From: Mytilinidion resinicola | Taxonomy: Eukaryota; Ascomycota; Dothideomycetes; Mytilinidiales; Mytilinidiaceae | Direction: 5' to 3' | Assembly (NCBI RefSeq): GCF_010093595.1 | Contig: NW_022985444.1 | Location: 502,676 to 566,675 of the forward strand | DNA: 64,000 nucleotides | Shown: one piece after another, positions 1 through 64,000 of the stretch | How positions within the stretch are numbered: position 1 is the first letter of the stretch | Layout of the letters: the number at the start of each line of letters is the position of its first letter | Made by a program: the position numbers and the translations under genes | The notes under the pieces: model-generated | What the model was told of the DNA's origin: nothing | Database searches by the model: none | Seen by the model: only the letters and a program-made list of their open reading frames with translations

Positions 1-2396
1 TGAGATTGCGGCCTTGAGCCGAGGGGAGCAAACTCGCCAAGAGGAGCCTACTCAGCACATCCTTTCCGCGCGTGAAGATGAAAAGTTTAAAGAGCAGGTC
101 ACCTGTTTTGACTGGAGATGTGGACGCTGTGATTTTGGCGATAAATGCCAGTTCCTTCACCGAGATGTCGAATTTACCTCAAACGACTATTTTCGAATTA
201 AAAAGACTGGAATCGGACGGACCTGCTGGTTCTGGTGGAACCAGGAAGGAGGCTGCATGAACCCCCCGGAGGAATGCCTCTTCGCTCACTGGAACACTGG
301 AACAATAGCAGGTATAGGAAGTGCCGAAGCTCTCATGAATGTAGACAAATTCGATCTCCCCCCTAGGCGCATTCTAAAATCAGAGGTTGCTGCTATCGTT
401 AATGGCCCGAGAACTTGTCGATATTGGGCTTCGGGGATTTGCAAGTTTACGGTTGATCACTTTCCGTTCATGCACCGTCACATTGATTCAGGTCCCGCAG
501 GACATGCCTTTGAGCGTCGGATCTCACTGTCTGGGGTTCCCCAGGATGCTGCTGGTGTTCTAGTCAAAAATACGACTAACCAACTTAGATTCACTGAACC
601 AAGTCCTGCAGAACATATGCAGCTTAGGGAGTCATTGCCACGGGCCCCCAAAGATGCTGTTGGCTCTGTCAAAGCCGCGACTAGTCGGGTCAGATTCGAT
701 GAGCCAGCACCTCCGCCAGCCATGTCAGCGCCTCTCGGTGCACATCAGCCACAATTTTTGAAAGATTTACCCAATATCAAGGTGCGATTAGTGCTACCGA
801 CATCAAAGGATGGTGGCGTGAACGAAGTCGACGTCCGGTTCATGGGACTAGATGTCCCTACGCTCGATGAACTCAGAGCCGCATTGGGTGCTAACCCTCG
901 TTTGACAATCACACACAACTGTTCACCAGTTGACTGGGAAGCGTATTGCCTCGAAGTAAGTACACCTTAAGGAGGCCTCTTATTCCAATTACTGACAACA
1001 GCTAGCCGGCGATCCCCCCTCGCGTGACTGTCGGAGATGTTATGCCGTCTTCGGCGTCAGATGACGCTCTGCTCAAAACATACGCCCGCAGCTTGAAGCG
1101 TCATGGTGATCTTGCTGGGGTCATCTCCAGCGAGAAGTACACAATCATAGTGTACCCAGCCGGTCAAGAGGTTTGGAATTTTCTCAGCAATTTCGGCTTT
1201 GCGGTGTCGCCGAACGCCTCAACCCGCAAGCTCAGGTTCAACATTAGGTCATCTATGCCACGCTTTGGGGCCACTGTCCAAACCAAGGACATAGCCAAGC
1301 CGACAGATATCCAGACAAAGCTTCAATTGGGACTCAAACTCGATCCTGACCTACTCTTCGGTTGGATAGACACCAAGCTTGAGAAGAATGTGTTCATGTT
1401 CTTTACCGAAAAGAACCGGCAAGAAATGGAACTTGTCACTATGTGTCTCCAAGGAATGGGTGCAAAGGTATTCCAGGACGTTACGCCAGGTAGTTGGGAT
1501 TACTTCGACAAGAACACCAAGAGTGGGGTGATCATAGTAAGTGCTCATGATTTAAGGGCTTTAAGGCAAATACTAACTAAGCGTAGTTTCACCCCGACGT
1601 CTATGAATACCGTGTTCTACCTCAGCTTCGACGTTTCCTTTTCAAACGTTACAACTTCTTCCAAATCGGCAAATCTATACGCAATACGGAGGAGTATGAG
1701 CAGAAACGTCGTTGGGCCATCCTCACGCCAAACGATATACCCCCGGGGCAGTTCGCCTGCATCAAACTCTTTCCGCTTGGCTCCCTCATGTTGATAACTG
1801 ACGACGTATTCGCGCACCTACCGAAAGAAGCCTGGAACCTAGTGCAAGCTTTCATGAAGCATAGGCTATTGAAGAACTTGCCGGAGGAATTCCCGTTAAG
1901 CCACAAGCTGGTAGGACGCCCAGGCCTAATCAACTGGTTACAAGACCTGGTTGAAAAGCACAAAGGGGAGGCCAAAGAAGTCCATGATGCGTAAGTTCCC
2001 CTTCTTTACCCTTCACGGCCAATTATCTGACGTAAACGTAGACGCGTTCGCCTCTCCGAGGCCTTTCGGAACGAACTTGTCCCCGCACAGTACATCGACC
2101 CGCTGTATGGGGACCAATACGTGCCAAATAAATGTGCACAAGTGATCTCCTGGGCCCCTACGAATTGGCCGGACTACCACACGCTCTGGGAGGAAAATCC
2201 AGCAAAAGCAACTGATGAACTTGTTGACTGGTTCGCGGACGATATCTGCACCTCGGAGGCGAGCCATTACCGGCGCTTTATCGTCTGTCACACGTTTAAG
2301 ATGAGCAAGTGGCTGGGTGAGTACGCACACCTCCTGGACGTTAATAGTCCCGATCAGTGCATGAAGAGGTATATTATGCCACAAGGCAAGGCGTAG
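1..2396 (+). CDS. CCCH zinc-finger protein, 5' end outside window
   Basis: The frame is open from the window edge, so the start lies upstream; 747 codons are visible. Exons: 2-955, 1006-1536, 1587-1990, 2042-2396; introns of 50, 50 and 51 nt, the second with a perfect TACTAACT branch site. Three CCCH-type fingers lie at about residues 35-160 of the visible part: C-X7-C-X5-C-X3-H, C-X9-C-X6-C-X3-H, and a third, CRYWASGIC followed by FMH, that lacks its third cysteine. After a proline-rich linker, the last ~480 residues form a globular region (motifs GSWDYF, SGVII then FHPDVYEY) that resembles C-terminal parts of large fungal nuclear/chromatin proteins; I cannot name it. CCCH fingers usually bind RNA. 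Role unknown. Confidence 0.75.
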
Positions 2397-3086
2397 GTGG
2401 CGGGGGGGGCTTTGGGTGGGTGCTTTTTGGGGCTGTTAGTGGCTGTTAGTGGTTGCTTTTGGTGATATTGCGAGTAGTTAGGCAGATAGCGTGAACGGCA
2501 CTATGTCTGACCTAAATGGAACTACTTGTAACTAATATGACTGCTTCTAACATAATGATACTGCTGTGGCATGAGCATGTGATCTAGGGCTTGTAGAGTG
2601 TGCTTTTTTTTTGGGGGGGGGGGGGGGGCCCCCCAAGGAAAAAAAAAAAACCCCCCCCCCCCCCAATTTAATTTTTTTTTGGGGGGGGGGGGGGGGGACG
2701 CACGACCTTGAGGTACCCGTGGCCTAATCAATTTTAAAGAAGTCTGGATTTAAGATTCCGGATCCTCCGGATTAGACCTGTGTACTGCTGAGATATGAGA
2801 GTATGATTCCGGAGTTTGTTCACCCTGCTGAGGCACTCTCCGGCCTACTGACCTTGAACAAGCTTACAATGCAAAGATCTAAGGCTTTCAAATTAGACCT
2901 CGTACTGCTATAATTTTGGGAGTTGGGGGTAGTATGCTGGGGTACCCCTGGCCCTCCATTTCCAAACAACCTCACGATGGCTCGAACCGAATAGCGTAAA
3001 TCGGAAAACAGCGCGTTGTATTTTTGGGGGGGTTATATACACCGTCGAAGCACCCCTGAGCTTCTCAGCCCTACGCTCACAGCCCC
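2397..3086. other. intergenic region with homopolymer block
   Basis: This 690-bp gap lies between the convergent CCCH gene and the permease gene. It contains no credible gene. Its centre (2604-2697) is a chain of long homopolymers described separately. The rest is ordinary AT/GC-balanced sequence that must hold both 3' untranslated regions. Confidence 0.7.
2604..2697. repeat. alternating homopolymer tracts T9G16-C6...A12C14...T9G17
   Basis: In order: T9, G16, C6, AAGG, A12, C14, AATTTA plus A, T9, G17. The T9-G16 block recurs as T9-G17 about 70 bp downstream, and an A12-C14 block of complementary composition lies between. G runs of this length could form G-quadruplexes, but the pattern is equally what an assembly or base-calling artefact would produce. 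Confidence 0.8.
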
Positions 3087-4830
3087 TCACAACTCTTTGT
3101 TCCCCGGATGCCCATTCGAGAGCTTGTGCTCCAGATCCCCGTTCCGCTCACGATTCGCGTCCGTCACCGCCACGCCCGGGACCAGGATCTCTTCTCCGGG
3201 GGAGACATCCTGCGGCACGGGCGGGCCGTGGAACTCCTTGCGTCCGCGGATGAAGTACCACGCGACGCTGATGGCCGCGAACCCGGCGAAGACGACGCTG
3301 GCGTAGTTCATGGTGGTGGGTTCGACCGGCAGGCTGACGGGCATGCAGAAGATGACGACGGCGAGGCAGATCCAGCAGAGCGTGGCGACGTTGATGGCGT
3401 AGCCGAATTTGCCGAGCGAGAAGGAGCTGTGTTTGACGGCTTCGCGGCCGCGGAGGACGGAGATGAGGATGGGCATGCCGTACGAGGTGGAGAGGCAGAT
3501 GGTGGCGACGCCCGTGAAGCTGTTGAAGGCGGCCGAGGAGCCGAAGTAGATGAGGCCGAGCAAACAGTCGACGGCGGTCGAGAGGACGAGCGCCCACAGC
3601 GGGATGTCGAAGCGTTTGTCGACTTGCTTCCAGAGGCGGGAGCCGGGGATCGCGCCGTCGCGCGCGAAGGCGTAGGTGCAGCGGGAGGCGGCTGTTAAGG
3701 CGCCGATGCCGGCGAAGAAGAGGATGCCGAGGATGAGGAAGAGGAGGCCGAAGCCGCCGCCTGCGGAGCCTGTCACGGTCTTGAAGAGGAGGCCAATTGG
3801 TTGCCCGTTGGCGACGTTGAGGAGCAATTGGACGTCTGGGAGGACGAATAGGATGGGGATGAGGTAGATGACGCCGGTGACGCCCGCGGCGGCAACGGAG
3901 AGGACGATGGCTTTTGGTACCTCTCGCTCTGGATTTTGGACTAATTTGTTGTTAAAAAGGAACTCATATTACGTTTAACTTAACGTACCCTCTTCGCACA
4001 TGGACGCGACCATGCCGTATCCAGTCAGTGTGTACGCAGCTTGTAGGAGGCCAACGAAGAAGGCCCAGCCGGAAGGCCTGTTATGAGATTGGTTAGTAAA
4101 TGAAGCACGTTTTCAACATCTCGAGAAAATAGGTTCTAGCTTACCAGCCGCTCTGCGAAGCATCGTAATGCGCAAACACGAACTCTCCACTCCTCTTGTG
4201 GTCCGCCATACTCAAGACAGTGACCAAGATGATTATCACGCTCCCGCTCGTCCAGTAGATGCAGATTTTATTGATCAGGTCGAGATACTTGGCGCCGAAG
4301 ATATTGACTGCCATGCACACTAGCATGACTGCCCAGAACATCAGAATCGTCTGATATTGATTGGCGACGAAGTCCTCACGCCAGAGCGTAATCGCGCTGA
4401 GTATCAACTGCCCTCCAGAGAAGTTGATGGATAGAGTGACGGTCCAATTGCCCACGAGAGTGAGCCATCCAGTGATCCAGCTCGCAACGGGCGCATATTT
4501 GCGCGTGGATAGCATGGCCGACCAGTAGTACACTCCGCCTGCTGTGGGATAGACGGCACAAATCTCAGCCAGTGACGCGGCAATTGCAAGGGAGATGAGC
4601 GAAACCAGCACCCATCCCCACAGAATGGTAACGGATTGGCCGTCGGTAAGTGTGATGTACATGGTAGTGCTGAGGCCGAAGGGAACGGCCATGATGGCGA
4701 AGGACATGCCTAGAACACTCAACATCGATAAGTTACGCGGAAGCTCGGAAGTGTAGCCCATCTTTGCTAGGGCGGCATCGGCATGGACGTCGACGGAGCC
4801 AGTCCGCGGCGTTAAGGATTCCTTCCTCAT
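3087..4830 (-). CDS. APC-family amino acid / GABA-type permease
   Basis: A plasma-membrane or vacuolar amino-acid/choline/GABA transporter of the APC superfamily. Exons on the minus strand: 4830-4145, 4077-3989, 3940-3087 (introns 67 and 48 nt), giving 542 residues, the usual family length. Visible: N-terminal cytosolic MGYTSELPRNLSMLSVLGMS, the family stretch GLSTTMYITLTDGQ, PTAGGVYYWSAML in the first third, the PSGW...AAYTLTGYGMVA...CEE segment on exon 2 and PEREVPKAIVLSV on exon 3, and about 12 hydrophobic segments. The C terminus is hydrophilic. Exact substrate cannot be read from sequence. A GTAAGT donor at about 4993-4988 suggests an intron in the 5' untranslated region, and a TATATA lies at about 5077-5082 on the upstream side. 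Confidence 0.88.
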
Positions 4831-6141
4831 GGTTGCGAATTAATGCGAATAGAAATACAAATGCGCAGGAAAGAGATTTTCAGTGTATTGATTCTAGAAT
4901 TGGTCAATTGGCGTTGCTCAAGGTTAAGAAGACGTCGCTGTTTGAGGAGGCTTGATAATATATGTATGCAGGCGAAAGAAAGGAAATACTTACGTTGATT
5001 CTCCAGCAATGGAGAGTGAACTTAAAAGACGATACAGCACAAGATTCGCGAGGGCCACACGACAGGCGGCTCACGCTATATACCCAGCATTGCGGCTCTT
5101 GGCTCTCATAGCCTCCAGCTGCCGTTATCGAAGTAGCGTGGGGATCATTGCTCTGCAGAATGTCTAGAAAAAGTCCGGTGTCAGACGGTGCTGTCAAGGC
5201 GAGGGTTAGCACCCGCAGGAGCGCCCGTTCGTCATCCCGCTGCACTAGCGGCAGGGGTACAGCTACCACATCTGGAGTAGTTCTTTGCAGTTTGGAACAT
5301 CGAACGATCAATTCACGATAACGTTGCCCGAAGAGTTCTCCATCGCCCTTCGTCTTTCTCACCGACATCGCACATCACGAGCTAAGGCTTCATACTTTAT
5401 CCAGCCAATCAAAAAGGCCATTTCATAATATTAAAAAGGTCTCCTGTTCTATCTCTCAAAGTACCTTTTGGTGACTTGAAAGGAACCGCAATATTACAGA
5501 CTCAATATGGCATGTGCGCTTTCTCTATGTAATTATCATAAAGCTGATACAAATCTTAGGGGCACGCCAGCACTCTCTGTAAATCAACCCCTAAAGCTGT
5601 TGACTAGATAGTTCTAGACTCGATTCGGTCCGTACGACTCTTCACTCCCACACTCCAAGTAACCCCTGACCCTTGTATACCGCATGAACTTCGGGCTTTA
5701 GGGGCGATCCAATCGTAAACATGAGCTCCCCGTAGACTTCCAATGCGCAGATTCGACACAGATTGTTCAAATCTTTACATCACGGTCTGACAGTGCGGTT
5801 TCAATGCGTGGACGCGTGTGACTTGCTACATCTTGTGATTCTTCAAGCGTGCTCTCTGTACCTACACGTATGATGGTAGATACAAAAACAAATACTATTG
5901 CCAGCAATGTCTGCTCCCACCACAAACTTAGAACCTGAGTCGAGACTTCCCCAAGGTAGGTGGTACGAAGTAGTGGGTGGCTCACGTGATGAGCGGGAGA
6001 AATCACGCTAGTCTCAGCCACCCTTCATCAGCCTCACGTCTTTCGATTTCCACCTCAACCCAACTCTTCACTTCGTTCGAAACTCCGAGCGCTGGCAAGA
6101 CACTAGAAGACTCATGGACGCGTTATACTTCGGAGCGCGCC
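4831..6141. other. divergent intergenic/promoter region
   Basis: The gap between the permease start (minus) and the SANT-WD40 gene start (plus) should hold both promoters. The open frames here (4904-5368 and 5767-6021, minus) show no family features or splice logic, and the first overlaps the likely permease leader. Nothing else is recognisable. Confidence 0.5.
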
Positions 6142-9100
6142 ATGGCATACAAGTAAGTCTTCTCATATTACATTCGCCATTCTATGGCCTGTTTGCGGGC
6201 GCGACGCGCTTCTGAGCGTTGCGCCAGCCTGCCTACTCCGACTATAGATACTGACTGCCTTGCAGACCCAGTGATGTGGTAGATCTCACCGCAGATCTCA
6301 GTACCACTGAGGATTCTGAGTTCGAGCTTCCACCTGTTGAAATATTCTTAAAATCACCCCATAAACCTAAACCCTCCCCAGCGCAAACAACGGCTGTGAA
6401 CGCCAGCCATTCGTTTCCGGCACGCACAGCAAATCTTTCCTCTAGCACAGGAGGTAATGTGGCAAGCTCCTTCCCACCCTACGCAGTACCCAGTGCACCG
6501 AGCGCTACGCCAACGTCCTCCAAACTTCCGAAGAAAGGCACTTTTGGCCCGACCTCCAAAAAGACGCTTAAACATAAGAGTTCAATCGATTCGCATAGAC
6601 TCAAGGCGGTCGGACAGAATGGATCTCGGGAGACACAGGCAAAGAAGCGACGAAGACTGCACCCTCCAAACCCAAGGTCGCCAGACCGGCTGAACACTCC
6701 TAGCATACCCCAGACGGGGGACCGTAGCCATGGCAGCAGTTCTAGGGGATACGGAATAACCCACTCGAACGGTCCTGGGCCATATGACGGTCAAAATAGA
6801 GTTATAATTACGAGCACAGCAGACATGGGCGCGACAGGCCTTGAATTCATTGCTCCAGCTGGTTTTCGATCGGAAAGGAGAAGTGAGCGTCTGCCACATA
6901 AACCAAAACCGAGAAGACCGGCCGCGGTGTCTGCGTCTGTATTATCCACAAAATCATCAGATTCTGACGAAGCAACAGACGCTCTGCAGGCCTTCAAGCC
7001 GCGCTCAGAGCGCCGAGGGAACGGATCTAAAGAGCGGCATCATAAGGCTGGGGGGCTCGTGAAACCATCAGTACCTCCCGGCTCAAGATCCTTTGAGTCG
7101 GAACCTATTACCAGCGAGGATGATGACCGAGTTCAAACTTCCAGTGACGGTAAACGGCCTCGTAAAGCCCTTGACTTAGGAACCTCCATGCTTTCACCGA
7201 AAGGAAGAGCAAAAGATCCGAAGCAAAGAAATGTGGCACCACGCCCGCATCCTAATAGTAAGCTGCCTTTACCAACGTTCCGAACCCAGATTCTAATTTG
7301 CTCCCTTAAGTAGGTTTACATCGCCAGAAGCACCCGCCGATGCTAGCTCCTGCGAGCAAATCTCCTATCGCAGATGTTAACGACCTCCTTACGCCAACAG
7401 AGATCGATCTTAGCATGCATTTCCATGTCTCATCCCCAAAAGACGTACAAGAAGCAAGCGCACCTATTAAGCATGGAAAGGGGCTCATTTGGACCGAGGA
7501 AGAAGACCGCCAGATAATTTACCTAAGAACCGTCAAAAACACCCCTTGGCCCGAAGCGGCGAAGCTATTCCCTCAGAGAACTCCCGGAGCTTTAGCCACC
7601 AGGTATTCGAACCTTCGGAATTCTCAAAAACTGGTGGCACAATATAGTCTTGTCACTACACATGCCACAGTTGACCACACAGCCACGCCTCTGGCCTCTA
7701 GATACGTTCCAGCAGCTCAAGACGATGTTGACCATGTATCAGATTCAGTGTCGACTCCTATGGACTTGGACGGTGTACCAAGCTCGGAGGATTCAGTCCT
7801 AGGTGGCACGCCTTCTTATACGCCGGTACCTGTAACTATTACACAGAATTTGAAGGGTTCTGTGGTCAGTGGTACGCGCTCTCGCACGCCTGAGCCTACC
7901 CTGAAGCATAAACCCACCGTGAGACCTAGGGGCAGACCCCGAAGAGTCACACAGGAAGTGAACTATGCGGCACAACAGCGATTGCGACCTCCACGTGCTT
8001 CCGAGGTCTCCACTCCTGTAGACGATACTCAATCAGCATCGCCCAGTAGGCTAACTCGGATGCCCTCAGAGTCAGAGGACTTGCAATCCGAAGACCTCTT
8101 CACCAACGAAGTGATCGGTTTACCCAACCAGGTTGATTATCACCGGGAGGCTGCACTGATTAGTATTGGCACTACAGGGCCTGCTGGTCAAGCGGATGAC
8201 GGAAACATGAAGAAATACCCATATCTCAGCAGTGTAGAGCGGAGTTCCATGCGCTTGGGACTGACCAACGGAGAATGGAACCCCCGATTATTCGGCCATT
8301 GGTCAGGCAGTGTCATTCATGTCGATTTCCAGGTCGCAGAGATGGAGGTGTTGGAGAAGGCTATAATCTACGTCCTTGGCACCTCCGTGCCAAGATCGGT
8401 CTCGGTTCGCAAGAGGATTCAACAGATGCTCATGGGCATTCCAGATAACAAGCTGTACCAGATTTCATGGGAAGCTAGGCGGGGGCGTCGACTGACAACT
8501 AGAAGCCGGGAGAGCGTGGAAGCGTTCCTCATGGACGCTGCGGCTGGGCGCCTAGAGCCCTTCTCCCACATCGAACGAGTGGGAAACGTTCTTCCCAAAC
8601 GGATCCGAAGCTCAATGTCGTCTTTACTTCGGCAACGCGAGTTAGGCTCAGATTCCAGACAACGCTGGGCCAAATATGACAAACCCGGCTCCGATGACAT
8701 CCGGCAACGTATATTTGACACCTTTGGTCCCGCCTATAGCTTTACTGGAATGAGTCATGACGTTCTCAGCGTCGCGTGGCATCCGGATGGACAGCGTTTT
8801 GCCGCCGGTGCAGCCTGCGTGGTGGATGCTGATAGCATGCAGTACAATAGGCCCAATAATCTCTTGATCGGAGACACGCTGGACAAGACTCTTCGAGAAA
8901 TCCCACATCACCACGTCACACGACCACGAGCCGAAAGCGGAGTAAATTCGCGGCACTCTATGCACGTTTCACAGGACCCTCGCCTGTTCACTACCATATC
9001 AATGGTAGAATTTTCTGACGACGGCCGTTACATGTTCTCAGCAGGATACGACAAAGTTGTCCGTGTCTACAAAACCAGAGATGATAAACGCGAATTGGAT

Positions 9101-10804
9101 CTCTCCCATTCTTTAAACCACAAGGCGCCCGTCGACATGATTGCAACAAGCAAGGACGGACTTCTTGCTACAGCTTGTCAACGAGACCAGAACCCTATAA
9201 AAGTACTACGCCTTGATTCTGATATAATAAGCCCTATCTCGTTCAAATCCCAAAAAGCTTCCGAGCGGCAAGATTTGAGGATAATGCCAAGAGCGCTAAA
9301 ATTCGAACCTACTGAAGGCAACCTCCTCCTGGCAGGCTTCGGCGCCAATACCAAGGACGATGGCTTAGACACCGTTGGCGAAATTTGCCTCTGGGACGTT
9401 TCGACTCAACAGAGACTTGAGGTCTATGGAGGCAATCGCAACGTGTTCGACCTAGCGTTTAATCCCAGACTGCAAGAAGGAGGCCTATTCGCCGTGGGAT
9501 GCGTCGCCGGGTCTGATGCTAACAGAAGTGCTAACTCAGTGGTCCGCTTGTACGACTTGCGGACGAAGTACTCGAAGTTTGTGGAACTCGAGTGCCCAGC
9601 TCGAGACATGAATGACGTTGTCTACTGTCCCTACGATGATGTCTACCTCGCAGCGGGATGCACGAGCGGTGACACATACGTCTGGGATATCCGCCGTCCA
9701 GATGGTTGGATCTATACTCTTTCCCATGGCGAGCCTTTGACGCCACTGGACGGGCATCAGCCTCGCGAACTGCTTGACACCGGCGTTCGATTTTGCTCCT
9801 GGGGTGACAGTGCAAGGCGCCTTTACACCGGTTCCTCGGACGGGGTTGTTAAATCTTGGGACATAACGCGTGCTCCAGCGGACGTGTTTGTCAGTGATCT
9901 AGTCACTCTGAACACTGGCGTCATGTCTGCCGCTTTCAGCCCTGACAAGACGAGCCTGCTTGTTGGTGAGGTTAATGGCTCCGTCAACGTGCTCGAGCTT
10001 GGCCGAGAGGATCGTTGTGCTAAAGACGTAGAGCCACTTCGTCTCATCCCCGCCAATGGGCCATCGATCACAGCATCGCACAATTCGGCAGTGGATCCCG
10101 CCTCCGGTGTTGCCATCGCGAAAGATCTCGTTCTCACTCGCCAAATGAACATTGTCCCTCTCGGTGGTCTCCCGATTCGTCAAGCGGTCCAAGGTACCAA
10201 GTATTCTGGTCCTTATGATACGTCAGAAGACGCCACCGCACTCCGCGAACAATCTGACGCCTTCCAGCAGAAGATGTCCTCACGACACGATACACCACAA
10301 TGCGACATCGCTGCTTGCGTAAACTCCATCACGAAGCTAACACTGGAAGAGGCCGGAGACTCGGGCCGAAGCAAAGATCGTATTCCAGACTCGCTTCGCG
10401 AGGCGTGGAAAGCAGGTTCAGGTGCGGCAGTTGTTCCTGGCAAATCGAAATGCTCGCATTGTGGCCGTCCTGCGCGGCCAAGTATCGACGATGATGCTGA
10501 AGCTCTGTGCGAGAGATGCAGCTTCGACTGCCTTCACTGTGGCAACCGCGCTGTGGTCGCTCATGAGACGGACATGTTGTGGTGCTTAAAGTGTGACCGG
10601 CGATGGGATATCGGAGTGTTGGGCTACGAGCCCGTTCGAGGACGAAGAGACATCGAGCGGTCGGCCTGGAAAGAAAGAGGCATGGAGACTTTGAGCTTAG
10701 CAGGACACGACGACGGCGAAAATGCGACTCTGGGCGACGAGCTCAACGACCTCGCGAGTTATTATCACTCGCTGTGGGCGGACCGGCCGGCTGGCCCGAT
10801 TTGA
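6142..10804 (+). CDS. SANT/Myb + WD40-repeat + zinc-ribbon protein (Rik1-associated-factor/DCAF-like)
   Basis: Exons 6142-6152, 6266-7257 and 7314-10804 give 1497 residues; the 11-nt first exon has the start context GCGCGCCATGG and is the only one that joins the long frame in phase. Residues 1-340 are low-complexity and basic, with an acidic start (DLTADLSTTEDSEFELP). A SANT/Myb module sits at about 391-437 (WTEEEDRQI...W..AAKLFPQRTPGALATRY). WD40-type beta repeats span about 813-1226, e.g. LSVAWHPDGQRFAAGA, FSDDGRYMFSAGYDKVVRVY and LYTGSSDGVVKSWDI. Four CxxC pairs at about 1380-1430 form a zinc ribbon (CSHC, CERC, CLHC, CLKC). The WD40 core resembles fungal Rik1-associated factor/DCAF proteins of the Clr4/DIM-5 histone H3K9-methylation complex; that assignment is inference. 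Nuclear location is likely. Confidence 0.82.
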
Positions 10805-11224
10805 TAGGCGCTCTATTTGGCGGCGATGGCTTGTTATAAGAACGGCTTGGATATGAGTAGGCACATCTGGATAGCATTGAACCAAGGTGGTACTGATCAT
10901 ACACCCCTGTTACTATACGCACATCCCCTTGTTGCTTGACTTACGACCCGCTTTCGTCTGAATGTTTTCCAATCAAGTGCATCAATCGAACTGACAAGTC
11001 CAGGAGACTCATCATGCCCAATCCGCATCCGCAATTGTGGCCCAGGGCGTTTCATCGCACATTAACAATCTCTCCTGCGACCATTTCACACGACCGTACA
11101 AGAGCCTTTCTAGGCAAAAGGATTGGCATCGTAGTAGTCTGCAAGCGCCTTACAACATTTCATTGGCGCCTTCCTCCAAAACCAACAACAGTCCGTCATT
11201 TTCTTTGGTGTCCTGCCCTCGATC

Positions 11225-11817
11225 TCATTGCACGCAGCAAGTATCCTTCACATCAATCTCCTCCTCATCCCTATCCCCCTTCCCTCCTCCAGCAATATAA
11301 TACCACCCCGCAACAGCGCCGTTTCTCCCAGCCTCCCGCCTCACCGTCCCACTATGCATTGCGCCATCCTTCCACGCGGCTCTCGCTTCCCGCCACATCT
11401 CCCGCGCCGTTACGAAACTGAGCCAGGAGAGGAAGAGCACGAGGAGAATGCCGCTGACGGATCCTAGCATTGTATGCTCGAGGTCGGGATAGGTGAGGAT
11501 CATGCTGACGGATTGAGGTAGGCGCGGTAGTGCGGCTAGCGCTCGGATGCCGCTGAGTGCACGGCGGGCGGGCCTGGTTCGCTTCGTGAGGGAGATGCTT
11601 CGGAGGAGGCGGAGCGATCTTGGTGTTTTGCGCTGATGCTGGTGAGGGTATGACTGCGGATCTTCGGGGACTGCGGATCTTCGGGGTCTGCGAACGGGTC
11701 TCCGGTGGGCTCTTGGGCTAGAGCGGCGGGTTTGCGGTTCGCGCGGATGAGGATGTAGACGTAGGCAAGGACGGAGGGCGGGCACTGAGGGTGGTGGTGG
11801 TGGGGATCGCGGTGCAT
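11225..11817 (-). pseudogene. possible small membrane protein, frame broken by a 17-bp duplication
   Basis: Two minus-strand frames look like parts of one protein: a start at 11817 with a hydrophobic stretch (SVLAYVYILI) followed by AQEPTGDPFADPEDPQS, and, in another frame, a basic helix followed by a clear membrane segment (MLGSVSGILLVLFLSWLSF) and a charged tail ending at 11225. The frames switch at a perfect tandem duplication of a 17-bp unit (11653-11686); with one copy the two frames would be continuous. No family recognised. It could instead be chance open frames, so confidence is low. Confidence 0.3.
11653..11686. repeat. perfect 17-bp tandem duplication
   Basis: The unit actgcggatcttcgggg occurs twice head to tail with no mismatch. 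Seventeen is not a multiple of three, so it shifts the minus-strand frame that crosses it. Confidence 0.9.
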
Positions 11818-14185
11818 AGAGCGGGCCGTTGCATCTATTGCCCACGTGTAGAGAAGAGAATAAACAACAGCTGTCTCGTGTCACTATCGTGAGTTCGCAA
11901 GATGTCGCCTTGACTTGGTCGAGGAGGAGGACGTCGGAGCTGTGCGGCACTTCCGAGACATGCTGCACGCTTTATCGGCACCCGTGTTCTTTATCGACAC
12001 TGATCTCTTTCATCCCGCAGTCGCAGTCTTCGTAGCTGCGGGGTGCGAAGGGAACGAGGTTACGCTTCCGCATCCAAGGTGGGTTCTTTGTCCCGGCACC
12101 ACTGACCTTTTGCTGCTCGAACAAGCGAGGGCGCGAGCTTGGCCATTGCGTTTTGGGTTGGAAATCTAGGCGTTCTGCGTGTCTTGCGTTGTGGATTCTG
12201 GCCTTGTGGGAACCTTGTCTCGACCTCGTGTAGGTATAAGATTTCCCGGGATGCTGTCTTGTTTCGGGCGACGACGTAGGGGGAGTCCGCGGAAGGGGGG
12301 TTTGGATGGTAGAGAGTGCGCGACTCTGCTCTCGGTTGCTGCTGAAGTGTCGAGCTTCGCTGTGGACATCTGAAAAGACTGCGCCAGGTTGGGTGGTGTT
12401 AAAGTCGCGTCTCTCTCCTGAGGCCGTGGTTGCTGCTGCCAACGCATTTTTAGACTAATAATAACGTAATTTTAAAGACCAAGGCCCAAGGAATTTGACT
12501 TGCGTGAGAGCGGGCGGTCTAACATAGTGTGAGAATAAGGCGAGAGAGAGCAATCTCACCTTGGCTTTCTTTTCCTATGGAAAAATGTATGTAGATAGAT
12601 AGGATATGAGCAATTCATTATAAGACTACGGCATTCATGCCTACACTTACGCAAATAATATCTTATGGACTGTTACACGAGCAAACGCACTCGCTTTCCA
12701 GGGCGTTGCTGTTGTAAAGCGGTGGCAGCAAAAGAAGGCCAAAGGGCAAAAAGGCAAAAGACGGCTATCACAACGCCCTTTTTGCGCCCCACAATCGCCA
12801 TCCCTACCTATCGCGTCAGCACCGCAACACCACAACGCCTCTGCGCTGGACAAATAGATGGAGCAAAAAAAGATTAAATCAGCAAAACGCCACCCTCCCG
12901 CGGAGGGTGTAGAAAGACTCTTAGAGTTTTCTCCGTGCCCAAGCCATGCTCTCCAAACAGAGCTACATGTCGTAAGGACAATTCCCGAAAGTACTGGGGT
13001 CCACATTTAAACCCCACCAGCCAACGCTCACTGGGGGGCTCGAATGCGGTCCTGGTGGTCGATCGAGTTTGCGGCGTCGGTCGGTTCGATTGGCGGGTTG
13101 CTCGACTTGGAGGGGGAGGAGACCAATTGAGCTGCTGGTCGAGTTAGTTGGGAGGAACCCAAAATAACCTAAATTATGTACCCTTATTCAACGCGCCCCA
13201 AGTATAAGCATTTCCAGTGAGCGGCGCCTGGGGATCTACTTGCGATACGTCAGCGAGGTTCTCAGAAAGCCACGGCTCATCTCACCTCGCTGGATGCTGT
13301 TGCGACAACGAGAGCCATCCTCCGTCCTCTACCAGCGCCATCGCCATCGCCTGCGCCATCTCACCTCCGCCATCCGCCGCTGTCACCGCTCTTGAAGCTC
13401 AACGCGACGTCACCACCGACATCCGCCGCCCCTGAGCCTCATATGTCGCTTATGATACTACCACCGTCCCCAACGATGGCGCCGGCATCGCGCCTGAGAT
13501 CTTGACCATCCCCAGCGCCAGCATCGCCACCGAGCACTCAACGCCCAGCGCCACACTCACCCCCCATGGGAGCCGCAATGCCCACCTCCATCTCAGCCCC
13601 GACGTCACCACGCCCATCTCATCCCGCCTTATCATAGGAATGCAAGCATGTCTCACCCCGATGGAATGCGTGCGCAGCGATGACGTGTCGCTCTCCGCAG
13701 TCTGCACAAGAAGAATGGGAAGCCGGGAGAGGGATAGGAAGAGATGGGCGGAGATGGACGTGCTGGCGACACACAGACGTACACACAGACGTACCTCTAA
13801 AGGGGCAAGGTAATGAGATGGGCGGGCGGGCTCGAGATGCGCAATGCAGGCACAACGGGGAGGCGTACATCGATGTAAGGCAAGGCAAGGCGACGAGGAT
13901 TATGAGTGCGGACTTTAGACAAGGGAAAGATATTGATTGACATGGCTGTGCCGTTGCTCACCTCACAGTACGCAGGGATAGCATAGATCGAGAGACAGAT
14001 AGAAGAAAACATAGCATTCGGCGCGAAATCTACAAGTCATACAACCTCATCTAACCAAAAGCAAGAAAAGAAAAACAAGCACTGAAGAGCGATATACACA
14101 AAAAAAAAAGACAACAAACCAGCACAAACCAAATACACAAGAACCCCCCCTTTATTAATTTGCCCTTCCTCCACTCCCCACCCCC

Positions 14186-15078
14186 CTACTTCCCACTCCG
14201 ATACATCCCCCACATACTCCTCATCCTTGCCACCTGCCCATCCTTGAACCCCGTGTAACACGCATCCGTCGAATAATCCATAATATCATGCACCGCATCC
14301 ACCCCAGGACTGCCGGGACAACTATCCTTCGCCGGCCCCCCCGTCGGACACCCATCCGTACTCGTACTCTGCATGGGCGTATCATCGATGAAATCCCCAC
14401 TCCCCGCACAACTGTACCCCTCGAACACATGCAGCAACCCCAGCCAATGCCCCGTCTCATGCACCGCCGTCATGCCCTGATCATACCCGCCCCCCCCCTC
14501 CGGGGCGGCATCGTGCCCGCCTGCACATTGCACCCGTCGTTCGCGTACACCGCCGGGCTCGGCGTGCCCGGCCCAATCGACGACGGCAGCGTGCACTTGC
14601 CCAGCACCGACCCCGCGAGGTCCGTCTGGAAGTAGAGGTTCAGCGTGCGGTACGAGCCCTGGCGCAGCGCCGGCTTCATGGCGCGGTCGTCGGCGCCCGC
14701 GGTGCCCACGGCCCACGTGTCGTTGACGGTCCAGGTGATGTTGAGCAGGTTGAAGGCGACTTGGTACGGCGCGTAGGCCGTGTTGAGCGCGTCGAGCTGC
14801 TTCGACGGCATGTCGGGCGTGATGTCGTCTTTCTTGGCCGCCGTGGCGATGATGTGGAAGACGGCGTCGACTTTGATGGCGGCATTGGCGCCGTCGCGGG
14901 CCAGCAGGGCGGCGCGGGCGGCGCGGGAGCCGGCTTTGTCGGCGGTGTGGAGGTCGTTGAGGGTGGACATGAACTCTTTCGTGGCGGCGTCGACGTTGGT
15001 GCCGCAATCGAAGTGCTTGTAATTCGTTGCTGCGGCGGCCAGGGCCAGCGATGCAAGGAGGAGCGGTTGGAATAACAT
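14186..15078 (-). pseudogene. secreted M43 (pappalysin-type) metalloprotease, frameshifted
   Basis: The frame from the ATG at 15078 begins with a signal peptide ([17 protein letters not shown]) and then the fungal secreted-metalloprotease prodomain. It ends prematurely after a run of nine G (minus strand; 14490-14498). From there a second frame continues to 14186 and carries the zinc site [11 protein letters not shown] (HExxHxxGxxH), conserved cysteines and a Met-turn-like DIMDYS. Together they match peptidase family M43B, extracellular zinc proteases. One base is missing (or two are extra) relative to an open frame, and no GT-AG intron repairs it without removing the zinc site. A homopolymer sequencing error is as likely as true inactivation. 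Confidence 0.75.
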
Positions 15079-15893
15079 GGTATGTAATAACAGGGGTGCG
15101 GGACAGGGGTTGGTGATGGAGACGGCGCAAGGATGAATGAGCAGGGGCGAAGGTCTGGAAGAATGTACGCGCAAACTTGAGATTGTTTATCTGAGGTTGA
15201 TGTCAAGGGAAGGACAGGAAAGGCTTCTCAAGCTGCCATTTTGATGACGTCTGGAAAGCCAGGGACAGAATGCAAATTTATACCTACGCCATCACCATGG
15301 CCTGGATTCCTTGGACCTACTTGGTTTGATCGAGGCAAATTGGGTAAGATTCTGGAAGGACTCTAGAAGGTCGCCGTGCGGTGCTCTGGACCACATGGTC
15401 ATCGTCTGAAAACGGTACTGTTCTTGACGATGTCTTATAAACCTTCAGCAACAAAGGCCCTTGTTTACTCTCGATCCCTCTCAACGGAGTCTCGACCTCC
15501 TCCTCGCGTTGACTTAAGCACCTAGACTCTTGCGTGAACGTTTTCGTAGACGAAATGACAATACTGGTCTTATTTGTGCAAAGGAAGTTCCGAAACGCCC
15601 GATTGTGAATGCCCATACTACAGTACATCACCAAAACCCCAGGAAACGGTATAATTCAAGCAGAGACAAGAAACAGAAATAAAAGTCTTAAGTCCTCTTT
15701 TCGTGAGACTCCCATCCAACCTTGCGCAGATCGGCACTTGTCATCATGCCGAGTCACCCGGCCTGACACTCCGCCCGGTTGCAGTTGCAGTGCTAGGCTG
15801 GTCGTTATTCCAGGTCAGATAGGTATGATCACCAAGTTTCCTAAGAGAAGGGAAGTCAGAAAGTCGCGTCATAACCGATAGTGGTTTGGGGAA
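15079..15893. other. intergenic region
   Basis: The 815-bp gap upstream of the metalloprotease gene and downstream of the Cdc50 gene contains only short open frames without features. Nothing further seen. Confidence 0.5.
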
Positions 15894-17309
15894 TCACCTT
15901 GGTTTGATGAGGTGAGTCGCTGTGAACAGCGCGCCCAGCAGTATACAAATGCCTCCCACTACAACGTAGGCGATACCGAGGAAGGGATTCTTGCCGCCCA
16001 TAACCGTTCTCGTTGAGATCAGGATGGATTTCGTGCCGCCGTATTCCGAGACCTCAAAATCTTCTTCGTGTTAGCCCAGCGTTGCAAAGAGTGGTGAGAC
16101 GGTAACGTACTCTCCCAAATCTTGATTCGGTAGGTACCCGCCTTCAAGACGTCGTGGTCGTTCCTCGCTGCCAACTTGCTGAAGGTAGGCAGACCAGCTG
16201 TCCTCATCCAGACCTGAAAGGCTTCGTCCGTGTGAAGGTCCGGAATGCCCCGCTCATCAGTGTAGCCATCCTTCGGGTATCTCAATCGCCAGTTCGGCGG
16301 CACTGCAACTTCCTTGGCAGTATACTTTGTCTTCCCGTATAGATCGGCTTCGCTGCTCCAAGCAATGCCCTTCTGAGTTAGGTTATATATTGGAAATTTG
16401 CCGTGTTCGTCCTGAGTCTGAGCGGTGAAATTATCGAAAGTATCATTGAAAAGGGAATTGGCGATTAATCCGCAAGGGTAGTAGGGCAGCTTAGTCTCCG
16501 GGTCCAATTGAAGCGGATCGCAGTCTCCAGAGTTGATTGCGCTTGCGGATTTGGCATCTCCCTTCAGCTGATCAGTGTCTATGGATTTGACGTATCGTCG
16601 ATGGTTCTGGTAGAAGTTTGTGAGGCGATAGTAGAATAAGATCGGAGGATGAATGTCATTGGGAATGTCGAACTGGAGTACGCAGACGTTCGTATCTAGC
16701 GAGACCTGCGACGAATAATTGTACTTCTCAGTGGCATGTCCCCACTTGGGTGGTTGTCCTCCCGCTGTCTTGAAATGCGATGTCACTCGACTGGCGGGCA
16801 TTACGGCGGTGGTATCTGTTTTATTAGGATCACGGTTGGCTAGGGTTTCGGGCGACTTTGTGAAGCAGTCGGTATAGTCGATGGCAAGCTCTTGCACCTG
16901 GACCGAGCCACAGCATGAGCGCCTTTCCTCTAGCATCTCCAAAAGCGGTAGAATTGTGTATCGGACTGACCTGTGAGCTAGCCCATATCAAAAGACCACC
17001 GATAGGTGCGAATAGGATGCCGACGATGAAGAAGAGAGGGAGGACGGTTTTCGGGGTGAGAATGGGTCTAAGGTCCAGTCAGCTTGAGGTTTTGAAGGCG
17101 ACGAAGTGGCTGCAAGCACATACTGCCAGGCCTTTAGCCTTTGTTGCCGGAACGCGGTATCTACATCACGGTGAGTATGGGCTCTCTCGAGTGGGCATTG
17201 GAGACGTCGCACTGGCGGGCCTCCTGCTCTTTGTCTTCTTGGCGTCTTCGTTGTGAGGATCCTGCGTCTCAATCGAGTCCTCGTGGCGGACCTGCTGTGT
17301 CTGCGACAT
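15894..17309 (-). CDS. Cdc50/Lem3 family P4-ATPase (lipid flippase) subunit
   Basis: Non-catalytic partner of P4-ATPase phospholipid flippases, needed for their exit from the ER and for lipid transport to the cytosolic leaflet. Five exons on the minus strand: 17309-17213, 17160-17124, 17067-16971, 16897-16111, 16060-15894; all junctions are in phase, giving 394 residues, typical for the family. Signature NTAFRQQRLKAWQP is split over introns 1 and 2; then TM1 (TVLPLFFIVGILFAPIGGLL), an ectodomain starting QVQELAIDYTDC with cysteines and several N-glycosylation sites (NYSS, NDTF, NFTA, NLTQ), GLIANSLFNDTF, and TM2 (FLGIAYVVVGGICILLGAL). Topology is two-pass. Which paralogue (Lem3, Cdc50 or Crf1 type) I cannot say. 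Confidence 0.93.
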
Positions 17310-18505
17310 GTCGTCAAAGCCGCGTTATTCCGCGCATCCGATAGACGTGGGGTGTTTGGAGGGAGATAGTTGACGATGAGGGAGGTCGGTCGTCTCCAGC
17401 GTTGTTGCGCCGCCCAGGGTCCTAGGGCTGCGCCATCCCATGCCCATTTTTAGCTGCTGACCTCATCCACGGCAACACCATGCGTTTCACCCTCGACCGC
17501 GGCCACCGTAACTCCGAGTAGAGGAAGCGATGATTTGGATGAGTAATTGAGAGCCCGCGGACGCACCTTGAGCAGTGTGCACCGAGTGTGCACAGGCCTA
17601 TAGCAAGACACTGTGTTCACTAGTAACGTTACGAACTCATGGGAGCAGCTGTCTCCTTTGCATATTGAATCATCCGCGCAGACGCGGTTTAAAATCTGAT
17701 ATGGGAGAATTTCAGCTACCTTTCAATTGACCGGCCACCTGGCCCCATTGAAACTGCTGACACTGGTATCTAGCGTTCAAAAGCGGCACTCAAGCAGTGA
17801 AATATTCTACCTATCCGCCCCAGGGCTAAGGGCCAGTGCTGTAACGGGATTACTCACTGATGATTAGTCTTCAATCCCCTCGAATCTTATCAATCGGAGT
17901 CTACGAAGGTGCCAACTCAAAGGCACGAATAGCTCACGCGTCACGTCTCGTTATTCACATCAGTCGCGCAATTGTTATCTCCAATTTAAAGCCTTGGTGG
18001 CCAATTCCTTTGTTCTATCTGATAGCTGACTACGCAAGAGGTGATAATGAAGGCACCAATCAGTCTTTACTGACGACGTGTAGTGCAAAACAACAATCCA
18101 GCGGGCCCGTAGAAATCCAAGATGCCATACATGAGAACATCAATTGGGGGCGTAAACGTGGGTATAGGTATGGGGGGTATCAAACACACAACCTGGCGCG
18201 AGAGCCGCAAGCCATAATGAAAATCAGAACAAACTCCGTATCGTGACCGATGCTATAGCCATAGACGGCTTATGCATAATGAGTGGGGTATAAACCATAC
18301 CGCCGATGATGAGTAGTGAAACGCCGTCGTGAGACTGGGGAATTCCTATCCGTAGCCGCCGTGATAATGCTGGGGAGATACAAAGGGAAATCATGAGAGC
18401 AGTTTATCATATGAGGAAGGAAAGAAGAAATGGTCTGTCGACGAAATTGGAATGGGATGTAAAATCATATCCAGAAGTCGGCCAGCGATGTTGTTGCGTT
18501 CTGAT
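17310..18505. other. intergenic region
   Basis: About 1.2 kb between the divergent-facing upstream side of the Cdc50 gene and the 3' end of the SWIRM gene. The only sizeable frame (17860-18246, plus) has no recognisable features. Nothing else seen. Confidence 0.5.
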
Positions 18506-19672
18506 CTAGACGTGCTGCATGAACTGCATGAAGTGCTCCTTGCGAAACCATCCAACTTTCTCATAGGCAGTCCAGAGCTTGCTAGCCTTGTTGACGTCGA
18601 TCTTGCAAGCCTGTTGGGCATCCGTCTTGCGGAATTCTTTGCCGATGCGGAGGGCGTCGATGCGGGCCTGGAAGATGCGTCGCTTGCTGCAGAGGTAGGT
18701 GGCGCAAGACAGGCGAAGTGTCGAAGCGAGGTTGACTTCATTCTCGTGGACCAGATGGCGGTCGGGATCGTTGGAGAGGTCGAGCTTCTGGCCCTTCCAG
18801 TCAGCGTTCAGCATCTTGCTGTTCGAAGCGAGAGTGTTGGGTGGCGAGAAATCTGGCAAGGCCTTGTAGTCGGTGTCGTCGCGGTTCGTGGCAAGTTTCG
18901 CCGGCTTTGGCGATAGAGAGGCACCCTGCACGAAAGAGTCATAGACGCGGGCCTTGGGAGTCCGCTTTGGCTTCGTCACAGACGGCCGGGGGAGGTGAGT
19001 CTTCTGCCTCCTCGAGCTGGGCGCAGGTGCGGGTAGTATTTTCCTGAGGGGCTTGGAGGCGGCCGACTTCGACTTGGCGACACGGTTGGCGCTTGAGCCG
19101 TACCAATTGTCGAACTCTCGCTCCTGACGATACCACTCGCGGCCTCCCATCTTACGGCTAACGACTGAGACTTGCGAGAAACAGGTAATGGCGAGCTCAT
19201 ACTCCTCCTTGGTTGGCTTTGCATGGAGGCTCGCAAATTGCGGAGAAGCCATATGCGCATTGATAGCATGTTTGGCGGCCAGATCGACAGTTTCGCCGGG
19301 TGGGAAGAGTGGCTCGTCCGAAGGGATCAGGGCAACAGGGTCGCTGGCCTTGAAGAGCTGCGGGTCGCGCACTCCATCCTCCTCATTGCAATTGTTGTTC
19401 TCCTTCTGGGAGTGTGGATCGTAGTCTCCGATCGGCGGAGAAGGATATGCGTCGCCAGTCGGGAAAGCAAATGACATTCCGGTGACGAAGGAGTGGTTGC
19501 GCTCGGAAGAGAACGAGGAAGCGGGTGTTCGGGTCATGGTCGTAGCCATTGGAGACGTGAAGGAATCGGGCTTCGTCTCTTCCGGCGAGAGGAGCGAAGA
19601 GATGGGCATGCTGCGGCCGAGCGACGACATGTTCTTGGCCGGAGTGGTGGGAGCGTGCGAAAACGACGCCAT
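18506..19672 (-). CDS. SWIRM-domain protein (Fun19/Laf2-like)
   Basis: Single exon, 388 residues from the ATG at 19672. The C-terminal ~110 residues form a SWIRM domain: DYKALPDFSPP, then a run of helices including VHENEVNLASTLRLSC, CSKRRIFQARIDAL and KLWTAYEKVGWF. SWIRM domains bind DNA/nucleosomes in chromatin complexes; Fun19/Laf2-type proteins are linked to histone deacetylase complexes in yeasts. The N terminus has SMPISSLLSPEE, a short motif common in this group, then a serine/proline-rich, probably disordered region. The frame stays open upstream to an ATG at 19987 (493 residues), but the extra part is low-complexity, so the shorter start is preferred. Confidence 0.78.
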   Translation of the reverse strand: MASFSHAPTTPAKNMSSLGRSMPISSLLSPEETKPDSFTSPMATTMTRTPASSFSSERNHSFVTGMSFAFPTGDAYPSPPIGDYDPHSQKENNNCNEEDGVRDPQLFKASDPVALIPSDEPLFPPGETVDLAAKHAINAHMASPQFASLHAKPTKEEYELAITCFSQVSVVSRKMGGREWYRQEREFDNWYGSSANRVAKSKSAASKPLRKILPAPAPSSRRQKTHLPRPSVTKPKRTPKARVYDSFVQGASLSPKPAKLATNRDDTDYKALPDFSPPNTLASNSKMLNADWKGQKLDLSNDPDRHLVHENEVNLASTLRLSCATYLCSKRRIFQARIDALRIGKEFRKTDAQQACKIDVNKASKLWTAYEKVGWFRKEHFMQFMQHV

Positions 19673-22600
19673 TGTCGCGAGGAGCGGATGAGGATTGCGG
19701 TAGACGTTCTGGGGCGTTCTGGCGACTGCTGGGGCGGTCGTGCGCAGAGGGTGTGGGCGTGGTGTGAGAGTGACAGTGGCTTTGCTAGATGGCGAATATG
19801 GCTCTTTAAGTAGTCTCGGTGCAGGCAGAGGCAGGTTTGATGATTGAGAGTGAGTAATTGAAGCGTGGAAGCGAGAGGAAAGATAATCAGAGCGCGGGGA
19901 GAGCGGTGTTAAGGGTCTATCGGAGCCGTGGGTGAAGGTGGCGAGCCTGGCACTTGTAGCAGACGTTGCTATTGTGAGGCGTGACAATAGGTAAGGCGTG
20001 ACCGTGCAACAGCGCGGACAGAACCAATGGCCGGCAATGCTTACAGCAGAGGCGGCTGGCCGTGGGATTAGTCAATTGCGAGCTGGTCAGGCTCTACCGT
20101 GAGGGTGTGCAGTAGGACGGGGGGAGTGGGAGAGGGCCCGAAGCAGGAGGGGACAAGGGCGGCTTAAGAAGGGTGGTCAGTCGGGCTGTGTCTCAAAGAA
20201 CCAGGCTCCAACAAAGAATGACCACGGGGCAGATGACTGGTTTCATGGTTAATCGCTTGATCAATGGGACTCTTCGCCGGGCAGCTGCGACAGCTCACAG
20301 CCTTCAGGCATCATCAACATCGTCTTACGCGCGCTCTGCTGACGAATTGGGAGTGGCCAGGAAGGCAATGGAAGAGGCCCGAAGCGTGGCAGCCTCTGGG
20401 GCGCGGCGCCAATGGGAGCGGGCAATTGGGGGCGGGCGCTCTGGCTGCGGCGCGGCCTCCAGCGGGATGCTGCGTTGCGGACGGCGGGTATGGTGAAAGG
20501 CGATCGATGGGCCAGAGAGACGTGAGTCAAGGGGGATGAGGGTTGCTGCAGAGCCCTGGTTCTCTCTCCACACGGGCGCACCGCACGGTTGCCGCCGAAG
20601 CACTCCACTAGCTCCTCCACCACGCCCAGCGAGCAGAGGCCACGCCGACGATGCGCCCGCTCCGTCCGCATCTGCTCCCAATTGCATTCCCATTGCGCTG
20701 CGAAGTGCCCTCCATCGCCCCCAATGGCCCGCCGTCCCTCGCGAGGCTTTCAGCGCGCCGCAATTGGCAGCCTTGTCTGCTGCTGGCGCGCAATTGGCCG
20801 CAAGGCTCGCGTTGCCGCCTACGTGTCGAGCACCGCCCGCCCAGGTCCTCAGCCAGGCTCTCTTGATCCTGATGCTGTGCTTGCGACCCGCGCCAAGCCG
20901 ACGGATGACTCCTAGGCTGCCCTCCAGCGGGCATTGAGGGTGCAGCCGGCCATGGAGCACCCTCACGCGCGCGGGCGACGAATTGACGACTGACCGCCGG
21001 GATGGCAAAGCACTCCACTCGCAGCTTGATGTCATGGACCGAGCCCAACTCCTCGCGGGCCTCGTTGCTCGCAATGCTTCTGGCGGCTATGCCGGACTCG
21101 TCCCCGCTGTCTCTCGTCCGTAATGTCCGCCGGCTGGCACGCATCAATTGCGCCGACTGCTCGCCCCAGGCTGGCTTTCGGGGACCGTCGAGTGCGAGAC
21201 GTGGAGTACCAACACGAATCCTGCCTCCATGTGTCTCTGGCTGGCGCATTGATGTCTTGTGATACGCGCAGCACTCCCATCGCCACAGCCACGCGTCGCC
21301 GGCTTCAATTGAGCCCTGGCATCACGGGCCGGTCAAACATGTCGTGCAGCTGTGGCCTGCGCGAGGGGTTCCAACATCGCGTCTATTCCTGGCGCCCATC
21401 TGACAGGTCGTGCAGTCCCTCCCCCGTGTCGCATGTGAAAGCGTTTCCAGGCCTCAGCTGAGCTGTGAGGTCGCCCCCACGCCGCCCTCTTCTGATTGCT
21501 GGCCTCGCGGATGGAGCACCTGAGGCCTCACCAGATGCCCGTCACACCATCAGCGACCCAAGGGGGGTCACGCCGCGATGTCCCCAGCAGCCGCTTTGGG
21601 ACAAGGCGGGACGCTACGTGCCCGTATCGATAACGCGATAGTGATAAGAGAAGATGTGGGGTAGTCCTGGCGTGCTGGGAACGTGAATCGGGGAGTCTGT
21701 AAGCTGACGCCTCTTAGCGTGCATAAGCCCAGTCACATCTGCTGCAGGATAACGCTGTGTGGGGTGCCCAGGGCAAGCTAACCAAGAACTCGGTACATTC
21801 TCTCCACGGTTTGCGGGCTGCGTATAGTGTCCAGCGCTACTGGTGCATAATTGGCACATAAGCTCGCCAGGACGATCCCTTTTACAACCTCCCTGAATTG
21901 CGGTCGGGTCGCGCGCTCCACCTCCTTCATCCCGGGTGCATGTGAGCATGACGGGCCCTTCAGATGACCGATCCAGAACGGCCTCCTCCGAAAGCCATAT
22001 CTTCTCGCCAATTGATATCGGAAAGTCTCGACAACAGCACCGCCAGCTGCCAGGTCACGATGCCCCCCTCCAATTTGAATCATCTGCTCGCCGTGCCGCA
22101 TCCATGACTATATCATGGTGCAGCAAGTCGAGGACCCCCTCTGTTTGGCAGCATCCATGCACGACACCAGATCTGCACGTCGCCCGGGCCGCACATGACT
22201 GGATCTCCCCGATAGGCCAATGCTCGCCTGTTTGCCCTGTGCCGGCGCCTTGCTCGCCCTCAACCCGGCCGCCTGCCGCTGCCCGCGGGGAGTCCCTGCG
22301 TCGTGAAGCAGCCCGCAGCCTCTCTCCGCCTCTCATCCAACTCTGCAGCTCGTCTGCCCTGTTTCGAATCTTGTCGACGGCGATGCAGACGCAGTTGCTG
22401 CCCCGGTCCTGCAATCACAGCATGGGCCACGTCGTCAATGGCGTCTGCTGAGACGAGACGACGGCGCCACACGTCAGACGTCGAAGGAGTGTTCGACGCC
22501 AGGGCCAGGTGTTGAGGTGTGAGAGGTCGGTGCGGCACCAATGGTAGTGTGCTTTCTGGAACGCTGCACAGTGCGTCCTTTGTCAGTGGCACAGCACAGA

Positions 22601-23803
22601 GTAGGGAGTGGTTGTACAACACATTCCTGGATAAAGGGAGATCGTGTCGCCTCACGAACTTGACGCTTCAATTGACTAATGCAGGTAGATTATCAGGGAT
22701 GATTGAGAGCAATTGAATTACTAGAATAGTATAGACAGATTGTAAGCCGATAAGTATTTCATGTCGTCTTGAAAATATGGCAAACCACAACCCCCCTCCC
22801 CCCCCAAAAAAAAGAAGACTAGTTGTCACGTATTTCAGATTCACTAATGAATACCATGATTCACAGCGGTAGGATATCAATTTGCATACACTATCTTGCT
22901 GCCACCTGAGAGGCTCCATTTCACTCCTGTACATTAGAATGAGACGTAAAATCTGCGCATTAGACGATCTGTAGAATGGTAGAATGGTAGCCTATGATAC
23001 GAACGACCAGCCAGCAAGGGTACGTGTTGCTATATTGCATTTGTCAAGAGCTTCGTCTAGCGTCACGCCACGCCATCTTGCGGCTTTTCCACACTTCCTG
23101 CAGAGAAGCCTCACTGCGCAAGCCTTCCTTTAGAGACTCATACGACATCCTAATGGACACTCTTTAGCGCCGCGTCTTCATTACTTACAGCGGAGCGATA
23201 CGCCGCTGCTATCACTACACTACAGCTTTCATGTAACGTAAATGCTCTGACGTACTGCGCCCCTGTAGCTGTTAGATATCATTTGATGCTGCTGTAAGGC
23301 TTAGGCAGTAGTTCGACCATTTTACAAGCCGTCACAGCGTTAGGCTGCTATGTAGAATAGAACAAGAAGCGAAATCAGGTCGGAGGCGAGCAATTCAGAA
23401 TGATTAAATTAGCAAAGCAGCAAAGACAGAGACAGGTGCTACTTGCGCTGCCTGGTTCAAGCTCGAAGTATTCAGCCTCCACTTGTGATGCTTCGATATA
23501 TTTTCAACAATCTATCTATACGAGATGTGAATCCTTGAGTTCATCGAGCCCGAAGAATCATGGCGCCAACTCTCAGAACTATTGCGTCTCCGACGTAGAA
23601 ACGCATGTCCCAAAAGCAGATCGCTATCGCGTGTTTCCCCCAGATCGATCGCCGCTAGCTTCCGATCTGAAGCTTGAGGCTTGACCCAAAAAAACCCAAA
23701 ATCCAACCTCAACGACACCCCAAGCTCTCCGCACTTCCATACGTCTCTTCAGCCTCCAATGAATTAGAACCAACCCCCCACCCAGCATGCCCCGCCCACA
23801 GCA
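19673..23803. other. gene-free GC-rich island
   Basis: The 4.1 kb between the SWIRM gene and the Shu2-like gene carries many overlapping open frames on both strands (for example 20325-21074 and 20608-21249, minus; 21936-22451, plus). These reflect high GC content: their translations are Arg/Ala/Pro/Ser-rich with no domain, and no splice pattern links them. The part from 20.0 to 22.7 kb is unusually rich in CAATTG. A short C/A tract lies at about 22790-22815. The last kilobase (22.7-23.8 kb) is AT-richer and featureless. Confidence 0.5.
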
Positions 23804-24631
23804 ATGCCCATGCCAGCTCCACCTCCAACCCCCCGCGCCCTCCTGAAGGACCTGCTCGCAAGCATCCCCGCCGCCGCCGCCTCTCCGACCTCAAATACCC
23901 CACTCCCGACAGCCGCGAAACCGCTCCTCTTAACCCTCCACGTGCTCTTCCCGACCGAGTTCCTGCCCGCCCTCGACCTCCTCGATCGCAGCCTGGTAAC
24001 GCGCTTCCGGCTCCGCGAAGCTCGCCCCAGCGACAGCGAGACCGCCGGCACAGGACCCCAACCCCAACCACAAGCCCCAGACCCCCCCTCAACCCTCCCC
24101 ACCGCCACAACCCCAACACCGGACGCGGACGCAGAGATGCTAGAGGCGTCGCCGCACCACCACCACCACCACCACCCCTCCCCACCCAACTGCGAAGAGA
24201 AGGCTAGAGCAGCCCGAGCGGCACGAGCACGCGAGCACGCCAACGCATGCCCCATCTACCACGTCCGCTCGGCGCAGCAGCCCCGCGCGGCGCGCTTCGG
24301 CGCGGCCATCGACTCGACCACGGCGTATGAGGTGCGGCTGCGCGCGTGGAACTGCTCGTGTCCGGCGTTTGCGTTTGCGGCGTTTCCGTCTGGGGCTGGG
24401 CAGGGTCGTGGGAATGGAGGAGGGAGTGACTGGGAAGGGGACGGTGGTGGGGAGGAGGAGGATGGGTGGAGGTTTGGCGGGGTGAGCGTGGGGGCTGAGA
24501 CGCCGCCTGTGTGCAAGCATCTGCTGGCGTGTGTGCTAGTGGAGAGATGCGAGTTGTTTAAGGGATGTGTGCAGGAGAGGGAGGTTAGTGTTGAGGAGGC
24601 GGCTGGGTGGGCTGCTGGATGGGGGGATTGA
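23804..24631 (+). CDS. SWIM-type zinc-finger protein, Shu2/Sws1-like
   Basis: Single exon, 275 residues; the ATG at 23804 is the first in frame. Key evidence is the split SWIM finger: C184-S-C186 and C237-K-H239-L-L-A242, i.e. the CxC...CxHxxA signature that defines the Shu2/SWS1 family of Rad51-assembly (Shu complex) proteins in homologous recombination. The N-terminal helix LHVLFPTEFLPALDLLDR also fits this family. Between lie a proline/threonine-rich linker with seven consecutive histidines (118-124) and an acidic/glycine insert (about 200-225) inside the finger. Nuclear DNA-repair role is inferred. Many other SWIM proteins exist, but the CxHxxA extension favours Sws1. Confidence 0.7.
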   Translation: MPMPAPPPTPRALLKDLLASIPAAAASPTSNTPLPTAAKPLLLTLHVLFPTEFLPALDLLDRSLVTRFRLREARPSDSETAGTGPQPQPQAPDPPSTLPTATTPTPDADAEMLEASPHHHHHHHPSPPNCEEKARAARAARAREHANACPIYHVRSAQQPRAARFGAAIDSTTAYEVRLRAWNCSCPAFAFAAFPSGAGQGRGNGGGSDWEGDGGGEEEDGWRFGGVSVGAETPPVCKHLLACVLVERCELFKGCVQEREVSVEEAAGWAAGWGD

Positions 24632-24914
24632 GATTGAGAATCAAATGGGGATATATCATCTAAAGCCAGCGAAGAAATATTGAGAATTTCTGTTTGGACA
24701 TACGGCATGATTCAAGAGGGTGAACGTGCCGTCGTTTCGATTGGATGTCTATACCATGCCATGTGCAGATTATATAGAATGCAGACCCGGTCTCACCCCG
24801 ACCAGATCCACGAACCTATCCATCCGTCAGCCGTTCCAACCAGCGCCAAAAGTGTGGTATAATACACTTCGATGCAGCCCAGCCCTTGCTCAACCCAGCC
24901 ACGAGGATCTGCTA

Positions 24915-26183
24915 TCAGCCCTTCTTCTTATCCGCCTCCTTGCCTTTCTCGCCCTTCTCCCCCTCCTTGGCCTCCCCGTTCGTCGCTCCATTCTCCTTCT
25001 TCTTCTCGCCCTCTTTCCCTTCCTCCTTGGCCTTCTCCTTCTCTTCCGCCTGCTGCCTGTTCTGGATCTTATTATCAATCAGATCGTGGAACGCAGTTAT
25101 CGCCCTGATCAAGCTCGACAGATAGATCGCCATCAACTGATCATTCGTCTTGACGCTCATCGCACGCGCCAGCTCCGAGTTATCTGAGACACCCGCCGCG
25201 GGCCCCACGCCGTTCGTCGCGCCGCCGATTTCCTTCGCTTTCGGCGTCGAGAGGTTGGGCAGCAGATTGAAGACGTCCTGCAGGTTGCCTAGAATGGCGT
25301 GGTTGACGGGCAGATCGCCGTCGAGGACTTTCTGCAGGTAGGTGCCGATGTCGCGCAGGCGGAGATGCAGCCCTTGCAGCGACTGCAGCTGCGATGTGAT
25401 GCGGGTGGAGAGGGTGCCGACGGCGACGTCGCGGATGTCCCGCAGGAGGTGCTCGACGCCGATTTCTTCGGCTTCTTCGGCTTCGATTATCGAGGGCGTG
25501 TGCACGAAGGTTTTGGAGGTTGTGGTGCCATCCTAGATTCGTTGCGAGGTCAGCATTCTGATCGTCTTACTCTAGCAATATTTCCTCTCTAGTATATAGG
25601 AGAAGTCCGGGGAAGGAAATGCAATGGAACTCACATCCTTGATCTCCTCAACCGCGAAATACGCATCCGTTGGCACGCCCACCTCCTTCGGCTGCACGTC
25701 GATAATCACTAGCAGCGGGTTCGGTGTGTACCGCTTGAACAACTCGTTGATCTCCAGATCCGACGACCGTAGCTTCGGCCCCGTGTGATACCATCCGATG
25801 AGCTTCTCCCGCGCGTTCACCTTCTTGAACATGTCGTTCATGGATTCGACGTAGTTGTGGTCCAGGAACCATACTGAGGGGTCTTTCTCGTCTTCTTCGA
25901 AAGGAACTGCATAGTGGTATTAGCCCGAGCTCAGCAATAAACGCCGTAGGCCTGAAAGTACAGGCTGGTATTTAGGTAGCAGCCGCCACGTAGACATACC
26001 AGCGAAGCTGTTCGACACCCGCACATTCTTCCCGTCGTTCTGCCCTAGGAGCACGCCGACTACTCGTTTCCGCGTGCCCTTTGCTTGTCGTCCGTAGTGG
26101 TCTGCGGCGGAGAGGAGGACAAGAGGCGCAACGGAGACGTTCCGTGTGACCAGCGATAATGTCTCTGCTGTGGTGGCAGGCAT
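24915..26183 (-). CDS. rpn8: 26S proteasome regulatory subunit Rpn8 (PSMD7)
   Basis: Non-catalytic MPN-domain subunit of the proteasome lid that pairs with the deubiquitinase Rpn11. Exons on the minus strand: 26183-26000, 25906-25635, 25532-24915 (introns 93 and 102 nt), in phase, 357 residues. The MPN domain fills the first ~140 residues: [56 protein letters not shown] and [20 protein letters not shown]. The metal site is incomplete (HTG in place of HxH), as expected for Rpn8. The C-terminal helical region follows and the protein ends in a long lysine/glutamate KEKE tail. Neighbours are not proteasome genes. Confidence 0.95.
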
Positions 26184-27139
26184 GGCTGCGGTGTATGGGG
26201 GGCGAGGAGCAAGGGGAGATGAGACTACCGGACGGACGGAGAGGGTTCAGCGGCTATACGTGGGCGGCGAGGAGAGGATGATGGACGGCGGTGGTTGTAG
26301 ATGAGGCTCTGTCGTTGAAGCTTCGCGGAGCTTGATCATCGAGCGTGCACGAGCCACCTTTGTGAACCGTTTAACGAGTGAATGGTCAGCGCTCTAATCG
26401 GCAATTTGATGCCCTTTCGCGCTTCTATAGATTACGAACTAATTTAAACATTTCAGAATTTGACATTATAAGGTCCGTCTTTTCAGTTAGCTCCGGAGTG
26501 CATTCACTCGATATCTAGGCTGTCAGCATGATGGTAGGCGTAGTACGGGACTCGTCGTGATTTGATGCTACATCACGCCTCGATTGATTCCGGGCTGGTT
26601 TAAACCTGCCTGCGATATGCAGTATCAAGTACTCCATAGTCACTGAAAGATGCCAGGGTAGCCTGAATGGGTATCAGGTTGGTTGAGAGCATGGATATTG
26701 CACCGACCGATTTTAACTCTACGTACTCCAGAAGCGCTTTACCACTTAACCTCATGTAAAGTCATAAGGTCTGATTCGAGTGGCGTATATAAGTACACCA
26801 TGTGATCGCATGATCCAACCTCTACAAGTCCCCTACTGGTACATAGAAGTCCTCAAGGTGAGAATTCAGAGCTTGTGATCTTCAGTCACGCATCGCACCT
26901 CTCGCATCACAATTTAGCTCGATTTACCAACCGGCTGTATTAGGCTTTCTATACCATAGTGGTGCTTCGAATATTACAAGTGGCGTCGAAGCCGAATCCC
27001 AGTTGTGCCGTTTTTCGTCCCCTACATCTCGTCCCCATGATCCCAATCGTTTCCCCATAAACTCTTCCCATCTCGCGCGCCCAACAAGTTTCCTAATCGG
27101 AGCAGACGATATGTAGATTTCGCCAGGGCATTGTCGCCA
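26184..27139. other. intergenic region
   Basis: The 956 bp upstream of rpn8 and downstream of the ankyrin pseudogene hold no open frame with features. Presumably this includes the rpn8 promoter. Nothing else seen. Confidence 0.5.
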
Positions 27140-28407
27140 TTACCACTTCGCCTTCCTCTTACTGAAAGGTTCAGCAAAGTATTTCAGGTACCGTGCCGTT
27201 GCTTTGTCGTACTCCTTCCCGTGAAGATGGTTCACCAAGAAAGTCAAGAACTCCTGGCTTTCCTGGGGAAGTCCGAGATCTAGCTTCTCATACCATAGCA
27301 GGTGCAACAACTCAGTCGCAGGGCTTTGGGAAATTCTACCAAAATGGTAGACCTTGTGGGCGCGAACAATGTCGATCCCGTGCTCAATGCCCCAGCGCCA
27401 GAATGAATAGATGTCGTGCAGTTCTTCGCGGTACCTGGGAGAATAGCGGTTGCAGAACTACTGAAGTCCTAGATCTGCGGCATTGGACCCATCCTTGGTC
27501 TCTGCATGAACATGGGCACCCCGATTGGCTAGAAGCCTGGCTATGTCATGAGAATGTGATCTCACTGCCTCCAGAAATGGTGTGTAGCCCATGACATCCT
27601 TCTTGTCTATTGGCGTCCCGGCCTCCACCATGAGACGTACGAACTCCACAGCGGTGTCCTTGCCCACCACTCAATACTCCACGGATGATTTGATACATCT
27701 ATGTAGCAGAGTTCGTCCGTTTGACTCGTTCAAAGGATCGGCGCCATAGGTGAAGCAGAGGCTTAGAATCTTAGGTTTCCAGGAGCCTACAACCAGATCG
27801 AGGAAGGCTGATCCAGTGTGCTCATTCTCCATCATACTGTTGACATCTCCACCATTTCCAAAGAGCAGCTCAGTAACCCTGAGAACCTGATGCATAGGAA
27901 GCTCAAAAATAGAAGAGCCGTTATCCGAACCGATGCTGACAAACACGAAGATGTAGGTGAGCTCGTTCATGAGCTTTTCATGGCCACTCCAGGTTTTCGG
28001 CTTTCCCTCGATATGTTTCAAGAGGACAGCAAGCACTTCTGCTAATCTCGCTGCTTTGATTTCGTGTTCTGTTACGTGCCGTTCATCTGCACCAGTGTAG
28101 TAACCAGAGAGCTGCTTGTAGCAAGATAGCGCAACGGCCAATGGTTCCCACTAGGCACCATCAACCCAGTCGTCGGCCTCATGGGATACCAGGTAGTGAA
28201 CTTTGACGGGATCCCGACTCAGAATTGCAGCTTCCAAGGCCGGTACTCCATCCACTCCGCGATAGCTAGCTTCTGGAGCTCCTGTTGGAGGATTTCGTGG
28301 TGGTACTTCTGAGTCCGTATCAAGGAACTCAGGTCACCTCGTTCCAGGTACTTGGCGATCTCAAGCGTAAGCTCAGCCGGGAGCGAGCCGAGGAAGTTTG
28401 GCGGCAT
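27140..28407 (-). pseudogene. F-box-like / ankyrin-repeat pseudogene
   Basis: From the ATG at 28407 the translation gives an F-box-like start (LGSLPAELTLEIAKYLERGD). The frame then shifts by one near 28255-28240 and continues as ankyrin-like repeats (PALEAAILSRDPVKVHYLV, GRTLLHRCI, MGYTPFLEAVRSHSHDIARLL) and a C-terminal tail ending at a TAA at 27140. In that second frame are three internal stops: a TAG near 28150, a TGA at 27673-27671 and a TAG near 27460. Everything between reads as normal protein, so this is a recently decayed gene of the F-box/ankyrin type. All three stops could have arisen by C-to-T changes (CAG to TAG, CGA to TGA). Confidence 0.75.
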
Positions 28408-28658
28408 TGTTGTCAATCGGTGGAGTCTGTTGTCTTGCGAGGTGATGGTGATGTAGCTGAAGGAGTCGCAATTCGGGCGTGGTGGGTGTGGTTGAATTCA
28501 CCGCAATCTTCGCCCGCCGCCTTCACGCGAAGTCTTCACATCTCAAGACGCGCGACGCAATGAGCACTGACCTCCTCACTTCCATCCATCCTTTTAAAGC
28601 CCCCGTCAGATCTCCCTGCTTGTCCACCTTCACAAACACCGCAACAACTACCGCCACC

Positions 28659-29831
28659 ATGGTTCGCTATGGATCGGTAGAAGTCGGGGTCTACCAGCCA
28701 CAAGCCCCCGATCCCAATCAAGCTCAGACGAGTGATTCTCCCGATGCGTCGGACGAGAGCTCGTGGGTTCAGGCGCCTGAGCGCCTCGTCAGCGTCCTGC
28801 TGCGCGGTGAAGAGGCAAATGTCGAGGTACACGACGGCCACTTCGGAATCAAGTTTACCTGGCATAACTTCCGCCACCATAGTGCCCACATGTGAGTCTT
28901 CTCCGAAGATCTTCCGCGGCTGAGCCATTGAGAAGAAAGAGGCTAACGACCGTTGCGTACTAGATATATCACTATGGACGGCAAAACTTTCGATTTGTGG
29001 AACGACATGGACATTGCGAACTCCGGATTTCGCGTTTGGGAATCCCCGATGATGAGAGGAATCGAGTATTACAAGTCTCGAAACAAACCATGTATCCGAC
29101 AGTTCAACTTCGCTCCAATCACCAAGTTCAATCTGGATAACACCAACTGGGAAGGATATGATCAGGGCGGCACAATCACAATCAAGGTCTTCCGCGCAAA
29201 GCTGAAGGCACAAGAAAAGCCACGCAGCCTGAAGCTTACAAAAGCGGAGCATCGTTCGTGGGACGAGGTTCCCAGTATCAGTGCTGTGGACGTGGAGAGA
29301 GAACATGTGAGCCACCTGGTGGCTCTTGATCCGGAGGAACTGATCGGTGGGCCAGCTGGCTCGATCGTGAAGATGGGTTACGAGAACCGATGTCTCGCCC
29401 CTGTGGACATTAGAGAGCCAGATGAAAAGCCGTACCGGATGTTCAAGATCAACTTCCGTTCTCCAGGTAAGACTGCGTAAATGCAATGAACAATTGGGCT
29501 TTTTACTAACGAGTTTCCCGCAGCCGCTCTTGAAGAGAATTACGTCACACCAATCGAGATCCCTCATGCTGAGATTAAGCGCTGGGAGAAAAACGAACGC
29601 GACAAAGAGTTAATGTACCTCAGAACCGAGATCAACAAGTTCAGGCAGCTCCTAGATGGCGTATACGAGGACCAGATTCTAGTCGAACAATATGGAGGAG
29701 GTCCTGAGCTTGATGATCCCATCGAGGTAGCTGAAAAAGCCTTGGATCGCTTCGAGGGGAAGTACGAGAAACTGAAGTTCGAGAGACCGGCCGTCAAGAA
29801 AAGCAAGAAACGAAAGGCCGATGAGGCTTGA
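28659..29831 (+). CDS. DUF7918-like fungal protein with nuclear-targeting tail
   Basis: Exons 28659-28891, 28964-29466, 29524-29831 (introns 72 and 57 nt; the first with branch GCTAACGAC) give 347 residues. The ATG has an ideal context (GCCACCATGG). The N-terminal ~200 residues look like the beta-rich domain found in many fungal unknowns (DUF7918 type): YGSVEVGVYQPQ, FGIKFTWHNFRHHSAHIYI, GFRVWESPMM, CIRQFNFAPITKF and GGTITIKVFRAK. The C terminus is charged and probably coiled-coil, ending in a basic nuclear signal (KKSKKRKADEA). Function unknown. A 343-residue frame on the opposite strand is a shadow. Confidence 0.75.
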
Positions 29832-30579
29832 GAGCGTTGTCTCGTCAGAAGTATTCCACCCTATCGGCTTTTCATTTCACTTTTTGAGGTTCATAAGTTT
29901 CGTGTTGGAAGGCGATGCTGTTGGATTTGAGATGATGGGTTGCTCTTTCTTGAGAAGATAGGATAAATACTCTCTTTAGGCATGTGTGCACTTGCTTGAG
30001 GACCTCTGGCACGTTACCAAAAACCGTAGAATGTTGTCAACTTTGACAAGGCTAATAGTTCTTCGGCTTCAGACGGTACAGTGTTAGACTGTTATTTTAT
30101 GTTCAACAGAGCATGGCAGACTTTGCATGGAGCGCCATTATTGGACTCAACTGGGAGCAATTGTCCTTCGGAGTCTGTTCACAAATTCCAAAAGTGGTTG
30201 AGATCATATACTAGGCGGATCAGTCGCTTGTAGGTTCCTCAATTGACAAGTGAATCTTGGGATGATGGTGTTCATGGATAACTCAAAAGGACCCGACGTC
30301 GTCGAATTTACCGCAATACACAGATTTTGCTAGCCATCGGAAACTCTTGCCTCTTCAGGAGCTCCCCTCGGCGACATTGCACCGAGACTCCACGCTGCCG
30401 GATGGAGGCACCGAACATGCACTCTTGATAAAATGATGGATGGCTTAAGTTCTATGACGGTCTCTTCTGCATATCTTCCTCCCCATTGAAGCTTCCTCAC
30501 CCTTCAATTGACAATCGTATCACCACCACTACCCAACCTTCAGAGCTCAAGGGTGGGGTCCTCCAATCCCACCAGTAAC
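29832..30579. other. intergenic region
   Basis: The 748-bp promoter region of the cytochrome b2 gene, with no gene. CT-rich sequence lies close to the start at 30475-30580, as in many fungal promoters. Nothing more seen. Confidence 0.5.
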
Positions 30580-32489
30580 ATGGCCAAAGTCTTTGATTAC
30601 GCGGAAGGTGTGATCCTTTGAAGAGCTCCTGTTTGCTTAGGTACTAATAGCTGTGCACAGTGGCCAAGCACAACACAGCAGAGAGCTGCTGGGTGGTTCT
30701 CTACGGCAATGTCTACGACGTCACAGAATTCGTCCCCGATCACCCCGGCGGCTCGAAAGTGATCCTCCAGCTCGCTGGCACAGACGCAACCGAGGAATAC
30801 GACCCCATACATCCTCCCGGTATTCTAGAAGAGACCCTGAAGCCTGAGAACAAGCTCGGAACTATCGATGCCTCCACCCTACCTTCCTCCGAGAAATCCC
30901 CCGCACAGGAGACACCTGATGAAAGTGGCCCACCAGACCTAGAAAGCCTGCTGAACGTAGATGAGATAGAGGAAGTGGCAACAAAACAAATCAGCCGTAA
31001 GGCATGGGCATACTACTACTCCGCCGCCGACGATCTCGCCTCCAAGTCTTTCAACAACACAGTCTACCGGCAGATTCTGCTCCGGCCACGCGTTTTCGTC
31101 GATTGCACCGCTTGCGATACCTCCACAACCTTAGTCGGGCACAAAGTTTCTCTCCCAATATATGTCTCGCCCGCAGCTATGGCGCGACTCGCGCATCCGG
31201 ACGGCGAGCATGGGATTGCGCAAGCTTGCGGCTTGTTCGGGGCCATGCAGCTGATCTCGAACAACGCTTCGATGACGGTCGAGCAAATAGTAGCAGATGC
31301 ACAACCAGGACAACTCTTTGGGTGGCAGCTATACGTGCAGAACGACCGTGCGAAGAGCGAGGGTCAGCTGGCGAGGATTAAGAAGCTTGATACGATCAAG
31401 TTTATATGTCTGACACTTGATGCACCGGTTCCTGGAAAGCGAGAAGAAGACGAGCGTAGCAAAAACATCGGAGCCGTTCTGCCAGTCAAGTCAGCAGTAC
31501 AAGGCGGCGAATCTACATCCCAGACAAGCTCATCGCCCCAGACAAACTTCAATCCAGAAATAAAACCAGGCGGTATTGGCCAGAGCTTGTTTGCCGGTAC
31601 TGCGGCAGACTTGACGTGGAAGACTACCCTTACTTGGCTCGCGAAGCATACCAATCTGCCAATTGTTCTCAAAGGTTTGCAGACACATGAAGATGCATAT
31701 CTTGCCAGCTTGCATGCGCCGCAGGTCAAGGCCATCATCCTATCAAACCATGGCGGAAGAGCACTGGATACGGCCCCGCCCGCTGTGTATACTCTACTAG
31801 AAATCCGGAAGTACTGCCCAGAGGTCTTCAACCGCATCGAAGTCTGGGTAGATGGCGGCATCAAGCGAGGAACAGATGTCGTTAAGGCGCTGTGTCTGGG
31901 TGCAAGGGGAGTTGGTATTGGACGACCCGCATTATTTGGGCTTGGAGCTGGAGGAAAAGAGGGTGTGGCGAGAGTGCTAGAGAGTAAGCGTTTCTGTCCT
32001 TCTTGTCGTATCCATAAATTTTCTTGATGCTGACGTTCATCAGTCCTCAAGGCAGAGACCGAGACATGTATGCGCCTTCTCGGTGTGGCCAAGGTTGAAG
32101 ATCTAGGCATGCAATATGTAAGCAAGACCTTTCATTCTATGATGCTCAGTATTATGTCACAAGTCTGGGCACACGGATATACCACTGCGTGTGCTCTGCT
32201 CTTGCTCGTATTGAGGGGCTACCACTGCTGGCAAATAATCAGTCAATTAAGAGGTAGCCTATTTCCCACCGCAACAACTGCTACATTGGGCTCAAACTCA
32301 CAAGAGATTGTCGGGCTACCTACCCCAGGCAGTGGCACAAGAGGATATGCCCTGGCTTTTGGCAAAACATTGTAGAAACACTGCTAACTATGCCAGATCA
32401 ACACTCGCTCCGTTGAACGCGACATCTACGACGGACCTGCTAGTCTTGAGAGACCGAGTTTGTGGGAGAAGGCGAGGGCGAAGCTATGA
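30580..32489 (+). CDS. L-lactate dehydrogenase (cytochrome b2 type), FMN- and heme-dependent
   Basis: Oxidises L-lactate (or a related 2-hydroxy acid) to the 2-keto acid with FMN and passes electrons through a cytochrome b5-type heme. Exons 30580-30607, 30661-31983, 32044-32117, 32397-32489 give 505 residues, the usual length without presequence. The b5 domain covers about residues 10-85, with the HPGG motif at 37-40 and a second heme-ligand candidate at H60. The FMN-barrel follows ([39 protein letters not shown] with the catalytic His near 372, [29 protein letters not shown]). The heme domain begins at residue 10, so no mitochondrial presequence is visible: the enzyme may be cytosolic. Introns 1, 2 and 3 are 53, 60 and 279 nt; the third is unusually long. 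Confidence 0.93.
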
Positions 32490-32574
32490 TAGAGCCTCCG
32501 ACTGCGAACTCACGAGATATGCGCATCATATCATCGAAAGATAATTAAAAATCTACTGCAAAATTCCACTATTA

Positions 32575-33200
32575 TGCGAAGTGGCAGGCTCCGTTGAACA
32601 TAGTGCGGTAGTCCAGCACCGTCTAAGGTGGCCCAGCAAGCTATGACGCTTGTCAAAATTGTAGGTTTACGATTGCTACTAATATACCAGGGGACCTCAA
32701 GCGGTGCTAAGCTAGTGTACACAAGCCCGGAAAGAGTGTGTATCTGGGTTCTATCCTACTGGTGGTCGGTGTGGGAGATCGTCGGCGAGTTGTCGTCAGG
32801 TTGCGGTTCCGTTGAATATTGTGTGGCAGTCCAGCACCCTTTGAGGTGCCTTGGCAAGCTATCACGCTGATTAAAATTGTAGGTTTACGATTTTTGATAA
32901 CATGCCAGAGAACCTCAAACAGTGGCCAGAGAGAGCGTATGCCTGGCTACTGTCCTATTAGCGGCGATGATGAAGATCATCTGCGAGTTCTCGTCAACTT
33001 ACAGCTCCATTTGAATATAGTATAGCAATTCCACACCGTCTGAGGTGCCCTGGCAAGCTATCACGCTGGTCAAAACTGTAGGTTTATGGTTGCTAAAACC
33101 ACACCAGAGGACCTCAAGCAGCGCTAACGTACTGCACATGAGCCGAGAGAGAGCCATCAGTGCCGATGATGATTATTATCATCGTCGTCAGGTTGCCTAG
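32575..33200. repeat. degenerate tandem repeat, about 3 units of ~200 bp
   Basis: Three diverged copies are anchored by (G)CTCCGTTGAA-like starts at about 32588, 32806 and 33004 (spacing about 218 and 198 bp). Each contains, in order, a CAGCACC-type box, GGCAAGCTATCACGCT, AAAATTGTAGGTTTACGATT, CCAGAGGACCTCAAGCAG, an AGAGAGAG stretch and GAGTTCTCGTCAGGTTGC. No frame stays open through the units, so they look non-coding. They lie immediately between the cytochrome b2 gene and the next gene's TATA box. Confidence 0.8.
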
Positions 33201-33232
33201 GTAACTCGCCAAGCCATGACGCAAGGCAGCAG

Positions 33233-33239
33233 TATAAAA
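33233..33239 (+). promoter_or_regulatory. TATA box of the zinc-finger gene
   Basis: TATAAAA lies 62 bp before an ATG at 33295 and just past the last tandem-repeat unit, so transcription probably starts near 33265. Confidence 0.45.
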
Positions 33240-33404
33240 ACATCCACACGCGCCGGTTCGCTTTACCTTCAGACATCCACACTCAAGAGAAAACATGGAT
33301 AATTCACGCTCTAGCAACCGCACTGACCACCAATCGCTCACCTCTCATCCTGGTACATGTAACTTGATACCTATTAATTACGCGCAGAAGGTCCTATATG
33401 CAGA

Positions 33405-34319
33405 ATGGCTGACACAGATATGGTAGAGCTGACACAGAACATTGACCACATGGACATCGACCAGGACAGCAAGGAGGCTTGGCCGACCTCTGGCGAGCTC
33501 ATCCTGAAAAAGAACGATCGAGAATGTCGTTACTGCGCGGTGAAGGGTTACCAGGTCTGGTTCGGTGATGTGAACGGCCTGTTCAATCACATCATGGCCA
33601 AACACGTCCACCCAAAGCGCGGAGACATGGTCCGCGTTCACCTAGCCTCATATATGCTGACTTCTCGTGGTCTACCGTAAGTCGAGCATCCAGACAATTT
33701 GCTCTAGCTATGAGATCCGTTGACATCCCCAAAAAGACTCGTCAACTATTCCAACCGCCACTGGAAGAAAATGACGAAATCCAATTCGAATGCGAAGATG
33801 AATGCTGCGGCTACGAGATCTCACACTGCCGCTGCTTCGGCTATCGCTTCTGAGTCGACCGCTTCTCAGATGACCGCTTCTGAGACTACGGGCGCTCAGG
33901 GCACTACTTCTCAGGCTACGGCCTCCCAGGGTACAAACTCTCAGACTACGGCTATGGAACTTCAGACTGCGGCTGCGGACCCTCAGACTGCGGCTACGGA
34001 ACTTCAGACTACGGCTACAGACCCTCAGACTACCGGTTCTCTGGACGCGGATGCTCAGGTGATCGGTACTGAAACAGCTGAGGCTGGCGGCGAGCATAAT
34101 GATATCCAGCAAGCTATGAGTGACATCATGGCTGCGATGAAGAAGATCGAAAATGACGAGAAGGCACTCGGCCTAATTATGCAAGAAGCTTTCTTTCATC
34201 TGTGCCTGCATTTCCACAACGCCAGAGACGCTCGAGTTCTCGCCGCCGACTACCTCGATCACTGGGTTGTCTTCTTCGAGGGATGGATGGAGGGCTACGA
34301 GGGAACTGATGAGGAATAG
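33405..34319 (+). CDS. small zinc-finger protein with Thr/Gln/Ala repeats, unknown function
   Basis: Exons 33405-33676 and 33737-34319 (intron 60 nt) give 284 residues. An atypical C2H2-like finger is visible (CRYCAVKGYQVWF followed by NHIMAKHVH). After it comes a repeat region, 33860-34050, with variations on (S/T)Q(T/A)T and LQTAA-DPQT, and then a helical C terminus (IQQAMSDIMAAMKKIENDEK...FHLCLHFHNARDARVLAADY). The start is uncertain: an upstream ATG at 33295 (MDNSRSSNRTDHQ) would join in frame only through a very short 35-nt intron (33353-33387); with the more normal acceptor at 33403 that ATG is a short upstream frame. No known family; likely lineage-specific. Confidence 0.55.
33860..34050 (+). 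repeat. in-frame coding minisatellite
   Basis: Degenerate units of the type CTCAGACTACGGCT and GGAACTTCAGACT recur inside the zinc-finger gene and encode Thr/Gln/Ala/Ser-rich repeats. The frame is kept throughout. Confidence 0.7.
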
Positions 34320-34624
34320 CTCTGCGTGCAACGCCAGATACCAGCTTGGGAAGTTCTCGGTCATCCTAATACACGGTAAGGTGTTGGATGGTGTTCATGG
34401 CTCACACAGTTCTTCTATTGTCCACTTTCCCAGGTTTGTTGGAGAAATTAGAGAAACCCTCGTGTAATTCAGCTAGACTGATCAACATGAACCTGTTTAC
34501 ACTCACATGCGACCGCTTGCGGCCCATCAGCGCACTGAAACAAATCTGCTATGTATCATTCGAAGCTATTAACCAACTAACCATCTAGCTTAGCCATCCC
34601 ACCCTCCCATCTCTTTCCACCCCC

Positions 34625-35503
34625 TCAAACCTTCCTCGCCCCCGCCGTCCCCGTCGGTCCACCCGTACTCGCCGTCCCCGTCGCCGTCTGCTTCGCCACC
34701 GTCGCCTGCACCACCTGGCCCGCCGCATTAAAAATAATCTTCACTAGCGCACTCAGCGGCGAGTAACTATACGTCTTCTGCACCAGCCCGTTCCCCAGCT
34801 GCTCCGGCGTCCCCGTCTCCGTCATATTCTGCATATAGTTCCCTACGATCGTACTCACGCCGCCCACCTCCTGGACGATATTCCCGAGATTGTCCACCAC
34901 GAACGACAGCGTCGTGCCGCCCTGCGTCACGGAGCCCAGCAGCCCGTCCACCGCGCCCACGACCTGCGTCGCGACCGCGGTGACGTTGTTGATTGCGTTG
35001 ACGAGGAGCGGGTTTAGGTCGAGGGACTCGAAGACGCGGTTGACGATGTCGACGAGGTGGCCCAGGCGCACGATCAGCTCGAGCTTGGCGGAGACGTCGG
35101 AGATGGTGAGGTTGACTTTGGTGATGGAGAGCTGCACCCCAGCGTTGATGGAGACGATGCTCGCGACGTTGGCGTTGAGGTTGATGTCGGCTTGCAGGTT
35201 GTCGACGTCCAGCTCGATGCGGCCGACGGAGAGGGTGGGGACGTTGAGGAGGACGTCGGGGGGGCCGGACAGCGGGGTTACGGTTGCGGAGCTGCTGGAG
35301 CTTGGGAGGGTGAGGCTTGAGGGCGAGGAGGCGGAGGAGGCGGGTGTGAGAGGAGGGCTTGAAAACGGGGTGGTTAAAGATGCAGAGGAGGCGGGGGCGG
35401 GGAATGCGGTGGAGATTGTTGGGGAGTCTTGGGAGAAGCCGTGTGGGACGAAAGCTAGCAAGACGCAGGCAAGACGCCCAAAGGCAATTGAGTTGGACAA
35501 CAT
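34625..35503 (-). CDS. secreted protein of unknown function, paralogue A
   Basis: Single exon, 292 residues from the first ATG (35503). A signal peptide (FGRLACVLLAFVPHGFSQ) is followed by a Ser/Pro/Thr-rich linker (about 25-75), probably O-glycosylated. A conserved domain of about 100 residues follows: PDVLLNVPTLSVGRIELDVD, NLQADINLNANVASIVSINA, VNLTISDVSAKLELIVRLG and NRVFESLDLNPLL. It is made of short alternating hydrophobic strands/helices. The C-terminal third contains GNYMQNMTETG and YSYSPLSALVKIIFNAAGQV. The same domain order is found in the divergent gene at 36120-37004, so the two are paralogues. Location in the cell wall or medium is inferred. No catalytic motif seen. Confidence 0.8.
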   Translation of the reverse strand: MLSNSIAFGRLACVLLAFVPHGFSQDSPTISTAFPAPASSASLTTPFSSPPLTPASSASSPSSLTLPSSSSSATVTPLSGPPDVLLNVPTLSVGRIELDVDNLQADINLNANVASIVSINAGVQLSITKVNLTISDVSAKLELIVRLGHLVDIVNRVFESLDLNPLLVNAINNVTAVATQVVGAVDGLLGSVTQGGTTLSFVVDNLGNIVQEVGGVSTIVGNYMQNMTETGTPEQLGNGLVQKTYSYSPLSALVKIIFNAAGQVVQATVAKQTATGTASTGGPTGTAGARKV

Positions 35504-36119
35504 GTCTTGCAGAAAGAGAGACGGGAACTGAAGAGGAGAAAAAGGGCTGAACACCTAGACTTCACGAGAAACAAATCCCCCCAAGCGCTCTACAGATGCC
35601 CGCTCGTAATATGACATGGCTCTTTACTCTCCTTTCGGCTGAATGACATTTAGCGTTAGCCATTGAAATTTCTAGGAGGAGAAACCTGAATGTTCTGGGC
35701 CACGAGGGCGGAGCTGCGTGCAGTTCTCATGGTACAGGCCGTGCCGTGTTTCGGATTGACTCAGGGGGATCCCGATATACTGGGGTCCTACCCTGGTAGA
35801 TCTGGGGTAGAAACCGGATTCTCGATCAGCTCGAGATGCTTAAAAGACGCCTCTTAAGGCGGTATCCTGGTCCCCCTCAAAATCCCATCCCTTAATCGCC
35901 ATGCGTCCAATCTAAATGTCCCTAGTGATATCTCGCGTGCTTCCGTGCGGGTAAGCGGCTTCCGTCAACGGGCGATCTCTCTAAAGCAATCAGTCTCCCT
36001 GCTGCTGCATGAATTGGTCATTTCTTTCTTGCTAGTGTTTGTGTTTGTCATTGCAAAATCCGTATGCCCATCTTTACTGACCTCCTCCTCCTCGTTGCTT
36101 AAACCGCACAACCACCAAA
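35504..36119. promoter_or_regulatory. shared divergent promoter of the secreted paralogue pair
   Basis: The 616 bp between two divergently transcribed paralogues contain inverted repeats near the centre: CTACCC...GGGTAG at about 35788-35812 and CGCCTCTTAAGGCG at about 35846-35860. These are candidate sites for dimeric regulators; no specific factor is claimed. Confidence 0.4.
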
Positions 36120-37004
36120 ATGCGGTCTCTCATCACCAAGCTCATCCTGATTGCCTCCTTCTCTTGTGGACGTCTCTTGGTAAACGCCCAATCCACCGAT
36201 GATGGGGGCTATATTGGCTACTCCCTCACCCAACGCGGCGACAACGACGACGTCCTCTACGAAACCGCAAACACCAACGCTAACGTCTCGACGCTCGACC
36301 CCGAGCCTGACGTCTACCTGAACGCCACCGTGCACGTAGGCGAGATCGACATAACCGTCTCGAACCTCACCGCCAAAATAAACCTCGACGCGCAAGTCCT
36401 CTCGCTCCTCAAACTCAACGCCGGCGTAATCGCCCACATCGACCGCGTCTTCCTGCAAATCCAAAACGTCTCCGCAAAAGTCTCGCTCGAAGCCCGCCTC
36501 GGCAACCTCGTGCTCATGATCAACGACATCCTCTCGTCGCTGGACCTGAACCCCATCCTCGCTACCGTTGGGAACGACGTGGGGAGTATCGTGAACACGA
36601 CGGTTGGAGGGCTGACGACACCCTCGAATACGCTGAAGGAGAGGAGTTATAACCTAGAGCATAATATACTGTATGCGGTCAATGATTATAGCGGGCATAC
36701 ACACACGAACCGCGTGCTGGCGCAGAATGGGGATATTGTGACGGAGTCGTTGGATGATAATGGAGAGTTGAGTCGGGTGACGGTTACGGGGCATTATTTA
36801 AGCGATATGACGTTCAATGGGTATAATGAGAGTACGACTGCGGATGGGAAGGCGGCGAGGAGGTTGGAGTATGTGTATGTTCCGTTTAATGGGCTTAGTG
36901 TCGTGAGCGAGGTGTTTGTGGATGAGTCGGGGGCAGTGCTGCGCACGCAAGTTCTGAGTGAGGCGAGTGGGGGAGGGAGTAGCTCGATAGGAGGCCAGGA
37001 ATAA
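36120..37004 (+). CDS. secreted protein of unknown function, paralogue B
   Basis: Single exon, 294 residues, nearly the same length as its partner. A signal peptide (ITKLILIASFSCGRLLVNAQ) is followed directly by the shared domain: PDVYLNATVHVGEIDITVSN, LTAKINLDAQVLSLLKLNAG, FLQIQNVSAKVSLEARLG and NDILSSLDLNPIL. It lacks the Ser/Thr-rich linker of paralogue A. The C-terminal part also corresponds (GHYLSDMTFNGYNEST; YVYVPFNGLSVVSEVFVDES), so the similarity covers the whole mature protein. Several N-glycosylation sites are present. Codon use shifts from GC-rich at the 5' half to AT-richer at the 3' half. Confidence 0.8.
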   Translation: MRSLITKLILIASFSCGRLLVNAQSTDDGGYIGYSLTQRGDNDDVLYETANTNANVSTLDPEPDVYLNATVHVGEIDITVSNLTAKINLDAQVLSLLKLNAGVIAHIDRVFLQIQNVSAKVSLEARLGNLVLMINDILSSLDLNPILATVGNDVGSIVNTTVGGLTTPSNTLKERSYNLEHNILYAVNDYSGHTHTNRVLAQNGDIVTESLDDNGELSRVTVTGHYLSDMTFNGYNESTTADGKAARRLEYVYVPFNGLSVVSEVFVDESGAVLRTQVLSEASGGGSSSIGGQE

Positions 37005-37186
37005 TGAAATGGTAGAGCATGGATCAAGAAAATGTATTTCGGCGTTGTGTTGGGTTTCTTGCCTTTATGCGAATTGCATCGCCAGTTTGGTTGTCATTAG
37101 CGCTATGGCAGCTCGAATGCGTTGAATATACACAACCAGATTCCCGAAACTCGTTACAAGGAAAGCGTTTGCATCGGGATAATGTA

Positions 37187-38965
37187 TTACCAGTCCATCT
37201 CTTGCAGAATCTCATCATCAGAAGCCGTAGCCTCGATCCAATTCAAGCGCGCCCTCTCCGTGAACACGTCATCATCCGTTTCGGGACAACACAAAAACTC
37301 GATGCCTTTACTTTCAAATGCAGTCCTGATTAAAGCTTCCCTTGGATTGTCTTCTTCTGGAGGTTCGTCGTGGAACCACCTGCCGTCTTCGCTCGACAAC
37401 ATTATGTTCACTAACTTCAGGTTTGGGAACTGTTCGGAGCGAGAGGCTAGGCGTAGTAACTGCGTGAAGCCACGAGGAATGACGAAGCTGAGGTTGAGTG
37501 ATACGATGGAAGACGGCAACTTATCGGAAAGACAAGAGCGTATAAGTCCTGGGTCTGTATGTTCAAGGTACCCCGGACCCATTAGAACCTCATAACTCAT
37601 CCAGATCGTCTGGAGTTTGTCGAACTTTCGCAAAGATCCTAGGAAAGAGTCTTTTGTCTCAAGAGGGGGAACCTCTTCTACTTTCAGCAGCCTCAGATGC
37701 TCCAAGGAATCTTTTTGGGAGCGAAGTATTCGTTTTATGGGTCGGGGCGCAAAGGGCGGGTTGTCTTCCCCGCTTTCTACGGATTCGAGTCCATATCCAA
37801 AGGTCTTGAGGGCGGTACATGATTCTACAAGCTGTCTGGCGCCGTTTTCGCTTATGTAGGATTCATCCAGATCAATAGTAATTAGACGTGATGAAGATTT
37901 GGAAAAGCACCCTGGCTTAAACTCCATCAGATCCTCACCATAATAGCCTCGAAGGATACGTAGCGAAGGCAGATCGAATAGACAGGCAAACTGTTGCAAT
38001 GACCACCCCTCGGGTCCTGGATGAATATAGAAAGACTGCAAAGCTGGGAAAGGGTTCGCCGAGTTCAGGATAAATTTCTTCCAGTCGAGATGTGGAAGAT
38101 CCGGTGCTCCTTGGGTGATGAGGCGCTCAAGTTTTGGAAGCAGAGCAAGTACTAGCACAACTTCGGCATCCTCAACCCCTGCATGAATCATTCTCAGCCA
38201 GTCAACGTCTCGCCGAAGGTGAACACTGCTACTATTGATTCGCTCTTGTCGAGAGCCAGAGATAGAGGCCTGGAGAAGCTCGTTGTCAAGGTCATAGTCA
38301 GAATAATCGCCAAATTCGTCGAATTCGTCGTCTTCATCTGAACCGTCCGTTTCGTCTTCCTCGTCCTCGCCGTCGCCAGAATTGTTTTCACTGTATTCCG
38401 CATGCGTGTAGAATTGTCCCCCGGCAATTACAGTATCGAAGGGTGCTAACCTCCCTGTATTGATGACATCCACGTCTTCGCCATCTACGTCCCCTCGATA
38501 TTCCTTGCAAAGAGCTTGGTAACGATTCCATTCGATTTGGTCGTCCCAGTCCCCAAGCTCTGCATCGTTATCAATCACCCTGGCTTGTTTTGCAGCAGCT
38601 ACAAATAGCTCCACATCTTCTGTAGCGATATCTATGACTGCTCGCATAGCCTTCATGGAAGCTTCGGACCGCCACGGACGAAGCTCAACTTCTTGAACAC
38701 ATCGTGCCAAATCAGGACGCTTGGCGATGGTTCTCAAGAAAGACGTGAAAGGCTGCCAGTTCTGAACCGAGTTATTGTAGATGCGGTAGAGACGGGGATT
38801 GGCTACGGCGTTGAAGTTTTGTGAGACGTAGGAAAGTTGGAGTAGGTCTTTCTGGTCGGGAATCCAGCCGGTAATCTCGGAAAGAAGTTCGATGGGAAGA
38901 TCGTGAATGCGCGCCATATTGCTATGATGGCGGATATTTAGCTTCTTCGTCTGTGTGCTCGCCAT
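37187..38965 (-). CDS. F-box protein with leucine-rich-like C-terminal region
   Basis: Single exon, 592 residues. The N-terminal F-box (IHDLPIELLSEITGWIPDQK; about residues 18-60) would bind Skp1 and make this a substrate receptor of an SCF ubiquitin ligase. An acidic stretch (about 195-232, mostly D/E) interrupts the protein. The C-terminal half has LRR-like spacing (LPKLERLITQG, LPSLRILRGYY, SRLITIDLDESYISENGARQ, LQTIWMSYEVLMGP, SSIVSLNLSFVIP). A diverged, broken copy lies at 39888-41671 on the other strand. A second ATG at 38917 is possible. Substrate unknown. Confidence 0.82.
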   Translation of the reverse strand: MASTQTKKLNIRHHSNMARIHDLPIELLSEITGWIPDQKDLLQLSYVSQNFNAVANPRLYRIYNNSVQNWQPFTSFLRTIAKRPDLARCVQEVELRPWRSEASMKAMRAVIDIATEDVELFVAAAKQARVIDNDAELGDWDDQIEWNRYQALCKEYRGDVDGEDVDVINTGRLAPFDTVIAGGQFYTHAEYSENNSGDGEDEEDETDGSDEDDEFDEFGDYSDYDLDNELLQASISGSRQERINSSSVHLRRDVDWLRMIHAGVEDAEVVLVLALLPKLERLITQGAPDLPHLDWKKFILNSANPFPALQSFYIHPGPEGWSLQQFACLFDLPSLRILRGYYGEDLMEFKPGCFSKSSSRLITIDLDESYISENGARQLVESCTALKTFGYGLESVESGEDNPPFAPRPIKRILRSQKDSLEHLRLLKVEEVPPLETKDSFLGSLRKFDKLQTIWMSYEVLMGPGYLEHTDPGLIRSCLSDKLPSSIVSLNLSFVIPRGFTQLLRLASRSEQFPNLKLVNIMLSSEDGRWFHDEPPEEDNPREALIRTAFESKGIEFLCCPETDDDVFTERARLNWIEATASDDEILQEMDW

Positions 38966-39887
38966 CGCTGCTGGACGTACCCTACGTATTTTTATACTTC
39001 TAGATAGAGTACAAGTGTGTTCAGAGGAATACCAAGGCTAGCTTTCGGAGCTCGTGCGGATCAGATGCCAGGCTGGGCCACCTCTGGAGAACGTGGAGGT
39101 GGGATGGGGTAGGGCAATCGAGAGCTAGTCGCGAATTCAGCGTTTGAAAACCAATGGTGGAGTCTAGCATCAAGATACGATGCAACTGATGGGCTTCTGT
39201 CACACAGTCGTACTGGCGATGGATGTATAAAAGGATGCGCCGGTTGAGAGGAAGGGCTGAGGCCGGAGCCGATCACGCCAATCGATGGTACATGTATGTA
39301 CAACGCGAGAACCCGTGATCTCCACTCGGATCTGAACAACGTCGATCTACAGCCAGAAGTACGCCTCCTACCTTAGCCACGGCGTCCCTGATATGAATTG
39401 AGCAACATCGAGATCGAGGTCAGGCGCACGTCGAGAATGTGAGAGAAAAGCCACGCGTGGTTTAGTTGAATCAGTGTCGCGGAACCCTCACCACCACACC
39501 TGACCTTTATCACAACTTCCAAGCCTCTATCACAGCTTCCAAGCCTCTATCACATCCGTCACATCCAAGGAAGCCCGGAAACAGGTCGCGAAAGCCAGCT
39601 GACCTTCGGCGAATTCCGTCCTATTGTTGAGGGGCAAGGGACTGACTCGAGCACCGACCTCAGGAGTCAGCGACGAACGCCTCCAGAATACCACTTCTTC
39701 TACCACGCCTGGGCAACGTAGAACTATAGAACCTTCATGTGTATTCGCGTTCCACGCTAGTCCTCACCTACTTTCTCCCAGCAAACAGATCCATACATTG
39801 CCCTCGGAATTCCTCTTTTGCGTAGTTCTATCCTTCGTTACACTTCAAATACCGAGACGCCAACGCAGCTAATCTCCAATTGTCAGG
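38966..39887. other. divergent intergenic region with a short direct repeat
   Basis: The 922 bp between the F-box gene and its broken paralogue contain no gene. At 39506-39554 a 20-bp unit (cttccaagcctctatcaca plus one base) is present in about 2.4 tandem copies. Confidence 0.55.
39506..39554. repeat. 20-bp direct repeat, about 2.4 copies
   Basis: CTTCCAAGCCTCTATCACA at 39516 recurs at 39536 without mismatch, preceded by a partial unit (CTTTATCACA). Confidence 0.85.
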
Positions 39888-41671
39888 ATGGCCGGTTTCG
39901 TGGACCCACCGACTGAGCTTGTCGGGGAGATAATCTCCTATATTCCTAATCAAGCCGATCTCTGCCATCTATCACGAACTTTCGCACTATGAACGCCATA
40001 GTGACTTCTTTCCTTTACAAGATGTATGACAACAAAGACAAGGTCCCTTGGCTTCCGTTCACGCAATTTTTGAGGACCATTGCACAGCGTCCTGATCTGG
40101 CTTTACTTGTGAAGGATGTGCGTGTTCGAAGGTGGATGACGGAGCGATGCAAGGCGGAGGCGGAATTCGGCATCGCGCGAGGACAAGGCACAGATACCTC
40201 CTTCATGGACGTACTTTCTTATCAGGACCAGGTGTTGTTTGTAAATGTGGCGAAGCAGATAGGCCTCATTGACGCCCACGCTGATACCGGAGAGTGGGAT
40301 ATGGATTCTACAGAAATTAGGTATAGTGCATACATTGCAGTCGAGTATTATGACTTCAATAAGGCGGATTCTGACGCAGAAGATTCGAATACGGGAGGAC
40401 TTCCAGCGGATGCTGGTGAAGAGGAGGTTGCGGAAGTGCAGGAGGAGAATGTAGATGAGCAAGGCGACAATGACGAAGATGAGAACGACGGCGGCGATGA
40501 AGGTGATGGAACCGACGAGGACTCCGATTCAGATGACTCCGCTTCTGACTCGGATGCCAAGTTGGAGGCCGATGCATATGTGGTAGACATGCCTTCAGAC
40601 GACTCGGATGATGAGGATGGCCCCGACCCTACGGACGAAGAAGCGCACCGAATCAGGGCTGCACGATATCTCAGAGAGCGATGGGCAGACGTACGGCTAA
40701 GGCGGGACGCAGATTGGCCGAGAATGCTCTACACCAGCGTTGAAGATGCAGAACTCGTCCTATTGCTTGCCCTGCTTCCGAAGCTTGAAAAGCTCCAACT
40801 AGATGGAATACCGAACACCCCGTTTCTTTGCTGGAAGTCGTTCGTTCAAGAGTCATCGGATAGTCTGAAGTGTCTCCAGACTCTCAATATCAATGTGGGA
40901 TCTAAAGGGTGTTCGTTGGAGTGCGTTGGGCGCCTACTTACGCTTCCCTCACTCCATACTTTCACGGTCAAAATGTCGATGGAAGAAGAGGATGGGCCGC
41001 TGATATTTCCTCATCAAACCTAAAGACCATCAACTAAGATGACTCTTATCTGACAGACGCAGCTGCAAAAGCTCTGCTAAGCGGTTGCAAAGCGTTAGAG
41101 ACATTTGAATTCAGTCGCCACAAACATTATGAGCGAATGACATTACAGGCTATGGATGACGCAAGCTTTCAACCGAGATCTGTCATAAAAATGCTTCAAT
41201 CACAGCGGCATTCCCTAAAGAATTTGAGGATTGAACATCGATACAGATCTCCGGGATTTGGAGCAGGAGGACCTCTATTTTTCTATCCGTCGGCATCTGA
41301 CGATGCACATGAACTATTCATGGGCCCATTGGTTGACTTCGAAAAACTGGAGACTTTATGGACAAGCTACGAAGATCTCATAAGTCCAGAAAATGATGAA
41401 GAAGTCGGGCCAGCTCTAGAGGACCCTTGCCTTTCAGACGTCCTACCGCCATCTATCATCACCTTGAATTTGAGTGGTGTTCCCGAAGATAGTGTGGCTC
41501 AAGTAGTGAGAGTTGCAGATCTTAGTCCTGAATCTTAAATTGGTCAACGTGAGCTTCATGAGGATGGGGCGTGGGAGAATAGGTTATGCCGAGATCTCTG
41601 AGCTTGATTCCGCATTTCGGGCAAAGAATATTGAGTTTCTGTGGTGTTGGCGACTAATGAAAGGTTTGTAG
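39888..41671 (+). pseudogene. F-box protein pseudogene (paralogue of the 37187-38965 gene)
   Basis: The reading starts MAGFVDPPTELVGEIISYIP, the F-box equivalent, but shifts frame at about 39975. The main frame then runs 39989-41023 and matches the intact copy segment by segment (WLPFTQFLRTIAQRPDLALL; an acidic stretch; LRRDADWPRMLYTSVEDAEL; LLLALLPKLEKLQLDGIP). A second frameshift lies near 41010 and an in-frame TAA near 41035; the frame continues at 41137-41538 (HSLKNLRIEH, LETLWTSYEDL, SIITLNLSG). A third shift near 41535 precedes the last matching piece (LKLVNVSFM...FRAKNIEFLW). At least three frameshifts and one stop make it non-functional as F-box receptor, though the 344-residue middle frame might still be translated. 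Confidence 0.85.
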
Positions 41672-42476
41672 ATCGAGCTATGTCGAACTGGGCGCCTGGC
41701 GTGCCAAATTTCATTTGAGCTCACATCCAGTAACTGCTTCTAAATCTTTGACAGGCTTGTAATCTTAGTTGACAGTACCTAAGTGGTTAAGTGATTGCAT
41801 GCTACCTAGTACAATCTTGCGATATCAAGAAATTCGCTAGCAATATCTATTCATTGCAGCGAGCGGCATTCTAAGATTTCGTTCTTAGTATTTAAGAACG
41901 TATTAATACGACGGCGACTTGAACGCCGCGAAGGAAACTCAACGACGTACCTACACAGGTATGTACAGCGAGCAAAACGCTAGCCAATTAGCAGCTTGGA
42001 ATTGCGGCCCGCACGGGCCGTGTGCTAGAGCTCCTTCGCAGAGTGCCCTGGTGCCGTTCACTGCAGTCAACCCTGGACCGACCTCTCTTGAGTCATCATA
42101 GCCATCATAGTCATAGCCTCGTAGCAGACGCGATTTGTACCAGTGGTAGCAGTGCGCCTAGGGGCAACACACTCATACCTACCCCGCGCACAGCCACCCG
42201 ACAGGAGACCTGGGAGTCACAACTTCAACCGTGCATTCTCGTAGCGTGGCTGAGCTGAAGCAGGAGCTGTCGGTGTGTATATATTGCTCAACGTCCAAAT
42301 AGACACGGTATCAAAGCTGCACTTTCCTTCGATTCGTCGGTCCTTTTCCTCTCCGGTGTTGTGTTCATCATTGGATTCACTTGCTTGACCAAATTACACA
42401 GCTTTATCAATTACGGCTCTTCACGACTTTCTTTCATCAAACCCACCCTGCAGTCCGAAATCGAAAGCTTTCAGTT
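41672..42476. other. intergenic/promoter region
   Basis: The 805 bp upstream of the RNA-repair-like gene contain no gene. A perfect 8-bp inverted repeat, CGTTCTTA-GTATT-TAAGAACG, lies at about 41880-41900. Nothing else seen. Confidence 0.5.
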
Positions 42477-45400
42477 ATGGCGGCCGCCGAGAGCGCTTCA
42501 GATTCTTCAAGTATCGGTGTGGACTCTTACGAAACTGCCCTTTGCATTATACCCCCGGCAGATCTCTGCCACGACGTGGACCGCCTTCGTTCAGTATACG
42601 ACAAGCATCATGGGAGATGGCCTCCCCATATCAACGTCGTCTATCCCTTCGTTGCCGTCGAAGATCTTCCCCATGTCGCTCCTTTAATTCGGTCTACCTT
42701 GGCCGAGGGGCAGGCAGCAGGCGAGCTTCAAGAAATCCGCCTCAACCTTGGGCACGCGGATGTCTTCTCTCAGCCACACAGCAACACTATATTCATTGCT
42801 GATGGTGATGACGCTCACAACCAATCCTTATCTGCAACTCGAGGCTTGGTAATGGCTGCTCTAGGACAGAAGAATAACCCTCCCCATTACCATCTTACTG
42901 TTGGCCGGAGTGAAACCCGAGATACTGCTTCTCGAGAATTCTTACTTGAAAAGGCCAAACTACTCCCTCCGATCGATTGGACAGTACAAGAACTAGCTAT
43001 ACTTGTTCGGGAGCGGACCTATAGAGATGGCATTGTATCAAATCGAATGAGGATCTGGGGTACCATTCCGTTAAATTCCAGCCACACTCTTCTCGAGAGA
43101 GAGGAACTATCAGACGAAGAAGAAATTCAGGCCGAAACGGTAGAGAGCACCATCGCAACTAAGACAGTTCAGCCAGGATCTACATACCGCTTTTCTTCGG
43201 AGAGTAATTCATGGACTCGTTACGAATCATCCGTCTCACCAGAAAGCCAAGAGGACATGCCAACGTCCATACGAATCTCGAGCTACAACGTGCTGGTCGA
43301 TTCGATGCATCCACCTCCACGGGAAAGATACCCGCTCTTGGTCGAGACTCTGCTCTCCGCCTCCGCCCAGGCTGACATCTTGGTGCTGCAAGAAGTTACG
43401 GATGACTTCTTGTCTTACCTTTTAAAAATTGAAGAGATCCGAGAATGCTACCCTTTCACAACCCACGGACCGGCTCAGCAAGCCGACATTGGTCCAATGT
43501 CAAGCCTTCGAAATATCGTCGTTCTAAGCCGCTGGGCCTTTGGTTGGGAATATGTTCCATTTCAGCGGCGGCACAAAGGAGCGGTTGTCTTGAAATTCGA
43601 TCACGTTGGGCTCACAAAAGATTCCAGCTTCCATCCTCTGGTCGTTGCCGGCGTCCACCTTACTTGCGGACTCACCGACGGATCTGTTGCGGCGAAGCGG
43701 TCACAGGCCCAAACTACCGTGAGCCACCTTTCCCACAATTATAGAGATAGCCCATGCATCATTGCTGGTGATTTCAACATCTCTACTTCTACATGCACGA
43801 TCAACGAAGCCTCTAAGAACCACAAGATATCTCCTAATACCGAGACCGAAATTCGTTCTCTGGAGACCATGTTTTCTGAGGCCGAGTTTTCGGATGCATG
43901 GACCGTTGCACGCGTTGAGCTCGGACAAGCTACGGATAGATATGCAAGCAAGGAGGCTCATGCTGTTTTTGAAGGCGAGGAGGGAGCTACGTTTGATCCA
44001 ACAGAAAACCCTCTTGCTGCAGAAACCTCTGGGAGCCCAAACAACCGGCCGCAACGATATGACAGGGTTCTTCTTAAAGGTCAAGAGTCCTGGAACGTGT
44101 CCTCCTTTAACATGTTTGGTCAGCCTGATGACGATGACGAGGTGGAGATCTGTGCCAGTGATCACTGGGGTGTTCGTGCCACATTCACGGCGTCCACGAG
44201 TATTGGCAATCCAAAACCGACGTTGAACCTTCATGACCTAGGCCCAGTATCAGTATCGAGGACCTCATCTGCTATTCTCGACAATGAAGCACTTCACGCT
44301 TGTCTCCAATCCTCGAACATGATTCCTACGGAACGCCAAATCTATCAGCGAAAGGAAGCATTCGCGTTGCTAGAGACTATCCTGAATACCCGTTCAGACC
44401 TTCCATTCGTCCTCGTTCCCGTTGGTTCCTACGGCCTTGGAGTATGGACTACATCCTCCGACATTGATTGCATGTTTCTTGGGCAGATTAGTTCGAAGAC
44501 GTTTTTCGCTCTCGCTCGCCAGAGGATTCGGAAAGCATCGGGCCTAGGAGTTCGACTCCTGAGGAAAGTCGATGCGAAGACTGGCACTATGCTAGAAATT
44601 GATGTCAGAGGTATCCGAATGGACATACAGTACTGCCCTGCTGCGAGAATTGTCGAAAAGTATGTATTCTTGCTCAACCTTTGATGCTGTAAATTGCGTA
44701 AGCTAACGTCATAAAGCTGGCCAGAGTCGATTCGGCGACCTTCGTCCGATCCTATCTTCAGCCTAGCTATGCAGTCACTTCGAAAGCTTAAGGCGTTCCG
44801 AGACCAAGACTATCTCCAGCGCACGATTCCCGACCTTGCTGCATTCCGAACCGCTTACAGAAGCATTAAGCTCTGGGCTCAGCAACGAGGTATCTATTCC
44901 GCCAAGTTTGGTTACCTCGGGGGTATCCATATCACCCTGATGCTATCTCGAGTCTGCAAACTCGTCTCCGTCCTCCGTGGCACAGCTGGGATTACTGCTG
45001 CAGATATCGTCAGCATTTTCTTCCACCACTATGCTGAATTCAACTGGAAGTCCGACATGGTGTTTGACCCGTTCTTCGACAAGCAAGCTCCAAGATATTC
45101 ACGACTTACCAGAGAACCCATGGTTGTCCTTGGATTCCACACTCCTAACTTCAACACTGCGAATACAGCATCCGTACCATCTGTCAACACGTTGATCGAA
45201 GAGTTTAAACGCGCAGACTCAATATTATGCGAAGAAAAGATGACCTGGTCCAAATTTCTAGGAGGCAGCATCAGAGACAACGTCAATGCCGTAGAGTCTC
45301 GCCCAGGCGCACAGGATTTCCTCCAGACATATCAAAACTATATCAAGATTGGCGTCAATTACTGGGGTCCGTCTCTGAAGAAAGGTAGCGGGCTGGTGGG

Positions 45401-46228
45401 CTGGCTCGAGTCCAAGTGCGTGCTACTTCTTGTTGGTATGTACCATATCTAGTTATGCCTTTCCCGTAACTCTTCAGCCGCTAACACCACATAGATCTCA
45501 ACAGGAAACTTCCGCACATCCACGCCCGCATCTGGCCGGCCAGGTTCTCGACCCGCGACGCCGGAGATGCAACATCCGACTACGAAGGCTGCTACCTAAT
45601 TGGCCTCACCAGAGCCAAGGACATCGACTCCAATACCACGATTGACGGTACCGCGTCAAAGGAAGCCCTTAAATCAACCCTCGACCGCTTCGAAGAACAA
45701 ATCCGAAGCGACGACCGCTATTACGATCCCACCTCCTCCTGGGTCCAGGTAACCCACGTGAAGCAATCCGCCCTCGGCGACCTCGCACTCGACACCCGCG
45801 AATGGGGCGTCTACGTCGCCGACGACGAGGCGGACAGCGACTCTGAAGACAAAGATCTCGAATCCGAGGACGATCTTCCTGGCGAGTTGGCTGCGACAAC
45901 GCTACAGGAGCCACGCATCACGCCTGTCGCGGCGGCGAAGCTACGACCAGCGGCTGATATTCTGTCACGGCTGCGTTGGGACCCGAACCTGGATTCGCAG
46001 AATTATATCGTTGGGTATGAGGATCGGTTCCTGGGGGCGAAGGAGATTGCGCTGGAGAGGTGGAAGACGGAGCAGACGGATGACGAGTTCATTCCGCAGC
46101 ATCGGATTCTGTACTTCAAGCGCCGGAGTGATGGGGTGGTGGTTTGGGATCGGAAGATGAGGGTTGATTTGATGTTTAGGAGTGGGGCTAGTGGTGCTGG
46201 GGGAGTAGAGAGGAGAGAGGAGGAGTAG
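42477..46228 (+). CDS. four-domain RNA-end-processing protein: 2H phosphoesterase + EEP + poly(A)-polymerase-type NTase + MJ1316/DUF504
   Basis: Exons 42477-44659, 44717-45435, 45495-46228 (introns 57 and 59 nt, each with a CTAAC branch) give 1211 residues; the ATG at 42477 is the first in frame. Domains: (1) 2'-5' RNA ligase-like 2H phosphoesterase, about 15-200, with HIN at 51-53 and HLT at 139-141; (2) endonuclease/exonuclease/phosphatase fold, about 263-572, with SYNVL, metal ligand E306 in LQEV, GDFN (431-434) and SDHWGV (561-566); (3) poly(A)-polymerase-type nucleotidyltransferase, about 600-960, with GSYG (650-653), the D662-x-D664 pair and D716, then the PAP central helices; (4) MJ1316/DUF504 RNA cyclic-group end-recognition domain, about 1121-1200 (DILSRLRWDP, VGYEDRF, IPQHRILYFKR, WDRKMRVDLMF), after an acidic linker. 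Together these suggest healing of 2',3'-cyclic or phosphorylated RNA ends and nucleotide addition. The role is inference; every domain keeps most catalytic residues. Confidence 0.9.
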
Positions 46229-46390
46229 AGTAGACGGACTGCGTTGAGGAGCAGCTACTTTGTACACTTGGTCTCGAAAAATGAGAGAAGAATTCCGGGC
46301 TCCAAGACCAGTCACGTGATCGGCCATCGACAGCACCAAGATCCAGACTTGCCTCACTCGCGGGGCAGAGTGGCCTGTGACATGATTTTC

Positions 46391-47236
46391 TTACCCAAGG
46401 GCGATAACTCGACGACCTTGTCTGGGAAAAGATGCAAAATTCCCACTCCTAGCTTGAATGTAACACTCTTTTAGGCCTCTCAACTTCCCTAGAGGCTCGA
46501 GTAGAAGGTCCTGTTGAGACCACTTGATGAAGTGGAGCACTAATCTCAATCGCAGAAGCCTCTTCATACTCATGATAGTCTTGCACATTGGACACCAATG
46601 ACTGGGTAAATACTCTTCTTTCTTAATATCGTAAAAGCTGACGGTCGGTGGCTCGAATGACCAGCTTATTTGGAGACTCGTTATGGCGTGGAGGCGCTGG
46701 GGGAGAACAGCGCGCTCGAAGTACATGAAGGAAGTAGCGGAGTCGAAGTCGAACGTAGGTTTGGAGTAGAGCATATCAACGGCTTCGGTGTAGACCTGTC
46801 GACAGGTCTGCAGAAGTGCTAACTCTGCTCTGGAAGCCCCCTGCCACGCCTCCGTGAAGTTGTCGTAGAGCCCGTAGTACGGAAACGAGGGGTATGTTCC
46901 TATGAAACATGACCGGTCGAAGTTGGTGGATTCTCCAGGCGCCGCAATCGGGCATCGTTTGTGTGCGAGGCGCTTGGGCATCCAGAGGATGTGGATGATG
47001 TCGCTTGAACAGCCCAGGACGTAGCCAAATATCAGGATTCGAAGTTCAGCAGGGAGATGCGCAAGGAGCAAGCACGTCCGTGGCTTAGGTCTTTCCCTAA
47101 AAGATAGGAGTCTGGATTTCTGTTTTGGTGGGTTGGATATATCGCGACGTCGTGAGGACCGCCGTCGAGGTTCTTGTTTCTTGAAGTACCTTTGCCGCTG
47201 TTCGTCTGTGACTGGTTTTAGTCTGCGCGAAAACAT
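46391..47236 (-). CDS. DUF7730-type fungal protein
   Basis: Single exon, 281 residues. After a basic N terminus (RRRSSRRRD) comes the pattern common to a large fungal family: LLAHLPAELRILIFGYVLG, then ALLQTCRQVYTEAVDMLYSK, PTFDFDSATSFMYFERAVLP and ITSLQISW. The first part is F-box-like. Such proteins are numerous in ascomycete genomes and have no known function. It lies tail to tail with the RNA-processing gene (163 bp between). Confidence 0.78.
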   Translation of the reverse strand: MFSRRLKPVTDEQRQRYFKKQEPRRRSSRRRDISNPPKQKSRLLSFRERPKPRTCLLLAHLPAELRILIFGYVLGCSSDIIHILWMPKRLAHKRCPIAAPGESTNFDRSCFIGTYPSFPYYGLYDNFTEAWQGASRAELALLQTCRQVYTEAVDMLYSKPTFDFDSATSFMYFERAVLPQRLHAITSLQISWSFEPPTVSFYDIKKEEYLPSHWCPMCKTIMSMKRLLRLRLVLHFIKWSQQDLLLEPLGKLRGLKECYIQARSGNFASFPRQGRRVIALG

Positions 47237-48715
47237 GATTGTGGCGTATCAAAGAATGCGATTAAGATGGCTTGAGGGGAGGTTGGGAAGAGTGGAGACG
47301 AGATGAATAGAATAACGGCGTCTAGTACTGATGCGGCGTAGCGAGCGGGACGGGATGGGCACAACCTCACCTCTTCGGAGGACTCTTCTTCATCACAATC
47401 CATCTCAATACCTTATGGAATCGTTCCCCATCCTCACTTAATGATCCCTCGTGCCGGTCAAGGCTTCTAGGTACCTTATTATCTATCAATCGAGTGTCCT
47501 TATGCTCTGTTTACAGTACCTCATAAATCATGCCCCTAACGAAACGGGTTCCGTTTTCTTTCGCTGGACATTCCTTGCGGTCCTTCGAGAGCACTGGTGT
47601 TCATTCTCTTTGCATATCGTATTGAAGTTCTGTCTAAGAGGATATCTATGTCTGTGAGCCGTACAAAGCACACGGACCCGGACTATCTCTACCGAGGCCG
47701 CTCCTTAGAGAGCAGTTATTCCTAGTGGTATCTCTTCAAGTTCGATATTACAAGTTCGAGAGTCGAACCATCGTAAGAGCATCGTATCTCGTTCAATTGT
47801 CTCCGAGAAGTAATTTCCTTCCCCTTGAGATGTGGTGAATCTCCAAGTATTTCGGACTGTGATCTGGCGGGCACATGTGATTCAACGAGCGCAAATCTGG
47901 CCGGTGGCACGTGCCTTAAGTAAAGTACGCGACTGTTCTAAGGGTATATATTTCATAATATTTTAGGTGTATTTCAGAAATTGGGAATCCATGCTTGATG
48001 CCGGGCGATGACATAGCACACTCAACAACGCAAGCAATTGCGCAGTGTGTTAGAGCTCACGCTATTCCAAACCGTATCGCACAGTGACCAATTTCTTTTT
48101 GCCTCCTGAAGATCCCGGTTCGAATCACGGAGCGAGTGAATGCTTTTGCATTCACCATTCTTTTTTAGGTGACCCTCGTGATTCACCGTGCATACTGCAC
48201 TCAGTTTTGTCAACAAGTCACATCTGGTGTCATTTAGTACCATTCATAATCTGTCTGAGAATTGGCTGTGTCGTGATAACCGGCTAATGTCCTTGTTGGT
48301 TGATCTACTCTAAAGGGCTCCACAACTGGTATTCTGCTCCGCTCGGGCCATCTAAGTTCCGAACCTTTGTCTCTTAATTCAAAGATTGAAGTTGTCGCGA
48401 AGTTTGCACAAACCTTCCTTATTTCTGTTAGCCCACCCTCCATCCACCCTTTATCGCCCTCTCGACTTGTGAGAACTAGTGCTTAGCCTATCAGTAACAA
48501 TCTCGGAAGAATGACGCCTAACGAATCGAGGGGATGGAAGGGATGTCGTCATTGCCATCCAGAAATCAAAAAAGCTTCAGCTACCTAGGCTATGGGGGGT
48601 TTTTTTGACACCTTTAAGATATATTTTGCGGAAATTTGTAGCTCATATGCTCAGAGGGTTGCAAAGGCCCGCGCAGGTAACATTCTGAAATCCAACAAAA
48701 TAGGGATCGACTTAC
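47237..48715. other. intergenic region with a tRNA-like Pol III signature
   Basis: The 1.5-kb gap between divergent genes has no protein gene; minus-strand frames around 47722-47910 and 48022-48443 are featureless. The notable element is the tRNA-like stretch at 48038-48166, listed separately. A homopolymer pair G6T7 occurs near 48595-48607. Confidence 0.5.
48038..48166 (+). other. possible tRNA-derived (Pol III) relic
   Basis: An A-box-like TTGCGCAGTGTG (48038-48049) followed by TTAGAGC, a B-box match GGTTCGAATCA (48117-48127), a small hairpin (TGAATGC-TTT-TGCATTCA-like, 48136-48154) and a T run (48161-48166) appear in the order and spacing of a Pol III unit. No acceptor stem or clean T stem can be drawn, so it is not a functional tRNA; a decayed tRNA or tRNA-headed SINE would fit. 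Confidence 0.35.
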
Positions 48716-49501
48716 ATGAGACTCCCATGTTTTATCTCAGCCTCATCGCTATGTAGTGACTGCCAAGGTGGCACAGTGGACCACTCTCGCCGCAACTCAG
48801 CCCCATTCTTCCCGACTACGCCTCATCTAGATACTATGACCCCACCATTTCCCTCCAAACTATTTCTTCCATCAATATCTTCTCCATCGGTAAAAATGTC
48901 CGTTCTCACATCATCCTACGCGCGCCCCCTAGCCGGCCTTCAACTCCCCCCTCTCCTCCAAGGCCTAGTCCTCTTATCTTTACTCGCGCTAGGTGCTGCT
49001 ATCTTCACATGCGCAGACCACTACGTGCGTCTAATCAAATTCATCCAACTCTCCGCCAACGAAGAGTTAAGGACCGTCACCAGCGCGAACGCGCTAATCA
49101 CATTGGTCCGGCGCCACGAAGACAGGGCAACAAGACGCATCAATGAAACACGCGTAGTAAAGTCCTCCCACATATCCTCAAAATGCTCACTCACACATTG
49201 CCTTGTTCAGAACGCTGGACTCCTCTGGCCGTTCGTCGTTTCGGAGATCTCCCAATTGGTGGCATGCTTCTTTGCTGCGTCGCTCGCACAGATTTCATTG
49301 CTTTATGGGTATCGCTGCGGCAGATTCCATGTCTTCTTAATCGGTTTGGCTTTCCTTGCGATATCGCTTGTCGTGGTGCCATGGTCGACGTTTGGAGTGC
49401 TTGCTGTAATTGTGGCTTTGCTTCGGATGGTTGGGGGTAGGGCGAGGAAGATGGATGAGAAGGGAGAGATTGATGGAGGTAAAGGAGACGACGAAGTGTA
49501 A
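48716..49501 (+). CDS. small integral membrane protein of unknown function
   Basis: The frame from the ATG at 48716 gives 261 residues, but the first ~60 are low-complexity; the ATG at 48896 (MSVLTSSYARPLAGLQLPP) is a good alternative, giving about 201 residues. Hydrophobic segments: LLQGLVLLSLLALGAAIFTC, LLWPFVVSEISQLVACFFAA and FLIGLAFLAISLVVVPW, plus a following one; the C terminus is charged (GEIDGGKGDDEV). A 57-nt segment, 49154-49210, has GTAGTA at its start and a pyrimidine-rich TTGTTCAG end; it may be an in-frame intron whose removal deletes 19 hydrophilic residues. No family recognised. Confidence 0.5.
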   Translation: MRLPCFISASSLCSDCQGGTVDHSRRNSAPFFPTTPHLDTMTPPFPSKLFLPSISSPSVKMSVLTSSYARPLAGLQLPPLLQGLVLLSLLALGAAIFTCADHYVRLIKFIQLSANEELRTVTSANALITLVRRHEDRATRRINETRVVKSSHISSKCSLTHCLVQNAGLLWPFVVSEISQLVACFFAASLAQISLLYGYRCGRFHVFLIGLAFLAISLVVVPWSTFGVLAVIVALLRMVGGRARKMDEKGEIDGGKGDDEV

Positions 49502-49734
49502 TATTGGAGAACAGCTTGAGTGTACTTCTTTTGACGTTGAAGTTCCAGGAGAGTGGGGATGCGAAAAGGAGATCTAACTCGGTGACACACTCAAGAGGGG
49601 TATCAAACTGATAGTCGTGAAAAAGACTGGACGGAGAAGAGTTTCGAGAGTAGCGTAGATTGCATAGCGTATACGATTTCTTGCGACATCGGCTTCGCGC
49701 CAAATTTCAATAGGGTATCACTATCTCACGCTCA

Positions 49735-52700
49735 TTATCCTAAGATCTTCTCAATGACCCAGCCTTGCACGCCTTCTTTTCTTTGAATCACTCTCCGCAC
49801 ACCCAAACTCCAACCCATGCCCCCTTTTTCGCCAACTAGGCTGACTTCCACCTCACACTCTCTCCGCTCTTGTCCGCCCTTTGCTCTATGTGCTTCAACA
49901 ATCCTGCCTTTCGGTTTCGATACTCCCAGCAGCGGTGTGCCCAAAGCAAGATTCACGAGCTGGGGTCTCGTAATAGGTGTCAGAGGATGCATTCGTGTTC
50001 TTGGAACCTTCGTTCCGTTGATGGTAGAAGGTGCGGCGCGCTGCAGATGGGAGTAGATCATGAAGCCAGGCAGCTTGGGTATAGAAACGCGAGCGAGCAA
50101 TGAAGAAGGATGAAGATAAACGAATTGCTCCGCGGGGTCGTCAGTGGTCGGTCGACCGACGTGGGAAGGGAAAAGCGTAACGTAAGGAACCTCAATTGCC
50201 GTCCTGGGCTTCCGTGACAATTCTGGTGGGACTGGTGCCAGGTCTGCACGCATAGCAACTTGATCGATGAAACCAGCAGCACATATCTGCTTGAGAAGTT
50301 CTAGCTGCTCTGTACTTGGAAGTGGTAGTCTGGACTTGTAATCTCCAATTGACGCTGGGCGATGTGTGCGCACAATCGCTGATAGCTGGGAGCGTAACTG
50401 GCTCGCTTCGTTCATTGCTTTTGCATTCAAGAACATCTTGTCGCAAAAAGCATCCGTGTTAGACTCATATGCATAGGCGCAAACCGCGTTGTTGAGCTTC
50501 ATACAGTCGCTCTGTTTCGCGTTCTTCGAGAACTGTGAGAGTGCCGCGTTGTATGACTTGCGAAGCGCTGATCGCTCCGCAGCTTCGATGTTGTCCTGCT
50601 GAGTTCGGATTGCATCAAGGTCTTGGACTGGTTCCCTGAGACCAAGCTTATTCTCGGGAATGATCAATTCTGGAACGGAGAGAGCTGAGACTAGGGCAAT
50701 AGTCTCGGCTGTGAGCTTATGCGTCATGCCCATGACTAGCATTCGCGCAAAGCGGGGGTTGAGAGGATACAGTGATAGCTCATGTCCCAATTTGGTGACT
50801 TTGCCATCCGCAGATAAAGCTCCCAAATACGAGAGCAGTTTCTCAGCTTGGCGTAGGCTGTCACGATCTGGAGGTGTTGGAAATGGAAAGGTGGACACTG
50901 GTGCTCCCATGCTCTTGAGTTGTAGAACGACCCCTTCGAGTGGTGTGCGCATGATCTCTGGAGAAGCATACTCTTCAAAGTCTCTTTCAAACACAGCCGA
51001 CGAGTATAGTCGGTAACAATGTCCTGGGCCAGTTCGACCAGCACGACCAGCACGTTGATTAGCACTAGCCTTGCTGATCCATCCGACTTCAAAATTCTGG
51101 ACTCCTGTAAGCAGGTCGTACTTTTTTTCCTTTGATCTTCCGCAATCGAATACATATCGGATGCCTGGAATAGTCAAACTCGTTTCAGCAACGTTGGTCG
51201 CAAGAACTATGAGCCGCGACCCATCTGGCGGTGGTTCAAAGACTCGCAGCTGCTGGTTTGTAGGTAGTTGGGAGTACAATGGGAGTACATGTACTTTCAT
51301 GATTGTACTCTCGGCAGACTCTTCTCCGATGTTGAATTCTTGCTCGTCCTCGTCGTCGAAGCCATCGACAATTGATTCATCATCTGATCCGTCCTCGTCC
51401 CGATAATCATCGGCTTTGCCGCCGAGGTCTACATCTTCGGTTTCTAGAGGGGCATCGGCAGCTGATATTCGTATCGGCGCAGATTTTGCTTCCTGCCCTT
51501 GAGTTGAAGGATAAGCCTGCTTGAGCCTCTTTGCCAATTGCGTGATCTCGTTCTGCCCGGTGAGAAACACAAGCATACCTCCACGAGGAAGCTTCTTATG
51601 ACCTCTACTGACTTTTTCGAAAGCCTCTTCGACATAATCTCTCTGCGTTCTCCTTGCAAAATGGTTGGTGACAGAGTATTGTCGGCCTTCAGCTTTCAAT
51701 AATGGCGGAGGCCCATGCCGGAAAAGCCGTCGGTTTTCTGTGAAGTCTGAGATCCTTAGTGTTGCTGACATAATGATTAATTTTAAGGGCTTATTGCTCG
51801 GATTATCTCTTGCCATGTTCGCCCGAAGGTCGACGATCCTACTTAGCATGCCAATCAGGATGTCTGTATTGACGCTCCTCTCGTGTGCCTCATCAATAAC
51901 GATAGCTGAGTACTTGGTGAGGACGAAGTCTTGCGATATTTCACGTAGAAGAACACCATCTGTCATGAACTTGATAGCGGTCTTAGAGGATGCCGAGGAG
52001 TCGAATCGAATCTGGGGTCAATTAGCTGTTAATCCTTTAGCCTTCACCACAGTTCAATCTCACCTGATATGAAACCTTTGATCCAGCCTCTCCAAGCTCG
52101 TCGCCAACTCGTTTGGCCATGCTCACCGCTGCCACTCTTCTGGGTTGTGTGACTCCAATCAAGCCAGGGGTTGGACCATCTGGAGCTCCGTATCCCGATT
52201 CGAACAGAAATTGGGGTACTTGGGTGGTTTTACCGCTTCCAGTCGCACCCCAGACCACTACGACATCATTGTTATGAATTGCCTCCATAATTTTCTGCTC
52301 CTCAGCCACTATGGGTAGAGCTAAACGAGACTCCTGAATCTCTGGTGGCCGCTCAACATGCACGCTGAATGCTTTCCTAGTAGCATCGGTAGCCGTATTA
52401 CTCTCTAGCTCAGGAGGGAGTGGGTCCATTTCAGGGTCTCTGGGCGTGAAGCTGATAGGTCTTGTAGAAGTTTCTGTTACAATGGACGAAGGAGTGAAGC
52501 CGATTGCTTCATGTCTCTGCTGGGTTGCCCACGCCTTGAATGCTGATGTACGCTCTCTCCTAGATGCCTTCGTCTCTTCATTTTCGCTAGACGACATTTC
52601 CTCATCTTCGTCTTCGGATGATGAGCTAGAATCGCTGAGTCCAGATTCTTCTTCCGACTCATCCTGGGTTTCGGAGTGATCATCCTCTGGTACCCGCTCA

Positions 52701-53552
52701 TCTTCGGAATCTGTGGCCATATCCTCCTCTCCAGAGCTGAATCCTTCCCATTCTGGCTCTTCGACGACCGGCATAATGGCACTCTTCGGTTTTGTCCGTT
52801 TCCGCTTCTTAATGATCGGCTTGCCCTCCTCGTCGACTTCCAGAGGTCTTTTCAAGCCACTCCCAAAGCTAGCCACTGGCTTTTCGACCGGGCGTTCTTG
52901 GCTCTCTTCCCTAATCTCTTTCGTAGTAATTGCCTGGGGTTGTTCTGCGTCTTCCATCTGGTCCTCGTCGTCCTCTTCGCTGTCGCTTCCGCTGTCCTCA
53001 GGAGCTCTAGTCTTCCTCTTCTCCAGAATAACAGCCTCATTCTTCTCCACATCAATCCCAGCCTGCCGCTCCCTCAACGCTCTACTAAGCTTTTCCCTCG
53101 CGCTCTCAGTCGTCCGTCCCAACTTCTTCGAGCTCTGGTAGAGCGAGGTATCGACTTTCTGCTCCGCAAGTTTCTTGAGTAGGACAAGATTCTCTTCTTT
53201 CTTCAATTTCGTGTCCTACACCCAAATTACCCACATTAGCACATTCCTCACCCAACAGCACAAGCTCCCAAAAATTCTCCATTTCGAGAGGTGTAAATCT
53301 GAGAATTGAATTGAGGCCTACGATATATTTCTCCAACCTCTTCGCCTTCTTCCCAGACATCTTCCCCTCTTGTGCCCCCTTCAACTCATCCCGCAGCTTT
53401 CTCCGCTTCTCCTCCCTCTCGAGCTTCTCTGCGGGGATGATGAGCGTCGCATTCGAGTCTGCTTCGGTGGGTTCGGGCGCATGGCTGGTCCCTTGTGCTT
53501 TCTGGCGCGCGATGGCTTTGTGTTTCCTCTGCCGGGGGACAAATTTCGCCAT
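49735..53552 (-). CDS. DEAH-box RNA helicase Dhr1/Ecm16 (DHX37)
   Basis: Nucleolar helicase that releases U3 snoRNA during small-subunit ribosome assembly. Exons on the minus strand: 53552-53322, 53215-52064, 52011-49735 (introns 106 and 52 nt), all phase 0, 1219 residues, close to yeast Ecm16 (about 1270). The N-terminal ~350 residues are charged, with acidic patches and the basic start MAKFVPRQRKHKAIARQK. Helicase motifs: GATGSGKTTQVPQ (I), TQPRRVAAVSMAKRV (Ia), DEAHERS (II), SATLRI (III), ATNVAETSLTIPG (V) and QRAGRAGRTGPGHCYRLY (VI). The HA2 and OB-fold domains follow (LYPLNPRFARMLVMG; HPSSLL). Its start lies 210 bp from a divergent gene, suggesting a shared promoter. Confidence 0.95.
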
Positions 53553-53762
53553 CTTCTCGTCGTCGAAGTTGCCAAAAAGAGTTCATTTGAAGAGGTTCAA
53601 AATTTCGAGATGGACGACAGGGATCGTAAAGGCGGTGGCAGAAAACAATTTCGCCAAGACTTTTGCAACTCCCCGCCTTGAGCTTAGGATGTTCACCATC
53701 ACACAATTCCAAGCTCTCTGCAAATTCTACACTTGGACTGAGGTGCTTGATTCTCGTAAAAA

Positions 53763-54344
53763 ATGGCAGAAGCGGAGAGTTACACCGTAACATCCTCCCC
53801 CTACCCCGCCCGCACCAAAACCGCGTCCGCGAGCATAAACAGCATCCCCACCACCGCGACATCGATCTACTTCGCCGACAAGATCGTGCTCACGGTCACA
53901 CAAGCTGGGCGATTAGCGCACTGGGTACATCCATTCTCCCCCCATATTATAAAAACTCCTTCCCTCCCCCAACTTTCCACCCATCGCAAACTCAACTAAC
54001 ACCCCCGGCAGCTCCACGTCCCTCTCGACACCGAATCCCCCGCTTCCGAAGCCCCCCTCGAGCCCTCCTTCACCGACCCCCCCGACGACGAAAACTCCGC
54101 AGGTCCACCCTCAGACCTTTTACCGCTTTCGCATCTTACCGCGACGACGGTGTTAGGCGGCACGGTGCCAGTGCTAGATACGCTAGGCCAGCTGCTGGCG
54201 ACGCAGATAGCGAGTGCGATCGCGACAAGGGATGCGGCGGAGAGGCGGATGGTGGTTGTGGGGTTGGGCCTGGATAAGGGGCTGGTAGGCCGGGGGCGGG
54301 AGGGGTTTGCGGAGGTGGTGGGGTTGGTTTTGGGGGTATTGTAG
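53763..54344 (+). CDS. proteasome assembly chaperone 3-like protein
   Basis: Exons 53763-53924 and 54012-54344 (intron 87 nt) give 164 residues. Visible: SYTVTSSPYPARTKTASASI, SIYFADKIVLTVTQAGRLAHW ending exon 1, then LHVPLD, HLTATTVLGGTVPVLDTLGQ, LLATQIASAIATR and RMVVVGLGLDK. The strand pattern FADKIVLTVTQAGRLAHW and the TVLGG...LLATQIAS helix fit the Pac3/Poc3 family, whose members pair with Pac4 to help build the 20S alpha ring. The assignment rests on memory of the family, not on a search. It is divergent from the Dhr1 gene. Confidence 0.6.
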
Positions 54345-54490
54345 GGAGTGGGAGGGTTGGGATGGGAAGGGAAGGGGAGTATATGGCATAGCACGGCGTT
54401 CCAGTTGCATAGCGTTGATATACCCAAAAGCAATTCAAGAGGCTCAGATTTCACGAATGATATGAAGAGGATAAAGGAGGTAGATTGATG

Positions 54491-56627
54491 CTATATGATC
54501 TTTACAATGGCGTCATTGATGACTTCGGCGTCTTTGAACCAGTCGTCAACAGCTGGCTGTGGTAGGTCCTGGCGTTGCTGATATACCAGCAGGCCGATGC
54601 GTTCCCATGCGTCATCTACCTGCCGTAGAACCAGGAGGAAGAGATAATGTTGGTTCCAAGACGCAGCGTTCAAATACAAGAACTTGAGACAGGCAATTCG
54701 CGTTTTGAGGCTGACTTGATGCTCGCCGTCTGCGAGGAGGTCGTAGTCTGCGTAGAAATGGCTAGGATAGAGGTTTCGAAATCGACCGGGTATGTTGATA
54801 TCGCAGATTTCTGATTCGGATTCCTCCGTGGTCGTGCCAAAGATAAGTTGGCCTTGCAAGATGATATGGCTACCTTTGAGAGCTCCCGTGGAGTCTGGTC
54901 CTGCGAGAGACACATCGACACTTAGTAGCTTGGTACGAAGGACGAGAGGACTTCCGTGATCATGATCTCGAGCCTTTTCAGACATTTTGTCGATGGTGCC
55001 CTGGAAGCGGTACTTAATTGCATCAAGAACTGACTTTGCCTCTCTATTCGAGACAGAGGCCCAACTCCAGGTCGGCGCTCTCCAGACATACGGCCGACAG
55101 AACGATACTGGCTCATTGGTTGTCCACAGCATATCTTGGGTTAGGGTGCTTTCCCACAATCCTGCAAGATATCGAGACTGTATCGTCTTTTCCATAACCT
55201 TAACAGCGCCAGATATAGCAGGGAAGATGTCAGATTCGTACGAGAATCTCATCCGACTGTAGTCGGTGACCATATCTCTCCAGGCTTTAGCAGTCTGTGA
55301 ATGGCTGGCTTGGTCCAATATAAACTTCTGGTACTTTTGCTTGGGTTGCAACCAGAATGTGTCCCTCGGCAGTTCCGTGCAGCTACACGTACTGTGCGTC
55401 ATACACTCCCACATCATCTCGTGTTTGCCGAAGTGAAGTACGCGGGGACTCAAAAGGCGCTCTTGAAGAACCCAGCCTCGAGTCGTGAGAGGGTGGTCCA
55501 GCTGAGTGTGCAGTAGTTTTAGCTTTTCTCGAACAAAGATTCCCTTGTAGTTGGGTTGGTTGCAGACGCTCTCCAGTCCGAAACATAACTTCCGTGTTTT
55601 GGTTGGGCGGAAAAGACCTTCTCTAGACCCAAGCGAGGCGCTAGCTGCCAACGTAACAGCTGCGTTGCGATAGATAGTCCCCATGATAGTAGATTGCTCA
55701 TTCCAGTCGTCGGCATCTCCCTGAATAATGCATAGGCTATCGATCCACAGATATCGAAACTGCAAGCGGCGGGTGAAATCTATAGCTTCTTGGAAAGTCT
55801 TAGGTAGACTTTTCCACGGGATGCTTTTCCTGTGATTATCAAGGTTTGCCCGTGTTGTCTGGAAATGCGGCCTTTCGCCCCAACAGTGGCTCAGACATGT
55901 GTACATGCAGCTGACTCCTGGGGGAATATCTTTTAGAGTAATTTGGGTGTCCATTTCGGAAGTCCCTAGTCCTACATCGAGGACCCGGTAGGTCACTTCG
56001 ATCGATCTAGTGGTTTGGCCGCATAGAGACCCGTGATTCGTGATGCAATCGATCATCCATTCGTTCGCAGTCTGTAAGCTTTCCTCTGACTTCGTGTGGT
56101 CCGACATGAGACAAACTCGCGGGATGGTCTTTGGTATTCGAGAAATTTCTGGAGCAAATCAGTTGCTAGGTCAAAAAGCTCTCTTGTTCTTCACACGTGA
56201 GAAGTCGTCCCTATTCACAGACTCCCTGGGTATGAGAAGCGAATCAAGGAACTGATCCACACTAACTTTCGAGAGCGCAAATCTCAAAGCGTTTTTCACC
56301 AAGCTTCACTTCTAGCCCTGACCGGTGGAGGCTTACAATACACAAATCAGAAAACAGATAAGCGCCTTCAGGCCAAAACAGTAGAGCGTCGTAAGTGATG
56401 CTGCATAATGTGCAACTTTTTTTCATCGCAGATGTTTTCAAGTGTTGGATCGAGAAAATCAAGGATGGACCTTCTAGAGCGATAGCTTGCAAGCTCTTGC
56501 ATACGTCCTCAGCTGAGAACAAAGTCGGAGAAGGTGTAAAGGAATACGGTTCGACTGATGTGCTGTCTTGGTGAGGTTTTTTTGAGCTCTGGCGTGCACC
56601 TTCGGCGAAGAACCCGTTTTGATCCAT
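54491..56627 (-). CDS. HET-domain (heterokaryon incompatibility) protein
   Basis: Exons on the minus strand: 56627-56267 and 56148-54491; the 118-nt intron joins them in phase, giving 672 residues. The first exon encodes the typical pre-HET part with a CTLC pair. The HET domain (about 203-355) shows YTCLSHCWGE, LPKTFQEAIDFTRRLQFRYL, WIDSLCIIQGDADDW, IYRNAAVTLAAS and RGWVLQERLLSPRVLHFG. The C-terminal half includes RAPTWSWASV, standard in this family. HET proteins trigger cell death when unlike fungal individuals fuse, but most family members, probably including this one, have no tested role. It ends 146 bp from the Pac3-like gene's end. Confidence 0.88.
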
Positions 56628-57573
56628 AAGTAGAGAAGAGACGACTTAGGGACGGCAGGTAAAATGAAGGTTGACAGACTTTGCAGATACAGAGTTTCTA
56701 GGCATCATCACAAAGCTTATGGTCTATCCGCAACGCGAAAAGAAACTCATATACGGAAACATGGCTGCGGAAATAAGGATGGAAGACCGTTGATCATAGC
56801 AGCACGAAAGGCAATAGGTGTGTTTGTTGTTTGAGACAATGCGAAGGTTGATAAAGAGAAAAAGAAAAAGTTGTTGCAAACTTAGGCGCCGTGCTTCGCG
56901 TGTCATCCTGCAGGTCGTACCCGAAGGAGTGCGGCACAGCACCTACATGGATATGCGAGAGGCATTGTGATAGGCTGCGTTTTGAAAGACATATCGAGTA
57001 ACTTATTCGATCAAAGAATCCCATGTTGGATTCAAGTTCAGTGAAATTAGACCATTAGGCCTCCTGAGTATTTATAGCAGTTGTAGAATTTTGTCTTCGA
57101 AACCCATCTTTCAGCATTCCACCTGTAAAATCATTGCTGCCTGCTTGAGAAGTTCAGACGAGTCTTGATAGGGTATTTGTTTTCCAGTTTAACAGTAACG
57201 CCAATTCATTTGTTGTCCGTCGTTAACGTAGTCTGTATGCGAGCTGCCCACCCCATTATTGGTACAATTTGGACGCTTTAGAACCCCAGCAATCTTAAAA
57301 TCTATAAAATGTAAAGTACAGTTTTAAGGTTCTATATACTATCTAGCTCTTCCTAATAGCTAAGAGAAAGTTTAGAGCAATATAGAGGCATAATTCAATT
57401 AGATTATGGGTATTACCTAATTTTGGGGGCCAAAACAAACCAAAACTTTGCTACGGCTAAACAGGGCTCTTAAAATATCTAAAAGAATGAATATGCATTC
57501 TTAAAATAGCCATGTATATTATCATTCTAAGTCACAGCTTGAAATATCTTGTGGTTGTTATAGCACATCTCAA
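56628..57573. other. intergenic region, AT-rich toward its right end
   Basis: No gene between the HET gene and the fes1 end. The part from about 57285 to 57550 is strongly AT-rich and dense in TpA (CTATATACTATCTAG, TAAGAG, TTAAAATAT), the look of a repeat mutated by RIP. No remaining transposase or reverse-transcriptase motif is readable. Confidence 0.5.
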
Positions 57574-58278
57574 TTATGTCAGTTGGGACTCCAAGGCCGT
57601 CCTCCAAGATAGCAACGAGTCTGCGTCAGCTGCATCGATCTTGTCTTTCGGTTTGTGGGTATCCGGAAGGTGGGCAATGATATCGTCGAGGGCAGGCTGG
57701 TAGTTCTGGGCGGTAGAGTTGAGCGCACGAATGGCTCTCTTGCGTACATCCTTGTTAGGGTCTGTGGTTGCCAGTTGGACCAGGGTAGGAATTCCACCAA
57801 CAGTGAGGAGCTGAGATGGGTTAGCGAATAAATAGCTTGACCTAGATGTGGGACTGCTTGCCTTTTCCTGGGCCTTAATATCATTCTGTACAGCAGCATG
57901 GCAACAAGAGGCAGCCAGCGACCTGATCTCGACATCCTCGCTGTTCAGCTGTTCCAGCAACGGGGTCCACAGGCCTCGAGGTCCTCCTTTGTATTGCTGA
58001 ATGTTCGGAAGATTATTTGCGTTGTCCAGCTTCTCTACCAACATTCGGAAGTCTTCGAATGCTTTGATGCGATCTTCGAGGCCGATATCTCCCGCCGCAT
58101 TTTTTACTATCAGCAAATTGTCCGCCATCCTCTCGGCGTCCGATCCGACATGGAAGCCAAGAAGCGCGGCCAGTCCTTCAGAGGGCGGAGCTGCGATGGG
58201 CACATCTGCGTTCTGACGCGATGCTTCGGAATTCTGGACGCTCCATTTGAGGAGGTCTGGGAGGGCGGCTGAAGTCAT
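57574..58278 (-). CDS. fes1: Hsp70 nucleotide exchange factor Fes1
   Basis: Armadillo-type nucleotide exchange factor for cytosolic Hsp70, the fungal counterpart of HspBP1. From the ATG at 58278 the translation reads LPDLLKWSVQNSEASR, then the SEGLAALLGF stretch and arm-like helices (IKAFEDFRMLVEKLDNANNL, LWTPLLEQLNSEDVEIRSLA, AASCCHAAVQNDIKAQEK). Next comes LLTVGGIPTLVQLATTD and KDVRKRAIRALNS. A 51-nt segment, 57811-57861, interrupts the conserved NDIKAQEK-LLTVGG junction; it starts GCAAGC, has a GCTAAC branch site and ends CAG, so it is best read as a GC-AG intron. With it removed the protein has 217 residues, as usual for the family; unspliced it stays open (234). Confidence 0.92.
   Translation of the reverse strand: MTSAALPDLLKWSVQNSEASRQNADVPIAAPPSEGLAALLGFHVGSDAERMADNLLIVKNAAGDIGLEDRIKAFEDFRMLVEKLDNANNLPNIQQYKGGPRGLWTPLLEQLNSEDVEIRSLAASCCHAAVQNDIKAQEKASSPTSRSSYLFANPSQLLTVGGIPTLVQLATTDPNKDVRKRAIRALNSTAQNYQPALDDIIAHLPDTHKPKDKIDAADADSLLSWRTALESQLT
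57811..57861 (-). other. probable GC-AG intron in fes1
   Basis: Minus-strand AAAAG/GCAAGC donor, GCTAAC branch site eleven bases before a TCTCAG acceptor, 51 nt long. Because 51 is divisible by three and contains no stop, a GT-only gene finder would translate it. Confidence 0.7.
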
Positions 58279-59289
58279 TTCGAGCGTTTTTTGAGAGCGT
58301 GAGATGCAAGGCAAAATGCGAAAATATCAAGGCAAGACAAGAGGACTGCAAAATGGAGGAGTCGAGGCGCGAGGATAGTCAGTTATACTCGTCTGAAGTG
58401 CTGCCAGCTGCACGAAACATGAAATAAGTTTGGAGCTAGGGAAGCTTTTCGCGAGAGCCGAGAAGGAGCCACAACCTTCTCTAGCATTCCGTCAGCGAGC
58501 ACACCTCTCTCACCAAGCAGACACAGTTGTAGCCTAGCAAGGCATTCGCAGCATGCGGCTTCAGCTCCATCTCCAATCCCGCGCACAAAGACTGGTGCCT
58601 GCAGCGGAAATCCGCACTCCACGGTGCTCCGCTCTCGCAGCGGCTCGATACCCCACTATCACGTGATGCTCTTCCATGGCGGTGAACCGTGGGAACTGGC
58701 TGGCGATGGCTGGGGAACTGCGAGCAGGGCGAGGGTTCGAGGACAGCGGCACACGTAGCACTACTGCTCCCACGGCGTCTCTGCAGCGCCAGGAGTGGAA
58801 CAACGGTGTGCTCTTGGCGCCGGCAGTGCATTTTGGCGCTGCCTGCTTGGTGTTTGTTGAGACTCGAGCTTCATCATGCTGTGGCGGCGAGAACGCGTGG
58901 CAGCGGAGCAGGATGCAAATAGAAACAGTGCAGCCTGGCAGAGTCTGCAGTCCATATAAGAACAAAGAATCCGCTGCTTGATTACGATAGACACTGCTGC
59001 TGCTCGCCGGCCGCCATCGTCACCCACCGCACAGCTCTTGCCCATTTCTAGCGGGGCCGCCTGTTGTCTGTGCGTATTTAGTTAGCACACCAGGACCCAA
59101 CCTCGCCTTCGCACCTTCGCCCACACTACAACCTCATCGCCGCCGTAAGCCTCTCTCCCTCACCACCGCGAGCAGCATCTCCCGCCCTCCGATCTCTCCC
59201 CAGCTAATCGCCAATTCCTACAGCCACTCCTAATTGCAACCCGCCTGCTCCCCGCACATCGCCTCCTATCTCCCCCGTAATCAGCAGCC
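58279..59289. promoter_or_regulatory. divergent promoter region of fes1 and actin
   Basis: About 1 kb between two divergently transcribed genes. The open frames on both strands (58383-59045) are shadows of GC-rich sequence. The stretch 59080-59290 is CT-rich, usual before a highly expressed fungal gene, and probably includes actin leader sequence and possibly a leader intron. Confidence 0.5.
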
Positions 59290-60887
<1,598 letters not shown>

Positions 60888-62063
60888 GGTGAGATCTTTC
60901 CATAAGTCGCACTCAGACACTTGATTCTAACATCTCGAAGCGCATGCGTCTATGCGAATATCGACAGAATCAGATTAAGCCTACTAGCGAAGGTAACGTG
61001 TTGGAGCAACCTCGCTGTGTCAGGGCTTTTCACATGACAATTGTTCACAAAATGGCGAGGTTGACCAGAGTTTGGGTGGATTTTGTTATCGGGCGAGCGT
61101 GTAGCCAACTGGGGTGTGGTGCATGGTAGTTATGGGGACGGAAAGATTGTAGCTTAGAAATCCTGACACTCACCCTTTCTTCAACTGCTCCCAATTCCCA
61201 TGGTCGTTAGCATTTCCTTCCCTCCCTTATCTTTTGGCTATTTCGAGACTATGTTCTGTGCGGCTTCATGTGCGGCTTCTGGCCGGTATGAAATTCAACG
61301 AGAGTGCTTCTGCTTATTCTTCCTGCCACTGCATGTGGCGTCTCGCAACACGGCTGGGATGGTCTCAAGGGATACGCTGGTTAGCAGTCTCGCTGGGTGC
61401 CTTACAGTAGCTTCCCCTTCCTTAGATGGCCATAAGTAGTCGCAGCAATATTGAAAAGCGGAAGAGACACAGCAACAATTACATCCAATTACTCCATAAT
61501 GATGAGTCTATTGAAAGTAAAATGCAATTGCCCTGAGCTCGCGTCTTCTGAAGATGTAGTATCTAGATCTCTATCTTGGAGAAAAACAAGCATTGGCCAT
61601 AACCTTAATCAAACCCCATGCTCCCACCCTCACATTCAGGCAACCGATGATTGCAAGCCGCAAATAGGAAACCTTGTTTCTTGTGTTTCACGATAGCACT
61701 GTGTCCCAGACCGCGCATAGCCGTCTGCCGTCCCTCCCGTTGAAGCAATTTCAACTTCCTACCCGGGTTAGCAGATCGGCTTTAGTTCGAAAGGAGACCA
61801 ACGAGCGAGCACCCGGTCAGGCATCGAAATTGCGTATGCTGATTGGAACAAACTTATATCTTACAGCGAATGCCTGGTTTCTTTTCTACTTTCCCTCCAG
61901 TTGAATAGTCGTCTTTGTTCGTTGCTTACAATTCACTCCGGGATCTTCATTAACAGGGCTGCTTGAAGCTAGAGCGAGCGAGGCTTGTCTAAAGAGCTTA
62001 TTTTACATCTCGACTTCGTTTCAACAACAAAGATCTCTACGTACGAAACACAAGAACGACGCG
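60888..62063. other. intergenic region
   Basis: The 1.2 kb between actin and the MFS transporter holds the actin 3' untranslated region and the transporter promoter. Frames at 61200-61439 and 61451-61904 have no features. Nothing else seen. Confidence 0.5.
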
Positions 62064-63899
62064 ATGGCTCCCGCAAAGCCATTAAGCCCGGACGGCGTCC
62101 GGGCTGCAGACGAGACTACACCTCTCCTCGTCGCTCCCACCACCGAGCCGAATGGCGAGAGCGCAACCGCCGCCATTAGTAATGGTAAAACCGACGATCC
62201 TGAAGAACAACATCAAGACGAAATCGAAGAGGAAGATGAGCCATTGCCAATTGGGCAGATTCTCCTTCTGTGCTTCGCAAGGCTGATGGAGCCAATTGCC
62301 TTCTTCGGCATTTTCCCATTCCTCAATAAGATGATTCATGAGACGGGAGGTGTAGACAAGGCGGACGTTGGATTCTATAGTGGGTTGATTGTGAGTGGTT
62401 CACCAAGTGCGGAAATACACGAGAAGCTGATTTAATATAGGAAAGCTTGTTTTCGCTCACACAGGTGTGTGTCATGATTGCATGGGGACGGGTATGTTGC
62501 GTTTTCATCATTCTCTTCTTGACTTGTGAGAAAGATGAATTGACAGGCATGATAGGCTGCGGACCGCATTGGACGAAAACCAGTACTTGTCTTCTCATTG
62601 TGTGGCGTTACAATTGCCACAGGGGCTTTTGGGTTCAGCACTTCCTTTTGGCAGATGGCTTTCTTCCGGTGTTTGGCAGGCGTCTTTGCCGGAACTATCG
62701 TGTAAGTATTCTTCAAAAACTCGTGAGGTGTAGCGACTGAGGAGAGTGATAGAACTATTCGGGCGATGATCTCGGAGAACAGCACCAAAAAGACTCAAGC
62801 ACAAGCTTTCAGCTGGTTTGCGTTTTCGGGCTATATTGGTATATCCCTTGGACCGTTTATAGGCGGCACTTTAGAGAACCCAGCAGAGAAGTTCGCTTTC
62901 TTCAAAAACATCCAACTCTTCAAGGACTTTCCGTACGCATTGCCCACCATTGCTATAGCGTCCTTTGGATTCGTCGCAGCAGTCATTTCTGCGCTCTTTA
63001 TCAAAGAGGTTCGACTCAAAATCCCAATTCAATGTCTCATGCTAATTTCGGGCTAGACTCTGCACAGACACGAGAGTAAAGGCTCGACTGACAACACTCC
63101 ACCTAAATCGACATGGGAGATCATTAAAGCCCCTGGTGTGGCGATAGTTCTCGGATTGTATGGCTTCACCATGCTCATGGCATTCGCATATACTGCTGGT
63201 GAGTCCTACCTCGAACCCCTCGAGGCATGAACTCAACTGACGCTCTAATCATCAGTACTGCCTGTATATTTGTTCACAGACATCAAACTAGGAGGTCTAC
63301 AATTTCCACCACTAGGCATTTCTATCGTCATGGGTGTCGGTGGTCTAGCCCAAGCAGTCTACCTGCTTTTGATCTTCACTCCGCTCCAAAAACGATTTGG
63401 TACGGTCGGCGTGATGCGACTCTGCGCCTATGTCTGGCCCTTTTTCTTCAGCTTAGGTCCGATATTGAATACCTTCCGCCGCCATGATGCCATGGTGCCT
63501 TTCTGGGTCTTCGGTCCGTCTGGATTGGCCCTGGGCAGTGGAGTTGCTATGGCTTTCAGTAAGTTTTGCAGTCATCTTTCAATCCAGCTTATCCATACAC
63601 CATGTGTTTACCACCGCATAGCTGCCGTCCAACTTGCTCTCAATGACATTTCGCCCTCGCACAAGGAGTTCGGGACGCTGAATGCGCTCGCTCTGGCAAC
63701 TTCGAGTGGTACTCGTGCTTTCGCACCCGCGTTAGCTACGAGTATCTATGCTGTTGGTGTGGGAAAACAGATCGCTGCTGGCCATCTCTTCTGGCTAATA
63801 CTGATTGCAACGGCCTTATTGTATGCAGCAGCCGTGAGGTGGTTGCCAAAGAAAGCAGAGGGGAAGTATTACAAGAAGGTGGATACCGACGATGCGTGA
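62064..63899 (+). CDS. MFS transporter, DHA1/ZIFL-like
   Basis: Major facilitator superfamily proton-coupled transporter, probably 12 membrane segments. Seven exons: 62064-62390, 62441-62491, 62556-62701, 62747-63008, 63057-63198, 63256-63558, 63622-63899; in phase, 502 residues. The cytosolic N terminus has TTPLLV and an acidic patch; TM1 begins LPIGQILLLCFARLMEPIAF. MFS motif A spans exons 2-3 (GRAADRIGRKPVLVF). Further: WFAFSGYIGISLGPFIGG, a central loop (HESKGSTDNTPPKS), and the C half with GISIVMGVGGLAQAVYLLL and QLALNDISPSHKEFGTLNAL. This group includes plant ZIFL and yeast YCR023C-type proteins; substrate not predictable. Intron 4 has a GTTCGA donor, weaker than the others. Confidence 0.9.
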
Positions 63900-64000
63900 G
63901 TACGAAAGACCATTTCCAAAAGCGTCACTATAGATCTATTCAACATGCATACCGCATTCCCAGGAGTCTCATCTCGTCTCCCCCAAAGTTTTGTACATAG

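Follow-up and report, generated by a model that had tools for sequence, protein, structure and literature searches.

Gene structure and domain content

What might a single polypeptide do to an RNA end when it carries a 2H phosphoesterase-like domain, an EEP domain, a poly(A) polymerase (PAP) unit and an MJ1316 domain? The question is raised by a gene at positions 42477-46228 (forward strand) of the window, the 64,000-nt stretch of Mytilinidion resinicola DNA (Dothideomycetes, Pezizomycotina) analyzed here. The gene has two short introns and encodes 1211 residues; spliced translation confirmed the coordinates, length and intron number given in a preliminary description of this DNA. Removal of 44660-44716 and 45436-45494 was the sole choice, among 12 acceptor combinations tried, that left the frame open to the final stop. 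The features of the gene are as follows (window positions).

42477..44659, + strand: exon 1, residues 1-727 plus two bases of codon 728
44660..44716, + strand: intron 1, 57 nt, GT..AG
44717..45435, + strand: exon 2, spliced reading frame
45436..45494, + strand: intron 2, 59 nt, GT..AG
45495..46228, + strand: exon 3, spliced reading frame, stop codon included
42552..43016, + strand: 2H phosphoesterase-like domain, residues 26-180 (PF13563; H51-I-N53 and H139-L-T141; conservation; fold model)
43260..44198, + strand: EEP domain, TDP2-like, residues 262-574 (PF03372; N271, E306, H394, D432, N434, D529, D562, H563)
44274..45817, + strand: PAP unit, residues about 600-1075, split by both introns (sequence and fold searches)
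44844..45254, + strand: PAP central domain, residues 771-907 (PF04928)
45944..46153, + strand: MJ1316 domain, residues 1118-1187 (PF04457; conservation)

As the preliminary description had proposed, the four domains lie in one chain, each with a Pfam match above its cut-off. Specifically, 2_5_RNA_ligase2 (PF13563) matched residues 26-180 at 90.5 bits (cut-off 27), Exo_endo_phos (PF03372) residues 269-563 at 33.2 bits (cut-off 24.5), PAP_central (PF04928) residues 771-907 at 63.1 bits (cut-off 27.1) and MJ1316 (PF04457) residues 1118-1187 at 71.8 bits (cut-off 26.3). The palm profile NTP_transf_2 scored 17.3, below its cut-off of 21, and the palm is evident in sequence and fold searches. The motifs also sit where they had been placed (HIN at 51, HLT at 139, E306, GDFN at 431, SDHWG at 561, GSYG at 650 and D716). 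No ligase family, except the 2H family's own name, appeared among the 8 Pfam families listed for the protein up to E 1, in agreement with the earlier statement that the chain lacks a ligase domain; any ligation would have to be carried out by a ligase in trans. The deposited model (P0001, BDZ99DRAFT_386184, 972 aa) is identical to the spliced translation over 967 residues, after which it reads five residues of intron 2, then a stop, and MJ1316 is absent.

A family of four-domain proteins

The M. resinicola protein is typical of its family in Pezizomycotina: all four Pfam labels occur in one protein in 112 of the best 120 of 628 homologues. The organisms named in our homologue listings (among them the best 120 of 628 and the best 120 of 146), in which many rows are nameless, are what we take to be Pezizomycotina. 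Conservation was evaluated over 117 full-length rows, comprising the M. resinicola protein and 116 of the 120 listed homologues (P0001, P0002, P0066 and P0117 were excluded as incomplete). A search of these rows for loss of catalytic residues found near-invariance instead: E306, H394, N434, D562, H563, D662 and D664 are present in all 117, D432 in 115, and D716 in 115, with E in the other two. A conservation of at least 95% is reached by each of the 17 catalytic columns chosen, compared to 17.6% of all 1211 columns.

Homologues that stop short mostly do so at the places of the introns. Thirty-nine incomplete models begin at the 2H domain and end before residue 1100; 14 of them end at residues 727-729, the place of intron 1, and 15 at residues 966-969, the place of intron 2. 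With 29 of the 39 ends at one or other intron place, most of these incomplete models appear to have been left unspliced, and both introns look old. The remainder consist of five models of the second clade (see below) that end at 1053-1071, plus five others. A separate 2H-EEP-PAP architecture that lacks MJ1316 was considered and, on account of these intron-site endings, largely rejected. The same endings, together with the four labels found in one protein in 112 of 120 homologues, argue against two separate genes.

That the chain is a mis-assembled model of neighboring genes, or a decaying gene, is scarcely credible, even with MJ1316 missing from the deposited model and with many homologue models partial. 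One frame runs across two GT..AG introns, the listed homologues align end to end with the M. resinicola protein and keep the catalytic residues described above, and an orthologue has a confident, compact full-chain fold. The four-domain gene is real and is conserved in relatives.

Catalytic and RNA-binding features of the four domains

2H enzymes open 2',3'-cyclic phosphate RNA ends, and the opened end keeps a phosphate. In the 117 full-length rows the second 2H motif is H-x-T (T in 116, S in 1) and the histidines are retained (H51 in 117, H139 in 116). Two H-x-T/S motifs mark the 2H superfamily, and the first motif here is H-x-N in 115 of the 117 rows (position 53: N 115, K 1, S 1), so that we call the domain a 2H variant. 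The earlier suggestion that this half-site may be altered does not stand, because HIN is family-wide and a stand-alone 2H gene elsewhere in this genome has WPPHIN as well, indicating a variant and not a lesion. A single-sequence search of solved structures with the 2H domain returned no match.

The EEP assignment is upheld by the profile match above its cut-off and by a retained catalytic set (N, E, H, D/N, D, DH), whose eight columns are 98-100% conserved in the full-length rows. Among the matches listed, the nearest EEP by both fold (Foldseek, VIA) and sequence profile is tyrosyl-DNA phosphodiesterase 2 (TDP2), a 5'-adduct enzyme. The sequence profile gave TDP2 an E of 3e-4 versus 0.27 for ANGEL2, and a smaller EEP-only profile gave TDP2 only E 0.04. 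In fold, TDP2 scored Z 25.7 versus 23.9 for neutral sphingomyelinase (26.1 versus 24.7 in a second search), a gap of at most 2 Z units that makes the EEP substrate unreadable from the fold. Furthermore, the domain has GDFN at 431-434 (third residue F 112, L 3, T 2 of 117) where aligned TDP2 has GDTN, and we therefore call it TDP2-like, not TDP2. The only hit in a single-sequence search of solved structures with the EEP domain was a ribosomal protein (E 0.019). Given this likeness to TDP2, a 5'-end role of the EEP domain is possible.

The nucleotidyltransferase of the preliminary description proved, in sequence and fold, to be a whole PAP with its RNA-binding domain. Every part of a canonical poly(A) polymerase is present, with a palm containing the GS (G650 S651), the DxD (D662, D664) and the third aspartate (D716), followed by the central domain and the RNA-binding domain. 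The three domains align with those of PAP alpha, PAP gamma, yeast Pap1 and Pla1 over about 430 residues, and all three aspartates are kept; the M. resinicola unit differs in its fusion to 2H, EEP and MJ1316 and in the replacement of the Asn two residues after the Tyr. This Asn (YSN or YAN in bovine and yeast PAP), aligned with A in 65, S in 40, G in 10 and T in 2 of the 117 rows, belongs with Lys779 (K 97, R 19, T 1) and Tyr788 (Y 113) to what we take to be the nucleotide site of poly(A) polymerases. The canonical Lys/Tyr/Asn set is thus incomplete and, with the Asn position occupied by A, S, G or T, ATP use by the PAP domain is not certain.

The C-terminal MJ1316 domain was also correctly anticipated. 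Invariant in the 117 rows are R1126, G1141, Y1142, D1144, R1145, F1146, G1148 and E1151 in its first half and W1157, D1163, F1166, P1168, H1170, R1171, W1185 and R1187 in its second. In the M. resinicola protein it is a predicted RNA-end-binding domain; recognition of RNA cyclic ends gives the family its name and is stated, via earlier papers, in a passage of PMC6514570.

Paralogues and domain loss

The M. resinicola genome encodes a second protein of this kind, P0121 (BDZ99DRAFT_25581), a 667-residue chain in one open frame.

L003:2039-4042 (contig C10:49038-51041), - strand: P0121 locus

P0121 has the order 2H-EEP-MJ1316: it lacks the entire PAP unit and retains the motifs of 2H and EEP. Lophium mytilinum carries the same PAP-less form (P0122). 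In a 2H-EEP tree P0121 belongs to a second clade of 19 rows with support 1.0 that includes named Leotiomycetes, and an NTase motif occurs in all 10 other proteins of the second-clade type that were examined, from which PAP was probably lost in the P0121 lineage. As judged from their sequences, the PAP-less paralogues show that healing would not need tailing.

The opposite reduction is found in 14 PAP-MJ1316-only proteins of 593-683 aa, picked from the best 120 of 146 homologues. A catalytic Asp is replaced in 11 of these (P0180, P0181, P0184, P0187, P0190, P0194, P0197, P0205, P0212, P0272 and P0277), often by Asn, and GSYxLGVW, QYC, EFIPQHRI and MJ1316 are mostly kept, such that these 11 are likely pseudo-polymerases. 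The state DDN is common to the related P0184, P0187 and P0194, the first two of which come from named lichens.

We then compared the triad with the presence of 2H across 227 rows with a covered palm, counting a triad as intact if the three catalytic aspartates were present, with Glu permitted at the third. It is intact in 159 of 159 rows with 2H, in 8 of 8 with partial 2H and in 41 of 60 without 2H; many of the latter 41 look truncated. Broken aspartates thus occur in 19 of the 60 rows without 2H and in 0 of the 159 with it, one of the 19 (P0273) being a 387-residue fragment whose third position is maybe misaligned. The corresponding Fisher P-value of 1.9e-12 ignores kinship and mixes domain loss with truncated models, and for that reason we do not take it as proof.

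A tree of 84 rows was considered as well, in which 39 rows lack 2H (18 of them broken) and the 122 2H-bearing rows are thinned to 45. On this tree the broken state requires at least 9 changes and 2H absence 15; when only the 39 rows without 2H are counted, supported branches enforce 8 of 9 changes. An independent-pairs sign test of 2H loss against NTase loss was not significant (median P-value 0.25), the informative pairs being too few to reach 0.05: of the 10 pairs that lie on supported branches, about 3 had an NTase state that moved in step with 2H, 0 had one that moved oppositely and 7 had no NTase difference. Individual losses are untidy, since P0251 and P0253, which lack 2H, keep the EEP set and have a broken NTase, and P0225 and P0243 show the reverse. 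Overall, in a sample where truncated models make up some of the rows without 2H, the repeated loss of polymerase catalysis only where 2H is missing suggests, but does not establish, a coupling of the two.

Proposed function and competing explanations

RNA cut by metal-independent endonucleases ends in 2',3'-cyclic phosphate. We propose, at a probability of roughly 45%, that the protein is a single-chain enzyme that heals and tails RNA 3' ends. By family, an RNA carrying a blocked 3' end, with the 2',3'-cyclic phosphate or phosphate that such endoribonucleases leave, would be bound by the MJ1316 domain and the PAP RNA-binding domain. The 2H domain would then open the cyclic end, EEP would take off the phosphate still present (or trim) to give a 3'-OH, and to this 3'-OH the PAP domain would join nucleotides, probably A. 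The resulting tail may mark the fragment for decay, or ready it for repair by other enzymes. A precedent comes from animal mitochondria, where, in passages of PMC9525292, 3' phosphates are removed before a poly(A) polymerase (MTPAP) adds tails: the EEP-family phosphatase ANGEL2 hydrolyzes 2',3'-cyclic phosphate ends in vitro, in its absence 3' phosphates persist on some mitochondrial RNAs, whose polyadenylation is reduced, and PAP is stated to require a 3'-OH. It is this requirement, the opening of cyclic ends by 2H enzymes, the ANGEL2 precedent and the MJ1316 domain that together favor healing followed by tailing. Set against it are an EEP domain nearer by profile to TDP2 than to the CCR4-type ANGEL2, a phosphatase step that falls on that EEP domain alone because 2H leaves a phosphate, and the altered Asn position. 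The loss pattern also weighs against it, being short of significance in independent pairs, with 41 of 60 rows without 2H keeping the triad, with untidy losses and with PAP-less paralogues. The general assignment to RNA-end processing in the preliminary description is the natural reading of four domains with kept residues; for the tRNA or U6-like substrates also named there, we found nothing in support.

The possible 5'-end role leads to an unlikely alternative in which both ends of a break are prepared for repair. Here the 2H domain (with PAP) would act at the 3' end and the EEP domain would remove an adduct or linked peptide to leave a 5'-phosphate, whereupon a separate ligase, such as the genome's T4-type RNA ligase, would join or reject the ends. 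The GDFN in place of GDTN and the proximity of neutral sphingomyelinase weaken the comparison with TDP2 on which this depends, and nothing ties the T4-type ligase to the four-domain gene. Quite improbable is a reversible tailing in which the EEP domain is a deadenylase, or 2H and EEP trim PAP-made tails, to set tail length: deadenylases trail TDP2 in Z (21 versus 25.7) and in profile score, and no clear role is left for 2H and MJ1316. A long shot is oligonucleotide signaling, in which the PAP-fold domain would make a short (perhaps 2'-5') oligoadenylate that 2H and EEP degrade. AKAP7-type 2H and PDE12-type EEP enzymes degrade 2-5A, the animal 2-5A cycle uses the same three enzyme families, and the sites of 2H and EEP are retained here; however, the matches listed place the NTase closest to canonical poly(A) polymerases that have an RNA-binding domain, and no OAS appears among them.

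Returning to healing followed by tailing, a broader version is doubtful: that in many filamentous ascomycetes a one-chain pathway recognizes, heals and tails cyclic-phosphate RNA, with healing obligatory for tailing, and that repeated loss of the healing half would leave a dead, RNA-end-binding PAP-MJ1316 pseudo-polymerase, which might regulate the intact enzyme. RNA breaks that end in 2',3'-cyclic phosphate arise through toxins and stress nucleases as well as in normal processing, and a polymerase needing a 3'-OH could not tail them. One enzyme that unblocks and tails such breaks would, if real, link RNA damage to RNA fate across a large fungal group, could serve as a laboratory tool and would give MJ1316 a tested role, of which we know none. 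The paralogues offer a clean genetic handle in the form of natural PAP-less and 2H-less versions.

Relation to known systems and other genes of the genome

ANGEL2 and MTPAP are separate proteins and are not known to contain 2H or MJ1316. The fungal tRNA ligase Trl1 combines ligase, kinase and cyclic phosphodiesterase parts; the M. resinicola chain would resemble Trl1 in healing several kinds of RNA end within a single chain, and differs in having a polymerase and, in Pfam, no T4-type ligase or kinase match. Vertebrate LENG9, likened here by description alone, also joins 2H with MJ1316 and is not known to have EEP or PAP. Eukaryotic fusions of MJ1316 to RNA-repair domains are already in print (as stated in a passage of PMC6514570 citing Burroughs and Aravind 2016), so that the kind of protein described here is already known, and those fusions may well include 2H-EEP-PAP-MJ1316. 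Many of the homologues are already named "polynucleotide adenylyltransferase" in UniRef, and NCBIfam gave only sub-cut-off matches, to three homologues. A search of the open PMC literature found no experimental study of the 2H-EEP-PAP-MJ1316 fusion, and the gene is apparently unstudied. Results of the present analysis are that the EEP domain is TDP2-like and the PAP complete down to its RNA-binding domain, that a paralogue lacks the PAP, that dead PAP-MJ1316 forms recur and that the deposited model is truncated.

Elsewhere in the genome, a T4-type RNA ligase gene lies on contig C5. A weak PAP-central-like match, below cut-off and with two stops, was seen at C35:40388-40507 (L007); a tblastn search for a decayed extra PAP copy there, with the four-domain protein and a canonical PAP exon, gave no match at that place. 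Two of the five 2H matches in the genome are the four-domain gene and its paralogue. On contig C2, the stand-alone 2H gene (WPPHIN, HLS) and the gene for the canonical poly(A) polymerase are arranged head to head (C2:771492-774819, L008), and the 2H frame contains one in-frame TAG between both motifs (a short intron or a stop).
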